Source of the DNA: a virus
Length of the DNA: 41,391 nucleotides
Virus record (IMG/VR): IMGVR_UViG_3300044825_000491
Span: 1 to 41,391 of that record
Direction: 5' to 3' (one strand)
Part shown: positions 1 through 41,391 of the stretch, piece after piece
How positions within the stretch are numbered: position 1 is the stretch's first letter
Layout: each line of letters begins with the position of its first letter
Made by a program: the position numbers and the translations under genes
Notes under the pieces: generated by a model
Seen by the model: the letters and a program-made list of their open reading frames with translations, nothing else
What the model was told of the DNA's origin: nothing
Database searches by the model: none

Positions 1-127
1 ACTGGGTGACCGTGACGACACCGTTCCTGCGTGACTACTATTCGCAGTTCCGTGACAACGTGGTGATGATACGTAACGGCATCAACCCTGACCAGTTCGT
101 GAAGCATGAGGTGAAGAACCGTAAGCC
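1..127. repeat. Direct terminal repeat, left copy
   Basis: These 127 bases are identical to 41265-41391. An exact overlap of this size at both ends, falling inside one gene, is what a de Bruijn assembler leaves on a circular contig when the k-mer is 127. I read it as an assembly overlap showing a circular or circularly permuted genome, not as a biological terminal repeat. Confidence 0.93.
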
Positions 128-704
128 GGTGCTGGGTTGGGCGGGTGCGTTGAAGTGGCGGTCGAACGATTTAGATGGGCTAAACGAGTGGCTGCCTGAC
201 TTCCTCACTGAGCATGACCTCATGTTCTATCATGCTGGTCACATGCCCGACGCTCCAGATTTCCAGAAGGAAGTCGGTGTGCCAGTTGGCAGGATGATCA
301 AGTCACGGATGATGCCGTTGCACCGATACCACGAGATGCTCACGTTCGATATCGGCTGCGTGTTCCTGTCGGAGATCGACTTCAACCGTGCCAAGTCCAC
401 CATCAAGGGACTGGAGTACGCTGCGTCGAACATTCCGTTCGTGGCACAGGCACTGCCAGAGTATGAGTTACTGGCGGAGCAGGGTGTCGGTCGTGTCGCA
501 CGAACCGCAGACGACTGGGTTCGCCACTTGACTGAACTGCTTGACTACAAGACACGGAAACGTGAAGCGGCAGTGCAACGTAACCTCGTGATCAAGGAAC
601 ACAGCATCAACGCCCGTGCCCACGAGTGGGCTGACTTCTTCGGACAGTTCGCCAGTCACAGGTCGCACACTCGCACAATCACGGGAATATACAAGTCGCT
701 CTAG
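3..704 (+). CDS. GT-B glycosyltransferase, C-terminal part (gene wraps the origin)
   Basis: This is the C-terminal two thirds of a 367-residue protein that begins with the ATG at 40865 and runs through the circular junction. The visible part has the GT-B pattern: a short segment resembling an inter-domain linker (IRNGINPDQF), then a Rossmann-like half with LGWAGALKW, and a late acidic/hydrophobic segment (KGLEYAASNIPFVAQALPEY) typical of the nucleotide-sugar site of GT4-like enzymes. It probably transfers a sugar from an NDP-sugar donor; the acceptor is unknown. It is the last gene of the rightward operon. Its TAG stop shares a CTAG tetramer with the stop of the convergent gene on the minus strand, leaving no room for a terminator between them. 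Confidence 0.75.
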   Translation, partial: WVTVTTPFLRDYYSQFRDNVVMIRNGINPDQFVKHEVKNRKPVLGWAGALKWRSNDLDGLNEWLPDFLTEHDLMFYHAGHMPDAPDFQKEVGVPVGRMIKSRMMPLHRYHEMLTFDIGCVFLSEIDFNRAKSTIKGLEYAASNIPFVAQALPEYELLAEQGVGRVARTADDWVRHLTELLDYKTRKREAAVQRNLVIKEHSINARAHEWADFFGQFASHRSHTRTITGIYKSL

Positions 705-1435
705 CCGTACAGTCTCGTGGTTTTCTCCACGAACTCGTCCACCCTGCGTGAGAACACCGGAAGCAGGCTACGGTAGTGGTCCCATGCCAGGTGCACTTCA
801 CGCCTAGCCTCATCCAACTCTTCCATGTCCCACGCCACACCGAACGGTATCCAGTTGTGTTCGATGATCTGCTGCCTCGTCATCACCGGATGCTGCCCCT
901 GTATGAGGACAGGTGTGCCACACAGCACAGCCTCCAGGTTCATGGCAGTGAAAGGGTCGAACGAGATCAGGTACTGCACGGTAGACAGTAGTTCTGCAAC
1001 CTCAGCCCTGGTCGTGTAGTTGCCACGGTTGATCTCAACACTGCCAGTAGGAATAACACTAGGATCAAACTCGCCCTTACCCACCCAGTAGGCGGTACCG
1101 CTGCGGTTCTTAATAGACGGGCGGAACAAGTCAAGTTCAATAATGTTCACGGTGAGAAGTTTGTCCTCACCCATGTTCTTCTCCCACGCCCACGTCGGAT
1201 CTTTGGGCAGCGGCTGTGTCGGTGTGTTCAACAGCCACCGTGTCACCTTGTCGTGGTTGCCTGGGTTGTTGCCAGTGATCTCAGGGTACACGGCCACAGC
1301 GTCAGGATCGTGTCGCTCGTACGCCATCCACGCCTCAACGTCACGCACCAATAGTTCGTCACGCAACACATGCAAGGCACGGTTACCACCGTGCATGTGG
1401 TAGTAGTTGTTGATCCAGATTTCAAACCTAGACAT
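701..1435 (-). CDS. Glycosyltransferase-like protein (GT-B type)
   Basis: A 244-residue protein starting at the ATG at 1435, which overlaps the upstream gene by 8 bp; a longer in-frame start lies inside that gene and looks non-coding. The N-terminus carries a HGGNRALHVL segment. The C-terminal part has ISFDPFTAMNLEAVLCGTP, the E-x-x-x-x-G-x-P pattern of the donor site in GT4/GT-B enzymes. At this length it would be a compact or degenerate GT-B. It is the last gene of the leftward replication operon and sits beside two GT-A-like genes. The role is inferred: sugar transfer to host envelope, virion or DNA. Confidence 0.6.
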   Translation of the reverse strand: MSRFEIWINNYYHMHGGNRALHVLRDELLVRDVEAWMAYERHDPDAVAVYPEITGNNPGNHDKVTRWLLNTPTQPLPKDPTWAWEKNMGEDKLLTVNIIELDLFRPSIKNRSGTAYWVGKGEFDPSVIPTGSVEINRGNYTTRAEVAELLSTVQYLISFDPFTAMNLEAVLCGTPVLIQGQHPVMTRQQIIEHNWIPFGVAWDMEELDEARREVHLAWDHYRSLLPVFSRRVDEFVEKTTRLYG

Positions 1436-2138
1436 TACGCTCCGGTATCCCACGCTGCTCAACCGCAATCAAGTGGCCCTTGTGCTGTGCGTGCACGTCC
1501 TTACGAACCCACGTCATGCCGTACGGTAACTGGGATGCGAGGTACTGGAATGCTGGGTCGTCACTCATGCCACGCACGTTTATGTGATGCCACGGTATGT
1601 CCCAACATGCGGGTGCGTTCACGAGCAGCATCCCTGCTGTCGTCCAATGCTCCTGCAGGCGTGGGTCACCGTTCACGAATGGCCCGTTCAGGTTGTACTG
1701 TGGCACATGCACACCGACAAGTGCACGGTCCACTTCCATCATGGCCTCAATGATCTCTGGCGTGAGCAGCGTGTCAGAGTCAACGTACAGGACCGCTTCC
1801 ACTCCTTCTTGCCGCTGCGCATACTCGCGCACCAGGTTCCGGCCTGTCTCTATCCGTATCAGCCTGTTCCCTGCGTTCACTGTCTTCTCGTTGTCGTTGA
1901 TCATGTACGTCCAGTACGTCCCGCCAACGTCGTCAAGCCCACGAATAACCCGGTCAAACTTTCCCAAGTCAAACATGCGGTCAACCTCGAACGCCGCCAT
2001 GAACATGGCGTTAGGGAAACGTTCTAGGATGCGGTGTGACTGCTCCAGCCACGACATGTCCTCATGCTTGTCACACTTCCACCCCACGAGTGGGGTGCCG
2101 ATGACGAACTTCTTGTCGTAATCAATCTTCTTGAACAC
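1428..2138 (-). CDS. GT-A type glycosyltransferase-like protein
   Basis: About 236 residues. I chose the GTG at 2138 because a GGAG lies 5 nt upstream and the protein then begins FKKIDYDKKFVIGTPLVGW; an ATG at 2162 is possible and the still longer reading is a shadow of the upstream gene. The sequence GVEAVLYVDSDTLLTPEII contains a D-x-D motif (VDSD), the metal/nucleotide-sugar site of GT-A enzymes. A following HVPQYNLNGP stretch fits an acceptor loop. It overlaps both neighbours, so it is translationally coupled within a three-gene sugar-transfer block. Confidence 0.62.
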   Translation of the reverse strand: MFKKIDYDKKFVIGTPLVGWKCDKHEDMSWLEQSHRILERFPNAMFMAAFEVDRMFDLGKFDRVIRGLDDVGGTYWTYMINDNEKTVNAGNRLIRIETGRNLVREYAQRQEGVEAVLYVDSDTLLTPEIIEAMMEVDRALVGVHVPQYNLNGPFVNGDPRLQEHWTTAGMLLVNAPACWDIPWHHINVRGMSDDPAFQYLASQLPYGMTWVRKDVHAQHKGHLIAVEQRGIPERNV

Positions 2139-2712
2139 GTCTGCTCCAATACAGTGCCTCATCTTCAGCGACCAGTGCACCCAACTCTGGGTCAGATACC
2201 AGGTGCCCGTTGGGGTTGAGGTGCCGGAAGTTGTCGTACACGAACTTCCCAAACTTGCCCATCTCTATCGCACGGTTGAACAGTTCCGTGTCACCGTAGT
2301 ACCAGCGGTACCGTTCATCCAGGCGTAGCCCGTAGGACAGGTCCATGATCCATGCCGCACCGCCACCGTTGCCGGTGTTGTGCATGTCAGCGACAGCCAG
2401 GTTATTCCCTACAAGGTAGGTGTGGAATGCTTTGATGAAGTCGTTATCAAACTCTAGGTCATCGTTGAGTACGGCCACATACTCTGCACCGTTACGTTGC
2501 GCATAGTTTATTCCCACATTCCACCATCGGTAAATGTTGGTTGGCCCGAAGTCCTCAACGTGATGCACACCAGGATAGGTGCTGTAGTCACGGTGGTTGT
2601 TGACGAACACGATCCTGTCGTAAAAGTCCACGAGCCCCATCAGCAGGCGGGGAAGGTACTGTTCCCGCTCACCCACGGGGACAGTGACCCAAACGTTATC
2701 TAGCGTGACCAC
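2122..2712 (-). CDS. GT-A (GT2-like) glycosyltransferase
   Basis: A 196-residue protein with a GTG start overlapping the sigma-like gene by 13 bp. The early segment VTVPVGEREQYLPRLLMGL and the later NGAEYVAVLNDDLEFDNDFI are characteristic of GT2 family proteins: an Ile/Val-rich strand, then a Asn-Asp-Asp D-x-D equivalent. NIYRWWNVGINYAQRNG matches the usual 'N-x-G' helix before it. It is cytoplasmic, with no membrane segment. The sugar and acceptor cannot be read from sequence. Confidence 0.68.
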   Translation of the reverse strand: MVTLDNVWVTVPVGEREQYLPRLLMGLVDFYDRIVFVNNHRDYSTYPGVHHVEDFGPTNIYRWWNVGINYAQRNGAEYVAVLNDDLEFDNDFIKAFHTYLVGNNLAVADMHNTGNGGGAAWIMDLSYGLRLDERYRWYYGDTELFNRAIEMGKFGKFVYDNFRHLNPNGHLVSDPELGALVAEDEALYWSRRVQED

Positions 2713-3320
2713 GGTGGCTCGCCACCCAAACGTTCAACCATCTTCTCCATGATCCTGTCGTCACGTCTGCGGATCGTCCGCTCAGTGACCTCCCACTGCA
2801 CACTCATCACTTCCACCGGAAGGCCACCGTCCTTGTACATGTCGGCAAGGAACTGCTGGTCACGTTTCGGAAGGTAGAAGTAGGCGGATCGAATGTCAGC
2901 GATCATCGCCAACCTGTTGTTACCCTCAGCGGGACGTGACGGTCCACGTAACTCTGACGACGGAGAGTTAGACCCACCAGTCCAGTCGTCCTCATCGAAA
3001 ATGTCAGGCAACAGTTCACGGATCATCTGCGGGGTGTAGTAGAACACGTCACCCGGCTGTAGACCTGACCGCTTGCGTCGCTCCTTGGCGATGATTGTGA
3101 GGCAACGCTGTCGGCAGGCGTTGCGTAGTTTGTTCTGCCCATGCCTGCCTTGCCCGTGCCACAGGACAACCTTGTCCACGTTCTGCACGAGCCACATGTT
3201 CGCCTCAGCGATGAGGTCGTCGGGTGCCACGAGTCCACGACCGGACCTGTTCGCTGACATGGCACCTTGCTTGGCGATCTTCAGATCATTGGGTGTGATG
3301 CTGTCGCCTTCGTCTACCAC
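2700..3320 (-). CDS. Sigma-70-like / phage transcription factor
   Basis: A 206-residue protein starting from a GTG that overlaps the upstream stop by 7 bp. The N-terminal half (LIAEANMWLVQNV, then RQRCLTIIAKERRKRSG) resembles sigma region 2 helices. The C-terminus (about 150-200) has YLPKRDQQFLADMYKDGG then VEVMSVQWEVTERTIRRRDDRIMEKM, a region 4 helix-turn-helix layout. Small sigma-like late activators of this size occur in actinophages. I infer that it redirects host RNA polymerase, possibly to the TATATATA-G5 boxes near the late operon. It could instead be a DNA-binding regulator without core binding. Confidence 0.62.
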   Translation of the reverse strand: MVDEGDSITPNDLKIAKQGAMSANRSGRGLVAPDDLIAEANMWLVQNVDKVVLWHGQGRHGQNKLRNACRQRCLTIIAKERRKRSGLQPGDVFYYTPQMIRELLPDIFDEDDWTGGSNSPSSELRGPSRPAEGNNRLAMIADIRSAYFYLPKRDQQFLADMYKDGGLPVEVMSVQWEVTERTIRRRDDRIMEKMVERLGGEPPWSR

Positions 3321-4054
3321 GAGTACACGGTTCCTTCCACGACGAAGGACTTCTTCTCAATCGGTACTGGCTGCGGGTGTACCTTGTTCCCGTCAATGTA
3401 AAGAATACCGAAACCCATCTGCCAGTTGTGTGTCTTCGCATATTTGGCACGGCGCATATCCATCAAGTTGCCCACCTCGAAACCCCATAGGGTGCGGGTG
3501 ACTTGGCCGTTGACGGACGTAGTGAATGGCTGCAACCCTAGACGGTGGGTGTGACCACACACCACACTCATGCCCACCTTACGCACCAAACCAGCGGCAG
3601 TCTGACCAGCGATCTGGCTTACACCAGCCTCGTCACCGTGCATAGCAACCCAGCCGGGTGCGACAGGGAATGCTTCCTCGTGGAACGTGATACCTAACTC
3701 CGGCAGTCGCAGGAAGTTCTGCAACTCCACCTCAGGCAGTCCAAGCAGACCAGGCAACCGCCGCATCACCTGGTTGTACAGCCTGTCCGTGTGGTTGGAT
3801 CGGATCATGTGCTGAACCTGCAAGTCCTTCAACACTTGCACGGTGGCGTCACGGTCCTTACCGATAGAACGCTCGTATTCTAGCGGTGTCCCTTGTGACC
3901 AGCGGGAGATGGTTTGGAAGTCCATCTCGTCACCGATAGTCAACACGATATCGTCCTTGCCTTTCGTGTCCTCAATGCACTGGGCCAACGCATCAACGGC
4001 ACGCCTGTCATGGAACGGAACCTGCAGGTCAGAAACTACCCATACTCGTTTCAT
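3314..4054 (-). CDS. Calcineurin-like metallophosphoesterase
   Basis: A 246-residue protein with the full set of dimetal phosphoesterase motifs: D9 and H15 in VSDLQVPFHD, GDEMD (41-45), SNH (86-88), MHG (138-140) and GHTH (167-170). The fold binds two metal ions and hydrolyses phosphomonoesters or diesters. Phage members range from RNA 2',3'-cyclic phosphodiesterases to DNA end-processing enzymes; substrate cannot be assigned. It lies between the primase module and the sigma-like gene. The start overlaps the upstream gene by 4 bp (ATGA). Confidence 0.85.
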   Translation of the reverse strand: MKRVWVVSDLQVPFHDRRAVDALAQCIEDTKGKDDIVLTIGDEMDFQTISRWSQGTPLEYERSIGKDRDATVQVLKDLQVQHMIRSNHTDRLYNQVMRRLPGLLGLPEVELQNFLRLPELGITFHEEAFPVAPGWVAMHGDEAGVSQIAGQTAAGLVRKVGMSVVCGHTHRLGLQPFTTSVNGQVTRTLWGFEVGNLMDMRRAKYAKTHNWQMGFGILYIDGNKVHPQPVPIEKKSFVVEGTVYSW

Positions 4055-4431
4055 ATCTTCTCCTCCAGTGTCCGCTTCCAGCGTGACAGTTGAATATCCA
4101 TGAACGTCAAGTAGTTCACGGAGTCAGCGATCTCATCCCGCAACTCTTCAATCAGGCGATGCAGACTCATGTCCTCGAAAGCCTGCTTAGATCCACGGGA
4201 ATACTCACGGTTCCCGGTACCCATGATACGCAACCGGGCATAGTTCGTGAAGCGTCGCTGCGCCTCAGCGAGTTCCTCTGTAGTTACGCCGTACCCTGGA
4301 TGTTTTGGCGGGGCAATGGGTATACGGACAGGGTTATCTTCCCGGTCACCCGGTTGTGGCTCTCTATAGCCAAGCCAAGATCTCTCAGAGTCTGGAGCAG
4401 TTGCTCCCAGTCTTGCGTCAGCATCATCCAC
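4051..4431 (-). CDS. Conserved-type phage hypothetical protein (start uncertain)
   Basis: The reliable part is the C-terminal 75 residues: a Glu/Arg-rich N-terminal helix (EELAEAQRRFTNYARLRIMG), then REYSRGSKQAFEDM, then RLIEELRDEIADSVNYLTFMDI. This is a layout I recognise from short uncharacterised actinophage proteins. No good ATG precedes the helix: GTG at 4431 gives 126 residues but lies fully over the 47-residue gene at 4284-4427, whose codon third positions look far more coding. ATG at 4224 would give only 57. I report the longer form and mark the N-terminus as open. Confidence 0.55.
   Translation of the reverse strand: MDDADARLGATAPDSERSWLGYREPQPGDREDNPVRIPIAPPKHPGYGVTTEELAEAQRRFTNYARLRIMGTGNREYSRGSKQAFEDMSLHRLIEELRDEIADSVNYLTFMDIQLSRWKRTLEEKI
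4284..4427 (-). CDS. Small hypothetical protein, 47 aa
   Basis: It starts with an ATG overlapping the previous stop (ATGA) and ends TAA. The peptide has an amphipathic helix (DWEQLLQTLRDLGLAIES) then a strand-like tail (VTGKITLSVYPLPRQ). Third codon positions are rich in G/C as in neighbouring real genes, while the alternative frame over the same bases has A/T-rich third positions. Function unknown. Confidence 0.55.
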   Translation of the reverse strand: MMLTQDWEQLLQTLRDLGLAIESHNRVTGKITLSVYPLPRQNIQGTA

Positions 4432-4591
4432 GACCAGCCCCCAGGATGTCGTTCGCCCTGTCGGCCATGCGGCTACGCCACTTACGCTCGTCAATCTTCG
4501 CGGTCACATACATGACCACTGCGGCAAGCACCCATCCCGCAATCATCGACCCCAGGATGAGGACACCGAACGCTGCCACCTCTTCGCTCAC
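4424..4591 (-). CDS. Small single-pass membrane protein, 55 aa
   Basis: The GTG start overlaps the TOPRIM gene stop (GTGA). One transmembrane helix (about residues 7-29: FGVLILGSMIAGWVLAAVVMYVT) is followed by a basic cytoplasmic tail (KIDERKWRSRMADRAND). Positive-inside topology puts the C-terminus in the cytoplasm. Function unknown; it sits in the primase block. Confidence 0.6.
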   Translation of the reverse strand: MSEEVAAFGVLILGSMIAGWVLAAVVMYVTAKIDERKWRSRMADRANDILGAGRG

Positions 4592-5205
4592 AACCCTAAC
4601 CTCTTCCTGATCCCATCCGGCCCCTCAGCCAGATACACTTCGTTAGCGTCCATACCGTCAGGCATGGGAACCACGACAGCCACGTCAATCGCCTGCATAA
4701 TCTTCTTACCCATGTCCCTCCCCGCCTGGTCGCCGTCCGTTAGGACGAATACTTTCCGGTAGTCCGCGAACGCACGCGCATACCAGTTCTTCCAACCGTT
4801 CGCACCAGGCATACCCACGGCAGGTATGCCAACCATTGTGTTAACGATGATCGTGTCAATCTCACCTTCACAAACACACATGATATCGGAGTCGTCTTGG
4901 AAGGCAAGCACATTATAGATGTGTTGCTGCGACCCGGCGCGGGACAAATACTTGGGGGAATCGTCGGGGTGGATGGATCGAAAACGTATATCGACTGGAC
5001 CCGTAGGGGTGAGATAGGGGATAGCCAGACGGCCACGCATCTCGTCATCACCGATCATCGGTTCTTTTACGTAGCCGAGGTGGTGTATACGAGCGGCTTC
5101 CCCGTCGATCCCGCGACCCAGCAGATACTCTGCGATATCCCCGACTTGACTGTAGTACGCCCACTCCGCTTCCCCCAGTAATCTCCTCGCATCTGCCGAC
5201 AGCAT
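4588..5205 (-). CDS. DNA primase, TOPRIM catalytic domain
   Basis: A 205-residue protein. The N-terminal part is a primase linker (GDIAEYLLGRGIDGEAARIHHLGYV, then GRLAIPYLTP). The TOPRIM fold follows: the catalytic Glu is in DIMCVCEGEIDTII and the D-x-D pair in VFVLTDGDQAG. It synthesises RNA primers for replication. The zinc-binding half is in the next gene upstream, in another frame, and the two overlap by 158 bp. The ATG at 5205 may be an internal start (GAAGGGAT lies about 12 nt upstream), or the domain may be joined to the zinc finger by a +1 shift at GGGGG (5176-5172). Confidence 0.8.
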   Translation of the reverse strand: MLSADARRLLGEAEWAYYSQVGDIAEYLLGRGIDGEAARIHHLGYVKEPMIGDDEMRGRLAIPYLTPTGPVDIRFRSIHPDDSPKYLSRAGSQQHIYNVLAFQDDSDIMCVCEGEIDTIIVNTMVGIPAVGMPGANGWKNWYARAFADYRKVFVLTDGDQAGRDMGKKIMQAIDVAVVVPMPDGMDANEVYLAEGPDGIRKRLGL

Positions 5206-5425
5206 CCTTGTAACCTATCCCTTCATAGTGCCGAACTACGTATATGGCGTCACCCTTGAAGTCGCACGCGAGACACTTCACCATGCCAGCGTCCTCGCTG
5301 ACCCGGCAGGATGCGTGGTGGTCTTCGTGCACATGGCATTTGACTGATTGCCACACGCCACGGGGTGACGGTAGTGTCCAGCCGTAGTGTTCTAGCACGG
5401 GCCAGATGTCAAACCGTGGGGGCAT
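5048..5425 (-). CDS. DNA primase, CHC2 zinc-finger part
   Basis: A 125-residue reading frame whose first 85 residues form a primase zinc ribbon: C30 and H33 (KCHVHEDH) with C51 and C54 (VKCLACDFKGDAI), followed by a YKDAVGRCEEITGG helix. It binds template DNA for the TOPRIM partner. From about residue 86 the frame turns into an Arg/Ser-rich stretch that is simply the TOPRIM gene read out of frame, so those 40 residues are probably not a designed domain. Either translation stops there by chance or ribosomes move to the TOPRIM frame. Confidence 0.75.
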   Translation of the reverse strand: MPPRFDIWPVLEHYGWTLPSPRGVWQSVKCHVHEDHHASCRVSEDAGMVKCLACDFKGDAIYVVRHYEGIGYKDAVGRCEEITGGSGVGVLQSSRGYRRVSAGSRDRRGSRSYTPPRLRKRTDDR

Positions 5426-5564
5426 TTCGCATGTTCTTCAACGTCTGCATCTGACCCCATCGGGTGCCCTGGTCGTAGGCTTCGTCAATGGCGTCGTGGA
5501 TGTTGTATCCGATGATCTTGGATGCGAGCCAGTGCCGGAACTGTAGCCACCTGAAAGCAATCAT
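5409..5564 (-). CDS. Small hypothetical protein, 51 aa
   Basis: The ATG overlaps the stop of the upstream nuclease gene (ATGA) and the stop lies 17 bp inside the primase zinc-finger gene. It is rich in aromatics and basic residues at the N-terminus (MIAFRWLQFRHWLASKIIG) with an amphipathic helix after it. No known domain; the tight coupling is the main evidence that it is real. Confidence 0.55.
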   Translation of the reverse strand: MIAFRWLQFRHWLASKIIGYNIHDAIDEAYDQGTRWGQMQTLKNMRNAPTV

Positions 5565-5923
5565 GCCAGTCCATTCCAACGTAGCAGGTTCAGTAGGGTT
5601 TCTTGCGTCATCATCACCACACCACCGGAAGCATTCTTACCAGGTGACTTGCGAACCACGACCCCGTAGCAGGGCGTGTCGTACTTCTCCTGGTAGTTGT
5701 CTGCTTCCACGTCCGCTTCAGCCAGCCACTCAGGTACCTTGTTTGCTCGCACGTTCTTGGCTTCAACCACGATCACATGGTTGTTGCGTAGTTCTATGGC
5801 AACGTCACCGATGTCTTTGGTTCCTGCCCGTGGGAGTCGCCTAGCCTTCAATCCGTTGTCGTTGTAGTAGTCCTCCAGGTCTATCTCCCAGCGGCTACCT
5901 TTCCGCTTGTTGGCTGACGACAT
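5561..5923 (-). CDS. Holliday-junction-resolvase-like / VRR-type endonuclease
   Basis: A 120-residue protein; the start at 5923 overlaps the ATPase gene stop (ATGA). The PD-(D/E)XK core is visible: RWEIDLEDYYNDNG (helix with acidic residue), RLPRAGTKDIGDVAI (the D of the motif), and VIVVEAKN (E-x-K). The length fits Hjc/VRR-NUC-like resolvases, which cut branched DNA during recombination or before packaging. It lies between the replicative ATPase and primase genes. The exact substrate is inferred. Confidence 0.72.
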   Translation of the reverse strand: MSSANKRKGSRWEIDLEDYYNDNGLKARRLPRAGTKDIGDVAIELRNNHVIVVEAKNVRANKVPEWLAEADVEADNYQEKYDTPCYGVVVRKSPGKNASGGVVMMTQETLLNLLRWNGLA

Positions 5924-6702
5924 CAGTCCATGTCCTTCAGGGTCATCGTCGTCGGGAAGTAGTCCATCCACACGGCACTCTTACCAGTAGCATCGGCGGG
6001 ACCGTAGCGGTTCTTCACCGCTGCAGCAGCCATCAACCCAGGTTGGTCAGATGAGAGAGTCACAATCAGCGACGGGACTTGCGCAATCTTCCCGTGCAAC
6101 GCTGCACGCGGAGGACAAGGGTAGCCCTCGTATCCTTCACTCGTGTGGTGCAGGATCAGGAACGCTGCCGACGTGTCACGAGCCCACCACTTCACCTCAC
6201 GCATCAGGGAACGAAGTGAGGAGAACTCGTCACCCGACTCGTGGGTCACGTCCACGGCATTGTCAACGACCACGAGTTCAGGGTTCGCACCCATCACCTC
6301 ACGGTACACGTTGATCTCGTCCTCCAGGTCAGCCAGTGTCGGGGACGCATCAAACATCCACCGAATGTGGCCGATGTTCTCCTTCAAGATAGCCGACGCC
6401 CACTGCGGGTCGTTCGCCATCTTCTCCTCCGCCTCAGCCTGAGGCAGGTTCAACACCATAGCCAGCGAGCGGATAGCCATAGTGGACTCGTGCGAGTCGG
6501 CACTGGCATACAGTGTGGGCACTTGTGACCTGACCGCTATCGCTAAAGCAGCGGTGGACTTCCCGGCACCGGGTGGGCCAGCGATCATGCTGACCTCACC
6601 CCGGCGCACGGAAATGTTGGCGTCACTCCACGACTTGAACGGCATTGGGATTACCATTGCCTTCTTGTCGATGGACCTTACAGCCCTATCTAATGATCTC
6701 AT
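5923..6702 (-). CDS. DnaB/RecA-like replicative ATPase
   Basis: A 259-residue P-loop ATPase of the RecA/DnaB superfamily. Walker A is GPPGAGKST (42-50). Walker B is LVVVD (143-147), and FLILHHT is a motif 3-like strand. The C-terminal VTLSSDQPGLMAAAAVKNRYGP resembles the DnaB H4 region. It lacks the DnaB N-terminal primase-binding domain, as do many phage helicase-like ATPases. With the split primase it forms the only recognisable replisome part, since no polymerase is encoded. The tmRNA-like RNA lies just upstream. Confidence 0.82.
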   Translation of the reverse strand: MRSLDRAVRSIDKKAMVIPMPFKSWSDANISVRRGEVSMIAGPPGAGKSTAALAIAVRSQVPTLYASADSHESTMAIRSLAMVLNLPQAEAEEKMANDPQWASAILKENIGHIRWMFDASPTLADLEDEINVYREVMGANPELVVVDNAVDVTHESGDEFSSLRSLMREVKWWARDTSAAFLILHHTSEGYEGYPCPPRAALHGKIAQVPSLIVTLSSDQPGLMAAAAVKNRYGPADATGKSAVWMDYFPTTMTLKDMD

Positions 6703-6720
6703 TTCCTGCCTTCAAGTAAG

Positions 6721-6955
6721 TGGTTGTGTGCGGGAGTCGAACCCACGATCTAGAGCAGTGATCACCGTTGAGCCGTAATGCAGATCCCTTACCCCATGCT
6801 CTCAGGCCAGCGTTCACGGATGGTCAGTCCGTGCGGATGCTCTGATGCGGTCCCCAGGGTCCACCGCATCTCCGGCTAGGCATGTACTTCATGGGCGTTC
6901 CCTGCGGCTTAGTCTCTGGCCGGTGACGGTCCCGCCGATACCGCTTCGCACAACC
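6721..6955 (-). ncRNA. ssrA-like: tmRNA-like RNA (tentative)
   Basis: A 7-bp acceptor stem closes 235 nt: GGTTGTG (6955-6949) pairs with CACAACC (6728-6722), followed by discriminator A. Before it is a T-arm GTGGG-TTCGACT-CCCGC with one extra A before the acceptor. The 5' block GAAGCGGTATCGGC closely resembles the GAACGGUUUCGAC block of actinobacterial tmRNA. There is no D-arm or anticodon arm. Inside are hairpins GATGCGG/CCGCATC, CACGGA/TCCGTG and GGCCAG/CTGGCC. A possible tag frame starts after CTAA: GCC GCA GGG ... GCC TAG, encoding AAGNAHEVHA, which lacks the usual Leu-Ala-Ala end. CCA is not encoded. It is short for a tmRNA. Confidence 0.5.
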
Positions 6956-6962
6956 ATGTCAC

Positions 6963-7118
6963 TTAGTCCTCTTCTTCCTCGTCGTCTTCTTCGTTCAGTT
7001 CCGACGACACAGAGGTGACGGTCCCGAAAGCAGAAACCTTGTCAGCGAGTTTCTTGATATCAATTCGCTCGCTGGACACGATGGTTACTTTGCTGACGTA
7101 GATCTCGTCCTCTTCCAT
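6963..7118 (-). CDS. Small acidic protein, 51 aa
   Basis: It starts at the ATG at 7118 behind an almost perfect Shine-Dalgarno (AGGAGGTG). The middle has two strands around SKVTIVSSERIDIKKLADKV and the tail is strongly acidic (NEEDDEEEED). An acidic C-terminus is typical of ssDNA-binding proteins and DNA mimics, but at 51 residues no function can be assigned. It follows the gene at 7127 and precedes the tmRNA-like RNA. Confidence 0.65.
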   Translation of the reverse strand: MEEDEIYVSKVTIVSSERIDIKKLADKVSAFGTVTSVSSELNEEDDEEEED

Positions 7119-7126
7119 TTCACCTC

Positions 7127-7537
7127 CTACGCGGGATGGTTGTTCCACTCAGCAGTTCCACGGCGCAGAAACTCCGGGCTGCACTGGTCAGGTGTCCCCT
7201 TCGGGGTCGGGCACATCCATCCCTTCCACGGACCCTTAGCGTTACTGCCGCTACGGGGAACCATGTCACCGTGCACGCACTGCTTCACCGCCGCCGACGT
7301 GAACGACGCGGGGGGTGCGTCATTCTGCGGCACAGGAGTAGCGGTAGCCCGTGCGGTAGCCACGGTGTGAGAAGCACCCAACTTCGACTGGACACTGTGA
7401 ATAGCGGTAATCCCGCTCTCCTCCAACTCAGCGAGGAGGTCAACGAACTCTTCCATAGAGTTCGCGTACACGTTGAACAGGTCGTTACCAATCTTGAAGT
7501 TGGCTTGGACCTTCGTACCTTCAGGCGATGCGGCCAT
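7127..7537 (-). CDS. Actinophage-type hypothetical protein with Cys-rich C-terminus
   Basis: A 136-residue protein. The N-terminal half (VQANFKIGNDLFNVYANSMEEFVDLLAELEESG) looks like a small alpha/beta or OB-like domain. A Pro/Ala linker leads to CVHGDM...WKGWMCPTPKGTPDQCSPEFLRRG, a motif with three Cys and one His that I recognise from uncharacterised actinophage replication-region proteins. A ssDNA-binding role is plausible from its position between the nuclease and the replicative ATPase. It overlaps the nuclease stop. Confidence 0.65.
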   Translation of the reverse strand: MAASPEGTKVQANFKIGNDLFNVYANSMEEFVDLLAELEESGITAIHSVQSKLGASHTVATARATATPVPQNDAPPASFTSAAVKQCVHGDMVPRSGSNAKGPWKGWMCPTPKGTPDQCSPEFLRRGTAEWNNHPA

Positions 7538-8211
7538 CAGTTTGTTCCTTCCACTAGATCATCCTCAAAATCAGGACGGTACTTTTCGTTACCGTAAGCA
7601 TAGCAGTACTGCAGCACACCACACGTAGCACACAGGTTCGTCATGTTGGGGACGAAGATCCGTGCGTCGATGGCCCGCTTCACGTCACGCAGCCAGCGTT
7701 CGATCATCTTCTCAGGGTACTCGCGCAAGTCATGCACAGTGTCCAATGTCCCACTGCGTGCCATCCAGTAGGCACCGTACGTGGGTGCCTCACCGAACTG
7801 CTCCAGCAGGGCAGTCCTGTACACGGCGAGTTGCAGACCAGATTTGGGTGGCTGCCCGGTCTTCAGGTCAACGATCATGGTGCGACCGGAAACCTTGTCC
7901 ACGAATACGCGGTCGATGACGGACTTCATCAGCACGTCACCAGGTAACCGGACAGTGACACCGATCTCGATGGCGGGTACGCCTTCTTCGGTGTGCCAGA
8001 TTTCCAGGTTGGGGTTGGTTTTGCGCCAGTTGTACCAGGCGTGAACCATGCTTGGACCTTCAGCCATCCACCACGATTCGTCTTCCTTGTGCGGGTACTT
8101 CTTGCTTGCCCGTCCACCGGCACGCCACGTCTTGCCTTCGTTGTCGGCTTTCGCTTTGGCGAGTGAGGCACGGAATGCTTCCATGCCAGCCTCGTAGGCA
8201 ACAGCACTCAT
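7537..8211 (-). CDS. Cas4/RecB-like PD-(D/E)XK exonuclease, C-terminal part
   Basis: A 224-residue protein starting at the ATG at 8211 (ATGA overlap). It has the catalytic half of a RecB/Cas4-type nuclease: VIDRVFVD (first D), MIVDLKTGQPPKSGLQLAVYRTALL (D-x-K and the downstream Q-x-x-x-Y helix), and a C-terminal cluster CATCGVLQYC fitting an Fe-S or zinc site. The expected N-terminal segment of the same family is missing here but is encoded at 8777-8968, separated by three small genes. I infer that the two polypeptides assemble, or that this piece works alone. Confidence 0.8.
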   Translation of the reverse strand: MSAVAYEAGMEAFRASLAKAKADNEGKTWRAGGRASKKYPHKEDESWWMAEGPSMVHAWYNWRKTNPNLEIWHTEEGVPAIEIGVTVRLPGDVLMKSVIDRVFVDKVSGRTMIVDLKTGQPPKSGLQLAVYRTALLEQFGEAPTYGAYWMARSGTLDTVHDLREYPEKMIERWLRDVKRAIDARIFVPNMTNLCATCGVLQYCYAYGNEKYRPDFEDDLVEGTN

Positions 8212-8375
8212 TCCTGCACCCCTTCGATACGAGTCAACTTCCACTTCGCATGAAACGTGATCTCGTCCACGTCGTCGTCTCCTCGCCACACAACAGGTTC
8301 CCAGCGCCATCCACTTGGGGCGGCAGGCAACTCGGGGGTAAGTTCATCTATGGCGCGATCTATCCACTTACTCAT
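8208..8375 (-). CDS. Small hypothetical protein, 55 aa
   Basis: ATGA overlaps at both ends couple it to its neighbours. It is acidic with several Trp (GWRWEPVVWRGDDDVDEITFHAKW). It is one of three small genes lying between the two halves of the nuclease. Function unknown. Confidence 0.6.
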   Translation of the reverse strand: MSKWIDRAIDELTPELPAAPSGWRWEPVVWRGDDDVDEITFHAKWKLTRIEGVQE

Positions 8376-8659
8376 GCTTGCACCTTGCTTATGGCATCAA
8401 GGACATGCTTGCGGTACTCCATAACAGTGATCGGTGCCTTACTTTCCCACCGCTCATCAGTGATGTGAGCGATGGATTCCACTGCTGCGATGCACGCTGC
8501 ACGCATAGCCGCCATTCCATGCAGAAATCCAAGGGTCTTGTATGTGTCGGCTGACTCGTTCAACGCCTCAACATGATCTTCATATCCGACCCACTCACCA
8601 TCGTAGTCGCCTTCGATAATTGGTTCTCGGGTTGTGATCTTGTATCGCTGAATACTCAT
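8372..8659 (-). CDS. Hypothetical protein, 95 aa
   Basis: It has an N-terminal strand region (YKITTREPIIEGDYDGEWVGYED) followed by a long helical half (NESADTYKTLGFLHGMAAMRAACIAAVESIAHI). ATGA overlaps join it to both neighbours. It is the central and largest member of the cassette that interrupts the nuclease. No recognisable family. Confidence 0.65.
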   Translation of the reverse strand: MSIQRYKITTREPIIEGDYDGEWVGYEDHVEALNESADTYKTLGFLHGMAAMRAACIAAVESIAHITDERWESKAPITVMEYRKHVLDAISKVQA

Positions 8660-8784
8660 GCTTTCTCCTGATCAAATGCTCCACCAATGTAGGTAACTTC
8701 AATTTCCTCATCGGTTAATTTTGTTTGACCAGAAACGTACCAACCGACAGGTTTAAGTTTAGACAGGTCAAGAAATTCAGCCAT
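8656..8784 (-). CDS. Small hypothetical protein, 42 aa
   Basis: The ATG at 8784 lies 8 bp inside the end of the nuclease N-terminal gene. The peptide (MAEFLDLSKLKPVGWYVSG, then TDEEIEVTYIGGAF) is well formed and its stop overlaps the next start (ATGA). It is the first gene of the three-gene insert. Its base composition is more A/T-rich than the flanking nuclease halves. Confidence 0.55.
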   Translation of the reverse strand: MAEFLDLSKLKPVGWYVSGQTKLTDEEIEVTYIGGAFDQEKA

Positions 8785-8968
8785 TTTTGTTCTTCAACAG
8801 TGCGTGGTCGATGGCGTCGGCAGCGGAGTGCACTGCCGTGCCACCGGCGAAGTACCAGGCTGGGTCTTCTTCCAGTTTCAGGATACGGGTCAAGCGGTAC
8901 TTCTCCCCGCACTGGAGCCAGGTGGTGAGTTGACTGTACGAAATGTACGGTTCGTTAGTTTCTTCCAT
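8777..8968 (-). CDS. Cas4/RecB-like exonuclease, N-terminal part
   Basis: A 63-residue protein from the ATG at 8968. It carries the start of the Cas4/RecB-like actinophage nuclease family: YISYSQLTTWLQCGEKYRLTR, containing the conserved Ser-Gln-Leu and Cys, then WYFAGGTAVHSAADAID, the G-x-x-x-H segment that supplies an active-site His/acid. It ends LLKNKNG at a TGA. The rest of the family is encoded downstream at 7537-8211. The promoter at 8975-9003 places the transcript start on the A of this ATG. Confidence 0.75.
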   Translation of the reverse strand: MEETNEPYISYSQLTTWLQCGEKYRLTRILKLEEDPAWYFAGGTAVHSAADAIDHALLKNKNG

Positions 8969-8974
8969 GCCGGA

Positions 8975-9003
8975 AGTATGGGCGTGTCGGGTTGCGGTGT
9001 CAA
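8975..9003 (-). promoter_or_regulatory. Sigma-70-type promoter, probably leaderless
   Basis: On the minus strand TTGACA (9003-8998) is followed after 17 nt by CATACT (8980-8975, 4/6 to TATAAT). Six nucleotides later comes the ATG of the nuclease N-terminal gene, so initiation at the usual distance would make a leaderless mRNA. There is no Shine-Dalgarno before that ATG. Confidence 0.55.
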
Positions 9004-9310
9004 GCATGTCGGGTAGTGTGCGTGTTGCGCGAGAGCGTGGGGCAGAAACTCCATTGACGGGCGACGGCAGATGCCGGACCTAGAGGAGTCTACCTTACCA
9101 CCCGAAGTTTGGGGGGTAGGGGGGGCATTTCTCTTTTCTGGGTTCCGGCAAGGAGCGAGGCTTAAAGCCGAGCGACTAGGTAGGGAATTGGGATACTTAT
9201 ATATGGGGGTTAACTTACCGTACCCCAAACCGTGTACCTGAAAGGCTAGAAAACCCCTCAGATTGTCTGTATTTTGATATTTGGGGCATCTGGTGACCAG
9301 TCCTAGAGAC
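9004..9310. other. Non-coding spacer between operons
   Basis: No convincing gene. The sequence is patchy, with G-runs (GGGGGGTAGGGGGGG at 9110-9124) and a TTATATATGGGGGTT box at 9197-9211 similar to two boxes near 34,080 and 34,240. It separates the terminator of the late operon from the promoter of the replication operon. Confidence 0.6.
9197..9211 (+). promoter_or_regulatory. TATATAT-GGGGG box, copy 3
   Basis: TTATATATGGGGGTT in plus orientation. It matches the minus-strand boxes at 34082-34093 and 34237-34252 (TATATATA, one or two purines, five G, then TT). No plus-strand gene follows, so its role here is unclear. Confidence 0.35.
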
Positions 9311-9349
9311 AAGAAAAAGACCCCCCAATCCAGATTGGACCAGGGGGTC
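9311..9349 (-). terminator. Intrinsic terminator of the late operon
   Basis: On the minus strand a GACCCCC/GGGGGTC stem (9349-9343 with 9325-9319), with an inner CAATC/GATTG hairpin, is followed directly by TTTTTCTT. It lies 20 bp after the endolysin stop, so it ends the roughly 24-kb leftward late transcript. Confidence 0.85.
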
Positions 9350-9368
9350 AATTTCACAAGCGCACAAA

Positions 9369-9878
9369 CTACGGTTGGGGCTTAATCTTTCCGCTAGGGA
9401 GGATGCCTAACCGCTTCATCTCAGACTTAACCAACTTCACGTCAGGAGTGTCGATCACCAGGTGCATCGGGTCATAGAAGTTCTTGTAGTCCCCACCCCA
9501 CTCCAGCAGGCGGTACTTCCGAAGAAGAGCCCTCATCTTCAGAGCCTTCACCGGATGCTTCTTCCACCACACGTTCGACTTAGACTGGGAGCCTTCCTTC
9601 GTGGCGTTCAAATCAATAGCCACCCCACCACAATGGTCACTGATGTTCTTGGATGCACGGCCAGTACGGACAGGGGACCAAGCCCAGTCATCAAACGTGC
9701 CCTCATCAATCGGGGCAATCTCCTTGTGGTACTCAGAGGCGAACGCCACCAGGTACGGACCCACGTCCTTCCGAAGACGCAACTTCCGCTTCGTGCCAGG
9801 AACCGTGAACTCCTTCAACAACGGGTCAGTCCCACGGGCAATAACCGGCCAACCCTTAATCGTCCGCTTATCGGACAC
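9369..9878 (-). CDS. Endolysin, M15 (VanY-like) D-Ala-D-Ala carboxypeptidase / L,D-peptidase
   Basis: A 169-residue zinc peptidase that cuts peptide bonds in peptidoglycan. The M15 signature is S80-D-H82-x-x-G-x-A-x-D89 (NISDHCGGVAIDLN), and the second His is H139 in DPMHLV; H82, D89 and H139 would bind zinc. There is no cell-wall-binding domain, giving a compact single-domain enzyme. It has no signal peptide, so release depends on the holin just upstream. The GTG start overlaps the holin stop (TAGTG). It is the last gene before the terminator. Confidence 0.85.
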   Translation of the reverse strand: MSDKRTIKGWPVIARGTDPLLKEFTVPGTKRKLRLRKDVGPYLVAFASEYHKEIAPIDEGTFDDWAWSPVRTGRASKNISDHCGGVAIDLNATKEGSQSKSNVWWKKHPVKALKMRALLRKYRLLEWGGDYKNFYDPMHLVIDTPDVKLVKSEMKRLGILPSGKIKPQP

Positions 9879-10066
9879 TACTTATCCTTCGGGGTCAAAT
9901 GAGTAAGGGCAACACTAGGAGCAAGAACACTGCCAACCAAAGCAATCCAAAGGGAGGCATCATCACCCTCAATCACTCCATACGCAACCAGCAACGGGAT
10001 AACAGTCAATGATACCCCATACAGCCACTTGCGAACCTCACGATCATTAAGCCACTTCTTGATCAA
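9878..10066 (-). CDS. Holin
   Basis: 62 residues from a TTG start with a good GAGGAG Shine-Dalgarno 5 nt upstream. There are two hydrophobic segments (about 16-34 LYGVSLTVIPLLVAYGVIE and 38-56 ASLWIALVGSVLAPSVAL) with a short turn, a basic N-terminus and the charged tail TPKDK. Size, two-helix topology and position directly before the endolysin fit a class II-type holin that opens the membrane at lysis. Confidence 0.75.
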   Translation of the reverse strand: MIKKWLNDREVRKWLYGVSLTVIPLLVAYGVIEGDDASLWIALVGSVLAPSVALTHLTPKDK

Positions 10067-10308
10067 CGCAACTCCTCAATATCGTCCTCAATCTGCAACA
10101 CGGCAGACTTCAACATTTGAACATCCGTAATGATCCCGTCAACCTTGCGGTGCAAATCAGACAAAGACTTACCGCCATTAGTATTCGGCTGAATCTGGTA
10201 CGTGGCGTCACGGATCTTCACCTTGATCCACCAACCCAAACCACCCAGCAGCAAAGCAAGAATCGATAGCGACGCGAAAACGAGAGAAACAATGTCATTC
10301 GGTTGCAT
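10063..10308 (-). CDS. DUF2746-like membrane protein
   Basis: 81 residues from the ATG at 10308 (ATGA overlap). One transmembrane helix (IVSLVFASLSILALLLGGLGWW) is followed by a PNTNGGKSL motif and a coiled-coil tail (LHRKVDGIITDVQMLKSAVLQIEDDIEEL). This is the layout of the DUF2746 family common in actinophage lysis regions. It could be an antiholin, second holin or spanin-like partner. Confidence 0.65.
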   Translation of the reverse strand: MQPNDIVSLVFASLSILALLLGGLGWWIKVKIRDATYQIQPNTNGGKSLSDLHRKVDGIITDVQMLKSAVLQIEDDIEELR

Positions 10309-12245
10309 CACACAGTCCGCATCGTGACCATGCAAATACCACCCGACCCCTTACGTGAACCCTGCGACGGAGGAGTCAACCTGTAGTAGGTGACCTCCTC
10401 AACATACACTTCCTTCACCTCGCCAGTCGTGTAGTCAGTGAACGAAACCGTCGCACCCAACTGCTCCATCTGCTTCAGTGACGAAAACTTGGAGTAGGCG
10501 TTACCGAACTTGCCGTACTTCGCACCCTGCCGGTCAGTCTCAAAATCAAACATCAACAACGGAACCTTGATAAGTTCCGTCTTCTGCGGTGCAGGGACAG
10601 CACGCACCTGGTAGCCAGTCAACCTGGCACTACTCGTGTTATCCGAAGTAGACGTGAGATTAAACGCCAGATACAAGTCCGTTGCTGTGCCCGGTGCTGC
10701 AGCGTTCAGTTTCCCGTAACCGTCCGTCGTGCCAGGCTGCAACGTCAACACAGTCTCCCACGTAGACGGCGACGTGGTACCGAACACGGAAGCCTTACCC
10801 GTCACGGAGCCAGTCAAGTTGTCTGGGCAGATCATGCGAAGGTCACGCCACGCCTTCTTCTCCATCGTGCCAAGGCGGATACGTCCAGTCTCAATCCAGC
10901 CAGACGACACGAACGTGTCCTGCTGCTTCACGATACCTGCACCGTCAACAGCGAACCAAAGTTTCCCGCCAGCGACAGTCACCGACACTGCAGCACCATC
11001 AAAGTTAGTGGGTGCCGTGAGGTCGTTAGCCCACGCAAACTGCAGGGGGTCACGGTTCAAGATCTGACCGAGGTTGATGCGACGCAACCCTGCACCGTAC
11101 GTGCGGGCACCACGGTCCACGCCATCCTCGTACGTGACATACAAGTATTCACCGAAACCAACAGCGTCACGGACACGCTTACCGTTAAACACCAGCGGCC
11201 CGAGAGTCAACGAACCATCCGATTCGATCCTGGCGATACGGACACCGGACGTGGTGCCGATCACAATGAACGATCCCACGTAGGAGTACATGGAGATGAC
11301 ATCCTCGCCGCGAGGCATATCCACCACGACTACAGGAACGGCAAGATCCACACCGGTAGTGTCAGACGTGACACCGATCTTGTAGATCTGGCTAGACTCC
11401 TTAGAGTAGCCGGAAGCGTAGATGGCGTTAGGTCCATCAGCGAAATCAGTCCAACGCCAGCCAGTGTTAGGGTTAGCGAAGAACGGTGCAGACAAGGTGG
11501 CAGACGACGGAGACAAGTCCGTGATCTCCCAAATACCCTGATTCTCCGCATACATCAAACGAGACTTAACCCACCGCACCAGCGAATACGTCGGTGTCGT
11601 GTAGTACTTGTTGTAAATCTTCGACCCGGCAGACGACGGCAGAGTACCTTTCCAGATACCATCCACGTCAGACACCAAGTAAACCTGGCCCGTGTCCGTT
11701 AAAGAAAAGATCGTGTTAGTGCCACCCCACGACACGGCGGTCGAGGCTCCAGCGTTCGTGATGTACGTGAGGTTCGCTGCGTGGGCAAGAAGAACACCAG
11801 TCTCCACACCCAGCAACTGCTGCCCCGACGCCACAGACTGGGCAAACACCGACGCGGTACGGTTCAGCAACTGCACCTGGCCCGGAGTCCACGGGTCAAC
11901 GCCGCCACCCTGGTAGTAGCGGAACGCCGCCTCCTCGCTGTTAACCTCCAGCGGCTCCGCACTAGACAATCCGGCACCGTAATGCCATGATGCTTGTGAC
12001 CTGATCCACAGGCCGTTCTCCAGTGACTGCTCGCCAGGGTTACGTTCAGTGTCGATACGTTCACGACGGAACTGTGCCGTCTGGCGGGTCATCGGGTACT
12101 GGTCGTTGTTCCCGAACAGGAACGTCAAACCCCCGATACTGCAATCCCATCTCATAGAATCAGGTCCAAACGAGCCTGAACCCTCAGAGGCAGACAGGGA
12201 CGTGCCAAGTTCCTCAACTACGTCTTCTGAAATGTCTACACTCAA
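10308..12245 (-). CDS. Large tail protein, beta-propeller-like
   Basis: A 645-residue protein from a TTG start with GGAGGA upstream. The sequence is dominated by short beta strands with repeated patterns such as TGQVYLVSDVDGIWKG, NAIYASGYSKESSQIYKIG, SFIVIGTTSGVRIARI and EYLYVTYEDG, which read like successive propeller blades. The C-terminal part (YKSSLKQMEQLG region) is different. It is probably a minor tail or tail-hub protein in the particle. I see no enzymatic motif. Confidence 0.6.
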   Translation of the reverse strand: MSVDISEDVVEELGTSLSASEGSGSFGPDSMRWDCSIGGLTFLFGNNDQYPMTRQTAQFRRERIDTERNPGEQSLENGLWIRSQASWHYGAGLSSAEPLEVNSEEAAFRYYQGGGVDPWTPGQVQLLNRTASVFAQSVASGQQLLGVETGVLLAHAANLTYITNAGASTAVSWGGTNTIFSLTDTGQVYLVSDVDGIWKGTLPSSAGSKIYNKYYTTPTYSLVRWVKSRLMYAENQGIWEITDLSPSSATLSAPFFANPNTGWRWTDFADGPNAIYASGYSKESSQIYKIGVTSDTTGVDLAVPVVVVDMPRGEDVISMYSYVGSFIVIGTTSGVRIARIESDGSLTLGPLVFNGKRVRDAVGFGEYLYVTYEDGVDRGARTYGAGLRRINLGQILNRDPLQFAWANDLTAPTNFDGAAVSVTVAGGKLWFAVDGAGIVKQQDTFVSSGWIETGRIRLGTMEKKAWRDLRMICPDNLTGSVTGKASVFGTTSPSTWETVLTLQPGTTDGYGKLNAAAPGTATDLYLAFNLTSTSDNTSSARLTGYQVRAVPAPQKTELIKVPLLMFDFETDRQGAKYGKFGNAYSKFSSLKQMEQLGATVSFTDYTTGEVKEVYVEEVTYYRLTPPSQGSRKGSGGICMVTMRTV

Positions 12246-12269
12246 CGGGTTCCTCCGCTATCAGGGCAT

Positions 12270-12298
12270 GAAAAAGAGAGCAGTTTTTCGCCATGCTC
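12270..12298 (-). terminator. Weak intrinsic terminator
   Basis: On the minus strand GAGCA (12298-12294) and TGCTC (12282-12278) form a 5-bp stem, followed by TCTTTTTC. It lies in the 73-bp gap after the 89-residue gene and may reduce readthrough into the tail protein gene. Confidence 0.4.
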
Positions 12299-12318
12299 AG
12301 GGCGCTGTGCGAACGGGT

Positions 12319-12588
12319 TTAGGCTTCCTCAGTGGCGGGGGGTTCAGGAGCCACAAACTCGTCCAACTCTGCGTCATACTTGTAGCCGATACCCGCGTAG
12401 CGGCCACGGAAGTTACCGTTGTACGAGGTCAACTTCCAAACACCGTCCAGTCCGAGCGAGTGCTGGAAGGCGTTAGCCGCTGCCTCCACCTCAGGGGTGA
12501 AGTCGCCGTTGTTCGGCAGGTCGTGATTGTTGAGGACGTGGACTTCACGGACGATGCCGTCCTCGTCTATGCGTGCTACGTGTGCCAT
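12319..12588 (-). CDS. Small conserved structural-region protein (cyanophage type)
   Basis: 89 residues, MAHVARIDEDGIVREVHVL then WKLTSYNGNFRGRYAGIGYKYDAELDEFVAPEP. I recognise this pattern (MAHFAKID...TSYNGNFRKNYAGIGYTYD) from many marine and freshwater phage structural regions, where it is found next to tail fibre genes. Function unproven; probably a virion or fibre-associated protein. It lies just downstream of the glycine-rich adhesins. Confidence 0.7.
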   Translation of the reverse strand: MAHVARIDEDGIVREVHVLNNHDLPNNGDFTPEVEAAANAFQHSLGLDGVWKLTSYNGNFRGRYAGIGYKYDAELDEFVAPEPPATEEA

Positions 12589-12620
12589 GTGTGTTTCCTT
12601 CGTTGTCGTTGTTGGATAGT

Positions 12621-14315
12621 TTACGCGGTGCGAATACGAATGATGACTACGCCGGAACCGCCGTTACCGCCGCTGGCACCGGGTGAAGTAGTCCAACCGC
12701 CGCCTCCTCCTCCACCGCCCGTATTGGCGGTTCCTGCTGTAGCAGTGGTGTTGCTATTCGATCCTGCACCGCCACCACCCGAACCTCCGGTGCCTGCTGT
12801 TGTGCCGAACAGTCCGCCACCCCCGCCGCCTGCGCGAGTGACGCTAGAGCCAGTAATGGAGGATGCAGTTCCGTTACCACCGTTGCCACCTTGATTAGAG
12901 GCCCCATTACTTCCCGCGGCTGATGCTCCTCCACCACCGCCAGCGGCGAAGGTTCCGCCACCGGCGTTTCCTCCAGCGTTACCTTGTCCTGACGTGCCTG
13001 CCCCACCGGCATAGTTGGGTGCCCCGTTAGCGGCTCCACCGCCACCGCTGCCACCGGCAGCACCGGCGCATAAAGTTCCAGAACCACCTTCAAGTGATCC
13101 TCCGCCTCCGCCACCAAGTGCGTAGTAAAAATCTATCCGGCTTCCACCACCATTTGCACCGGAAGGCCATACGTCTACAGTATTTGCGGCACCTGCTCCA
13201 CCACCGCCTACAGTCACGGTTAGTGCGCCAGTTGGAAGGTAGGCATCGCTGACAGATAGGTACCCACCAGCACCGCCACCTCCGCCTTGGGCTGAACCCC
13301 CACCAGCGCCGCCGCCAATTACAAGCAAGTCAGCGAAACCAGCACGAGTAACCGTGAACGTCCCATTACCCGTAAACGAGTAGTAGTCATACGTCGCTGC
13401 ACCAGACGTGTACGTGCCAGTCGCAGTGTTCGACGTGACGGCACCGCCAGCGGCGACGCTTACAGGGCGTGCAACACGGACAATGACAATGCCGCTACCA
13501 CCAGTTCCGCCACTGGTTGATCCACCGCCACCGCCGCCGCCAGTGTTGGCTGAGCCATTTGACCCAACGGCATTGTTAGCACCAGCGCCACCGCCGCCAG
13601 AGCCAGCAGCACCACCAGAACCGCCACGTCCACCACCCCCGCCACCACCAGCACGGGTAACGGATGTACCAGTAATAGACGATGCCGTCCCATTTCCACC
13701 AGCACCACCGTTACCGGGCGAAGCGTTACCACCTACGGCGCTTGCTCCACCACCGCCGCCACCGGCCTCATTGTTTGCGGTACGTAAAGACCCAGTTCCG
13801 CCATTATTGCCTTGACCGGAAGTGCCAGACCCACCAGAACCAGTAGCGGGAGGGGAAGCATTACCGCCACCACCGCCACCGCCGGAACCACCAAGCCAAC
13901 CTGTACGCACTACATCGCTGTTAGCCCCGCCGCCTCCACCACCGACGGCGTAATAGGAACCTATTCTGCTTGCGGCACCCGGCATACCTTGCCAGTTAGA
14001 AACGCTTGTTCCTCCAGCGCCAACGACTACTGTCGCTGTGCCAGTTGGGAAAAAGGCGTTAGTAATTTCAAGATAACCTCCGGCACCGCCACCACCTCCG
14101 TGCTCGCTAGCGCCCCCGCCTCCGCCTCCCACCACAACAATGTCCGCATACCCAGCGGTAACAACATTCAGCGAACCATTACCCGTAAACGTCCAATAGT
14201 CATACGTCACACCACCTTCGGTGTAGTTACCTGTAGCGGCATCCGTGATAGTCGCTCCACCAATACGAGAGGGAGTGTTGAAGCCTTGAACGGTTGAAAG
14301 TTTATTGATAGCCAT
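12621..14315 (-). CDS. Glycine-rich tail/adhesin protein, two modules
   Basis: A 564-residue protein built of two similar modules. Each starts with a strand pair (GNYTEGGVTYDYWTFTGNG and TGTYTSGAATYDYYSFTGNG), continues with VTxAGxADxxVxGGG, and then runs into about 200 residues of Gly-rich sequence with long G runs, ending GGSGIVIVR. Such Gly-rich stretches can pack as polyglycine-II helices, as in phage S16 gp38-type adhesins. It is probably the host-binding tip. TAATG overlap couples it to the gene upstream. Confidence 0.7.
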   Translation of the reverse strand: MAINKLSTVQGFNTPSRIGGATITDAATGNYTEGGVTYDYWTFTGNGSLNVVTAGYADIVVVGGGGGGASEHGGGGGAGGYLEITNAFFPTGTATVVVGAGGTSVSNWQGMPGAASRIGSYYAVGGGGGGANSDVVRTGWLGGSGGGGGGGNASPPATGSGGSGTSGQGNNGGTGSLRTANNEAGGGGGGASAVGGNASPGNGGAGGNGTASSITGTSVTRAGGGGGGGRGGSGGAAGSGGGGAGANNAVGSNGSANTGGGGGGGSTSGGTGGSGIVIVRVARPVSVAAGGAVTSNTATGTYTSGAATYDYYSFTGNGTFTVTRAGFADLLVIGGGAGGGSAQGGGGGAGGYLSVSDAYLPTGALTVTVGGGGAGAANTVDVWPSGANGGGSRIDFYYALGGGGGGSLEGGSGTLCAGAAGGSGGGGAANGAPNYAGGAGTSGQGNAGGNAGGGTFAAGGGGGASAAGSNGASNQGGNGGNGTASSITGSSVTRAGGGGGGLFGTTAGTGGSGGGGAGSNSNTTATAGTANTGGGGGGGGWTTSPGASGGNGGSGVVIIRIRTA

Positions 14316-15109
14316 TAGACCGCTACTCTCACTATGACAATTCCGCTACCGCCAGCGCCGCCAGCGGCAACAAAGCCACCACCACCACCGGTGCCAGTGT
14401 TTGCTCCACCAGCAGTTCCTACACCAGAACCAGACGGGGAACCGCCTGCTGCATACGTTGTTGATGCGCCAGTAATACTGTTGGACGTACCTGCTCCACC
14501 CGAACCCGAACCCTGTCCACCAGCACCGCCTGAACCTCCACCGCCACCGCCATTAGCACTACCGGATGTGTTCCCGTTATTGCCTTGCGTTGAGAAAACA
14601 AGAGCGCTACCGCCAGCCACAAGTGCGCCGTTCTGATTAGAACCGCCACCGCCACCGGAACCGCCGTTACCCCCATTAGCCCCTGAGGAGGATGGGGATG
14701 CGATTCCGAAGCCTCCAAGTCCACCACCTAGAGTGACAAAAGTTCCAAAACGGGAATCGCTGCCTACTCCACCGCTAACACCGCTACCCGTACCGGCGCT
14801 GCCGCCTCCACCGATTGTGACAGTAAATGTAGATATTTGTGCATAGTATGAGGTCAAGTAAAGATAGCCGCCTGCTCCACCGCCACCACCGACACCACCC
14901 CCACCGCCGCCACCGCCGCCACCGGCAGCGATTAGAACATCAAGAAGTCCTGCCTGGGTAACGGTAAGTGACCCATTACCAGTGAATGTGTAATAGTTGT
15001 AGGTGATTCCACCGCTGCTGTATGTCCCGGTAGGCGTGCCGCTAATCACAGCATTAGACGGTGTGGTGACCCTGCTCAACCCTGAGCGGCTAAACGAACT
15101 AAGAGCCAT
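14315..15109 (-). CDS. Glycine-rich tail/adhesin protein, one module
   Basis: A 264-residue single copy of the module found twice in the next gene: GTYSSGGITYNYYTFTGNGSL, then VTQAGLLDVLIAAGG and a Gly-rich body, ending GGSGIVIVRVAV. It probably arose by duplication with 12621-14315. Predicted role is in the receptor-binding part of the tail. The alternating GGN/GCN codons make the opposite strand look like proline-rich open frames, which I discarded. Confidence 0.68.
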   Translation of the reverse strand: MALSSFSRSGLSRVTTPSNAVISGTPTGTYSSGGITYNYYTFTGNGSLTVTQAGLLDVLIAAGGGGGGGGGGVGGGGGAGGYLYLTSYYAQISTFTVTIGGGGSAGTGSGVSGGVGSDSRFGTFVTLGGGLGGFGIASPSSSGANGGNGGSGGGGGSNQNGALVAGGSALVFSTQGNNGNTSGSANGGGGGGSGGAGGQGSGSGGAGTSNSITGASTTYAAGGSPSGSGVGTAGGANTGTGGGGGFVAAGGAGGSGIVIVRVAV

Positions 15110-15111
15110 GT

Positions 15112-15444
15112 CTAGGAAATCTCCGTCAGGAACGCCGAGAAACCAACAGTCGAAGCAGACGACGACACACGCAAATACTTCTGCGGGTCAAGGCACACAC
15201 CCAGCGTCAACGCGATAGTGTCATTACCGGCAACAACCGCGTCATACACAATAAACTCCTGATCCGCCGGAGTACCAGCAGTCGTATCCGTACCCACACG
15301 CACAGTCACATTAGACGACGCGCGGTTAGCGATAACGATAGACGAAATCACCGCCTCAGTAGCGGCAGGAGTCGTGTACAGTGTGGCGTACGTGCCGGTA
15401 GAGGACGTGCCGTTAACTTGCGAATACTTGTAGGCGTTAGCCAT
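15112..15444 (-). CDS. Small beta-rich virion protein
   Basis: 110 residues of beta-strand-like sequence (TGTYATLYTTPAATEAVISS, SNVTVRVGTDTT, DTIALTLGVCLDPQKYLRV). This is typical of phage structural proteins that decorate tail or capsid. It sits between the adhesin genes and the fibre-like protein. No motif identifies it further. Confidence 0.55.
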   Translation of the reverse strand: MANAYKYSQVNGTSSTGTYATLYTTPAATEAVISSIVIANRASSNVTVRVGTDTTAGTPADQEFIVYDAVVAGNDTIALTLGVCLDPQKYLRVSSSASTVGFSAFLTEIS

Positions 15445-15447
15445 CGG

Positions 15448-15951
15448 TCATGCTCCCATCAAAAAGAACGAACTGAAATCCCCACCACCGGCAGCAGCAG
15501 CCCACTTAACCCCACCAGTCTGGGTTGAATCGGCAGTGAGAACAAAATTGTTAGTACCAACAGGAAGCCGAGCAACAGTGTCAGCGGCAGTACCAACAAT
15601 AAGATCACCCTTAGCGTCCACAATAGTCGGGGCAATAAACCCAGTACCATTAATGAACGAGTTAGGTTCATCGAAATCGCGGGCACTAACACCATGATTC
15701 ACGGTGGCACCAGCGTCATGCGACTTACCCGTCGTTCCATCCACTGCGCGAGTAACCGTCAACGTCGTGCCACTACGGGCAGTAACCTCAACGATCTCCT
15801 CGTTCACCGTGTCCTGATCAATGATCAGCGTGTACGGGTAAGATGCGGGCCAACCAGAAACAGCGACAACACCCACAGTGGTTTGGCTGGCATCAATACC
15901 AGCGGACAGCGTGGTGCGTGCCGCTGTAGATGAATAGTATCTACGCGCCAT
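15448..15951 (-). CDS. Fibre-like virion protein
   Basis: 167 residues. The N-terminal half ([25 protein letters not shown], then [23 protein letters not shown]) is a beta domain seen in virion-associated proteins. The C-terminal half has [20 protein letters not shown] and [17 protein letters not shown], a stretch widely found in tail fibres of actinophages and cyanophages. It is probably a fibre connector. The very C-terminus is Gly/Ser/Phe-rich. Confidence 0.65.
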
Positions 15952-15964
15952 TCTTTTCCTTTAC

Positions 15965-16858
15965 CTAGCGGGTGAAATAACTGCGAACAGGGAATATTCT
16001 TTGCAAGCCACCCTGCTCCTCAGCAAGACGGACCTGGTACATTTGCAGCAGGAACCTCGACAAGGACGCTGCATTGTTTTGGTTGCGGGGCTGACCGGAG
16101 TAGTCCGCCTCAGCCGACTGTCCCGACAAGTGGGCAGAGTCAAAGAACGGCGTCAAACGGTAGGCTGCACCGAACTTGATCAGATCCTCACACGACGACG
16201 GCAAACCAGTCACCGTGCTGAACTCGTCACTATCATTCGACAAGGCGGTCGGTTCCTTCGTGTACACAACCTTGATAGTGCGACCAGGCACGATCATGTC
16301 GTAGATGCTGACAGACACCCCGGTAGAGAACGACCCGGTAGCGGCGTGCTTGTCCACCCTCATGCGACGGACAGGCATCCACTCCCTACTCGGTCCAGTG
16401 GTCTGCCACGCAACCTGCAGCACGTCCAGTGCCCCAGTGGGGAGAGAGTACGTGGAGATGGCTGGCTGGTACGTGAACGTTGTGCTACCCACAGCGAACA
16501 ACTCTGGGTACACTGACTTGATTGCGTCGTTGAGTGCGTCCTTCACCATCTGCCTGGGGAACATGGGGGACGACACGACACGATCACCGATAGAGTGCGC
16601 TGACGCTGTGGTTCCACGGAACCCGCGACCGTACGGCGGGACAGTGAGAGTCCCAGCGGACGAGTCCAGGCTGTCTACCCAAATGATCTCGTCACCGATC
16701 TCAACGATGCCGCGAGAAACCGCCGTGGCGTCATCCACGTTCACGGTCAAACCAGTAGCCGACAGTGCCCCAGTCAAGTAGGTGGCCTGGTCCTGCAGTG
16801 TCGTGTAACCGTACAACTGCATAAGCATCTGGTCCGTTAACTGGCTAAACGTACTCAT
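15965..16858 (-). CDS. Head-tail adaptor/connector-like protein
   Basis: 297 residues, following the capsid module. The helical start (FSQLTDQMLMQLYGY) is followed by an inserted beta domain (DEIIWVDSLDSSAGTLTVPPYGRGFRGT), then FPRQMVKDALNDAIKSVYPELF and a CEDLIKFGAAYRLTPFFD helix near the C-terminus. Helix-beta-helix proteins at this position are adaptors that join portal to tail. The start overlaps the upstream gene by 1 bp (TGATG type). Confidence 0.6.
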   Translation of the reverse strand: MSTFSQLTDQMLMQLYGYTTLQDQATYLTGALSATGLTVNVDDATAVSRGIVEIGDEIIWVDSLDSSAGTLTVPPYGRGFRGTTASAHSIGDRVVSSPMFPRQMVKDALNDAIKSVYPELFAVGSTTFTYQPAISTYSLPTGALDVLQVAWQTTGPSREWMPVRRMRVDKHAATGSFSTGVSVSIYDMIVPGRTIKVVYTKEPTALSNDSDEFSTVTGLPSSCEDLIKFGAAYRLTPFFDSAHLSGQSAEADYSGQPRNQNNAASLSRFLLQMYQVRLAEEQGGLQRIFPVRSYFTR

Positions 16859-17181
16859 CAGTTGCTCGCATTCACAAAACGGGCCGTGTTCTTGTTCACG
16901 ATCATGGACGCTGGGGGCATAGTATTTGCATCATACGGACGACCCAGGTGACGAGAAGCAGTCTCAGCCTGACGGACCTTCTCAACAGTCGTTCCTTCCG
17001 GTTGGATACCGTTACGCCTAGCAGTCTCATACGCGGCTAGGTCACTTTTCGTCTTCGACCACATGGACGACAAACCGGACGTTGCGGTTGCGTTGATCGT
17101 CGGGTTCGCTGCCTGGAGGCATTCCGCGTACGAAGAGTGGTTCTTGGTTTTGCAACCAGTGCGGCAGTTACTCTGTGACAA
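16858..17181 (-). CDS. Cys-containing actinophage capsid-region protein
   Basis: 107 residues from a TTG start inside the end of the upstream gene. The N-terminus NCRTGCKTKNHSSYAECLQAAN is a pattern with three Cys and one His that I recognise from many actinophage structural operons. The rest is helical (WSKTKSDLAAYETARRNGIQPEG). It may bind a metal. Function unknown, probably virion-related. Confidence 0.62.
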   Translation of the reverse strand: MSQSNCRTGCKTKNHSSYAECLQAANPTINATATSGLSSMWSKTKSDLAAYETARRNGIQPEGTTVEKVRQAETASRHLGRPYDANTMPPASMIVNKNTARFVNASN

Positions 17182-17896
17182 TGTATGCCCCGTATCCTGC
17201 CGCTATCACAGCGGCCTCCGACTCGTCATCCAGAATGTTTGTTGCGCCGCCACGGAAGTAGTAGTCCGCGTCAGCGATAGACTCTTGTGCCGGGAAAGTT
17301 TCCAACACGCCAGTCGTGCCAGTGATCAGCAGTGCCTGACCGTTGTCGATTGGGTAACGCTTCAACAGGATATTGTCCGTGTAGGTCAGTTCAATCGTGG
17401 GAAGCACCAGGTACTTCGATGGGACGTACACTGTCGCTGTCAGGTCAGACGAAAACACCATCGGTCTACCAGCAACTGGTGCCACAACAAACATTGTGGA
17501 ACTGAGGCCACTGTCGGAGTCAAGTGTCGCGTTAGCGAACTGAACACGGGTTGATGTTGCCACAAGATCCGACGACCCGATGACGATAGACGCCGCCGCG
17601 TTTATCACCTTCACCGTGATAGTGAGATCAACCTCTGCCGACATGGACGCTGAAGCGAACAGGACTGCAGAACCGTCAGCCACCAGGCTAGATTCGGAAG
17701 ACAGGCTAGAGGCAGCGGATGCCGTGATCTTCGCGGCAGAAACCAAGTCAGACTCGCCACTCATAGTGGACTCACCGGCAGCGATAACGAACAATGCTGA
17801 GGTGAGATTAGACTCGGCAGATAGCGTGGCAGAACCAGTGAATGTCAGGCCGTAGCCCAACATTTGAACAACTGGTTCAGTGATATCAACCAGCAT
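17168..17896 (-). CDS. Virion protein with 20-residue repeats
   Basis: 242 residues. Roughly residues 20-140 are six repeats of exactly 20 residues with the pattern [GA]-x-[AS]-x-[LM]-S-x-[ES]-S-x-L followed by a strand, e.g. GESTMSGESDLVSAAKITAS and AASSLSSESSLVADGSAVLF. This would fold as a beta-solenoid-like or stacked rod. The C-terminal 100 residues are non-repetitive (LPTIELTYTDNILLKRYPI). It is probably a capsid fibre or decoration protein, since it lies two genes after the major capsid gene. Confidence 0.6.
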   Translation of the reverse strand: MLVDITEPVVQMLGYGLTFTGSATLSAESNLTSALFVIAAGESTMSGESDLVSAAKITASAASSLSSESSLVADGSAVLFASASMSAEVDLTITVKVINAAASIVIGSSDLVATSTRVQFANATLDSDSGLSSTMFVVAPVAGRPMVFSSDLTATVYVPSKYLVLPTIELTYTDNILLKRYPIDNGQALLITGTTGVLETFPAQESIADADYYFRGGATNILDDESEAAVIAAGYGAYIVTE

Positions 17897-18279
17897 TACG
17901 ACAGGCTAAGAGTCACAGACGAGGTAGCGAACTCAACACTGTCACCCGCAGACACGGTGCGGGAGTTAGTCAGCGGCCCGTACGCGAGACGCTTCGGTGT
18001 TCCAGCCGAATCGTAGATTTCAATACCGACCACGGTGCACGCGGGCATACCCGTGAACGTCACGGCGGAACCGTTAGAGATAGAACCAGAAGATGCGGCA
18101 CCGAACGTGATCGTCTGGCGTGCATACGACCCGCCAGTCACCTCAGTGCCGGGTGCAGAATCAGAACCGTTAGCGGTCATCAGGGCAAGTTTGATCGGCG
18201 TGGTGACAGTGTACGCGGAAGTACCCACCAGCGCGTCAAGCAACTGATTCTCAATAGTGTTAGGGAGATTGTCAGCCAC
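17896..18279 (-). CDS. Common phage structural protein, 127 aa
   Basis: GTG start. The pattern NTIENQLLDALVGTSAYT, TPIKLALMTANGSD, YARQTITFGAASSGSISN and VTFTGMPACTVVGIEIYD is a family I recognise as frequent next to capsid genes and often labelled tail fibre or decoration protein. It is beta-rich, with no catalytic residues. It overlaps the following gene by 1 bp. Confidence 0.66.
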   Translation of the reverse strand: MADNLPNTIENQLLDALVGTSAYTVTTPIKLALMTANGSDSAPGTEVTGGSYARQTITFGAASSGSISNGSAVTFTGMPACTVVGIEIYDSAGTPKRLAYGPLTNSRTVSAGDSVEFATSSVTLSLS

Positions 18280-18316
18280 GCTGAATCCTTATCTTGTAGA
18301 AAGTACAGAATGTTGC

Positions 18317-18352
18317 GTGGAGGCCACACCCGCAATATGATGTGGCCCCCAC
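18317..18352 (-). other. 12-bp hairpin after the major capsid gene
   Basis: On the minus strand GTGGGGGCCACA (18352-18341) pairs with TGTGGCCTCCAC (18328-18317) with one G-U pair and a 12-nt loop. No U-run follows, so it is more likely a 3' stabiliser or processing barrier than a terminator. Confidence 0.6.
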
Positions 18353-18362
18353 AGCCATGCAA

Positions 18363-19295
18363 CTAGGCGATGGACGAACCGGACTCAATCCGGTAAAGGG
18401 CATCGTTACGGTAGATAGCCCAACCCTGAAGCGAGTACCAACCCACCGGGCGGAACCGCATCAACTTGTCAACCACGGGACCGATCACGACACCCGGCTC
18501 AACGGCGGTCGCCTCAGCGAGCGCCTGCTGGCCTGCGATGATCGTGCGGTACACCTTCGCGGACGTGGTGCCGTCATTAGCGGTGTACGCACGCGGGGTT
18601 TCCACGACGTATGCACCACCGTAAACGCCAGTCGTCGCGTTGAGGATGTTCCCAACGTTCGGGTCCGTGTACTTACGGATATCCTCGAACGAGAGGGAGC
18701 CAGTCTCCGAACGGAGATCGTGCGCAACCTCGGGGTGCATGTACGCTGCGTACAGCATGCCCTCACGCGGGATCGCGTTCGCGGCACGCATCTTGGCGAC
18801 AGCCTTACGGATGTACTCGCCCTCGATCACGTCGGTCGCGGTGACACCGGAAGTGGCAGTGTTGCCAGTTCCCGCGTAGATCACGTTGGTGCCGGTGATG
18901 AGAGTGGACACAACCAACTTGTCGATGCTGTCAGCCATGTTGTAGGCAACAATGTTGGCGATAGCCGGGTCCACGTCGCTGAACGCGAACTCACCCAACT
19001 TGCGGGTGTTCAGCACGGTGTTGCCGTACTCGTTCAGCGTGACAGTGACAGTGTTAACGTCCGACAGGGCCACAGCGTTCGGGTCAACAGTCTCAGAGAG
19101 AGTGCTGGTCGCCGCCGCGAGATCCTGGTAGAGCGAGAACACCACGGACGAACCAGGCATGGCTTGCTGCACCGGGCGCTTGTCGGCCAGGTTGCGGAAC
19201 AGCGGCTGCGAACGGAGAGCGAACTCAACGTAGCGGTCGTATGCTGCCTTAACCAGACCAGCCATAGCGCTGGTAGAAGTGTAAGCATTGCTCAT
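18363..19295 (-). CDS. Major capsid protein
   Basis: 310 residues, right after a scaffold-like gene and with the strongest Shine-Dalgarno in the genome. The sequence (YDRYVEFALRSQPLFRNLADK, GSSVVFSLYQDLAAATSTLSE, VTVTLNEYGNTVLNTRKLGEFAFSD) matches the N4 gp56-like branch of HK97-fold capsid proteins, including E-loop-like and spine-helix segments. The later ANAIPREGMLYAAYMHPEVAHDL is also typical of that branch. It forms the icosahedral shell. Confidence 0.85.
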   Translation of the reverse strand: MSNAYTSTSAMAGLVKAAYDRYVEFALRSQPLFRNLADKRPVQQAMPGSSVVFSLYQDLAAATSTLSETVDPNAVALSDVNTVTVTLNEYGNTVLNTRKLGEFAFSDVDPAIANIVAYNMADSIDKLVVSTLITGTNVIYAGTGNTATSGVTATDVIEGEYIRKAVAKMRAANAIPREGMLYAAYMHPEVAHDLRSETGSLSFEDIRKYTDPNVGNILNATTGVYGGAYVVETPRAYTANDGTTSAKVYRTIIAGQQALAEATAVEPGVVIGPVVDKLMRFRPVGWYSLQGWAIYRNDALYRIESGSSIA

Positions 19296-19303
19296 AGTAG
19301 TGT

Positions 19304-19320
19304 TTCACCTCCTTGGTGAA
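19304..19320 (-). promoter_or_regulatory. Shine-Dalgarno hairpin of the major capsid gene
   Basis: The mRNA has TTCACC-AAGGA-GGTGAA: a 6-bp hairpin whose loop and 3' arm contain AAGGAGGTGA, a 10-nt perfect anti-16S complement. It ends 9 nt before the capsid ATG. Very strong but partly masked. Confidence 0.65.
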
Positions 19321-19345
19321 TAGATGTGATTGGTTACTTTTGAGG

Positions 19346-19828
19346 CTATACAGCCTGCGGACCCATAGAGTTCCCGAACAGCACCCGATTAAGTTCCTCG
19401 GGTGTGGATGCTGCACGAATCAGCGCATCCAACTGTTGGGGATCACCAGAGTAGGTTTCACCGGACTGCTGCGTTGCAGCGATACGGTTAATTGCCTGCA
19501 GTTCTGGACTTGGAGCCGCAGGTTGCTCCTCACTCGAAGCCTGGACACCGAACACGTCACCGTACTCGGACACCCACGCCTCAACCTCCTCAGCGGAGGT
19601 GACATCCTCGGGGATAAACTTGGAGATCTTCTCCGGTAGCCCCTTGGACGCCAGTACGTCCTTGACTGAGCGTTCACGAAGGCTGTTCTTCATGGACTGC
19701 AGTTGTTCCTGCAGTTCTTTCTTCTGCTTCTGTGCCTCCTTGTAGGCTTTCCGCAGTTCCTTCATAACGTTTGACTGATTCTGAGCGTCCCCAAAATTGT
19801 CGTCGTCGTCCCAGTCGAAATCGGACAT
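19346..19828 (-). CDS. Capsid scaffolding protein
   Basis: 160 residues from the ATG at 19828 (GGGAG upstream). Acidic N-terminus (SDFDWDDDDNFGD), then a long charged coiled coil (NVMKELRKAYKEAQKQKKELQEQLQSMKNSLRERSV), then a small C-terminal domain ending NRVLFGNSMGPQAV. This arrangement and its place before the capsid gene mark a scaffold that guides procapsid assembly and is then removed. No protease domain is fused to it. Confidence 0.8.
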   Translation of the reverse strand: MSDFDWDDDDNFGDAQNQSNVMKELRKAYKEAQKQKKELQEQLQSMKNSLRERSVKDVLASKGLPEKISKFIPEDVTSAEEVEAWVSEYGDVFGVQASSEEQPAAPSPELQAINRIAATQQSGETYSGDPQQLDALIRAASTPEELNRVLFGNSMGPQAV

Positions 19829-19945
19829 TGTAACTCCCAACTATTCATATAGGTGAATCGCTACCCACACAACCCTCTGGGGGGAGGATTGTGGCTGTAA
19901 CTGCCGGTCTGTTGCACCGCCAGGGCCGGTCGGTCTGGCTGGGAG
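19829..19945 (-). other. 5' leader of the scaffold gene with a 10-bp hairpin
   Basis: Non-coding. On the minus strand CACAATCCTC (19893-19884) pairs with GAGGGTTGTG (19877-19868) around a C-rich loop, about 40 nt before the scaffold start. No U-run follows. Together with the tRNA-like element it makes a structured leader for scaffold and capsid genes. Confidence 0.5.
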
Positions 19946-20034
19946 TGGAGCGTGTGGGAGTCGAACCCACGTTAGGCAGAGCCACGGGCCAGTAGTACTG
20001 GGAAACCGTAGGGTACCTCTATCCGATACGCCCC
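19946..20034 (-). ncRNA. tRNA-like element (not a canonical tRNA)
   Basis: 89 nt with a 7-bp acceptor stem (GGGGCGT at 20034-20028 with ACGCTCC at 19953-19947, one G-U), discriminator A and a perfect T-arm (GTGGG-TTCGACT-CCCAC). The middle does not form a D-arm and a 5+7+5 anticodon arm. Instead UAGAG/CUCUG and CUACGG/CCGUGG plus CCAG/CUGG build one long arm, as in the tRNA-like domain of tmRNA. CCA is not encoded. It lies between an internal-protein gene and the scaffold gene. Confidence 0.5.
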
Positions 20035-20042
20035 GTATTCAG

Positions 20043-21182
20043 TTATACGCTCGGTGCCCTACTCAGGGTTCCGGTTGTCACACCGGACGTGCCACCGAAC
20101 CGGGCACGTTCACGAGACTGCAAGCCGCGAACACGCCTCTGTGCCGCCTCGTCAAGTTCCAACTGCCCAAGGGCAGTCTCTTCCGCAGTCAACATGCCAC
20201 CCTCCAACTGGGCCAAACGGCCAGTGGAACGTTGGGTTGCTGCGATTTGTGTCAACTGTGGCTCAATCTGTGTGCCCATGATGTCACGTTCGCCACCAAG
20301 GAACTCACCGATACGCTCGGACACACCGGCACCGAACTCCAGTCCTGCACGCTGCGCGTACCCGCCGACAATAGCGGCGTTAGCGCGACGCTGGATCTCG
20401 CCAGTCGTACGCTGCGGGTCAAGGACATATGCTGTGAGGGTCGCCGGGTCAACGTTGTAAAACCGCTGCAGACTGTCGCGGACTTCCTGCGGTGTCTCAG
20501 CCACGACACGCTGGGCATCTGTGATGCGGTCACGGACCTCGTTCACGGACAGTGAGAAGTCGCCCACAAGTTTGCCGATAGCGTCATACTCCGCTTGCGT
20601 GCCAGCCTGACCAAGGTAGTCCCGCAGTCCAGCCTCACGAAACACCTGACGGTACTGTGATTCTAGGTTGAGGTATTCTGCCTCATTGCGAATATCAGGG
20701 ATACCACGCTGCTGCAAAGTGAGCATACCCTTGAACCGCTGCTTGTACGGTTCTGTCTGGCGCAAACGCTCTGCAATGACGTTGACATTTGTTCCCCACT
20801 GGTTAATTAGGGATTCAACTTGACCACTGAGTGAACCTAAACCGTACTGATCTAGGATTCCACGAAGGAAAGAAGATGCTCCTTCTCGCGCCTCTCGGCG
20901 TGCGGCAAGAAGATCCTCTTGCAGCATCCGGTAGTAGTCAATCTCCGCCTGGGAAGGACCGGAAGGTGCTGGCTGTCCACCACCACCACCCCCATCTCCG
21001 CCACCGCCTCCCCCTCCACCGCCGCCTCCGGCGTCGGACGGGGTTGCTGGGCGAGGCGCACCTGGCTGTTGAGTTCCGCCTGGAACATTTGATGCTGTTC
21101 CACCAATAAATTGACCACCACCAGCGGGAGTCCATTCAAGTCTACGCGGCTGCCGCATAACCTCTGGGAAAAGACTACTCAT
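20043..21182 (-). CDS. Internal virion/ejection-type protein with Gly-rich linker
   Basis: 379 residues. A Pro/Gly N-terminus includes a near-continuous Gly run (about residues 53-68) followed by a long helical body (RMLQEDLLAARREAREGASSFLRGILDQYGLGSLSG, ERLRQTEPYKQRFKGM). Ala/Gln-rich helices and the position between portal and scaffold resemble podovirus ejection proteins. Poly-Gly could be a flexible tether. No enzymatic motif found. Confidence 0.5.
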   Translation of the reverse strand: MSSLFPEVMRQPRRLEWTPAGGGQFIGGTASNVPGGTQQPGAPRPATPSDAGGGGGGGGGGGDGGGGGGQPAPSGPSQAEIDYYRMLQEDLLAARREAREGASSFLRGILDQYGLGSLSGQVESLINQWGTNVNVIAERLRQTEPYKQRFKGMLTLQQRGIPDIRNEAEYLNLESQYRQVFREAGLRDYLGQAGTQAEYDAIGKLVGDFSLSVNEVRDRITDAQRVVAETPQEVRDSLQRFYNVDPATLTAYVLDPQRTTGEIQRRANAAIVGGYAQRAGLEFGAGVSERIGEFLGGERDIMGTQIEPQLTQIAATQRSTGRLAQLEGGMLTAEETALGQLELDEAAQRRVRGLQSRERARFGGTSGVTTGTLSRAPSV

Positions 21183-22126
21183 CAGCGGAATCCAAACATC
21201 TGCAACAACTGAGTACCCACATCCGTGTACGTCTTATAAGCATTATCCGTGTACTGCCAGCGTGGATCTTCACGAACCTGGCGCTTGAAGTCATACAAGG
21301 GAACAACGCTAGGCTTCCCGTCAGCACCAACGCCCTGCATACCACGTTGAAGAAGAGGATCATCCAGATTGATTTCTTCTGGATCCATCTCCAGCAGAGA
21401 AGCCATAGTATCCCGATACGGTGCGGCAATGTCCGCAGGATCCATGCCCTGCGCTATCCTATCTGACCATGCCGGGTATGCGCCCATGAGATACGTGCGC
21501 CGCAAGTCGTCCTTTACGTCTTCAAGGGTAGTAGCACCAGAACCGATACGGCGAATGTAGTCCTGAATCATGGTTGGGGCAATAGTGATACCGTTTGCCC
21601 TGGCCCAAGTTTGCAATGCTGACTGTGTTACACCAGCAGCACCGCGGAAATCGCCATCAGTCGGTGTAACAAACTCGACAAGACGCTCTAAAGTTTGTTG
21701 CTGGTTTAAGCCAAGGCGACGCTGTTGCTTAACAAGATCCTCAAACAACTGGTCGCTGATACCAGTAGCGCCAATACCAGCAGCCTGTGCCTTCAGGTTG
21801 GCAACATCACCAGAAATACTTTGACGGTAATCAGTCGGGTTTTCTAGTTCCTTGCGAAGATCATTAATGTAAGTGGCACTATTATTAACCCACCAAGGCC
21901 GCTCTTCAAGTTCAAGGAAGAAACGCTCCTTGCTGATCTTGCCCTTGGACTCATTAAACCTGCGAGCAAAATCAATAAACCAATTCTTCAGATCCTCGTC
22001 TTGCTCCATGATAATGTAAGACTGACCAAAAAGCCTAGCGATCTCCTCGCGGCTCTTTGCCTCAAACTTAGACTTACCTTTACCGGGCTTATTGCCTGGA
22101 CGACGCTCGGGTGTCATTTCAGACAT
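21182..22126 (-). CDS. Internal virion-type protein, 314 aa
   Basis: Lys-rich start (RRPGNKPGKGKSKFEAKSREEIARLFGQ), then mostly helical (DLRKELENPTDYRQSISGDVANLKAQAAG; LVKQQRRLGLNQQQTLERLVEFV). I do not recognise a family. Position, helical content and overlaps of 1-8 bp with neighbours suggest that it works with the 1,660-residue protein in the particle. Codon use is more A/T-rich than in the capsid genes. Confidence 0.5.
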   Translation of the reverse strand: MSEMTPERRPGNKPGKGKSKFEAKSREEIARLFGQSYIIMEQDEDLKNWFIDFARRFNESKGKISKERFFLELEERPWWVNNSATYINDLRKELENPTDYRQSISGDVANLKAQAAGIGATGISDQLFEDLVKQQRRLGLNQQQTLERLVEFVTPTDGDFRGAAGVTQSALQTWARANGITIAPTMIQDYIRRIGSGATTLEDVKDDLRRTYLMGAYPAWSDRIAQGMDPADIAAPYRDTMASLLEMDPEEINLDDPLLQRGMQGVGADGKPSVVPLYDFKRQVREDPRWQYTDNAYKTYTDVGTQLLQMFGFR

Positions 22127-22883
22127 TCTCCTGCATCCTCCTGTTTAATGCCTCATCAAACCAGGACATGAGAGTCGTGGCCTTCTGAAACTCCTGATAC
22201 TCTGGCTTCTTGGAAAGAATATTCGTAACAATATCTTGGCGACCCTGGGCGGTAAGACCTTGCTCCGTGGTGCTGAAACCCCTACCAGCCTGGGTGATCT
22301 GGGGTTCTTCCATCTCGGCCTTGCGGGTGCGATTCAAGATGCGCTCAAACTCTTGATCCGTAATTCCACGACCAAGCATTTCTAAAGCAACAGCATCTGC
22401 TGTAGCGCGAACATCGGACTCAGCCGCTACAGTTCGTGTAGCAACCGGGCCACGGTACCTTCCAGCATCTTCCTCTTTGGGGGGAGAGGTTGATGCGTAC
22501 CAAGACATCCAATTCCAAAACGGCTTGTCCCCACCAGAGTTCACGTAAGGAACATAAACCTCTGCAGCCAACTGCAGGGCACTAGCAACATACGCCGGAT
22601 ACTTAGCGTTCTCTTTTTTGAGAAATGGTGTCGCAGTCAAAACACCAACAATGGCGTCATACTGTGGGTCACGATTAGCGCCCATCGCGTAAACCGAAGA
22701 AACAATTTCGCTTAACGGAACCTGATCAACTTTCTCAACACTTGGCCTAGCGCCAGCATACGGCCCCTGAACCGGGACAACTCTTCTGCCAAGAAAGATT
22801 AGTGGATCTTTAGTTTCGTCAACATCAGCATCCCTAAGAGCCTCCGCTTGTTTTGCGACTCTGGCGAGTAGTTCATCGCTCAC
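22119..22883 (-). CDS. Virion-region protein, 254 aa
   Basis: GTG start overlapping the large gene's stop (GTGA). It has helical stretches (SDELLARVAKQAEALRDADV; YPAYVASALQLAAEVYVPYV) and a central GGDKPFWNWMSWYAS with clustered Trp. The C-terminal half (RGITDQEFERILNRTRKAE) is helical. No family recognised; grouped with the ejection-type proteins by position. Confidence 0.48.
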   Translation of the reverse strand: MSDELLARVAKQAEALRDADVDETKDPLIFLGRRVVPVQGPYAGARPSVEKVDQVPLSEIVSSVYAMGANRDPQYDAIVGVLTATPFLKKENAKYPAYVASALQLAAEVYVPYVNSGGDKPFWNWMSWYASTSPPKEEDAGRYRGPVATRTVAAESDVRATADAVALEMLGRGITDQEFERILNRTRKAEMEEPQITQAGRGFSTTEQGLTAQGRQDIVTNILSKKPEYQEFQKATTLMSWFDEALNRRMQENV

Positions 22884-25800
22884 GAAATCTCCCTAAAGTC
22901 ATCGCGGTCAAGATACTGGTCATAGAAATCGGCAAACCCAATATCTTTCTGCCTCATCTCAAACGCCGCAGCGTAACCAAGTTCCTTAATGGCCCGCCTA
23001 CGGTCAGGATCTTTTGTTTCCGAAAGTATGCCAGCCAACTGATCCCGCATAGCAAGATAGTCGGCAAGCATTGACATTGTTTTGTCTTCATTGATAAGTT
23101 CCGCGTTGTCCACCAAAATACGTGCACCCTGGATAAACAACGGCAACTTGTCAGAGTAATTTTCTCGCTCGATACGCCAACCCTCAAAACGTGCACCGAT
23201 CTCACGTTCAGCATCTTTAAGAAGATCCTTCAGGGGCTTTGCCTTATCCGCCTCTAGGCTGGAATATCCACGACGGATTGCCTCATCTTCAAGGTAATCC
23301 TTAATCTTCCAGTATTCGCGCCACCCATCCGCAACCTCGTTATTGTAAACAAGTTCACTCGGCGTCAATTTCCTGCGAATCTGAACCTGACCTGGACCAA
23401 GGCGCTTTGCAGCAAACTCGCCATAGACGGCATATGACCAAGGCTCATCAAAAGAACCCATGTTCCCAAACATGCCAACAAGTTCAGGATTCAACTCGTA
23501 TAACTTGTTAACAAGTTCAGGGTTCTTTGTTATGCGTTGCCAAGATTCCAAGTTGGGTCGCAACTTTGTTTCGGTCAAAGAACCGGAACGGGTAATGGCA
23601 AGAAGTGCGTCACCAAAGTCAGGAAACTTATCCTGAAACGCCTTAATCTTTTGGTTGTACGTTAGCGACTCGTCATCAAGAAGTTTATTCCAGAAATCGC
23701 GCTGTGGCTGATATGGTGAACTGATGGTTCCCTGGAACGCCATGAAACCAGCAGCACCAATCTGCCAAGTCCAGTAACGTTCGGCCTTCTTTTGAATCCG
23801 CTTCATATCGGAATCTGTTATTGCGCGACCATCCAACTGCGCCTTAATGTACTCATCCTCAATGATCTGATTGTACGTTGTCAGATAAGCATTATCGGAA
23901 TCAGTTCCATTCCACATCTGCTTCAACCTGCGACCAAGCGTAGGTATTGCAGCCTCAATCAAATCAAGATTGGGGTTAGCAGACGGAACAATCTGGGCAT
24001 ACATTTCGTCACCCAGGGCATTCCGAAGAACTTCTGCGTCTTCTGGTTTTCCGCGAAGGAACAGGGCGGTCGGTATACCGACAGCGGGACCGATCCCAGC
24101 AAACCACCATTCAGCACCAGGAAGCGCAACATTGAAAGTCTGCTGACGGTATCGCATTTCCTGACCAGGAAGGAACCTGTTGAATGGGCCAAAATCTTTT
24201 TCCACAAAGCGAGCAACAACTTCTGGCATCATGATGAAGTGACCCTCATCACGTAGCATATTGCTTCGCTCAACTGGTTCGCCGTACTCATTAAACACAA
24301 GACCAAGATTGTTGGGGATATTCCAGAAAATGTTTCCGTACCCAGCAATAGCGGGGTTATCCCAAACAATCTTGCCCCAAGTGCGGATGCTGTTTTCCCA
24401 CGCCGGGAAGAATGGGGACACAAAGCGAAGCATCGTTGCCGCATTCGACAAGCGATCAATCGTGTACATTGTTTCCCGCGTAGCCTTCAACGCTGCACGA
24501 TGTGCGCTCTTACTTATGCGATTTTGCACTAGAGGTATCGTGATATCAATACCATTGTCAAGTGCATTGTTGTAAAGCCTACGCTGCTCAGTGTCAAAAA
24601 TCTCTGCATAGAAAGGATGGCGAAGCATTTTGTTTTCTGGTATTGTTCCAAGAATGTTCATGGCCGCGTTAGTGAAACTATCGACCTTGCCCTTGGCCTT
24701 CATGAAAACATTCGCGCTGGAAATACCATCTTGGATTCGACCAGGAATAGCCGGAAGATCCATGCCCTTAAACCCGGCAGCAACCTCTGCTGGCGTCAAC
24801 TCGTGGTCAAGGGCCAACTGGCGAAGGCCGGTATCCGCTGGCATTTCATTGTTTAGGCGACGCACCACATTCTCAATGTATGCGTCAACATCCTGCTCGC
24901 TACGAAGAGGACGATCCTTAGTTGACAGTTGTTTCCTGTAGTTTTTTCCGGCTGGAGACATAAGGAAAGCCTTAATGTCTTCAATCGGTCGATCCTCCAG
25001 AATCATCTTACCAACAGGATCTGTGCGATACCGGCGATTAATTCTCAAAGCAAACTCGTCAAAGTAAGTTTGCATTTCTTCCGGCTTCAACTTCTTCGGA
25101 TCAAGGGTCTTAAAATCGGCAGACGCTTCCAGTGCCGCTATACGGCGACCGACAGCGGCGTCAAACGTCATGTACGTTGTGCGGTCTGCGGACGACGCAA
25201 GAAGGGCAATAGCACCATCTTGACCCTGAAACGCACCCGGCATCTCCATGCCATCTCGCATAATGTTTGCCCTGCGGCCAGTTATTTTACGCTTTGACGC
25301 TGCCTCACGAGCAAGTTTGGTTGCTGCCAGCACTTTAGCACTAATGTCATCAATCTCTTTTAGGATTGAATCTTCAACGCTAATAATATCAGCCAACTCT
25401 GGCTGTGCAGGATCGTACTTTTCGGTGCGAACTTTGTCGTACTTCCTGCTAATTTTGTTGTACTCCTTCTGCAAGGAGTCAACCTCTGTCTGAACATTTC
25501 TTGGAAGGGCCGTGCTTCCAGGTATCGCGTTAGCGTCACGAAGAACACGGATCCTATCCTGGATGTCCTGCATCTTGTCCTGCAGTTTTTGCATCTCAGG
25601 AAAACCAGCATTGGTTCTGGTTTCTTCTATAATGAGTCTGGCGTCAGCAAGATTTTGGTAGGCATCCATGAGTCTACGTTCTTCTGCACGCATACTCTTA
25701 GTGCCACGACGAGCCTTTGCGTAATAAACAGCATTAGCCGGTAGGCGAAGCCAAGCCTCGGGATTTGACGCAATCAGGCCAAGCGTTGCAAAGGCACGCA

Positions 25801-27859
25801 TAGAACCTTCAATTATGTTACGTTGCGTGTAACCAAGGCGCAGAAGAACACTGACTTTCCACAGGCTATTCAGGTAATCCGCACCAACAACAAGATCGTC
25901 CTTGCCGCGAAGCCAACTGTTCCGCTTAATGACGTTACGAAACTCTTTAACATCAAGAAGTGGTGCAACTTGATCTAACTCGCCATAAAAGTCGGGAACT
26001 TTTACTTGCTTGCCAGTGTCTGGGTCAACATAAAAGTTTGTCTCACTCTTGGCTATGTTCTCCAGTGCCGCACCGCGACGACGGACATAGCCGTTGTAAA
26101 GTTTCCTAGCCACCTTGGTCGAAAGGCCAGCCTCTTCCGCAATAATAGAAGCAATACGGGCCTCTGCTGCGGCAAGAACATTCTTTCTGGCGGTAACCGT
26201 ACGAGCCATAGCAAAATCATTCAAGATCATCGCTGACTCTTGCTGATTCAAAGGTGACTTAGTTAGCCAAGCAGTAACCTCATTAAGGGACTGTGCACCG
26301 TCGGCACCATCCTTTAGATTTACGATACCATTTGGCGTGCCCTTGCCAAGCCAACGGATAACTTCTAGCGGACGTGAACCCGCAATACCTTCAATGGTAT
26401 CGTACACCAAATTACCACGAGAAGAACTTGATGTTGTTACTGGAACGCGCTTGAAAGCGTTGTTCTCAAACTGTGCGCGATTAGCGCCAGTTCTCCATGC
26501 ACTAGCCGCACGAACACTCATCGGGCTAACTGTGGAACCTGCACGCATAATCATCTGACCAGAAGTAACCAATTCGGGATACTTTGACAGCATTTCGTAA
26601 ACCCTGCCGTCACCAAGTTTCAACTGGTCTTCGGTTAGTTTTATGCCAGCGGTTGCGGCATCGTAGAGGTTCTCACCAACTGGTGCCATTGTGTCGACGC
26701 TAATTGCATTCGCTGCCGCCTCATAAAACTCGTCACTTTGTTGACGAAGTTGCGCCCAAGAAGCGGGATCCCCAGCCATAGCGCCAATAAGATACGATGC
26801 GGTAATTGGATCCTCAACGCTTGTAGCACCAAGCAGAGCGCGAGTGTCTCGTGCATTTGTTGAAGACTTTACCCAAGGATGGTTTACAAGTTCATCGGCG
26901 TTCTTCTCTAAAACCTCAATCAGGTACTCGCCCTGTGCGTTAATTCTTCCACTTGACCTGGCACCTTCAATTCCAAGTTCTTGGATTGCTTTTGCCTGAT
27001 CATCAATGGTGGAGGCGAAATCTCTGATCTGTGTGGTTGTGCGAAGAGCCTTATTTGTTACTCCGCCAAACTCACCAACTTTGGTTCCAAAGCGAATAAG
27101 GTTGCTGACCTTTCCGCCAATAATCGTCGGGTCTGCGGAAACAAGCCATACCGCATCGGCAAAGCCAGAACTAATCTGGCCCATTCCGCCAGACTCAAAC
27201 GCTGCCTTGCGATCCTCCTCGCTAAGAATATCAAACTCTTTGCTGTAAAGAATATTTGCTGGATCCTGTTGCTGTCCAACCGCGTTTGTGATTGCGAAAG
27301 GAAGAGCGGTTGAAACGTTAATCAACCACCCGGTAGTGCCAGAACGGGCATTGATGGCTGCGTTTGCCGCAACAACCTGACCAAGACTAATGTTTTGTGC
27401 CTGTTCCCAGTCAAGTGTTTGGGTACCACCGGGAAGGAAAGACATGAGAGCAGCCCCGAGATGGTTCATCTGCTCACTGCCCCAGTTCATGACATTAATG
27501 GCAGTCTCTGCGGCAGACAGTGGTGCACCGATAGCAGTACCCACGGTCTTCTGGTAAATGGGGATGTTGCTCATCCAGCCAGAAGTTCCACGAAGCAAAC
27601 CGCCCATGTCATCTGGGACAATGTTGTCCATGACATTAAAGAAACCACTAATCAGCGAGCCGTCAGTGGCCTCTTGCGGAAGTTCATCCTCAATCTTTGG
27701 AACATCTGGACGATCTACTGGATAGTCTTGCCCAAACCTTCTTGGATCAATCCCGGTGCCAGACTTATTGTTTGCTGCGGGAGGCCGGTTCTTTGGGGAG
27801 TAGTTCAATACGGCTTGCCCGAAAGCATCAGGATCAAACTTTACTTTTCCATTAGCCAT
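22880..27859 (-). CDS. Very large virion/ejection-type protein, 1,659 aa
   Basis: The largest gene, 12% of the genome. I chose the ATG at 27859 (overlapping the previous TGA). The disordered N-terminus (ANGKVKFDPDAFGQ) contains FGQDYPVDRPDV. The middle has a long coiled coil (about 770-880: EERRLMDAYQNLADARLIIEE, QDKMQDIQDRIRVLRD). The C-terminal third is hydrophobic and Trp-rich (RFVSPFFPAWENSIRTWGKIVW, EWWFAGIGPAVGIPTALFL, RYWTWQIGAAGFMAF), suiting membrane passage. This suggests a T7 gp16-like DNA-ejection protein. I saw no polymerase or transglycosylase motif. Confidence 0.55.
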   Translation of the reverse strand: MANGKVKFDPDAFGQAVLNYSPKNRPPAANNKSGTGIDPRRFGQDYPVDRPDVPKIEDELPQEATDGSLISGFFNVMDNIVPDDMGGLLRGTSGWMSNIPIYQKTVGTAIGAPLSAAETAINVMNWGSEQMNHLGAALMSFLPGGTQTLDWEQAQNISLGQVVAANAAINARSGTTGWLINVSTALPFAITNAVGQQQDPANILYSKEFDILSEEDRKAAFESGGMGQISSGFADAVWLVSADPTIIGGKVSNLIRFGTKVGEFGGVTNKALRTTTQIRDFASTIDDQAKAIQELGIEGARSSGRINAQGEYLIEVLEKNADELVNHPWVKSSTNARDTRALLGATSVEDPITASYLIGAMAGDPASWAQLRQQSDEFYEAAANAISVDTMAPVGENLYDAATAGIKLTEDQLKLGDGRVYEMLSKYPELVTSGQMIMRAGSTVSPMSVRAASAWRTGANRAQFENNAFKRVPVTTSSSSRGNLVYDTIEGIAGSRPLEVIRWLGKGTPNGIVNLKDGADGAQSLNEVTAWLTKSPLNQQESAMILNDFAMARTVTARKNVLAAAEARIASIIAEEAGLSTKVARKLYNGYVRRRGAALENIAKSETNFYVDPDTGKQVKVPDFYGELDQVAPLLDVKEFRNVIKRNSWLRGKDDLVVGADYLNSLWKVSVLLRLGYTQRNIIEGSMRAFATLGLIASNPEAWLRLPANAVYYAKARRGTKSMRAEERRLMDAYQNLADARLIIEETRTNAGFPEMQKLQDKMQDIQDRIRVLRDANAIPGSTALPRNVQTEVDSLQKEYNKISRKYDKVRTEKYDPAQPELADIISVEDSILKEIDDISAKVLAATKLAREAASKRKITGRRANIMRDGMEMPGAFQGQDGAIALLASSADRTTYMTFDAAVGRRIAALEASADFKTLDPKKLKPEEMQTYFDEFALRINRRYRTDPVGKMILEDRPIEDIKAFLMSPAGKNYRKQLSTKDRPLRSEQDVDAYIENVVRRLNNEMPADTGLRQLALDHELTPAEVAAGFKGMDLPAIPGRIQDGISSANVFMKAKGKVDSFTNAAMNILGTIPENKMLRHPFYAEIFDTEQRRLYNNALDNGIDITIPLVQNRISKSAHRAALKATRETMYTIDRLSNAATMLRFVSPFFPAWENSIRTWGKIVWDNPAIAGYGNIFWNIPNNLGLVFNEYGEPVERSNMLRDEGHFIMMPEVVARFVEKDFGPFNRFLPGQEMRYRQQTFNVALPGAEWWFAGIGPAVGIPTALFLRGKPEDAEVLRNALGDEMYAQIVPSANPNLDLIEAAIPTLGRRLKQMWNGTDSDNAYLTTYNQIIEDEYIKAQLDGRAITDSDMKRIQKKAERYWTWQIGAAGFMAFQGTISSPYQPQRDFWNKLLDDESLTYNQKIKAFQDKFPDFGDALLAITRSGSLTETKLRPNLESWQRITKNPELVNKLYELNPELVGMFGNMGSFDEPWSYAVYGEFAAKRLGPGQVQIRRKLTPSELVYNNEVADGWREYWKIKDYLEDEAIRRGYSSLEADKAKPLKDLLKDAEREIGARFEGWRIERENYSDKLPLFIQGARILVDNAELINEDKTMSMLADYLAMRDQLAGILSETKDPDRRRAIKELGYAAAFEMRQKDIGFADFYDQYLDRDDFREIS

Positions 27860-28014
27860 CACAGACCACCAGCGGGTCGAGTGATAGCGTCAAGAAAGTC
27901 TTCAAGGTCAGAGTCATTTTGCCAGTTGACCATAGACAAACCCCAAACAAGGCCCACATCTTGCGTACCAAGTTTGCTAACAATAGTATCTACGTTATCC
28001 ACAAAACGTGGCAC
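27859..28014 (-). CDS. Small hypothetical protein, 51 aa
   Basis: GTG start sharing bases with the previous TAG (TAGTG), with GGTGGAG upstream; the stop overlaps the ATG of the 1,659-residue gene. Sequence MPRFVDNVDTIVSKLGTQDV then LVWGLSMVNWQNDSDLEDFLDAI. It may be a chaperone-like partner of the large protein, but this is only position. Confidence 0.6.
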   Translation of the reverse strand: MPRFVDNVDTIVSKLGTQDVGLVWGLSMVNWQNDSDLEDFLDAITRPAGGL

Positions 28015-28484
28015 TAAACTCCACCCTGCGCGTTACGTAGATGACGTACAAACCTCTTAAAGCCATCAGGAATATTTGGATCCTGTGCCATAACCATTAA
28101 GTCAGGCATGTACCTAGAAAGAAGTTGTGCATCATTCTGTGCAATATTAAGTCTACCAGGTGACGTTTGGGGACCCTCACCTGGACCAAAGGGCGCACCA
28201 GCCGTAACTGGTTCATCCGGTCGTTCGGTCGGGGCAAACAGTGGAGTAGGACCACCACCACGACCGGCCTTTGGGCGAGGTGCGCGGGCAGTCGTCTGAC
28301 CGGCAGCCGACATCGGTGCGGCAGCCTGCATCGTGTTAAACTCCGCATTCTCGCCATACGGCATACCCGTCATGTTTGCGAGAGTCTGCTGCGGGCCACC
28401 ATCCGTGCGCTGCGACAACTGACCAGGACCAGAAACAGGTGCCGGGTTACGGGGAGTACGCTTACCACCCTGACCGTTAGCCAT
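28014..28484 (-). CDS. Pro/Gly-rich virion-region protein
   Basis: 156 residues from the ATG at 28484. The first 110 residues are disordered and rich in Pro, Gly, Ala and Arg (PRPKAGRGGGPTPLFAPTERP); the C-terminal 45 (NDAQLLSRYMPDLMVMAQDPNIP DGFKRFVRHL) form helices. Such tails bind partner proteins. No family recognised. It overlaps the upstream gene by 8 bp. Confidence 0.6.
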   Translation of the reverse strand: MANGQGGKRTPRNPAPVSGPGQLSQRTDGGPQQTLANMTGMPYGENAEFNTMQAAAPMSAAGQTTARAPRPKAGRGGGPTPLFAPTERPDEPVTAGAPFGPGEGPQTSPGRLNIAQNDAQLLSRYMPDLMVMAQDPNIPDGFKRFVRHLRNAQGGV

Positions 28485-28749
28485 TATCCTCATCCTCCAC
28501 ATAGACGATACGCGGGTCCACAAGTTCCTTCTCAGGAACCGGACCAAACTCGTCCTCATCGTCGTCGTCGTCGCCAAACACGCCATACTGCGAGAGAGTC
28601 ATCATCGACTGGTCCAGCAGTTTGCTCATGCGCGTGATCATGTCGTCCGCAACATCAGGCGACCACGACACTCCTTGTGCCACGATAGCCAGATGCAGGT
28701 CAAGGTAGGCAACATGCACACTCATATCCCTAGCCGGAATCTTCATCAT
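28477..28749 (-). CDS. Acidic small protein, 90 aa
   Basis: A helical N-terminus (MSVHVAYLDLHLAIVAQGV; VADDMITRMSKLLDQSMMTLSQYG) and a very acidic middle (FGDDDDDEDEFG). Good purine-rich leader (AGGGATAGGGGCAGC). Unknown function; the acidic cluster could bind the basic proteins encoded next door. Confidence 0.6.
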   Translation of the reverse strand: MMKIPARDMSVHVAYLDLHLAIVAQGVSWSPDVADDMITRMSKLLDQSMMTLSQYGVFGDDDDDEDEFGPVPEKELVDPRIVYVEDEDNG

Positions 28750-28767
28750 GCTGCCCCTATCCCTAAA

Positions 28768-28905
28768 CTACTTGCTGCCCTTGGTTCCCTTGGTGTGAAC
28801 ACCCTGCTTGATCATGTCCGCGTTGGACGACTTGCTGCCTGCTGCACCCTTAATCGGGGCGGAGACATGCGGCTTTCCGTGCGTTCCCTTGTTGGGCTGC
28901 GCCAT
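28768..28905 (-). CDS. Tiny Lys/Gly-rich protein, 45 aa
   Basis: ATG at 28905 with GGAG 6 nt upstream. Low-complexity basic peptide (MAQPNKGTHGKPHVSAPIKG ... HTKGTKGSK). First member, from the capsid side, of a run of eight tiny basic or low-complexity genes before the portal. Confidence 0.6.
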   Translation of the reverse strand: MAQPNKGTHGKPHVSAPIKGAAGSKSSNADMIKQGVHTKGTKGSK

Positions 28906-28915
28906 TACTGCTCCT

Positions 28916-29182
28916 CTACCATTTGACTTTATCAGCCCAATACGCGGCTGACATTTTACCTTTTTGAATGTTCTTAGCGTGACGTGCCTTGAATGATGCC
29001 TGCCGCTTCGTTGGCTGCCTGTCACCAGTGACACCCTGCTGCCCGAAACGGATCGTCTTAACCTGCGAACCCTCCTTAGCCACAACAACATGCGACTTAG
29101 TGGGGTGATTTGGTGTGCGCTTCGGCTTGTTGTAGCCAGACACACCGGCACGCTTCAAACGCGGGTCAGGCTTACTTGCCAT
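28916..29182 (-). CDS. Basic conserved-type phage protein, 88 aa
   Basis: Sequence MASKPDPRLKRAGVSGYNKPKRTPNHPTKSH then VVVAKEGSQVKTIRFGQQGV and RQASFKARHAKNIQKGKMSAAYWADKVKW. The KTIRFGQQG...RRxSFxARH...AxYW pattern is one I recognise from small DUF proteins in marine and freshwater phages near portal genes. It is strongly basic, so DNA contact in the capsid is plausible. The start overlaps the previous gene by 11 bp. Confidence 0.65.
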   Translation of the reverse strand: MASKPDPRLKRAGVSGYNKPKRTPNHPTKSHVVVAKEGSQVKTIRFGQQGVTGDRQPTKRQASFKARHAKNIQKGKMSAAYWADKVKW

Positions 29183-29363
29183 TATGCGGCCTCTTCTTGT
29201 GATACGCCTTACTAGCCTTAATAGCCTCTTGCTTCGACTTCGCACCAGACTGCTTAGTCACGTTGATACGGCCACCCTTACCCTTAGGATGCTCTACAAC
29301 GTAGTCACCGGACTTGTTCTTCTTGAACGTGTGCTTAACCCCGGTGATCTTCCTAACGGCCAC
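29172..29363 (-). CDS. Lys-rich small protein, 63 aa
   Basis: GTG start. MAVRKITGVKHTFKKNKSG, then YVVEHPKGKGGRINVTKQSG and KQEAIKASKAYHKK. Beta-strand pairs with a basic helical tail. Overlaps both neighbours by 10-11 bp, so it is coupled to them. Unknown function, virion or packaging role inferred from context. Confidence 0.6.
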   Translation of the reverse strand: MAVRKITGVKHTFKKNKSGDYVVEHPKGKGGRINVTKQSGAKSKQEAIKASKAYHKKRPHNGK

Positions 29364-29511
29364 GAGCAGCCCTCATGTTATCTACAAGGTTCGGGTACTT
29401 ACGTCCAGCCTTCTTCGCTGCAGCCTTAGCCTTAGCCTTCTGAGCGGGCGATAGCGGGGTAGACTTCTTCTTCGGGTTGGGCTTCTCCCACACCGGCTTC
29501 TTACTTGCCAC
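29353..29511 (-). CDS. Lys/Ala-rich small protein, 52 aa
   Basis: GTG start inside the end of the gene at 29501. MASKKPVWEKPNPKKKSTPL, then SPAQKAKAKAAAKKAGRKY and PNLVDNMRAARGR. Histone-tail-like composition: about one quarter Lys. Too short for the usual 60-residue cut-off, but the spacing and overlaps are regular. Confidence 0.6.
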   Translation of the reverse strand: MASKKPVWEKPNPKKKSTPLSPAQKAKAKAAAKKAGRKYPNLVDNMRAARGR

Positions 29512-29671
29512 GCTTCTTCGCCTTCTTCTTGGCCATGCCAGCCTCAGACATTGCGATAGCGACAGCCTGCTTGCGGGACTTCACGACCGGACCCTTCTTG
29601 CCGGAGTGCAGTGTGCCTTCCTTGAACTCCCGCATAACCTTGCGGACTTTCGCCTGCTTTTTAGCGGCCAC
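29501..29671 (-). CDS. DUF6496-like protein, 56 aa
   Basis: GTG start. The core KVRKVMREFKEGTLHSGKKG then VVKSRKQAVAIAMSEAG matches the family pattern 'KVMxEFKxGxLxSG...RKQAIAIALSEA' that I know as DUF6496. The family is found in many phages and bacteria; its function is unknown. The tail is poly-basic (KKKAKKRGK). Confidence 0.7.
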   Translation of the reverse strand: MAAKKQAKVRKVMREFKEGTLHSGKKGPVVKSRKQAVAIAMSEAGMAKKKAKKRGK

Positions 29672-29825
29672 GACTTTTACCTTTCGGCTTGTTTTGGGGA
29701 TTAGGTTTACCCCAAAGGCCAGCGAGATACTTCTCGTAATCAGCCGTACTCATAAACGGCTTCCCACCGCTAGGTTTCGGCTTTGGCTTGGGCTTCGGGT
29801 TACCCTTGGACATTTTACCAGGCAT
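29661..29825 (-). CDS. Lys/Pro-rich small protein, 54 aa
   Basis: MPGKMSKGNPKPKPKPKPSG has a KP repeat, followed by a short ordered segment (MSTADYEKYLAGLWG) and another basic tail. The ATG shares bases with the previous TAA (TAATG). Possibly a tether. No family. Confidence 0.6.
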   Translation of the reverse strand: MPGKMSKGNPKPKPKPKPSGGKPFMSTADYEKYLAGLWGKPNPQNKPKGKSRGR

Positions 29826-29962
29826 TACTGGTCCTTTGACGGCTTCGCCAGGGGCGACACGGTAGTCTTAACGTTTGGCATTACGGAAGAATCCTCGGGA
29901 TGGTTACCTTCCCCACCGGCCTTACCAGTGGGGTCCATCCAGCAGCCACACGAGATACACAT
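29825..29962 (-). CDS. Small Cys-containing protein, 45 aa
   Basis: MCISCGCWMDPTGKAGGEGN then a polar tail. C2, C5 and C7 form a tight cluster that could bind metal or be lipid/redox active. TAATG overlap with the next gene. Confidence 0.55.
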   Translation of the reverse strand: MCISCGCWMDPTGKAGGEGNHPEDSSVMPNVKTTVSPLAKPSKDQ

Positions 29963-29964
29963 AG

Positions 29965-30066
29965 TTACTTCTTCTTCTTCTTGGCGGCAGCCTTCTTGAC
30001 GGCCTTCTTCGGCATTTCCTTCATCATCGGCTTCATCGACTTGCCAGCCTTCTTACCGTACATCAT
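29965..30066 (-). CDS. Poly-Lys tiny protein, 33 aa
   Basis: MMYGKKAGKSMKPMMKEMPK then KAVKKAAAKKKKK, starting with AGGAG 5 nt upstream and 7 bp after the portal stop. Protamine-like composition with five Met. The first gene after the portal. Confidence 0.58.
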   Translation of the reverse strand: MMYGKKAGKSMKPMMKEMPKKAVKKAAAKKKKK

Positions 30067-30073
30067 GCTGCTC

Positions 30074-31948
30074 CTAGATAGGTAGGCGGCGAGAAATACC
30101 CGCCGATAACTGGGGCTGACCACCAGCACCCAAAGATGCCATAAGCATCTGCAAATCGGGGCGACCACCAGCAGCCATGCCAGCCTGACCAGCGGCCACG
30201 CCACGCAGAAGACCACTAGACGACAAGCCCTCTAGGTTTTCACCTGGACCACCGGGGGGAGCCTCACCAGGGGTGCCGACCATCCCTGCGGCTTCCGCAC
30301 CTAGGGACTCAACCCCCGGCGGTACAGGCATCTCCTCAGGCATAAACGCCTCAGACACAACCTCTTCAATAGGTTTGCCCTTTTGACGGCCAAGGATAAT
30401 CGCGGACAGGCGTGACAGAATCTCGCCAGGGTCTTGACCCGCTTGTGCGAGAACGGGAATAGCCTGGGCGTACCCGGCTACAGCCTGCTTCAATGCGTCG
30501 CGCATCTCTTCGATATCGACGCGCTGCTCCTCCTCGGATGCGTTCAAGGCGAATGGCATTTGTCGCCTGAGGAAGTCGCGCGAAATCAGGCGGTCACCGC
30601 GAGCCTGCAAACCAAACACCAGTGCACGGTTCGGGTCCAAACCGGCCATGAGGCCATACTGGACATCAACCGTGTGGTCGCCCTTGATATCAGTATCGGG
30701 GCGGTAACGGATCTCGTACGGTGTGCCGTCAGCGTTTCCACGCAACGTCTTTGTCTCGCTGCCGAAAAGTGCTTCGTCAACGAGGAAAGCCTTACGCACC
30801 AGGTTCTGCAACGTCTTAGCGAACATTGCCTGACCCGTGCGGATCTGGGTATCGAACCCGGACATGAGGGACTGCACGCCACGGCCAGTAACGATACTGC
30901 CCTCAACCTCGCCAGTCCTAGCGTTCGGGTAGCGGGAGCCCTGACGCAACTCCTGGTCAAGGAGCCCCTGCTGGGCGAACGCGGCCTGCGGAACCTCAAT
31001 CGGTACGCGGCGCACACGCTCACCATTAGCGGTACGGATAACAGCATCCGGCCCTAGGGAAAGTTCCTGCGCGTCAGGCGGAAGCACGATAGGTGCCTGC
31101 ACGCTCTTGGTTGCCGCCTCCAGTGACAGGAGAGCGAAACGTGCCTTGGCGACCTGCACCGCGAGAACGTCATCAAACTGCCCGTGCGACTGTGTATCGA
31201 CACCGGGGCGTTGTGTCCACTCAATCAGGCATTCCCCGATTGGGTTCTTTACCTGCTCCAGAATGATACCGTTGCGGGTCGGCAGGAACAGCATGTCCAC
31301 GTCACGGTCGTGGTAGCGGACAACCTCAATCAACTCCAGCCCAGTGGAGGACTGTCGGATGATTGACTCTGCGTGCGGGTACATGGCGACAAGTTCGTCA
31401 CGGTTCTTGTAGAACGAGAAGAACCCAGCCTTGCAGAAACCCCAACGGTCAAACACGGGGTATGCGCCCACGGAATCCATGAACGTGATGCGCGGCATAC
31501 GGTCGTCGGCGTCAATCTCAATCATCGCCGGGACGAAACCGTACGTGAAATACCTGTCCGTCGCGGTGTACATTTGACGCTGCAGGTCAGAGAAGTCAAT
31601 GTAGCCGTTCACGATCCTGGTGCGCTTCTCAGCGAACCGGCGACCAGAATCCGTGATCATCTTGGATGATGCACAGTTGAACGCGGGCAGCGGGGCAAGC
31701 ACCTCAGCGAGGTCACGGGCCGCGACATCGACCATGTTCGCCACGATGCCCTGATCGAACGGGCCGTCAGGGAACAGGTCAGGGTACACGTCCCTCATGC
31801 GGCCTTGGCGGACAGCAAGAACCTGCTGCATCTTGCCGTCACGTTCAGCGAACTGTGCCTTGATGCGGTTGTAGTGTGCGCTCACATCGCGGATACGCGC
31901 ATTGGTTGGTTCACCAATCGCCGTAATGTCGCCGTAATTGATACTCAA
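30074..31948 (-). CDS. Portal protein
   Basis: 624 residues, TTG start with AGGAG upstream, 9 bp after the terminase stop. The sequence fits long podovirus-type portals: N-terminal helices (ARIRDVSAHYNRIKAQFAERDGK), a wing (RMPRITFMDSVGAYPVFDRWG), a stem-like DQELRQGSRYPNARTG region, and a crown-like C-terminus rich in Gly/Pro (PPGGPGENLEGLSSSG). A dodecamer of this protein would form the packaging vertex and hold the adaptor. Identification rests on gene order as well as layout. Confidence 0.78.
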   Translation of the reverse strand: MSINYGDITAIGEPTNARIRDVSAHYNRIKAQFAERDGKMQQVLAVRQGRMRDVYPDLFPDGPFDQGIVANMVDVAARDLAEVLAPLPAFNCASSKMITDSGRRFAEKRTRIVNGYIDFSDLQRQMYTATDRYFTYGFVPAMIEIDADDRMPRITFMDSVGAYPVFDRWGFCKAGFFSFYKNRDELVAMYPHAESIIRQSSTGLELIEVVRYHDRDVDMLFLPTRNGIILEQVKNPIGECLIEWTQRPGVDTQSHGQFDDVLAVQVAKARFALLSLEAATKSVQAPIVLPPDAQELSLGPDAVIRTANGERVRRVPIEVPQAAFAQQGLLDQELRQGSRYPNARTGEVEGSIVTGRGVQSLMSGFDTQIRTGQAMFAKTLQNLVRKAFLVDEALFGSETKTLRGNADGTPYEIRYRPDTDIKGDHTVDVQYGLMAGLDPNRALVFGLQARGDRLISRDFLRRQMPFALNASEEEQRVDIEEMRDALKQAVAGYAQAIPVLAQAGQDPGEILSRLSAIILGRQKGKPIEEVVSEAFMPEEMPVPPGVESLGAEAAGMVGTPGEAPPGGPGENLEGLSSSGLLRGVAAGQAGMAAGGRPDLQMLMASLGAGGQPQLSAGISRRLPI

Positions 31949-31957
31949 ACGCTTCTC

Positions 31958-33871
31958 CTACGCTCCGATGGGGTTCCATGCCCCTGCTGCTTCAGCCTCC
32001 AACAGGCTGACGGTGCGCTGCTGGTCCCTATCCCACTTAGTCAAGAACGGGTTGTTTACGTGCGTGCGGGTGTAGTTCGATGCCAACATAACCCGGTCCC
32101 TGCAGGCAAGTTCAGCGAACCACAGGGCCATCACGATGTCTGTCTTCTGGTTCTTCGGCGCGTCAGGGTGCCAGGTCACCAGTTGCTCCACGAGCGACTT
32201 CGCCGCCTCGTTGCCGTGCGTAGACGGAAGTTCAATAAGTTGCCGCTTATCCTCCCACCCGTTGAAGAGGGTGGTCATGGAGGCGACACCGAAATCTGCG
32301 TCATGCTTGTTTTGGCCGGTGAAGTGGGGGCGAATCACAGTGCCCCGTGCCGCACAGAACTCGTTAATCTCGCGGTCGTGCACCAGGAACCCTTGGAAGC
32401 CGTTACGTTCAATACGCCACTCAATAATCTTGTAGCGTTCCGTCCACGAGCGGATCATCTCCCGCATGGCCTCAGGTGTGATACCTGGCTTGTTGTACAC
32501 GTCCAGCACGTACCGGCGCTGGTTCTGAATATCTAGTCCGACAACCACGGCGGCAGTATGACCTGAGGTTGCAGGGTCAAGACCAGCGACGATGATCAAA
32601 CCGTCCATGCCGTTCTCGCGGCAGTTCACCATGCCCCTAGGTATCGGGCCGGTCATGCGGTTTCCGTTAATCGCCGTACGGACTGCTTCGGCGTTGAACA
32701 CCGCGTCATCGGCTACCTGCTGCTGCTGGTACACCATAGCCCACGCACGAGGCGAAACCCTGCGGCGCTTCTGTGACAGGCGGGGACCATCCCACTTCGG
32801 GAACAAACCATCACCGTCAGGTTCTACACCGCGAGTACCAGGCTCCGGCTGATTCGACCTGGGCCACAACGTAACCCAGTCGTCGGCCTGGTCAGAGAAC
32901 TCCAGCACGGCAGGCATCGACAGGTACGACCACGGCGACTCCTCATCAGGGTACCTGTGGGGGTCACGAAGTTCCGAATACAAATCCTTCGACGCCAGAC
33001 GGGTGCCCACGATCAGCATAGAACCAGTGGCCGACACGCGGGAGATAACCTCCGCCTGCAGCCAGTCAATCTGCTTATCGTACTCGTGGGCGTTCGTGAG
33101 ATCCACGCAGTCATCCATGATGATCAAATCGGCGCGGGCACCGTAAATGTGGCCCCGGATACCCAAAGCCTGCACCGTGGGGTCCTTCTCGCCAGAATCA
33201 CGGGCGTCATCAGAAATGTAGATCATCGACTGGTTCCACGCCTCAGAGTTCTTATCGAACCCCCCAGACGGGCCATAGTCCGCGATCATCTCATCATAGC
33301 GGGGATGGGTCAGGCGGGTCTTGATGGCGTACAGCATCTTCTTCGCCATCTCAGCCGTCTTCGACACCACGATCACCCGAATGTTCGGGTCCATGCAAAT
33401 CCGGTACACCACATAGTTGATAGTGATAGAAGTGGTCTTGGCGTGTTCGGGTGGCATGTTCACCATCACCAGGTCACGCTCACCAGGCTCAAACACCATC
33501 GACGGGTGCACCCAAGAAGGCTCACGGCCCTCAATCAGATCCACCACATTCCCCATGTGAGGAAACACACGGGCATCCAGGTACTTCTCGGAGAACTCAG
33601 GGAACGGCATCCAGTCCCGCTCACGCGGCCCAGAAATACGCTCCAGCGACCTGATCCGCTCAACAGCGGTCACGAAATCCTTATCGTCCCGCCGCCACCT
33701 CTCATAGGTGGAACGGTTACGGCCAACAGCCTGAATCGACTGCTCCACGTTCAAGCCACGCTGGAAGTTCCTCAGGAACTCCTGCTTCGCGGCCTCAACA
33801 GTCTGGCCGACTTTCCTACCAGCCCTGGCAGCCAAAGTTTCAAACCCTCCGGTATAAGCCAAGGCAGACAC
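31958..33871 (-). CDS. Terminase large subunit with fused N-terminal HTH
   Basis: 637 residues, GTG start. The packaging ATPase has Walker A MPPEHAKTT (139-147) and Walker B LIIMDD (249-254). The RNase H-like nuclease starts at IIVAGLDPATSGHT (D432) with a late acidic residue in KTDIVMALWFAEL. Residues about 36-65 (FQRGLNVEQSIQAVGRNRSTYERWRRDDKDF) look like a helix-turn-helix such as small terminases carry. No separate small-terminase gene was found, so this fusion may do both jobs. First gene of the late operon. Confidence 0.88.
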   Translation of the reverse strand: MSALAYTGGFETLAARAGRKVGQTVEAAKQEFLRNFQRGLNVEQSIQAVGRNRSTYERWRRDDKDFVTAVERIRSLERISGPRERDWMPFPEFSEKYLDARVFPHMGNVVDLIEGREPSWVHPSMVFEPGERDLVMVNMPPEHAKTTSITINYVVYRICMDPNIRVIVVSKTAEMAKKMLYAIKTRLTHPRYDEMIADYGPSGGFDKNSEAWNQSMIYISDDARDSGEKDPTVQALGIRGHIYGARADLIIMDDCVDLTNAHEYDKQIDWLQAEVISRVSATGSMLIVGTRLASKDLYSELRDPHRYPDEESPWSYLSMPAVLEFSDQADDWVTLWPRSNQPEPGTRGVEPDGDGLFPKWDGPRLSQKRRRVSPRAWAMVYQQQQVADDAVFNAEAVRTAINGNRMTGPIPRGMVNCRENGMDGLIIVAGLDPATSGHTAAVVVGLDIQNQRRYVLDVYNKPGITPEAMREMIRSWTERYKIIEWRIERNGFQGFLVHDREINEFCAARGTVIRPHFTGQNKHDADFGVASMTTLFNGWEDKRQLIELPSTHGNEAAKSLVEQLVTWHPDAPKNQKTDIVMALWFAELACRDRVMLASNYTRTHVNNPFLTKWDRDQQRTVSLLEAEAAGAWNPIGA

Positions 33872-34082
33872 TGGAAGAGCCTTGGCAGGTAATAGTGGGG
33901 GAGGAGGGACGTACCTTTAAGGGGAGTCCCGACGAGCCCACCCCGTATAGCCACGGCGCTCGGGATAGTGGCTATAGGGTTCAAGTAGGTGGGTGGTAGC
34001 CTTAGCGGACACCCACCCTCACGCCCCGGCTCCAAGGCCGGGGCTTAACCAGACGGGGGTTCGTAGCGCCCGAAGAACCCCC
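33872..34082. repeat. Cluster of five inverted repeats upstream of the late operon
   Basis: Five stems in under 180 bp: GGGAC/GTCCC (33906-33930), TATAGCCAC/GTGGCTATA (33946-33976), GGTGGGTG/CACCCACC (33988-34017), GCCCCGGC/GCCGGGGC (34023-34044) and GGGGGTTC/GAACCCCC (34055-34082). None is followed by a clear T-run. If the late promoter lies at the TATATATA boxes, these stems are in the terminase 5' leader. They could instead be protein-binding, packaging (pac) or origin sites. Confidence 0.7.
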
Positions 34083-34093
34083 TATATATATAT
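34078..34093 (-). promoter_or_regulatory. TATATATATA-GGGGG box, copy 1
   Basis: Minus strand: ATATATATATA followed by GGGGGTTC. It points towards the terminase. It is a candidate extended -10-only late promoter for the phage sigma-like factor; no -35 is obvious. Confidence 0.4.
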
Positions 34094-34236
34094 CCTCGTT
34101 TTTTCCGGTTTTTCGGACACCAAAAACAGAAAATTAACCAAATCGTTACAAAAGAAACATACCAAACCAGGGTAAAATAGGACAAACCTCAACCACACAT
34201 GTAGAGTCAAAACGACAATATCACGCACAACCAAAA

Positions 34237-34252
34237 CCCCCTTATATATATA
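34237..34252 (-). promoter_or_regulatory. TATATATATA-GGGGG box, copy 2
   Basis: Minus strand: TATATATATAAGGGGGTTTT. Same orientation as copy 1, 159 bp upstream. A TTGCAT lies 16 nt before it and could serve as a -35. The A/T-rich stretch between the copies could also be the unwinding element of the origin. Confidence 0.4.
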
Positions 34253-34299
34253 CCTTTGGCCGTGCGGGATGCAATAACCCCGGGTCAAGTCTGGACCAC

Positions 34300-34444
34300 T
34301 TAGGGTAGCCTAACCTAACCGAACCTACCAGATAGGCAATACAGACAACAATACCCTACCTAGTGGGTAGGGAATAGGTGTCATTCCCCACCAAACTAGT
34401 AGGAAATACGGGGAATAAGTGCGGCGGCAGACTAGCCCCCAGAG
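34300..34444. repeat. Short repeats left of the DnaA boxes
   Basis: No gene. Repeated CCTAACC/CTAACCG/GAACCTACC words at 34309-34329, and a 7-bp inverted repeat CCCTACC/GGTAGGG (34354-34372). Iteron-like; may belong to the origin. Confidence 0.4.
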
Positions 34445-34497
34445 TTATCCACAGCCTGTGGATATCTTGTGGATTGTTGTTCATCTTTTGTTCATCT
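34445..34497. other. Candidate replication origin with DnaA boxes
   Basis: A perfect TTATCCACA (34445-34453) faces TGTGGATAT (34457-34465), so the core TATCCACAGCCTGTGGATA is a near-perfect palindrome. A third box TGTGGATTG is at 34468-34476. Then come two direct repeats TTGTTCATCT at 34477 and 34488 (11-bp period). The A/T-rich stretch lies about 200 bp to the left. This is the layout of a bacterial-type origin opened by host DnaA. Confidence 0.6.
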
Positions 34498-34515
34498 GAA
34501 TGTCCGTTTTGTCTG

Positions 34516-34544
34516 TTGACATGATGCCCGCGGGGTGCTACTCT
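34516..34544 (+). promoter_or_regulatory. Sigma-70-type promoter P1 (rightward)
   Basis: TTGACA (34516-34521), 17-nt spacer, TACTCT (34539-34544). First of two tandem promoters reading into the early operon. Confidence 0.55.
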
Positions 34545-34647
34545 AGTTGACGTAAGGGTAGAAAAGTCAATATGGGATCGTGACCTAGTTGCGATACACT
34601 GAAGACGGGCCGCCCGTCGTATCCCCTAGGGAATGTCCCGACTAGAC

Positions 34648-34676
34648 TTGACAAACCTTACAGAGTGTGATAGTGT
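34648..34676 (+). promoter_or_regulatory. Sigma-70-type promoter P2 (rightward)
   Basis: TTGACA (34648-34653), 17-nt spacer, TAGTGT (34671-34676), 49 bp before the first early ATG. It gives a leader with GAAAGGGGA as Shine-Dalgarno. Confidence 0.65.
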
Positions 34677-34724
34677 TAGAACAGTAAGGCAGACAGAGTG
34701 ACAGAGTGAAAGGGGACTGGCATC

Positions 34725-35021
34725 ATGGCGCGCATCACTAGCGCGTCACTGTACGGCAGCGGGACACCTACGGACCTTTCCCGCGTGAACTGGCGTAAGC
34801 CTCCTCGCGCATATGGTCTCCGTAGTGAGTCGGCTCTGGCAGGGTATTATCCTGCCTACGGCTCGCGTCCTAGGCGTCGGACAGTGCGCGAGACTGTAGA
34901 TCCAAGCACTAACCTAGTGGCTCCAGTGGCATCGTTCGATGATGACTTCGTGCCTAGGGTGGTGGCTCCTAGGGTGACTGATGGCCTGGTGCCGGTGATC
35001 CGTATGGGAGAGTGGAACTAA
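34725..35021 (+). CDS. First early protein, 98 aa
   Basis: ATG 9 nt after AAAGGGGA. Basic first half (RVNWRKPPRAYGLRSE, SRPRRRTVRETVD) and a Val/Pro-rich C-terminus (PRVVAPRVTDGLVPVIRMGEWN). No family recognised. As the first gene behind two host-type promoters it would be made early and abundantly, which suits a host-takeover role (inference). Confidence 0.7.
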   Translation: MARITSASLYGSGTPTDLSRVNWRKPPRAYGLRSESALAGYYPAYGSRPRRRTVRETVDPSTNLVAPVASFDDDFVPRVVAPRVTDGLVPVIRMGEWN

Positions 35022-35052
35022 TCTAACCTAGATAGAATGGATGGTGGCAGGC

Positions 35053-35142
35053 ATGGCACGACTAGAGTACGCTGACCACTTGATGGGATCACTATTTGAC
35101 CCTAATCACTGGTGCAAGTATTGTGAGGAGGAGACAGAATGA
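35053..35142 (+). CDS. Tiny Cys-pair protein, 29 aa
   Basis: MARLEYADHLMGSLFDPNHW then CKYCEEETE with one C-x-x-C. The stop overlaps the next ATG (ATGA). An in-frame ATG 12 bp upstream is also possible. Confidence 0.5.
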   Translation: MARLEYADHLMGSLFDPNHWCKYCEEETE

Positions 35143-35264
35143 CCGCGAGGACAGAGTACGTCCCCAGTGGTAGAGGGGACTGTGCACAGTGTCACAGGAC
35201 GTGGTGGTGGTGCCAGTGCAATATTGTGATGGTACCTAACCCTGACTATATTGGAAGGAAATAG
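35139..35264 (+). CDS. Small zinc-ribbon-like protein, 41 aa
   Basis: C-A-Q-C and later C-Q-C around a Trp triplet (GDCAQCHRTWWWCQCNIV). Four Cys plus His would hold one zinc. The stop lies 2 bp before the next ATG. Confidence 0.55.
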   Translation: MTARTEYVPSGRGDCAQCHRTWWWCQCNIVMVPNPDYIGRK

Positions 35265-35265
35265 C

Positions 35266-35448
35266 ATGACGGCTAGAGAGATGGCAAGCATGATCGGTAG
35301 GGAGTTCCTACTGACTGAGGGACCCTTCACCATTAGGGTACTGGTGGATGACGTGAAAGTGTCCTACGGTAACCCTAGGGCGTACGTCGCCCCGGTCGGT
35401 GGTGCTGGATGGGCATGGGTAAATACTGACAGACTGGTGGAGGACTGA
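35266..35448 (+). CDS. Hypothetical protein, 60 aa
   Basis: ATG at 35266 after GGAAGGAAA. A helix (TAREMASMIGREFLLTE) then beta strands (FTIRVLVDDVKVSYGNPRAYV). SH3-like beta content, no family. TGATG overlap with the next gene. Confidence 0.62.
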   Translation: MTAREMASMIGREFLLTEGPFTIRVLVDDVKVSYGNPRAYVAPVGGAGWAWVNTDRLVED

Positions 35449-35672
35449 TGAATAAGCGACACAACGATGGTGAATGGACGCCTAACACTATGGTGCGGCG
35501 TGGTGCCTTGTGGGTACGTAACTACGCCATGCACTACGGTGGTGAGTATGACTACTTCAAGCGTAGTGAACTGCTACTGGCAGCGAAGCATCTACGGCAG
35601 GACGTGCACGCCTATATCCACGAGGTGGAGGAGTCACGGAAACTGTTAGGTGGATTACTGTTAGACCGCTAG
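35448..35672 (+). CDS. Hypothetical protein, 74 aa
   Basis: Helical with many aromatics (LWVRNYAMHYGGEYDYFKRS, then AAKHLRQDVHAYIHEVEESRK). Coupled to the previous gene by TGATG. No family recognised. Confidence 0.65.
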   Translation: MNKRHNDGEWTPNTMVRRGALWVRNYAMHYGGEYDYFKRSELLLAAKHLRQDVHAYIHEVEESRKLLGGLLLDR

Positions 35673-35696
35673 TAACCGACTAGAAAGAGAGAGAGA

Positions 35697-36557
35697 ATGA
35701 ATAAGACAGATCTGGCACAGTATGTGACCGACATGATGGTGGCAGAGTTAGAGAAAGGCCTCGTGCCGTGGCGCAAGCCTTGGTCCGCTGCAGGCTACGT
35801 TCCCACTAGCCTGTCCACTGGCAAGCCTTACCGCGGTGTCAACACTTTCATACTGGCACTGGTGGGACAGTCCAAGGGGTACGAAAGTAACCTATGGACT
35901 ACGTACAAGCAGGCAGCGGAGCGTGGTGGCAACGTCAGGAAGGGCGAAAAGTCCACGACAGTGGTCTATTGGAAGATTCTTGACGTGAAGGATAAGGCTA
36001 CTGGTGAGGATAAGAAAGTGCCATTCCTAAGGCACTTCAACGTGTTCAACCTTGACCAGTGTGACGGCTTGGACGCTTACCGTGGTAAGCCTGAGCCGCG
36101 TACGGTGGTGGTGGAGGATGCGGTGCACGCTACTTGGCAAGGCTACAAGGATGGTCCCACGTTGCGGCATGTGGCTGGTGATCGTGCCTACTACAGTCCG
36201 TCGGATGACCAGATAACAATGCCCCTGGTGGAGTCGTTCCATGATGGTGCAGCGTATGCGGAGACTCTGTTCCATGAGATGACGCATAGCACTGGTCACC
36301 AGTCGAGGCTTGGTAGGCTTGGGGGTAGCGTTGCCGTGGCGGCTTTCGGGTCACCGGACTATGCCAAGGAGGAACTGGTGGCAGAGTTAGGTGCGGTGAT
36401 GCTACTGGGCCATGCTGGTATCCCTGTCGATGCGCAGAATAGTGCATCGTACGTGGGGGGATGGTTGCGTGCACTGCAGGATGACCGTAACCTAATCATC
36501 AGTGCAGCGCAGCAAGCACAGAAGGCTTTTGACCGTATCGTGGGGGATGTAGAGTAG
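35697..36557 (+). CDS. ArdC-like antirestriction protein (ssDNA-binding domain + zinc metallopeptidase)
   Basis: 286 residues. The N-terminal domain (about 1-125) has WRKPW, PTSLSTGKPYRGVN and ARDC-type VRKGEKSTTVVYWK, the ssDNA-binding domain of plasmid ArdC proteins. The C-terminal domain has the zinc motif HEMTHSTGH (193-201) and the downstream YAKEELVAELGAVML segment of the ArdC-associated peptidase. In plasmids ArdC protects incoming ssDNA and cleaves host defence proteins in some reports. Here it would be an early anti-defence protein (inference). Confidence 0.85.
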   Translation: MNKTDLAQYVTDMMVAELEKGLVPWRKPWSAAGYVPTSLSTGKPYRGVNTFILALVGQSKGYESNLWTTYKQAAERGGNVRKGEKSTTVVYWKILDVKDKATGEDKKVPFLRHFNVFNLDQCDGLDAYRGKPEPRTVVVEDAVHATWQGYKDGPTLRHVAGDRAYYSPSDDQITMPLVESFHDGAAYAETLFHEMTHSTGHQSRLGRLGGSVAVAAFGSPDYAKEELVAELGAVMLLGHAGIPVDAQNSASYVGGWLRALQDDRNLIISAAQQAQKAFDRIVGDVE

Positions 36558-36723
36558 AGACTGCCTGACGGGTTAGGGTAGCACCCTAGTCTGGAGGGAC
36601 CGCGCGACAGAGTTGTCACCCGAAAGGGTGGAGGGTGCAAGTCCCTCGCGCGTGGCGATAGTGCCGGATGGAAGGAAGCAAGACGGCGGGTAGGAAAGTG
36701 CCATACCCCTGTCCGGCACTATC
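36558..36723 (+). ncRNA. Structured RNA candidate with four stems
   Basis: This 197-bp gap (to 36754) has no gene but perfect stems: TAGGGT/ACCCTA (36574-36588), CGCGCGA/TCGCGCG (36601-36607 with 36646-36652) enclosing CACCC-GAAA-GGGTG and a T-arm-like GGG-TGCAAGT-CCC, then a 12-bp stem GATAGTGCCGGA/TCCGGCACTATC (36657-36668 with 36712-36723) with an inner GGGTA/TACCC. It is not a tRNA or a recognised riboswitch. It may be a leader regulating the downstream genes or a separate RNA. Confidence 0.55.
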
Positions 36724-36740
36724 ACTACACAATAGACAGA

Positions 36741-36755
36741 ATGGGAGAAAGATAA
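36741..36755 (+). promoter_or_regulatory. Four-codon leader ORF
   Basis: ATG GGA GAA AGA TAA. Its stop overlaps the ATG of the next gene (TAATG), and the GGGAGAAAG inside it is that gene's Shine-Dalgarno. Possibly used for translational coupling; low confidence. Confidence 0.3.
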
Positions 36756-36883
36756 TGCCGAAAGTAACACTGACTAGCGCAGAATGGGATCTCGTTGTTA
36801 TGATCCTGGAGGATGACCGTGGTATCCTGACGCCTGGTATCGTGAAGGATATCAACGCACAACTAGACAGACAGGAAAACTAA
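36755..36883 (+). CDS. Hypothetical protein, 42 aa
   Basis: MPKVTLTSAEWDLVVMILED then RGILTPGIVKDINAQLDRQEN: two helices. The last A of its TAA begins the next ATG (TAATG). Unknown function. Confidence 0.62.
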   Translation: MPKVTLTSAEWDLVVMILEDDRGILTPGIVKDINAQLDRQEN

Positions 36884-37422
36884 TGACGACTAAGACGACG
36901 GCACGCACGTACGTGCGCCGCATGTCTAGATATCTCGATACCGTGACGCCGTACGACATGGAGCGTGCGGCGCAATGGTACAACGATGCACAGACAGTGG
37001 CACAGGACGTGGCGCAACGCATGGGAACTAGCCTAGAGATAGGCGCGTGTGTTGTGTCCGCGTTCTCACCTAGGGTACCGTGGGCACGTAACATTGTTCT
37101 CGCGCTCGCGTACTCTAATGGTGAGGATACGCCCGGACTGGCGAACAACAGGCGCATGGCTGACGCTAGTGTGCGCCTAGGTTTCGATGCGTTGAAGGGT
37201 CCGAAGACTAACGCTTTCGCTCGTGCTATCGCTGGCGATGAGGATGCGGTGGTGGTGGATTCTTGGATGTGTAAGGCTGCTGGTATCGGACGTGACGCGC
37301 CTAGTGCGGTGCAATATCGCCGCATCAGTGAGGCTATCGTGACGCTCGCACGTCGGCACGGTGTGTCACCTCGCACCATGCAGGCTTTGATATGGATTCA
37401 AGTACGAGGAAAGGCTGACTAA
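36883..37422 (+). CDS. Conserved-type phage protein, 179 aa (DUF7178-like)
   Basis: The pattern CVVSAFSPRVPWARNIVLALAY, LKGPKTNAFARAIAGDEDAVVVDSWMCKAAG and AIVTLARRHGVSPRTMQALIW is one I recognise from actinophage and other phage genomes, where it is uncharacterised. The VVSAxSPRxxWxxN helix and VxDxW motif, with an Asp in a fixed place, resemble HhH-type base-excision enzymes, but I cannot confirm catalytic residues. One reading is a DNA-base-processing enzyme; otherwise unknown. Confidence 0.65.
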   Translation: MTTKTTARTYVRRMSRYLDTVTPYDMERAAQWYNDAQTVAQDVAQRMGTSLEIGACVVSAFSPRVPWARNIVLALAYSNGEDTPGLANNRRMADASVRLGFDALKGPKTNAFARAIAGDEDAVVVDSWMCKAAGIGRDAPSAVQYRRISEAIVTLARRHGVSPRTMQALIWIQVRGKAD

Positions 37423-37589
37423 TGTGGCCGGATAGTCCCAACAAGGACTGCCCACGATGCAGGCACATGCGACAGTACGACGACGACTGCACGTTGTGTC
37501 ATGGTGACGGGATCGTGGCATGGAATGTGTACGCTGACGAACCCGAGGAACAGTACGACACGATCAAGGAGTGGAGGGGATTGGCATGA
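37422..37589 (+). CDS. Small zinc-ribbon protein, 55 aa
   Basis: Two Cys pairs: CPRC at 10-13 and CTLC at 23-26, followed by HGDG, a rubredoxin/DnaJ-like knuckle, then an acidic tail (ADEPEEQYDTIKEW). Start and stop overlap neighbours. Confidence 0.62.
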   Translation: MWPDSPNKDCPRCRHMRQYDDDCTLCHGDGIVAWNVYADEPEEQYDTIKEWRGLA

Positions 37590-37684
37590 GACTGACGGAT
37601 CGTGGCAGGTTCGTGGTGACTGTGCTTGTGCTTGTTGTGTTCATTGGTATCTGCTACATTGAGAGTGTTGGAACTATCCAATAG
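37586..37684 (+). CDS. Tiny membrane protein, 32 aa
   Basis: Basic start (MRLTDRGR), then one transmembrane helix (FVVTVLVLVVFIGICYIE). ATGA overlap with the preceding gene. Possibly acts on the host membrane. No family. Confidence 0.55.
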   Translation: MRLTDRGRFVVTVLVLVVFIGICYIESVGTIQ

Positions 37685-37702
37685 AGAGAGAAGGTAGACA
37701 GA

Positions 37703-37828
37703 ATGTTTCGGATCAACTGCATTGACTGCGGGAAAGCAACAACGACAGAGACAGCGAAGGCTATGCGGGAACATGCAACGTCCGTGTATTCGTTCCTGTG
37801 TGGGACATGCCACGAGGGAAGGGAGTGA
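37703..37828 (+). CDS. Small zinc-ribbon protein, 41 aa
   Basis: Two Cys pairs (CIDC at 6-9, CGTC at 33-36) around a helix (TTTETAKAMREHATS). The start follows AGACAGA instead of a strong Shine-Dalgarno. Confidence 0.6.
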   Translation: MFRINCIDCGKATTTETAKAMREHATSVYSFLCGTCHEGRE

Positions 37829-37831
37829 GCC

Positions 37832-38011
37832 GTGCACAAGATTGAGAGAGACAAGGACCGACGCACCTATGTTGTGTACCGTGGTGACATGTACCTTGGT
37901 CACGCGAAAACAGAGAGGCAGGCTGACGCGATTGTCGCTAGTGACCTGATGATGATGGATCAGATCGCTAGGATGCGTGAGCGTTACCCGCTACGAATGG
38001 AGACAGAATGA
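37832..38011 (+). CDS. Hypothetical protein, 59 aa
   Basis: GTG start. Charged strand-turn-strand (KDRRTYVVYRGDMYLGHA), then a helix (TERQADAIVASDLMMMDQIA). No family. ATGA overlap with the next gene. Confidence 0.58.
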   Translation: MHKIERDKDRRTYVVYRGDMYLGHAKTERQADAIVASDLMMMDQIARMRERYPLRMETE

Positions 38012-38160
38012 TTGACCATATTTGTTGGACTGACGACACGTACTGCGAGGATTGTGGCCCCATCACTACGCCACTGCTGGACCATGAGCCTGCGTGGAAC
38101 TCATTCCTTGACCACTATGCGAAGATATTCGGTTACGACAGACAGAAGGAGGAAGCATGA
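38008..38160 (+). CDS. Small Cys-pair protein, 50 aa
   Basis: MIDHICWTDDTYCEDCGPIT has three Cys and one His; the rest is an amphipathic helix (AWNSFLDHYAKIFGYD). It starts after AGACAGA. ATGA overlap at the end. Confidence 0.57.
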   Translation: MIDHICWTDDTYCEDCGPITTPLLDHEPAWNSFLDHYAKIFGYDRQKEEA

Positions 38161-38450
38161 GTACGGTTTACATTTACGAGGTTGATGCTGGTCCCGCTGG
38201 TATGTACTGGGAGGGAGTGAACCTTCCCGACGACTACCCGATCACAACATGGACCGACATGGCACAACTTGGCCGTGACATCATGGAACTATCGGGTGAG
38301 GGGCACGAGGTTATTGTGAGGTCACATGCCTGGTTTGTAACTAACAACTGCCATTGGTGCGGGACTGATTTTGACGTGAAAATGTATGGTATTGCGAACA
38401 TGCTTTGCGAGGAATGTGGCGATGACTACGACAGGGGGGTTCAGTTCTGA
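38157..38450 (+). CDS. Zinc-ribbon-ended protein, 97 aa
   Basis: Strand/helix N-terminus (TVYIYEVDAGPAGMYWEGV, MAQLGRDIMELSGEGHEVIV) and a C-terminal zinc ribbon with CHWCG and CEECG separated by 17 residues. No family. Ends one base into the next ATG. Confidence 0.64.
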   Translation: MSTVYIYEVDAGPAGMYWEGVNLPDDYPITTWTDMAQLGRDIMELSGEGHEVIVRSHAWFVTNNCHWCGTDFDVKMYGIANMLCEECGDDYDRGVQF

Positions 38451-38599
38451 TGCCGTTCACGTTCGTGTTCACCGACAAGCAACTAAGCATCATCGAAGAA
38501 GCGTTAGATTGGATGATCGTTCGCGGTGACGGGGCACCGTTCTCCGTGTACGATATTGCCGAACTGCAGGGTCAGATAGAGAAACGATTGGAGTGGTGA
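38450..38599 (+). CDS. Hypothetical protein, 49 aa
   Basis: MPFTFVFTDKQLSIIEEALD then FSVYDIAELQGQIEKRLEW: two amphipathic helices. TGATG overlap. Resembles small phage proteins that bind a partner helix, but unassigned. Confidence 0.57.
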   Translation: MPFTFVFTDKQLSIIEEALDWMIVRGDGAPFSVYDIAELQGQIEKRLEW

Positions 38600-38602
38600 G
38601 GA

Positions 38603-38704
38603 GTGGGTGAGTATCTTGGTGCGTGGCAGTGCATACACTGCGAGGCACTACTGAACGATCAACAACACAACGAATGCGACAGATGTAGAGAGGACTCGAA
38701 GTGA
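38603..38704 (+). CDS. Tiny zinc-ribbon protein, 33 aa
   Basis: GTG start. Almost only a zinc knuckle: CIHC and CDRC 13 residues apart. The stop overlaps the next GTG. Confidence 0.52.
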   Translation: MGEYLGAWQCIHCEALLNDQQHNECDRCREDSK

Positions 38705-38919
38705 GTAAGCAGCAGGACGCATACGTGGCACAACTACTTGGCCGCGTCATGCACCACTCGTGGTGTGACCACAAGAACAGCACCCCACGCAAATACCCAT
38801 ACGTGGACGCCGGTTCACAGGACTACGCGACTATCGCGGTGCGTATGCTTGGGTATGACGAGGACGCTATCAGTGAACTGGAGGCTGAGTTGCGTAGGCT
38901 TGGTGATGACGTTGATTAG
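38701..38919 (+). CDS. Hypothetical protein, 72 aa
   Basis: GTG start. Helical (SKQQDAYVAQLLGRVMHHSW; AISELEAELRRLGDDVD) with a CDHK turn. GTGA overlap with the previous gene. Unknown. Confidence 0.6.
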   Translation: MSKQQDAYVAQLLGRVMHHSWCDHKNSTPRKYPYVDAGSQDYATIAVRMLGYDEDAISELEAELRRLGDDVD

Positions 38920-39052
38920 GGTGAAGGTGCATGGCACTGACATTATCCCTGAGTATTACCATTTCGACACGGATGAGGAGGCTATGACGTGGCTGGTGCG
39001 TAACACGTCGGACTGCATCAAGGAGATCAGTGTGAGTGTGGTGGCGGTATGA
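38906..39052 (+). CDS. Hypothetical protein, 48 aa
   Basis: ATG inside the end of the previous gene. Strands around IRVKVHGTDIIPEYYHFDTD and KEISVSVVAV with one helix between, like a small dimerising beta-alpha-beta unit. ATGA overlap with whiB. Confidence 0.52.
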   Translation: MTLIRVKVHGTDIIPEYYHFDTDEEAMTWLVRNTSDCIKEISVSVVAV

Positions 39053-39285
39053 GGTACGAGGATGTGCGTTGGGAGGATGCTGCCTGTAGGGGCACTGACA
39101 CTGAGGCGTTCTATCCGATCAACGGGCTGCCGATGCAGACTGTTATCCGTATTTGTCAGGGTTGCCCTATTCGTAACGATTGTGCGTCGTACGCTATTGA
39201 GCATGAGCAGTATGGGTATTGGGCGAACATGGCTGAGATCACGAGGCGTGAGATCAGGATGGGTAGGAGGAAACGTGCGGCCTAA
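39049..39285 (+). CDS. whiB-like: WhiB-family iron-sulfur transcription regulator
   Basis: 78 residues with the WhiB cysteine spacing C13-x22-C36-x2-C39-x5-C45 (AACRGTDTEAFYP ... ICQGCPIRNDC). The core continues SYAIEHEQYGYWANM, with GYWAN in the place of the usual GVWGG turn, and ends in a basic AT-hook-like tail (RREIRMGRRKR). Host WhiB proteins carry a 4Fe-4S cluster and bind sigma factor region 4. Phage WhiB (e.g. WhiB-TM4) blocks host WhiB2 and septation. This marks an actinobacterial host. Confidence 0.9.
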   Translation: MRYEDVRWEDAACRGTDTEAFYPINGLPMQTVIRICQGCPIRNDCASYAIEHEQYGYWANMAEITRREIRMGRRKRAA

Positions 39286-39556
39286 AGTGTCGGAGATTAG
39301 AAAGATAACAGCGTTACTAGACAGACAGTGGGACGACGTAGACGAACTAGCCAAGAACGTACTCTCCGAAGCATTCGACATGGCTGGGGAACGTGACCAG
39401 TGGGTCGTGATCATGCAGGATGATAGGCTGGGCACGTTCGTGTTCGGCCCGTACGAAACAGAGAACAAGGCACGCAAGGCGATAGGCACAGAGATAGTGT
39501 CTGCTGGCCCTGACCCTGCGCGTGGACTTGTGCGACGGATTAGGAGAGCAACATGA
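39275..39556 (+). CDS. Hypothetical protein, 93 aa
   Basis: GTG start 11 bp inside whiB. The first half is helical (VSEIRKITALLDRQWDDVDELAKNVL), the second a strand pair (WVVIMQDDRLGTFVFGPYET) then ENKARKAIGTEIV. This resembles small phage proteins of unknown role. Coupled to both neighbours. Confidence 0.6.
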   Translation: MRPKVSEIRKITALLDRQWDDVDELAKNVLSEAFDMAGERDQWVVIMQDDRLGTFVFGPYETENKARKAIGTEIVSAGPDPARGLVRRIRRAT

Positions 39557-39933
39557 TCGAGGCACTATTCATGGTCCCAACCGACGACATACCGGAGTAT
39601 AAGGTTCCTGCCGTGTACCGTGAGTATGAGCGGTGCGTGGCCGAACGTGAGTCGAACAGTAGGCCGGAGGCGGTGTCGCCTAGCGGTAAGTACCGTGGCA
39701 TGTACCAGTTCGATGACGCACTGGCTGACGGCACCACCTACCACATCATTGACTGGCTGGGGACGTGGCATTCACACCCGAAGCAGTACGCTGCCGCACT
39801 GCGTGACACGCCCATGAACAAATGGCCCCGCCAGGTGCAGACGGCTGCGTTTGTTGCCGTGTTAGATGGTCACGATAAGGATGTTCGGTGGTATGGTAAG
39901 GATCATTTTCGTGGAGGGAGATGGACATGCTGA
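39553..39933 (+). CDS. Rpf/lysozyme-like protein
   Basis: 126 residues. YRECERC-type start: CVAERESNSRPEAVSPSG then KYRGMYQFDDALADG matches resuscitation-promoting-factor/lysozyme-like domains (C-x-x-R-E-S...G-x-Y/L-Q-F), with Glu31 or Glu33 as the likely catalytic acid. There is no signal peptide or transmembrane helix. It lies in the early operon, away from the endolysin, so it may act as a virion-associated or regulatory muralytic enzyme. The C-terminal half is shorter than in bacterial Rpf. Confidence 0.62.
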   Translation: MIEALFMVPTDDIPEYKVPAVYREYERCVAERESNSRPEAVSPSGKYRGMYQFDDALADGTTYHIIDWLGTWHSHPKQYAAALRDTPMNKWPRQVQTAAFVAVLDGHDKDVRWYGKDHFRGGRWTC

Positions 39934-40229
39934 AAAAGTGGAGGACCAAAAAGTCCTTATTTTTCAACGGTTTTTCGACACACCCACTGCCGTGGATGCA
40001 GCACCTCGCTGCCGTGGATAACCGTGCAGACTACCGTGGAGTCCCCACCTACGTCTGCCCTTGCGGGTACGACATGTTCCTCATCGCCACTAGGTTTGAT
40101 GAGACACAGATGCCAGCGTGGTACCTGCTGGATGGTGTGTGTGCGTCGTGCGGTGCACTCGTCACGGTGCCTTGCCCTGCGGATGGTGATGACCCGCTGG
40201 AGGTGAACGATGACATGTCGCTCATGTAA
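39927..40229 (+). CDS. Zinc-ribbon protein, 100 aa
   Basis: I chose the ATG at 39927, 6 nt after GGAGGGAG, overlapping the previous gene; the ATG at 39921 is too close to that site. The central part has CPCG and, 30 residues later, CASCG plus a further Cys (YVCPCGYDMFLIATRF ... GVCASCGALVTVPC). The first 23 codons are Lys/Phe-rich and include a terminator-like stem, unlike the rest, so the true N-terminus may be later (ATG at 39996). Confidence 0.6.
   Translation: MLKKWRTKKSLFFNGFSTHPLPWMQHLAAVDNRADYRGVPTYVCPCGYDMFLIATRFDETQMPAWYLLDGVCASCGALVTVPCPADGDDPLEVNDDMSLM
39942..39964 (+). terminator. Terminator-like hairpin inside a coding region
   Basis: AGGAC-CAAAAA-GTCCT followed by TATTTTT. It has the form of an intrinsic terminator but lies within codons 6-13 of the gene at 39927. 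It could act as an attenuator for the distal early genes. Confidence 0.35.
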
Positions 40230-40380
40230 GACAGCGAACATTATCAACGAGCGTGGCATCGCACACATGGGTAGGGGTGAGTTGCGTGCAGCGCAGACGG
40301 CATTCACGCAGGCGGAGTTCATGCACGAGGAGTGCCTTGGTAGGTGCGATTGTGGTCACAAGATTGGGGAGGAACAGTGA
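40210..40380 (+). CDS. Small zinc-binding-like protein, 56 aa
   Basis: CRSC at 3-6 and CLGRCDCGH near the end, linked by a helix (GELRAAQTAFTQAEFMHE). Starts inside the previous gene and its stop overlaps the next GTG. Confidence 0.57.
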   Translation: MTCRSCKTANIINERGIAHMGRGELRAAQTAFTQAEFMHEECLGRCDCGHKIGEEQ

Positions 40381-40703
40381 AGATCCGTATTACTGGTTTC
40401 GCTATGGCAACAGCGGACGTGCGTACGTTGGGTGACTTGCGTGAGTTTGTTCGATGGCTGGACAAACACAACGTAGATGACCGCCGTGAGGTGGAGGCTG
40501 GTGAGGTGATGTACGTGTCGCTGCAGGACACGACTGAGGGTGACACTGCAGAGTTCATTGAGTGTGGTGACCACATCCCACCGGACAAGGCGTTTGACGT
40601 GGTGATGAACACGCACAAGCACCGTGAGCAGCCGCCTGCCGATATTCCCCAGTTTGATTGGGTTACTCGTGACAGGTACAACGACCCTGGTAGGCCGGAG
40701 TGA
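40377..40703 (+). CDS. Hypothetical protein, 108 aa
   Basis: GTG start. Beta-alpha start (KIRITGFAMATADVRTLGDL REFVRWLDKHN), then EAGEVMYVSLQDTTEGD and a disordered Pro-rich tail (REQPPADIPQFDW). No family. Coupled to both neighbours. Confidence 0.6.
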   Translation: MKIRITGFAMATADVRTLGDLREFVRWLDKHNVDDRREVEAGEVMYVSLQDTTEGDTAEFIECGDHIPPDKAFDVVMNTHKHREQPPADIPQFDWVTRDRYNDPGRPE

Positions 40704-40795
40704 AACAGTTCTACGGCAAGTGGAAGTTCTCTAAGAAGCGTAACGCTTGGGTGTGGAAGTGGAAGAAGCGGAAGGTGAAGAAGCGTGAGGATTGA
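40700..40795 (+). CDS. Tiny basic protein, 31 aa
   Basis: GTG start. MKQFYGKWKFSKKRNAWVWK then WKKRKVKKRED: nearly half Lys/Arg plus five Trp/Tyr. A nucleic-acid- or membrane-active peptide by composition; otherwise unknown. Confidence 0.5.
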   Translation: MKQFYGKWKFSKKRNAWVWKWKKRKVKKRED

Positions 40796-40868
40796 CCCTA
40801 TCGTGATGCTCGCTGCTATCGGTGTGGCTGCATCCATCCTGTCCATACTGATCCTGCTGATGCTATGA
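40785..40868 (+). CDS. Tiny membrane protein, 27 aa
   Basis: GTG start inside the previous gene. MRIDPIVMLAAIGVAASILS then ILILLML is a single transmembrane helix. ATGA overlap with the glycosyltransferase start. Confidence 0.48.
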   Translation: MRIDPIVMLAAIGVAASILSILILLML

Positions 40869-41391
40869 GAGTCGGCTTCGTAGCGGAAGACATGCTGCTA
40901 GACCAAGGCATACTCCGACCATCAGGATGCTCCTACTACCGTTGCCTACTGCCACGCAACACGCTACGCAACGCAGACACAGCCTTCGGACCGCCAGCCT
41001 TCGCCACCGAACACGGCTTCGGTGTCCGATTGAACAGGTCACAGGCCAGGTTCGGGTTCGACGTGATCGTGATGAAGATGCTGATGCACAGGTGGGTGCC
41101 GACACAGATCAAGCAGGCACAAGACCTGGGTCAGATCGTGGTCGTAGACGTAGACGACTACTACCCTGGACTGCACCAGGCTAACCTTGCGTACGAGATC
41201 ACCGACCCTGAGAAGAACAAGGTCGCCAACCGTGACCACTACCAGGCTGTGATCATGGCCGCTGACTGGGTGACCGTGACGACACCGTTCCTGCGTGACT
41301 ACTATTCGCAGTTCCGTGACAACGTGGTGATGATACGTAACGGCATCAACCCTGACCAGTTCGTGAAGCATGAGGTGAAGAACCGTAAGCC
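40865..41391 (+). CDS. GT-B glycosyltransferase, N-terminal part (continues at position 128)
   Basis: Starts with the ATG at 40865 and reads to the window end, then continues in frame from base 128. MRVGFVAEDMLLDQGILRPS is a Rossmann N-domain. SYYRCLLP and RFGFDVIVMKMLMHRW follow, then IVVDVDDYYPGLHQAN, a D-x-D-D segment common in phage-encoded GTs. The whole protein is 367 residues (40865-41264 joined to 1-704). Last gene of the rightward operon. Confidence 0.78.
   Translation, partial: MRVGFVAEDMLLDQGILRPSGCSYYRCLLPRNTLRNADTAFGPPAFATEHGFGVRLNRSQARFGFDVIVMKMLMHRWVPTQIKQAQDLGQIVVVDVDDYYPGLHQANLAYEITDPEKNKVANRDHYQAVIMAADWVTVTTPFLRDYYSQFRDNVVMIRNGINPDQFVKHEVKNRK
41265..41391. repeat. Direct terminal repeat, right copy
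   Basis: Identical to bases 1-127. Joining the copies restores an uninterrupted glycosyltransferase frame. Confidence 0.93.

Follow-up and report, generated by a model that had tools for sequence, protein, structure and literature searches.

In Cas4, the Fe-S cluster is held by one N-terminal and three C-terminal cysteines, an arrangement described as an "iron staple" (PMC4176176; PMC3466216). In some Cas4 proteins, Cys-to-Ala mutants stay active without the cluster (PMC4176176), and the staple role thus need not be essential. In cultured phages, among them mycobacterial and skin-bacterium phages, the related nuclease is a single gene; this holds for Pahexavirus and Fromanvirus and for phages of Rhodococcus, Gordonia, Thermobifida, and Streptomyces, and agrees with what the original prediction had stated for actinophages. 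Phage enzymes whose genes come in pieces are also known, such as Aeh1 NrdA, the gp43A/43B DNA polymerase, and the T4 topoisomerase, and some of these split enzymes have been shown to reassemble or to work in trans (PMC2988022). We found no description of a split Cas4-like phage nuclease in the literature searched.

The window analyzed herein, i.e., the whole 41,391-nt stretch of the viral record IMGVR_UViG_3300044825_000491, carries such a nuclease as two separate genes on the minus strand, whose positions had been predicted correctly. The N-part gene (8777-8968; 63 aa) holds the first putative Fe-S cysteine (C20) and the motif-I histidine (H47 in GGTAVH), and the C-part gene (7537-8211; 224 aa) holds motif II (D100), motif III (D115-x-K117), the QxxxY motif (Q127 and Y131), and three further putative Fe-S cysteines (C194-x2-C197-x5-C203). 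At the joint between them lies a 565-nt insert (8212-8776, minus strand), which is missing from the closest relatives, with three orphan genes of 42 aa (8656-8784), 95 aa (8372-8659), and 55 aa (8208-8375), all on the same strand. The joints of this five-gene run had all been taken as ATGA overlaps; three of them are indeed ATGA overlaps of 4 nt each, but the first, at which the ATG of insert gene 1 meets the N-part stop, is an 8-nt overlap, ATGGCTGA, and not strictly ATGA. The next downstream gene (7127-7537, minus strand; PF25690, L5/D29 gp49-like), the start of which overlaps the C-part stop in TGATG, provided a control boundary. The genes tested around the nuclease encode this gp49-like protein, a DnaB-like helicase, a resolvase, a Toprim protein, and an M15 peptidase.

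Just before the N-part start, a putative sigma-70-like promoter (8975-9003, minus strand; TTGACA-17-CATACT), identified only by its match to the consensus, ends approximately 6 nt from the ATG (minus strand, window 8968-9003), and TTGAC occurs at a similar place and distance upstream in 21 of 74 split loci. Judging from the position of this putative promoter directly in front of the ATG, the message would be leaderless. A terminator-like hairpin of 14 pairs (9319-9349, minus strand) lies between the M15 peptidase gene and the putative nuclease promoter. Several relatives have operator-like inverted repeats, GACACGCC / GGCGTGTC, just upstream of the N-part; a repeated operator at GACACGCC was rejected, as it showed no excess within the window. 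Elsewhere in the window, the terminase (31958-33871, minus strand) shares 47% identity with its counterpart in Streptomyces phage FlowerPower, the nuclease of which is intact and has a similar gene order to the window but a distant sequence. The gene at 35697-36557 (plus strand) encodes an anti-restriction protein of the ArdC type that includes a zincin-like peptidase domain, and ORFs within 1-2712 resemble glycosyltransferases by eye; glycosyltransferase genes have been reported in freshwater actinophages (PMC10202952).

The two parts were searched individually against family models. The 63-aa N-part alone matched PF12705 (PDDEXK_1) at model positions 2-50 (E 2.5e-5, 24.8 bits), phrog_69 (8e-12), and phrog_1870 at 15-66, and the 224-aa C-part alone matched PF12705 at 70-246 (6e-14, 52.9 bits) and phrog_1870 at 94-296 (5e-43), both PF12705 scores being above the curated cut-off of 22. 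The two genes thus cover complementary stretches of the same models, indicating that the split is not a chance arrangement, and an intact environmental relative (L267) gave one continuous PF12705 match from 2 to 246. Sequence profiles also matched the AdnA nuclease domain. The cut-offs for Cas4 proper were missed (20.2 vs 65 bits for TIGR00372; 20.8 vs 22.7 for PF01930), and neither cas1 nor cas2 was detected among the neighboring genes tested; since both parts fall below the cut-offs, "Cas4" here denotes likeness and not membership. With this reservation, the assignment of a Cas4/RecB-like nuclease stands, and the short peptide was found to belong to the same family as the long one. From their sequences, the two parts are together one PD-(D/E)XK nuclease of the PDDEXK_1 family with iron-staple cysteines, the cluster and the activity being predicted.

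A structural model of L267 (mean pLDDT 94.9, pTM 0.90) aligned with AdnA, the Cas4-family ACE1, and Dna2 at TM scores of 0.59, 0.60, and 0.61, respectively (by query length), the alignments covering 280-327 columns and thus at least the full length of the 278-residue query. When mapped onto this model, the break in the window falls between residues 54 and 55, within the loop 52-55 that connects the helices 30-51 and 56-77. The break position was judged on this intact protein in place of an AlphaFold2 model of the natural in-frame read-through of a split relative (L182), in which the N-part was poorly predicted (block means 38-79, mostly near 50). With the putative Fe-S cysteines divided one to three between the short and the long chain, the cluster should bridge two polypeptides.

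To what extent the split is shared was evaluated by scanning viral contigs with the C-part, which yielded 33 loci, and by two wider scans, which raised the number of distinct joints to 108; these include near-copies, and 52 remain below 95% identity. Separate N and C genes were found at all 108 joints, most of which touch (ATGA/GTGA) with nothing in between. The C start overlaps the N stop by 4 nt in 76 cases, by 1 nt in 8, and by 8 nt in 7, with rarer classes of 0 nt (4, TAG|TTG), 11 nt (1), and 17 nt (1), and 10 of the 108 rows have inserts. The closest relatives, with 95-98% C-part identity, are split in the same way, their two genes overlapping by 4 nt without any insert; in the one with a 98% identical C-part, the N-part ends in GTGA, the GTG of which is the C-part start. 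A C-part without an N-part was seen at four loci, each of which starts within the C-part or at its edge. Because the first queries were split proteins, two extra scans were performed with profiles led by intact proteins, and these gave 160 loci, comprising 14 split and 146 intact ones, so that the unsplit relatives sought by the original prediction do exist. Every intact homologue found has the N-part segment in the same chain.

Two freshwater phage isolates carry the split nuclease, as does a large group of uncultured phages; a survey of prophages in bacterial genomes returned 43 pattern matches and no relatives. The two isolates are the Planktophila phages LanE43-AprF5 (OX376641) and LanE43-AprE7 (OX376640), the two lytic phages obtained with 'Ca. 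Planktophila' LanE-43 as host (PMC10202952); in both, the nuclease is split and its two genes overlap by 17 nt. The main text of that paper mentions neither exonuclease nor Cas4 nor RecB, and both accessions, which are without annotation in the collection used, are filed under 'Caudovirales sp. ct2KA10'.

Sequence comparison further revealed that the residues C1 and motif-I His in the N-part, and motif II Asp, D-x-K, QxxxY, and the last three cysteines (C2-C4) in the C-part, are invariant in 52 of 52 diverse split pairs and in 12 of 12 intact proteins. The dN/dS values in 15 pairs ranged from 0.02 to 0.26 for both parts, and both parts are thus, as judged from these substitutions, under purifying selection. 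Both findings would also be compatible with an N chain that serves a function other than that of the nuclease.

Split and intact forms were found to be interleaved. In a tree with nearer intact rows, an intact pair (L263/L272) was sister to a split row (L158; 99/97), and these three were placed next to another split row (L097; 97/98). Placing all split rows in one clade gave an AU p of 0.114 with few intact rows and of 0.009 with the nearer intact rows, and the conflict was gone when the intact pair was allowed inside the split clade (AU p 0.236). The rejection of the single split clade, together with the acceptance of one including this pair, indicated that the state has changed at least twice. 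The intact genes hence nest among the split ones, either by one fission and one re-fusion or by at least two fissions; the intact rows include long branches, and these results should be read with caution. A nesting of Pahexavirus inside the split group was seen once and was discarded, being unstable in later trees.

The original prediction had offered two accounts, namely a functional split protein or the insertion of a cassette which now regulates the nuclease, of which the functional split is the best reading. That the three-gene cassette split the nuclease and took over its regulation is very improbable. The cassette in the window does sit exactly at the joint, and its overlaps suggest translational coupling; however, the closest relatives are split without any cassette, and seven mutually unrelated inserts occur at this joint (565 nt in the window, and 207, 337, 145, 122, 232, and 180 nt in L008, L013, L021, L033, L081, and L177, respectively), with most loci having none. 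Moreover, extra DNA was present at a similar rate where the C-part meets the next conserved gene (9 of 104 rows, versus 10 of 108 at the joint), so that the N/C joint resembles any ordinary boundary between genes. These observations together exclude the cassette as the cause of the split, and a regulatory role for it finds no support. Each insert holds small orphan genes in tidy overlaps, and the one in the window was found in this phage only, other phages having different inserts or none. No match to a homing endonuclease or a known mobile family was obtained for the inserts, and, as had been anticipated for nuclease similarity, the three insert genes of the window gave no significant family match in Pfam and PHROG searches; insert gene 2 showed one weak 19-residue similarity, in a 94-kb viral contig. 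The G+C content of some inserts is below that of their flanks (0.36 vs 0.54-0.59 in L008; 0.50 vs 0.56-0.57 in the window). In L013, a 114-aa insert protein (4195-4536) looks by eye like a small winged-helix protein and has a weak hit to phrog_27658 (E 5e-4), a family of unknown function. The three insert genes in the window are a recent, unrelated addition, that is, passengers at a gene boundary.

The split could also be merely apparent, if a full-length protein were still made by frameshifting or stop-codon read-through. This is improbable, even though a relative frame of +2 is common to 85 of the 108 joints and four relatives (L179, L181, L182, and L183) have an in-frame TAG|TTG, because the C-part lies in frame +1 in 16 rows and in frame 0 in 7, and a slippery heptamer was detected at none of the 108 joints; the varied frames and the lack of a slippery sequence make a fusion product unlikely, as the original prediction had argued in dismissing a simple frameshift. 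In addition, inserts with their own genes part N from C in seven lineages, and a ribosome-binding motif precedes the C start by 5-18 nt in 88 of the 108 rows, compared with 12.6% of control windows. Somewhat less improbable, and still unlikely, is a C-part that is by itself a complete nuclease, with an N-part peptide that is vestigial or has another job: the C-part does contain the DxK core along with all but one of the four cysteines, but the N-part is always adjacent, its C1 and motif-I His are invariant, its dN/dS is 0.02-0.26, and the segment is retained within all the intact homologues. A decaying pseudogene or an assembly artefact, for which nothing speaks except the split itself, has a negligible probability in view of the 108 distinct sequences from many samples, their clean start and stop signals, and the purifying selection.

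We thus consider it highly probable that this locus in the phage replication region encodes an Fe-S PD-(D/E)XK exonuclease that is split by nature and whose two chains assemble non-covalently. The N and C genes are most likely carried on one message, and in most relatives the C gene would be translated from a ribosome-binding motif of its own, which lies within the final stretch of the N gene. The short N chain and the long C chain would then join non-covalently to form one Cas4/AdnA-like nuclease, in which a predicted four-cysteine Fe-S cluster, ligated by one cysteine of the short chain and three of the long chain, may staple the heterodimer, and the N:C complex would digest DNA. A bolder version of this reading, which we regard as possible but doubtful, is that the inter-chain staple is obligatory, so that the nuclease would be inactive until the chains meet and the cluster is inserted; its activity would be controlled by the chain ratio or by iron/redox conditions, and the group would repeatedly switch between split and fused forms. 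Since two cultivated 'Ca. Planktophila' phages have the split form, the natural split is testable. A short N-part is easily missed by annotation, and the nuclease of this group would consequently look incomplete. The conserved split offers a natural two-chain form of a much-studied Fe-S nuclease fold, in which a break point is already given and a metal cluster may connect the chains, and the interleaved split and fused forms in one family make gene fission and fusion traceable where the joint is without a homing endonuclease.

Among the known systems, the Cas4 family exonuclease of Pahexavirus and Fromanvirus (PF12705, phrog_1870/phrog_69; Cota gp36 and Bxb1 gp62) has the same motifs as the split form and shares with it a neighborhood containing a DnaB-like helicase, with a Holliday junction resolvase and a primase also located downstream in Cota. 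In Propionibacterium phage Cota gp36 and in Bxb1 gp62, however, the nuclease is one polypeptide, whereas here it is two, broken after the motif-I helix. AdnA, AddB, Dna2, Cas4, and ACE1 have a fold in common with the split nuclease, and Cas4 and AddB have the same four-cysteine arrangement (PMC4176176; PMC3466216); in these five proteins the nuclease domain and the cysteines are on one chain, in contrast to the two chains here, to which no helicase or Cas partner is fused. The split nuclease resembles the phage enzymes with genes in pieces in its two cistrons, kept separate under selection, between which extra genes may sit, reassembly having been shown or assumed for those enzymes. Unlike several of those cases, its joint gave no homing endonuclease match and is mostly free of inserts. 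Furthermore, the genes-in-pieces enzymes occur in single phages, whereas the nuclease split is kept over a divergent group, and the two nuclease chains, unlike the pieces of those enzymes, would be bridged by a metal cluster.

Follow-up and report, generated by a model that had tools for sequence, protein, structure and literature searches.

A covarying RNA with a tRNA-shaped junction forms an accessory cassette among the early genes of probably actinobacterial phages

We analyzed IMG/VR virus record IMGVR_UViG_3300044825_000491 over its whole length (positions 1 to 41,391; 41,391 bases), which is called the window here. The window terminase is nearest to those of Streptomyces phages (47% identity) and a WhiB-like gene is encoded, so an actinobacterial host is likely. 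The early genes lie on the + strand. A gap of 197 nt (36558-36754) separates the gene for an ArdC-type protein (PF08401 and PF18818) from a gene whose ATG is at 36755, and the second gene 3′ of the gap encodes a DUF7178 protein. Four early-region gaps in the ORF list exceed 100 nt (117, 197, 113 and 101 nt; these lengths vary with the chosen start codons). The 197-nt gap is the longest and the sole one with a fold z below -2, which agrees with an earlier note, made from the sequence alone, that had singled it out.

The gap holds a compact folded RNA, whose parts are listed in Table 1. All parts described in the earlier note were present: the perfect 12-bp stem, the 7-bp stem enclosing the GAAA hairpin and the T-arm, and a further hairpin, which corresponds either to the P1 core or to the hairpin nested in the 12-bp stem. 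The D-like arm had been missed. This arm turns the enclosed part into a four-way junction whose helices are separated by 0, 0, 0 and 1 unpaired nt. A single spacer A separates P1 from the junction.

Table 1. Parts of the RNA in the window
Feature	Position	Strand	Description and basis
AGACTGCC box	36558..36565	+	Left cassette edge; invariant in three distinct copies (alignment, junction comparison)
Hairpin P1	36564..36598	+	Outer CCT pairs with AGG or GGG; covariation, hand matching
P1 core	36573-36578 with 36584-36589	+	TTAGGG with CCCTAG, loop TAGCA; covariation, hand matching
Four-way junction, tRNA-shaped core	36600..36655	+	Covariation, fold, strict descriptor
Closing 7-bp stem	36600-36606 with 36649-36655	+	CCGCGCG with CGCGTGG; G.U is the third pair
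D-like arm	36607..36616	+	ACA-GAGT-TGT; 3 bp, 4-nt loop
Second (variable) arm	36617..36630	+	CACCC-GAAA-GGGTG; 5 bp, GAAA loop
T-arm	36631..36647	+	GAGGG-TGCAAGT-CCCTC; 5 bp, 7-nt loop; loop identical in three copies
Third hairpin	36657..36723	+	12-bp perfect stem, 36657-36668 with 36712-36723
Third-hairpin interior	36669-36711	+	43 nt; nested GGGTA/TACCC hairpin at about 36688-36708; window copy only
AGACAG leader box	36734..36739	+	Right edge; precedes ribosome-binding region and ATG of next gene (36755)

The whole gap folds at -86.1 kcal/mol with a z of -5.16, and none of 200 dinucleotide shuffles folded as well. A second estimate of z was -4.57. The reverse strand gave about the same value (z -5.13), as expected because the stems are near-perfect. 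We assigned the RNA to the + strand because all three distinct copies described below share one gene direction and because of the G.U pairs. When the 57 nt are folded in isolation, the cloverleaf comes out best (z -3.51). For the whole 197 nt as a single sequence, and for 36557-36700, the best structure departs from the exact cloverleaf. A strict descriptor of the four-way junction matched once in the window and never in 100 dinucleotide shuffles of the window on both strands. Over 2.04 Mb of loci its matches were exactly the three distinct sequences, the same three RNAs from which it had been built.

Other structured stretches were seen in these phages. On the minus strand of the window, a second tRNA-like stretch (19946-20034, fold z -1.98) occupies a gap between late genes. 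It has a 7-bp acceptor-like stem (GGGGCGT/ACGCTCC), a canonical-looking T-arm (GTGGG-TTCGACT-CCCAC) and an odd middle. ARAGORN made no call on it, and its sequence GGGTTCGANTCCC had no match in 10 related records. It could represent an attP site, made of the 3′ half of a tRNA, or a tRNA that has decayed. Other intergenic gaps contain strong, perfect hairpins that lack a T-run (L059:463-515, L002:2435-2490, L072 about 3040-3110, L002:2760-2845, L005:1867-1930 and L059:1235-1275). One form, CCTAGTCTCG...GGGGC(A/G)GGGTGCCTAGCCCTAA, recurs among these hairpins, which may mark mRNA ends or sites of processing.

The family comprises three distinct sequences, found in four records. Besides the window these are IMGVR_3300047557_000833 (L005), whose near-copy IMGVR_3300044825_000637 (L004) has the same element, and IMGVR_3300042939_000054 (L059). 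The L005 and L004 matches came from BLAST of the gap against loci fetched via the DUF7178 gene, and they lie at a different genome position than in the window. L059 came from an IMG/VR pattern scan. All three distinct copies have the same order of parts with near-identical spacing: AGACTGCC, P1, spacer A, four-way junction and third hairpin, which precedes an AGACAG-type leader (AGACGG in L005). In P1, (T/C)TAGGG and CCCTAG form the core, the loop is TnGCn, and CC(G/T) pairs on the outside. The D-like arm always has 3 bp and a loop of GAGT or CAGT. The T-arm always has 5 bp and the loop UGCAAGU, and it is followed by one nt before the closing strand. The third acceptor pair is invariably G.U. 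The third hairpin has 8 to 12 pairs, and its loop is 3 nt in the other two distinct copies versus the 43 extra nt in the window. The order and the z of about -5 bear out the earlier proposal of a structured RNA with fixed order. In L005 the element is also closed by CUGCC paired to GGCAG on the 3′ side. This pairing is weaker in the other two copies, and we do not claim it.

The three copies were aligned with MAFFT on sequence alone, with no structure input. RNAalifold on this alignment gave 33 pairs, of which 11 changed on both sides with pairing retained. Pairing held in 95.9% of the alignment cells, and none of 500 shuffles reached any of five measures. When the partners were slid as a control, 31-53% were paired and the two-sided pairs numbered 0 or 1. 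Hand matching gave a two-sided change in 11 of 29 pairs, with one pair broken in one copy and the others invariant or changed on one side. By element, both sides changed in three of the seven pairs of the closing stem, in all five pairs of the second arm (where sequence and loop length differ among copies), in one of the five T-arm pairs and in the outer third pair of P1. The first pair of the D-like arm is A-T, G-C and C-G across the copies. Its third pair is broken (A.G) in L005, and the best fold of L059 leaves this arm open. Covariation strongly supports the cloverleaf as the probable fold, as the agreement of three sequences and not as a phylogenetic test. The earlier note had made covariation the deciding check on its structured RNA; it is present, in only three distinct sequences.

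To our knowledge, structured noncoding RNAs have seldom been described as movable phage accessory genes. Here the three copies lie between different genes: ardC and a 42-aa gene in the window, a 75-aa and a 43-aa gene in L005, and a 55-aa and an 85-aa gene in L059. The three next genes (42, 43 and 85 aa) are mutually dissimilar by tblastn. Genes precede the cassette in every copy, and its orientation is that of the genes in all three. Two of these junctions also occur unoccupied in relatives. The ardC gene of L005 is joined at its end directly to ACAGAATGGGAGA, the sequence that lies right of the RNA in the window, and the ArdC C-terminus reads ...IGTEWETK versus ...VGDVE in the window. The L059 junction occurs without the RNA, as ...GCCTAGCCCTAACCGACAGAGAGAGG, in L070 (same contig as L002) and L072. 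Different neighbor genes and two empty junctions mark the RNA as a discrete accessory cassette and not the leader of one gene. Of 12 virus records with a conserved 102-aa early protein, three carry the RNA and nine, which may be fragments, do not. Comparison of copies and junctions shows a folded RNA under selection, which is discrete, accessory, single in each record and in sense orientation.

The cassette ends in similar motifs, AGACTG on the left and AGACAG or AGACGG on the right. AGACAG occurs 14 times on the + strand and not once on the - strand of 34400-40900, where 2.1 are expected from mononucleotide shuffles. These boxes often lie shortly before start codons, and also before many genes without the RNA. 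A coding-strand bias was also seen in relatives L069, L070 and L073 (8, 13 and 6 to 0).

To find further relatives, we made a covariance model from the three distinct copies, which by construction score 111-121 bits themselves. Each record with the RNA gave one match. Nothing else scored above 24 bits in 25, 79, 72 and 43 sources, 16 records and 396 genomes. IMG/VR pattern scans and protein scans found only three other records among the matches listed, and a stem check of 52 pattern-scan stretches found the structure in three records (identical sequences shown once). Searched by BLAST against GenBank phages and PLSDB plasmids, the element had no match or only 21-bp matches, and our literature search found no comparable RNA. 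Several candidates were rejected. L115 matched a looser descriptor weakly and was dropped by the strict one. The strict descriptor also rejected L211, the best covariance-model match (20.3 bits) among 23 genome stretches, and a match of 23.5 bits (E 0.008) among the 396 genomes, from the phylum of a Kitasatospora record. The latter was taken as chance because so many genomes were searched. An 18-bit match in L007 is an ordinary tRNA-Leu by eye. On the minus strand, L223:3965-3995 has a T-arm (GTGGG-TGCAAGT-CCCAC) whose loop is the same, and it lies a short way upstream of a gene that is tRNA-like by eye. The other cassette parts are absent there, and it is perhaps an unusual phage tRNA.

We compared the RNA with known classes. 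No Rfam 15 family reached its gathering cut-off, and cmscan to E 10 of the three distinct copies gave nothing usable and no tRNA match. The names below threshold included FMN at 13 bits against a cut-off of 66.2 (window only), a tymovirus tRNA-like element at 12.8 bits in L005, scr5239 in L059, miRNA models and others. They were taken as chance because they differ from copy to copy. ARAGORN found no tRNA or tmRNA in the window and 7 loci, so a tmRNA (tRNA-like domain plus tag reading frame) was rejected. The earlier statement that no known class is recognizable agrees with both searches.

The T-arm likeness pointed out before is real, and it extends further than described. The acceptor of 7 bp, T-stem of 5 bp and T-loop of 7 nt have the lengths of a tRNA acceptor/T-arm half in all three distinct copies, with the one nt between T-arm and acceptor 3′ strand breaking the stack. 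A G.U at the third acceptor pair is the alanine identity mark of tRNA-Ala and tmRNA. The tRNA consensus has a UUCRA T-loop and a D-arm with GG in a loop of 8-11 nt. Neither was present in the copies, which have UGCAAGU and a 3-bp arm with GAGT or CAGT. An anticodon loop of 7 nt with U33 was also absent. The second-arm loops have 4, 7 and 6 nt, and A is the second nt of the 7-nt loop (CACCATG, L005). A CCA end is lacking. Membership of the tRNA family was rejected on the finder, the T-loop, the D-loop GG and the anticodon loop. Staphylococcal cell-wall tRNA-Gly has a GUGC T-arm. We gave this likeness no weight, since the available part of PMC4052509 describes other features, namely T-stem pairs and loss of G18G19.

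Because the RNA occurs once in each record that carries it, is accessory and keeps to no particular gene, we infer that the RNA itself is the product, and for this reason a trans-acting product is favored over a riboswitch or a general processing signal. Our preferred reading, held tentatively and at somewhat less than an even chance, is a stand-alone early RNA cassette of probably actinobacterial phages that would mimic tRNA in trans and would be transcribed within the early operon transcript. In the window no promoter-like site was found at the left edge of the cassette, so co-transcription with the early operon is likely. Host tRNA-type processing, measuring the 12-bp stack of acceptor and T-arm, would free the RNA from this transcript. 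The ruler of host tRNA enzymes (RNase P, RNase Z) reads the acceptor/T-arm half, according to the available part of PMC4810234. The freed RNA would mimic tRNA and occupy a host tRNA-binding or tRNA-cutting protein. The cassette would move between phages as a module, and recombination at the short AGACAG leader boxes is the probable route that we suggest. However, the number of distinct sequences (three), the interrupted stack, the lack of a tRNA call by ARAGORN or Rfam, and the best folds that depart from the exact cloverleaf (whole gap and 36557-36700) or leave the D-like arm open (L059) count against a trans mimic. Host tRNA enzymes may also reject the RNA because it has no CCA end, no D-loop GG and no UUCRA T-loop. 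A more specific form of this reading is unlikely: an anticodon-less mobile tRNA mimic, matured by the host and perhaps charged, that would have no part in translation and would instead decoy tRNA-cutting defence systems or tRNA-handling proteins. It draws on the 12-bp acceptor/T-arm ruler, the invariant third-pair G.U and a UGCAA T-loop unlike those of translating tRNAs. Anti-defence RNA, as proposed earlier, is a possible role.

The main rival is a cis-acting operon element, either an antiterminator (put/EAR-like) or an element of mRNA processing or stability. We regard it as quite possible, and an RNA antiterminator fits nearly as well as the trans mimic, since a cis element would give an equally single, gene-independent placement. 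The sense orientation inside the early operon, the missing promoter-like site, the single copy close to the beginning of the early genes and the strong hairpins in other intergenic gaps of these phages all suit such an element. Nevertheless, the operon does not seem to need the RNA, because nine of the 12 related records (possibly fragments) are without it. Genes precede the RNA in all three copies, and it has no Rfam match.

Two other roles had been named in the earlier note, and neither fared well. A riboswitch or other ligand-sensing leader controlling the next gene is improbable. It would account for the multi-way junction and for the 5-bp T-arm, whose loop is of the type that the available part of PMC2258182 describes for AdoCbl and FMN riboswitches (U, GNR triloop, A, two bulged nt). 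However, the copies adjoin different genes, the same junctions are empty in relatives, the gene next to the L059 copy has relatives without the RNA, and no Rfam riboswitch reached its cut-off. Membership of the AdoCbl or FMN class was rejected because the covariance models fail and the neighbor genes differ, although the T-loop is of the same type. We consider it very improbable that the RNA is a self-cleaving ribozyme or moves by itself. Such an element could be read from the similar end motifs and the empty sites, but no Rfam ribozyme reached its cut-off, nothing positive speaks for a ribozyme, and the right-hand motif is the leader box of many genes without the RNA. What stands of the earlier interpretation is a structured, covarying RNA of no known class. 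There is also a slight chance that a decayed phage tRNA gene was kept by chance or as a recombination edge. The acceptor and T-arm have tRNA length, and Immanuel3, a related Streptomyces phage, has 22 annotated tRNA genes. Against decay, the attached P1 hairpin is equally conserved, no anticodon loop is present, and the compensating changes indicate that the fold is still maintained.

With the fold, the covariation and the natural empty sites, the cassette edges are known and the cassette can be transferred into laboratory strains. Should it prove to be a tRNA mimic, it would offer a compact means of finding which host tRNA-handling or defence protein is targeted. As an antiterminator, it would represent a new class of RNA that acts on RNA polymerase, probably that of actinobacteria.

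Four known systems invite comparison. In the put RNA of phage HK022 and the EAR RNA of eps operons, the nascent fold binds RNA polymerase, which then passes later terminators. Like them, the present RNA is compact, promoterless and near an operon front, and EAR also sits between two genes. However, their secondary structure is different, and related phages whose early genes are the same do not carry the present RNA. Phages P1 and P7 encode C4 RNA, an antisense RNA that RNase P frees from an operon transcript. Both are phage RNAs within an operon transcript, whereas C4 is antisense with a different structure, and release of the present RNA by RNase P is a prediction. With tRNA and viral tRNA-like structures it shares the 7-bp acceptor-like stem, the 5-bp T-arm, the 7-nt loop and the closed fold of four arms. 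It differs from tRNA in its UGCAAGU T-loop, its GG-less 3-bp D-like arm and the lack of an anticodon and CCA. It also adds the P1 and third hairpins and is a mobile cassette in an operon. With the AdoCbl and FMN riboswitch arms, as far as the available part of PMC2258182 describes them, it shares a 5-bp arm capped by the same type of T-loop. In contrast to these riboswitches, its T-arm is the last arm of the junction, it lacks a conserved riboswitch core and an Rfam match, and it is not linked to a gene. By the Rfam and tRNA-finder tests, it is a new RNA family within the broader tRNA-like or T-loop RNAs.
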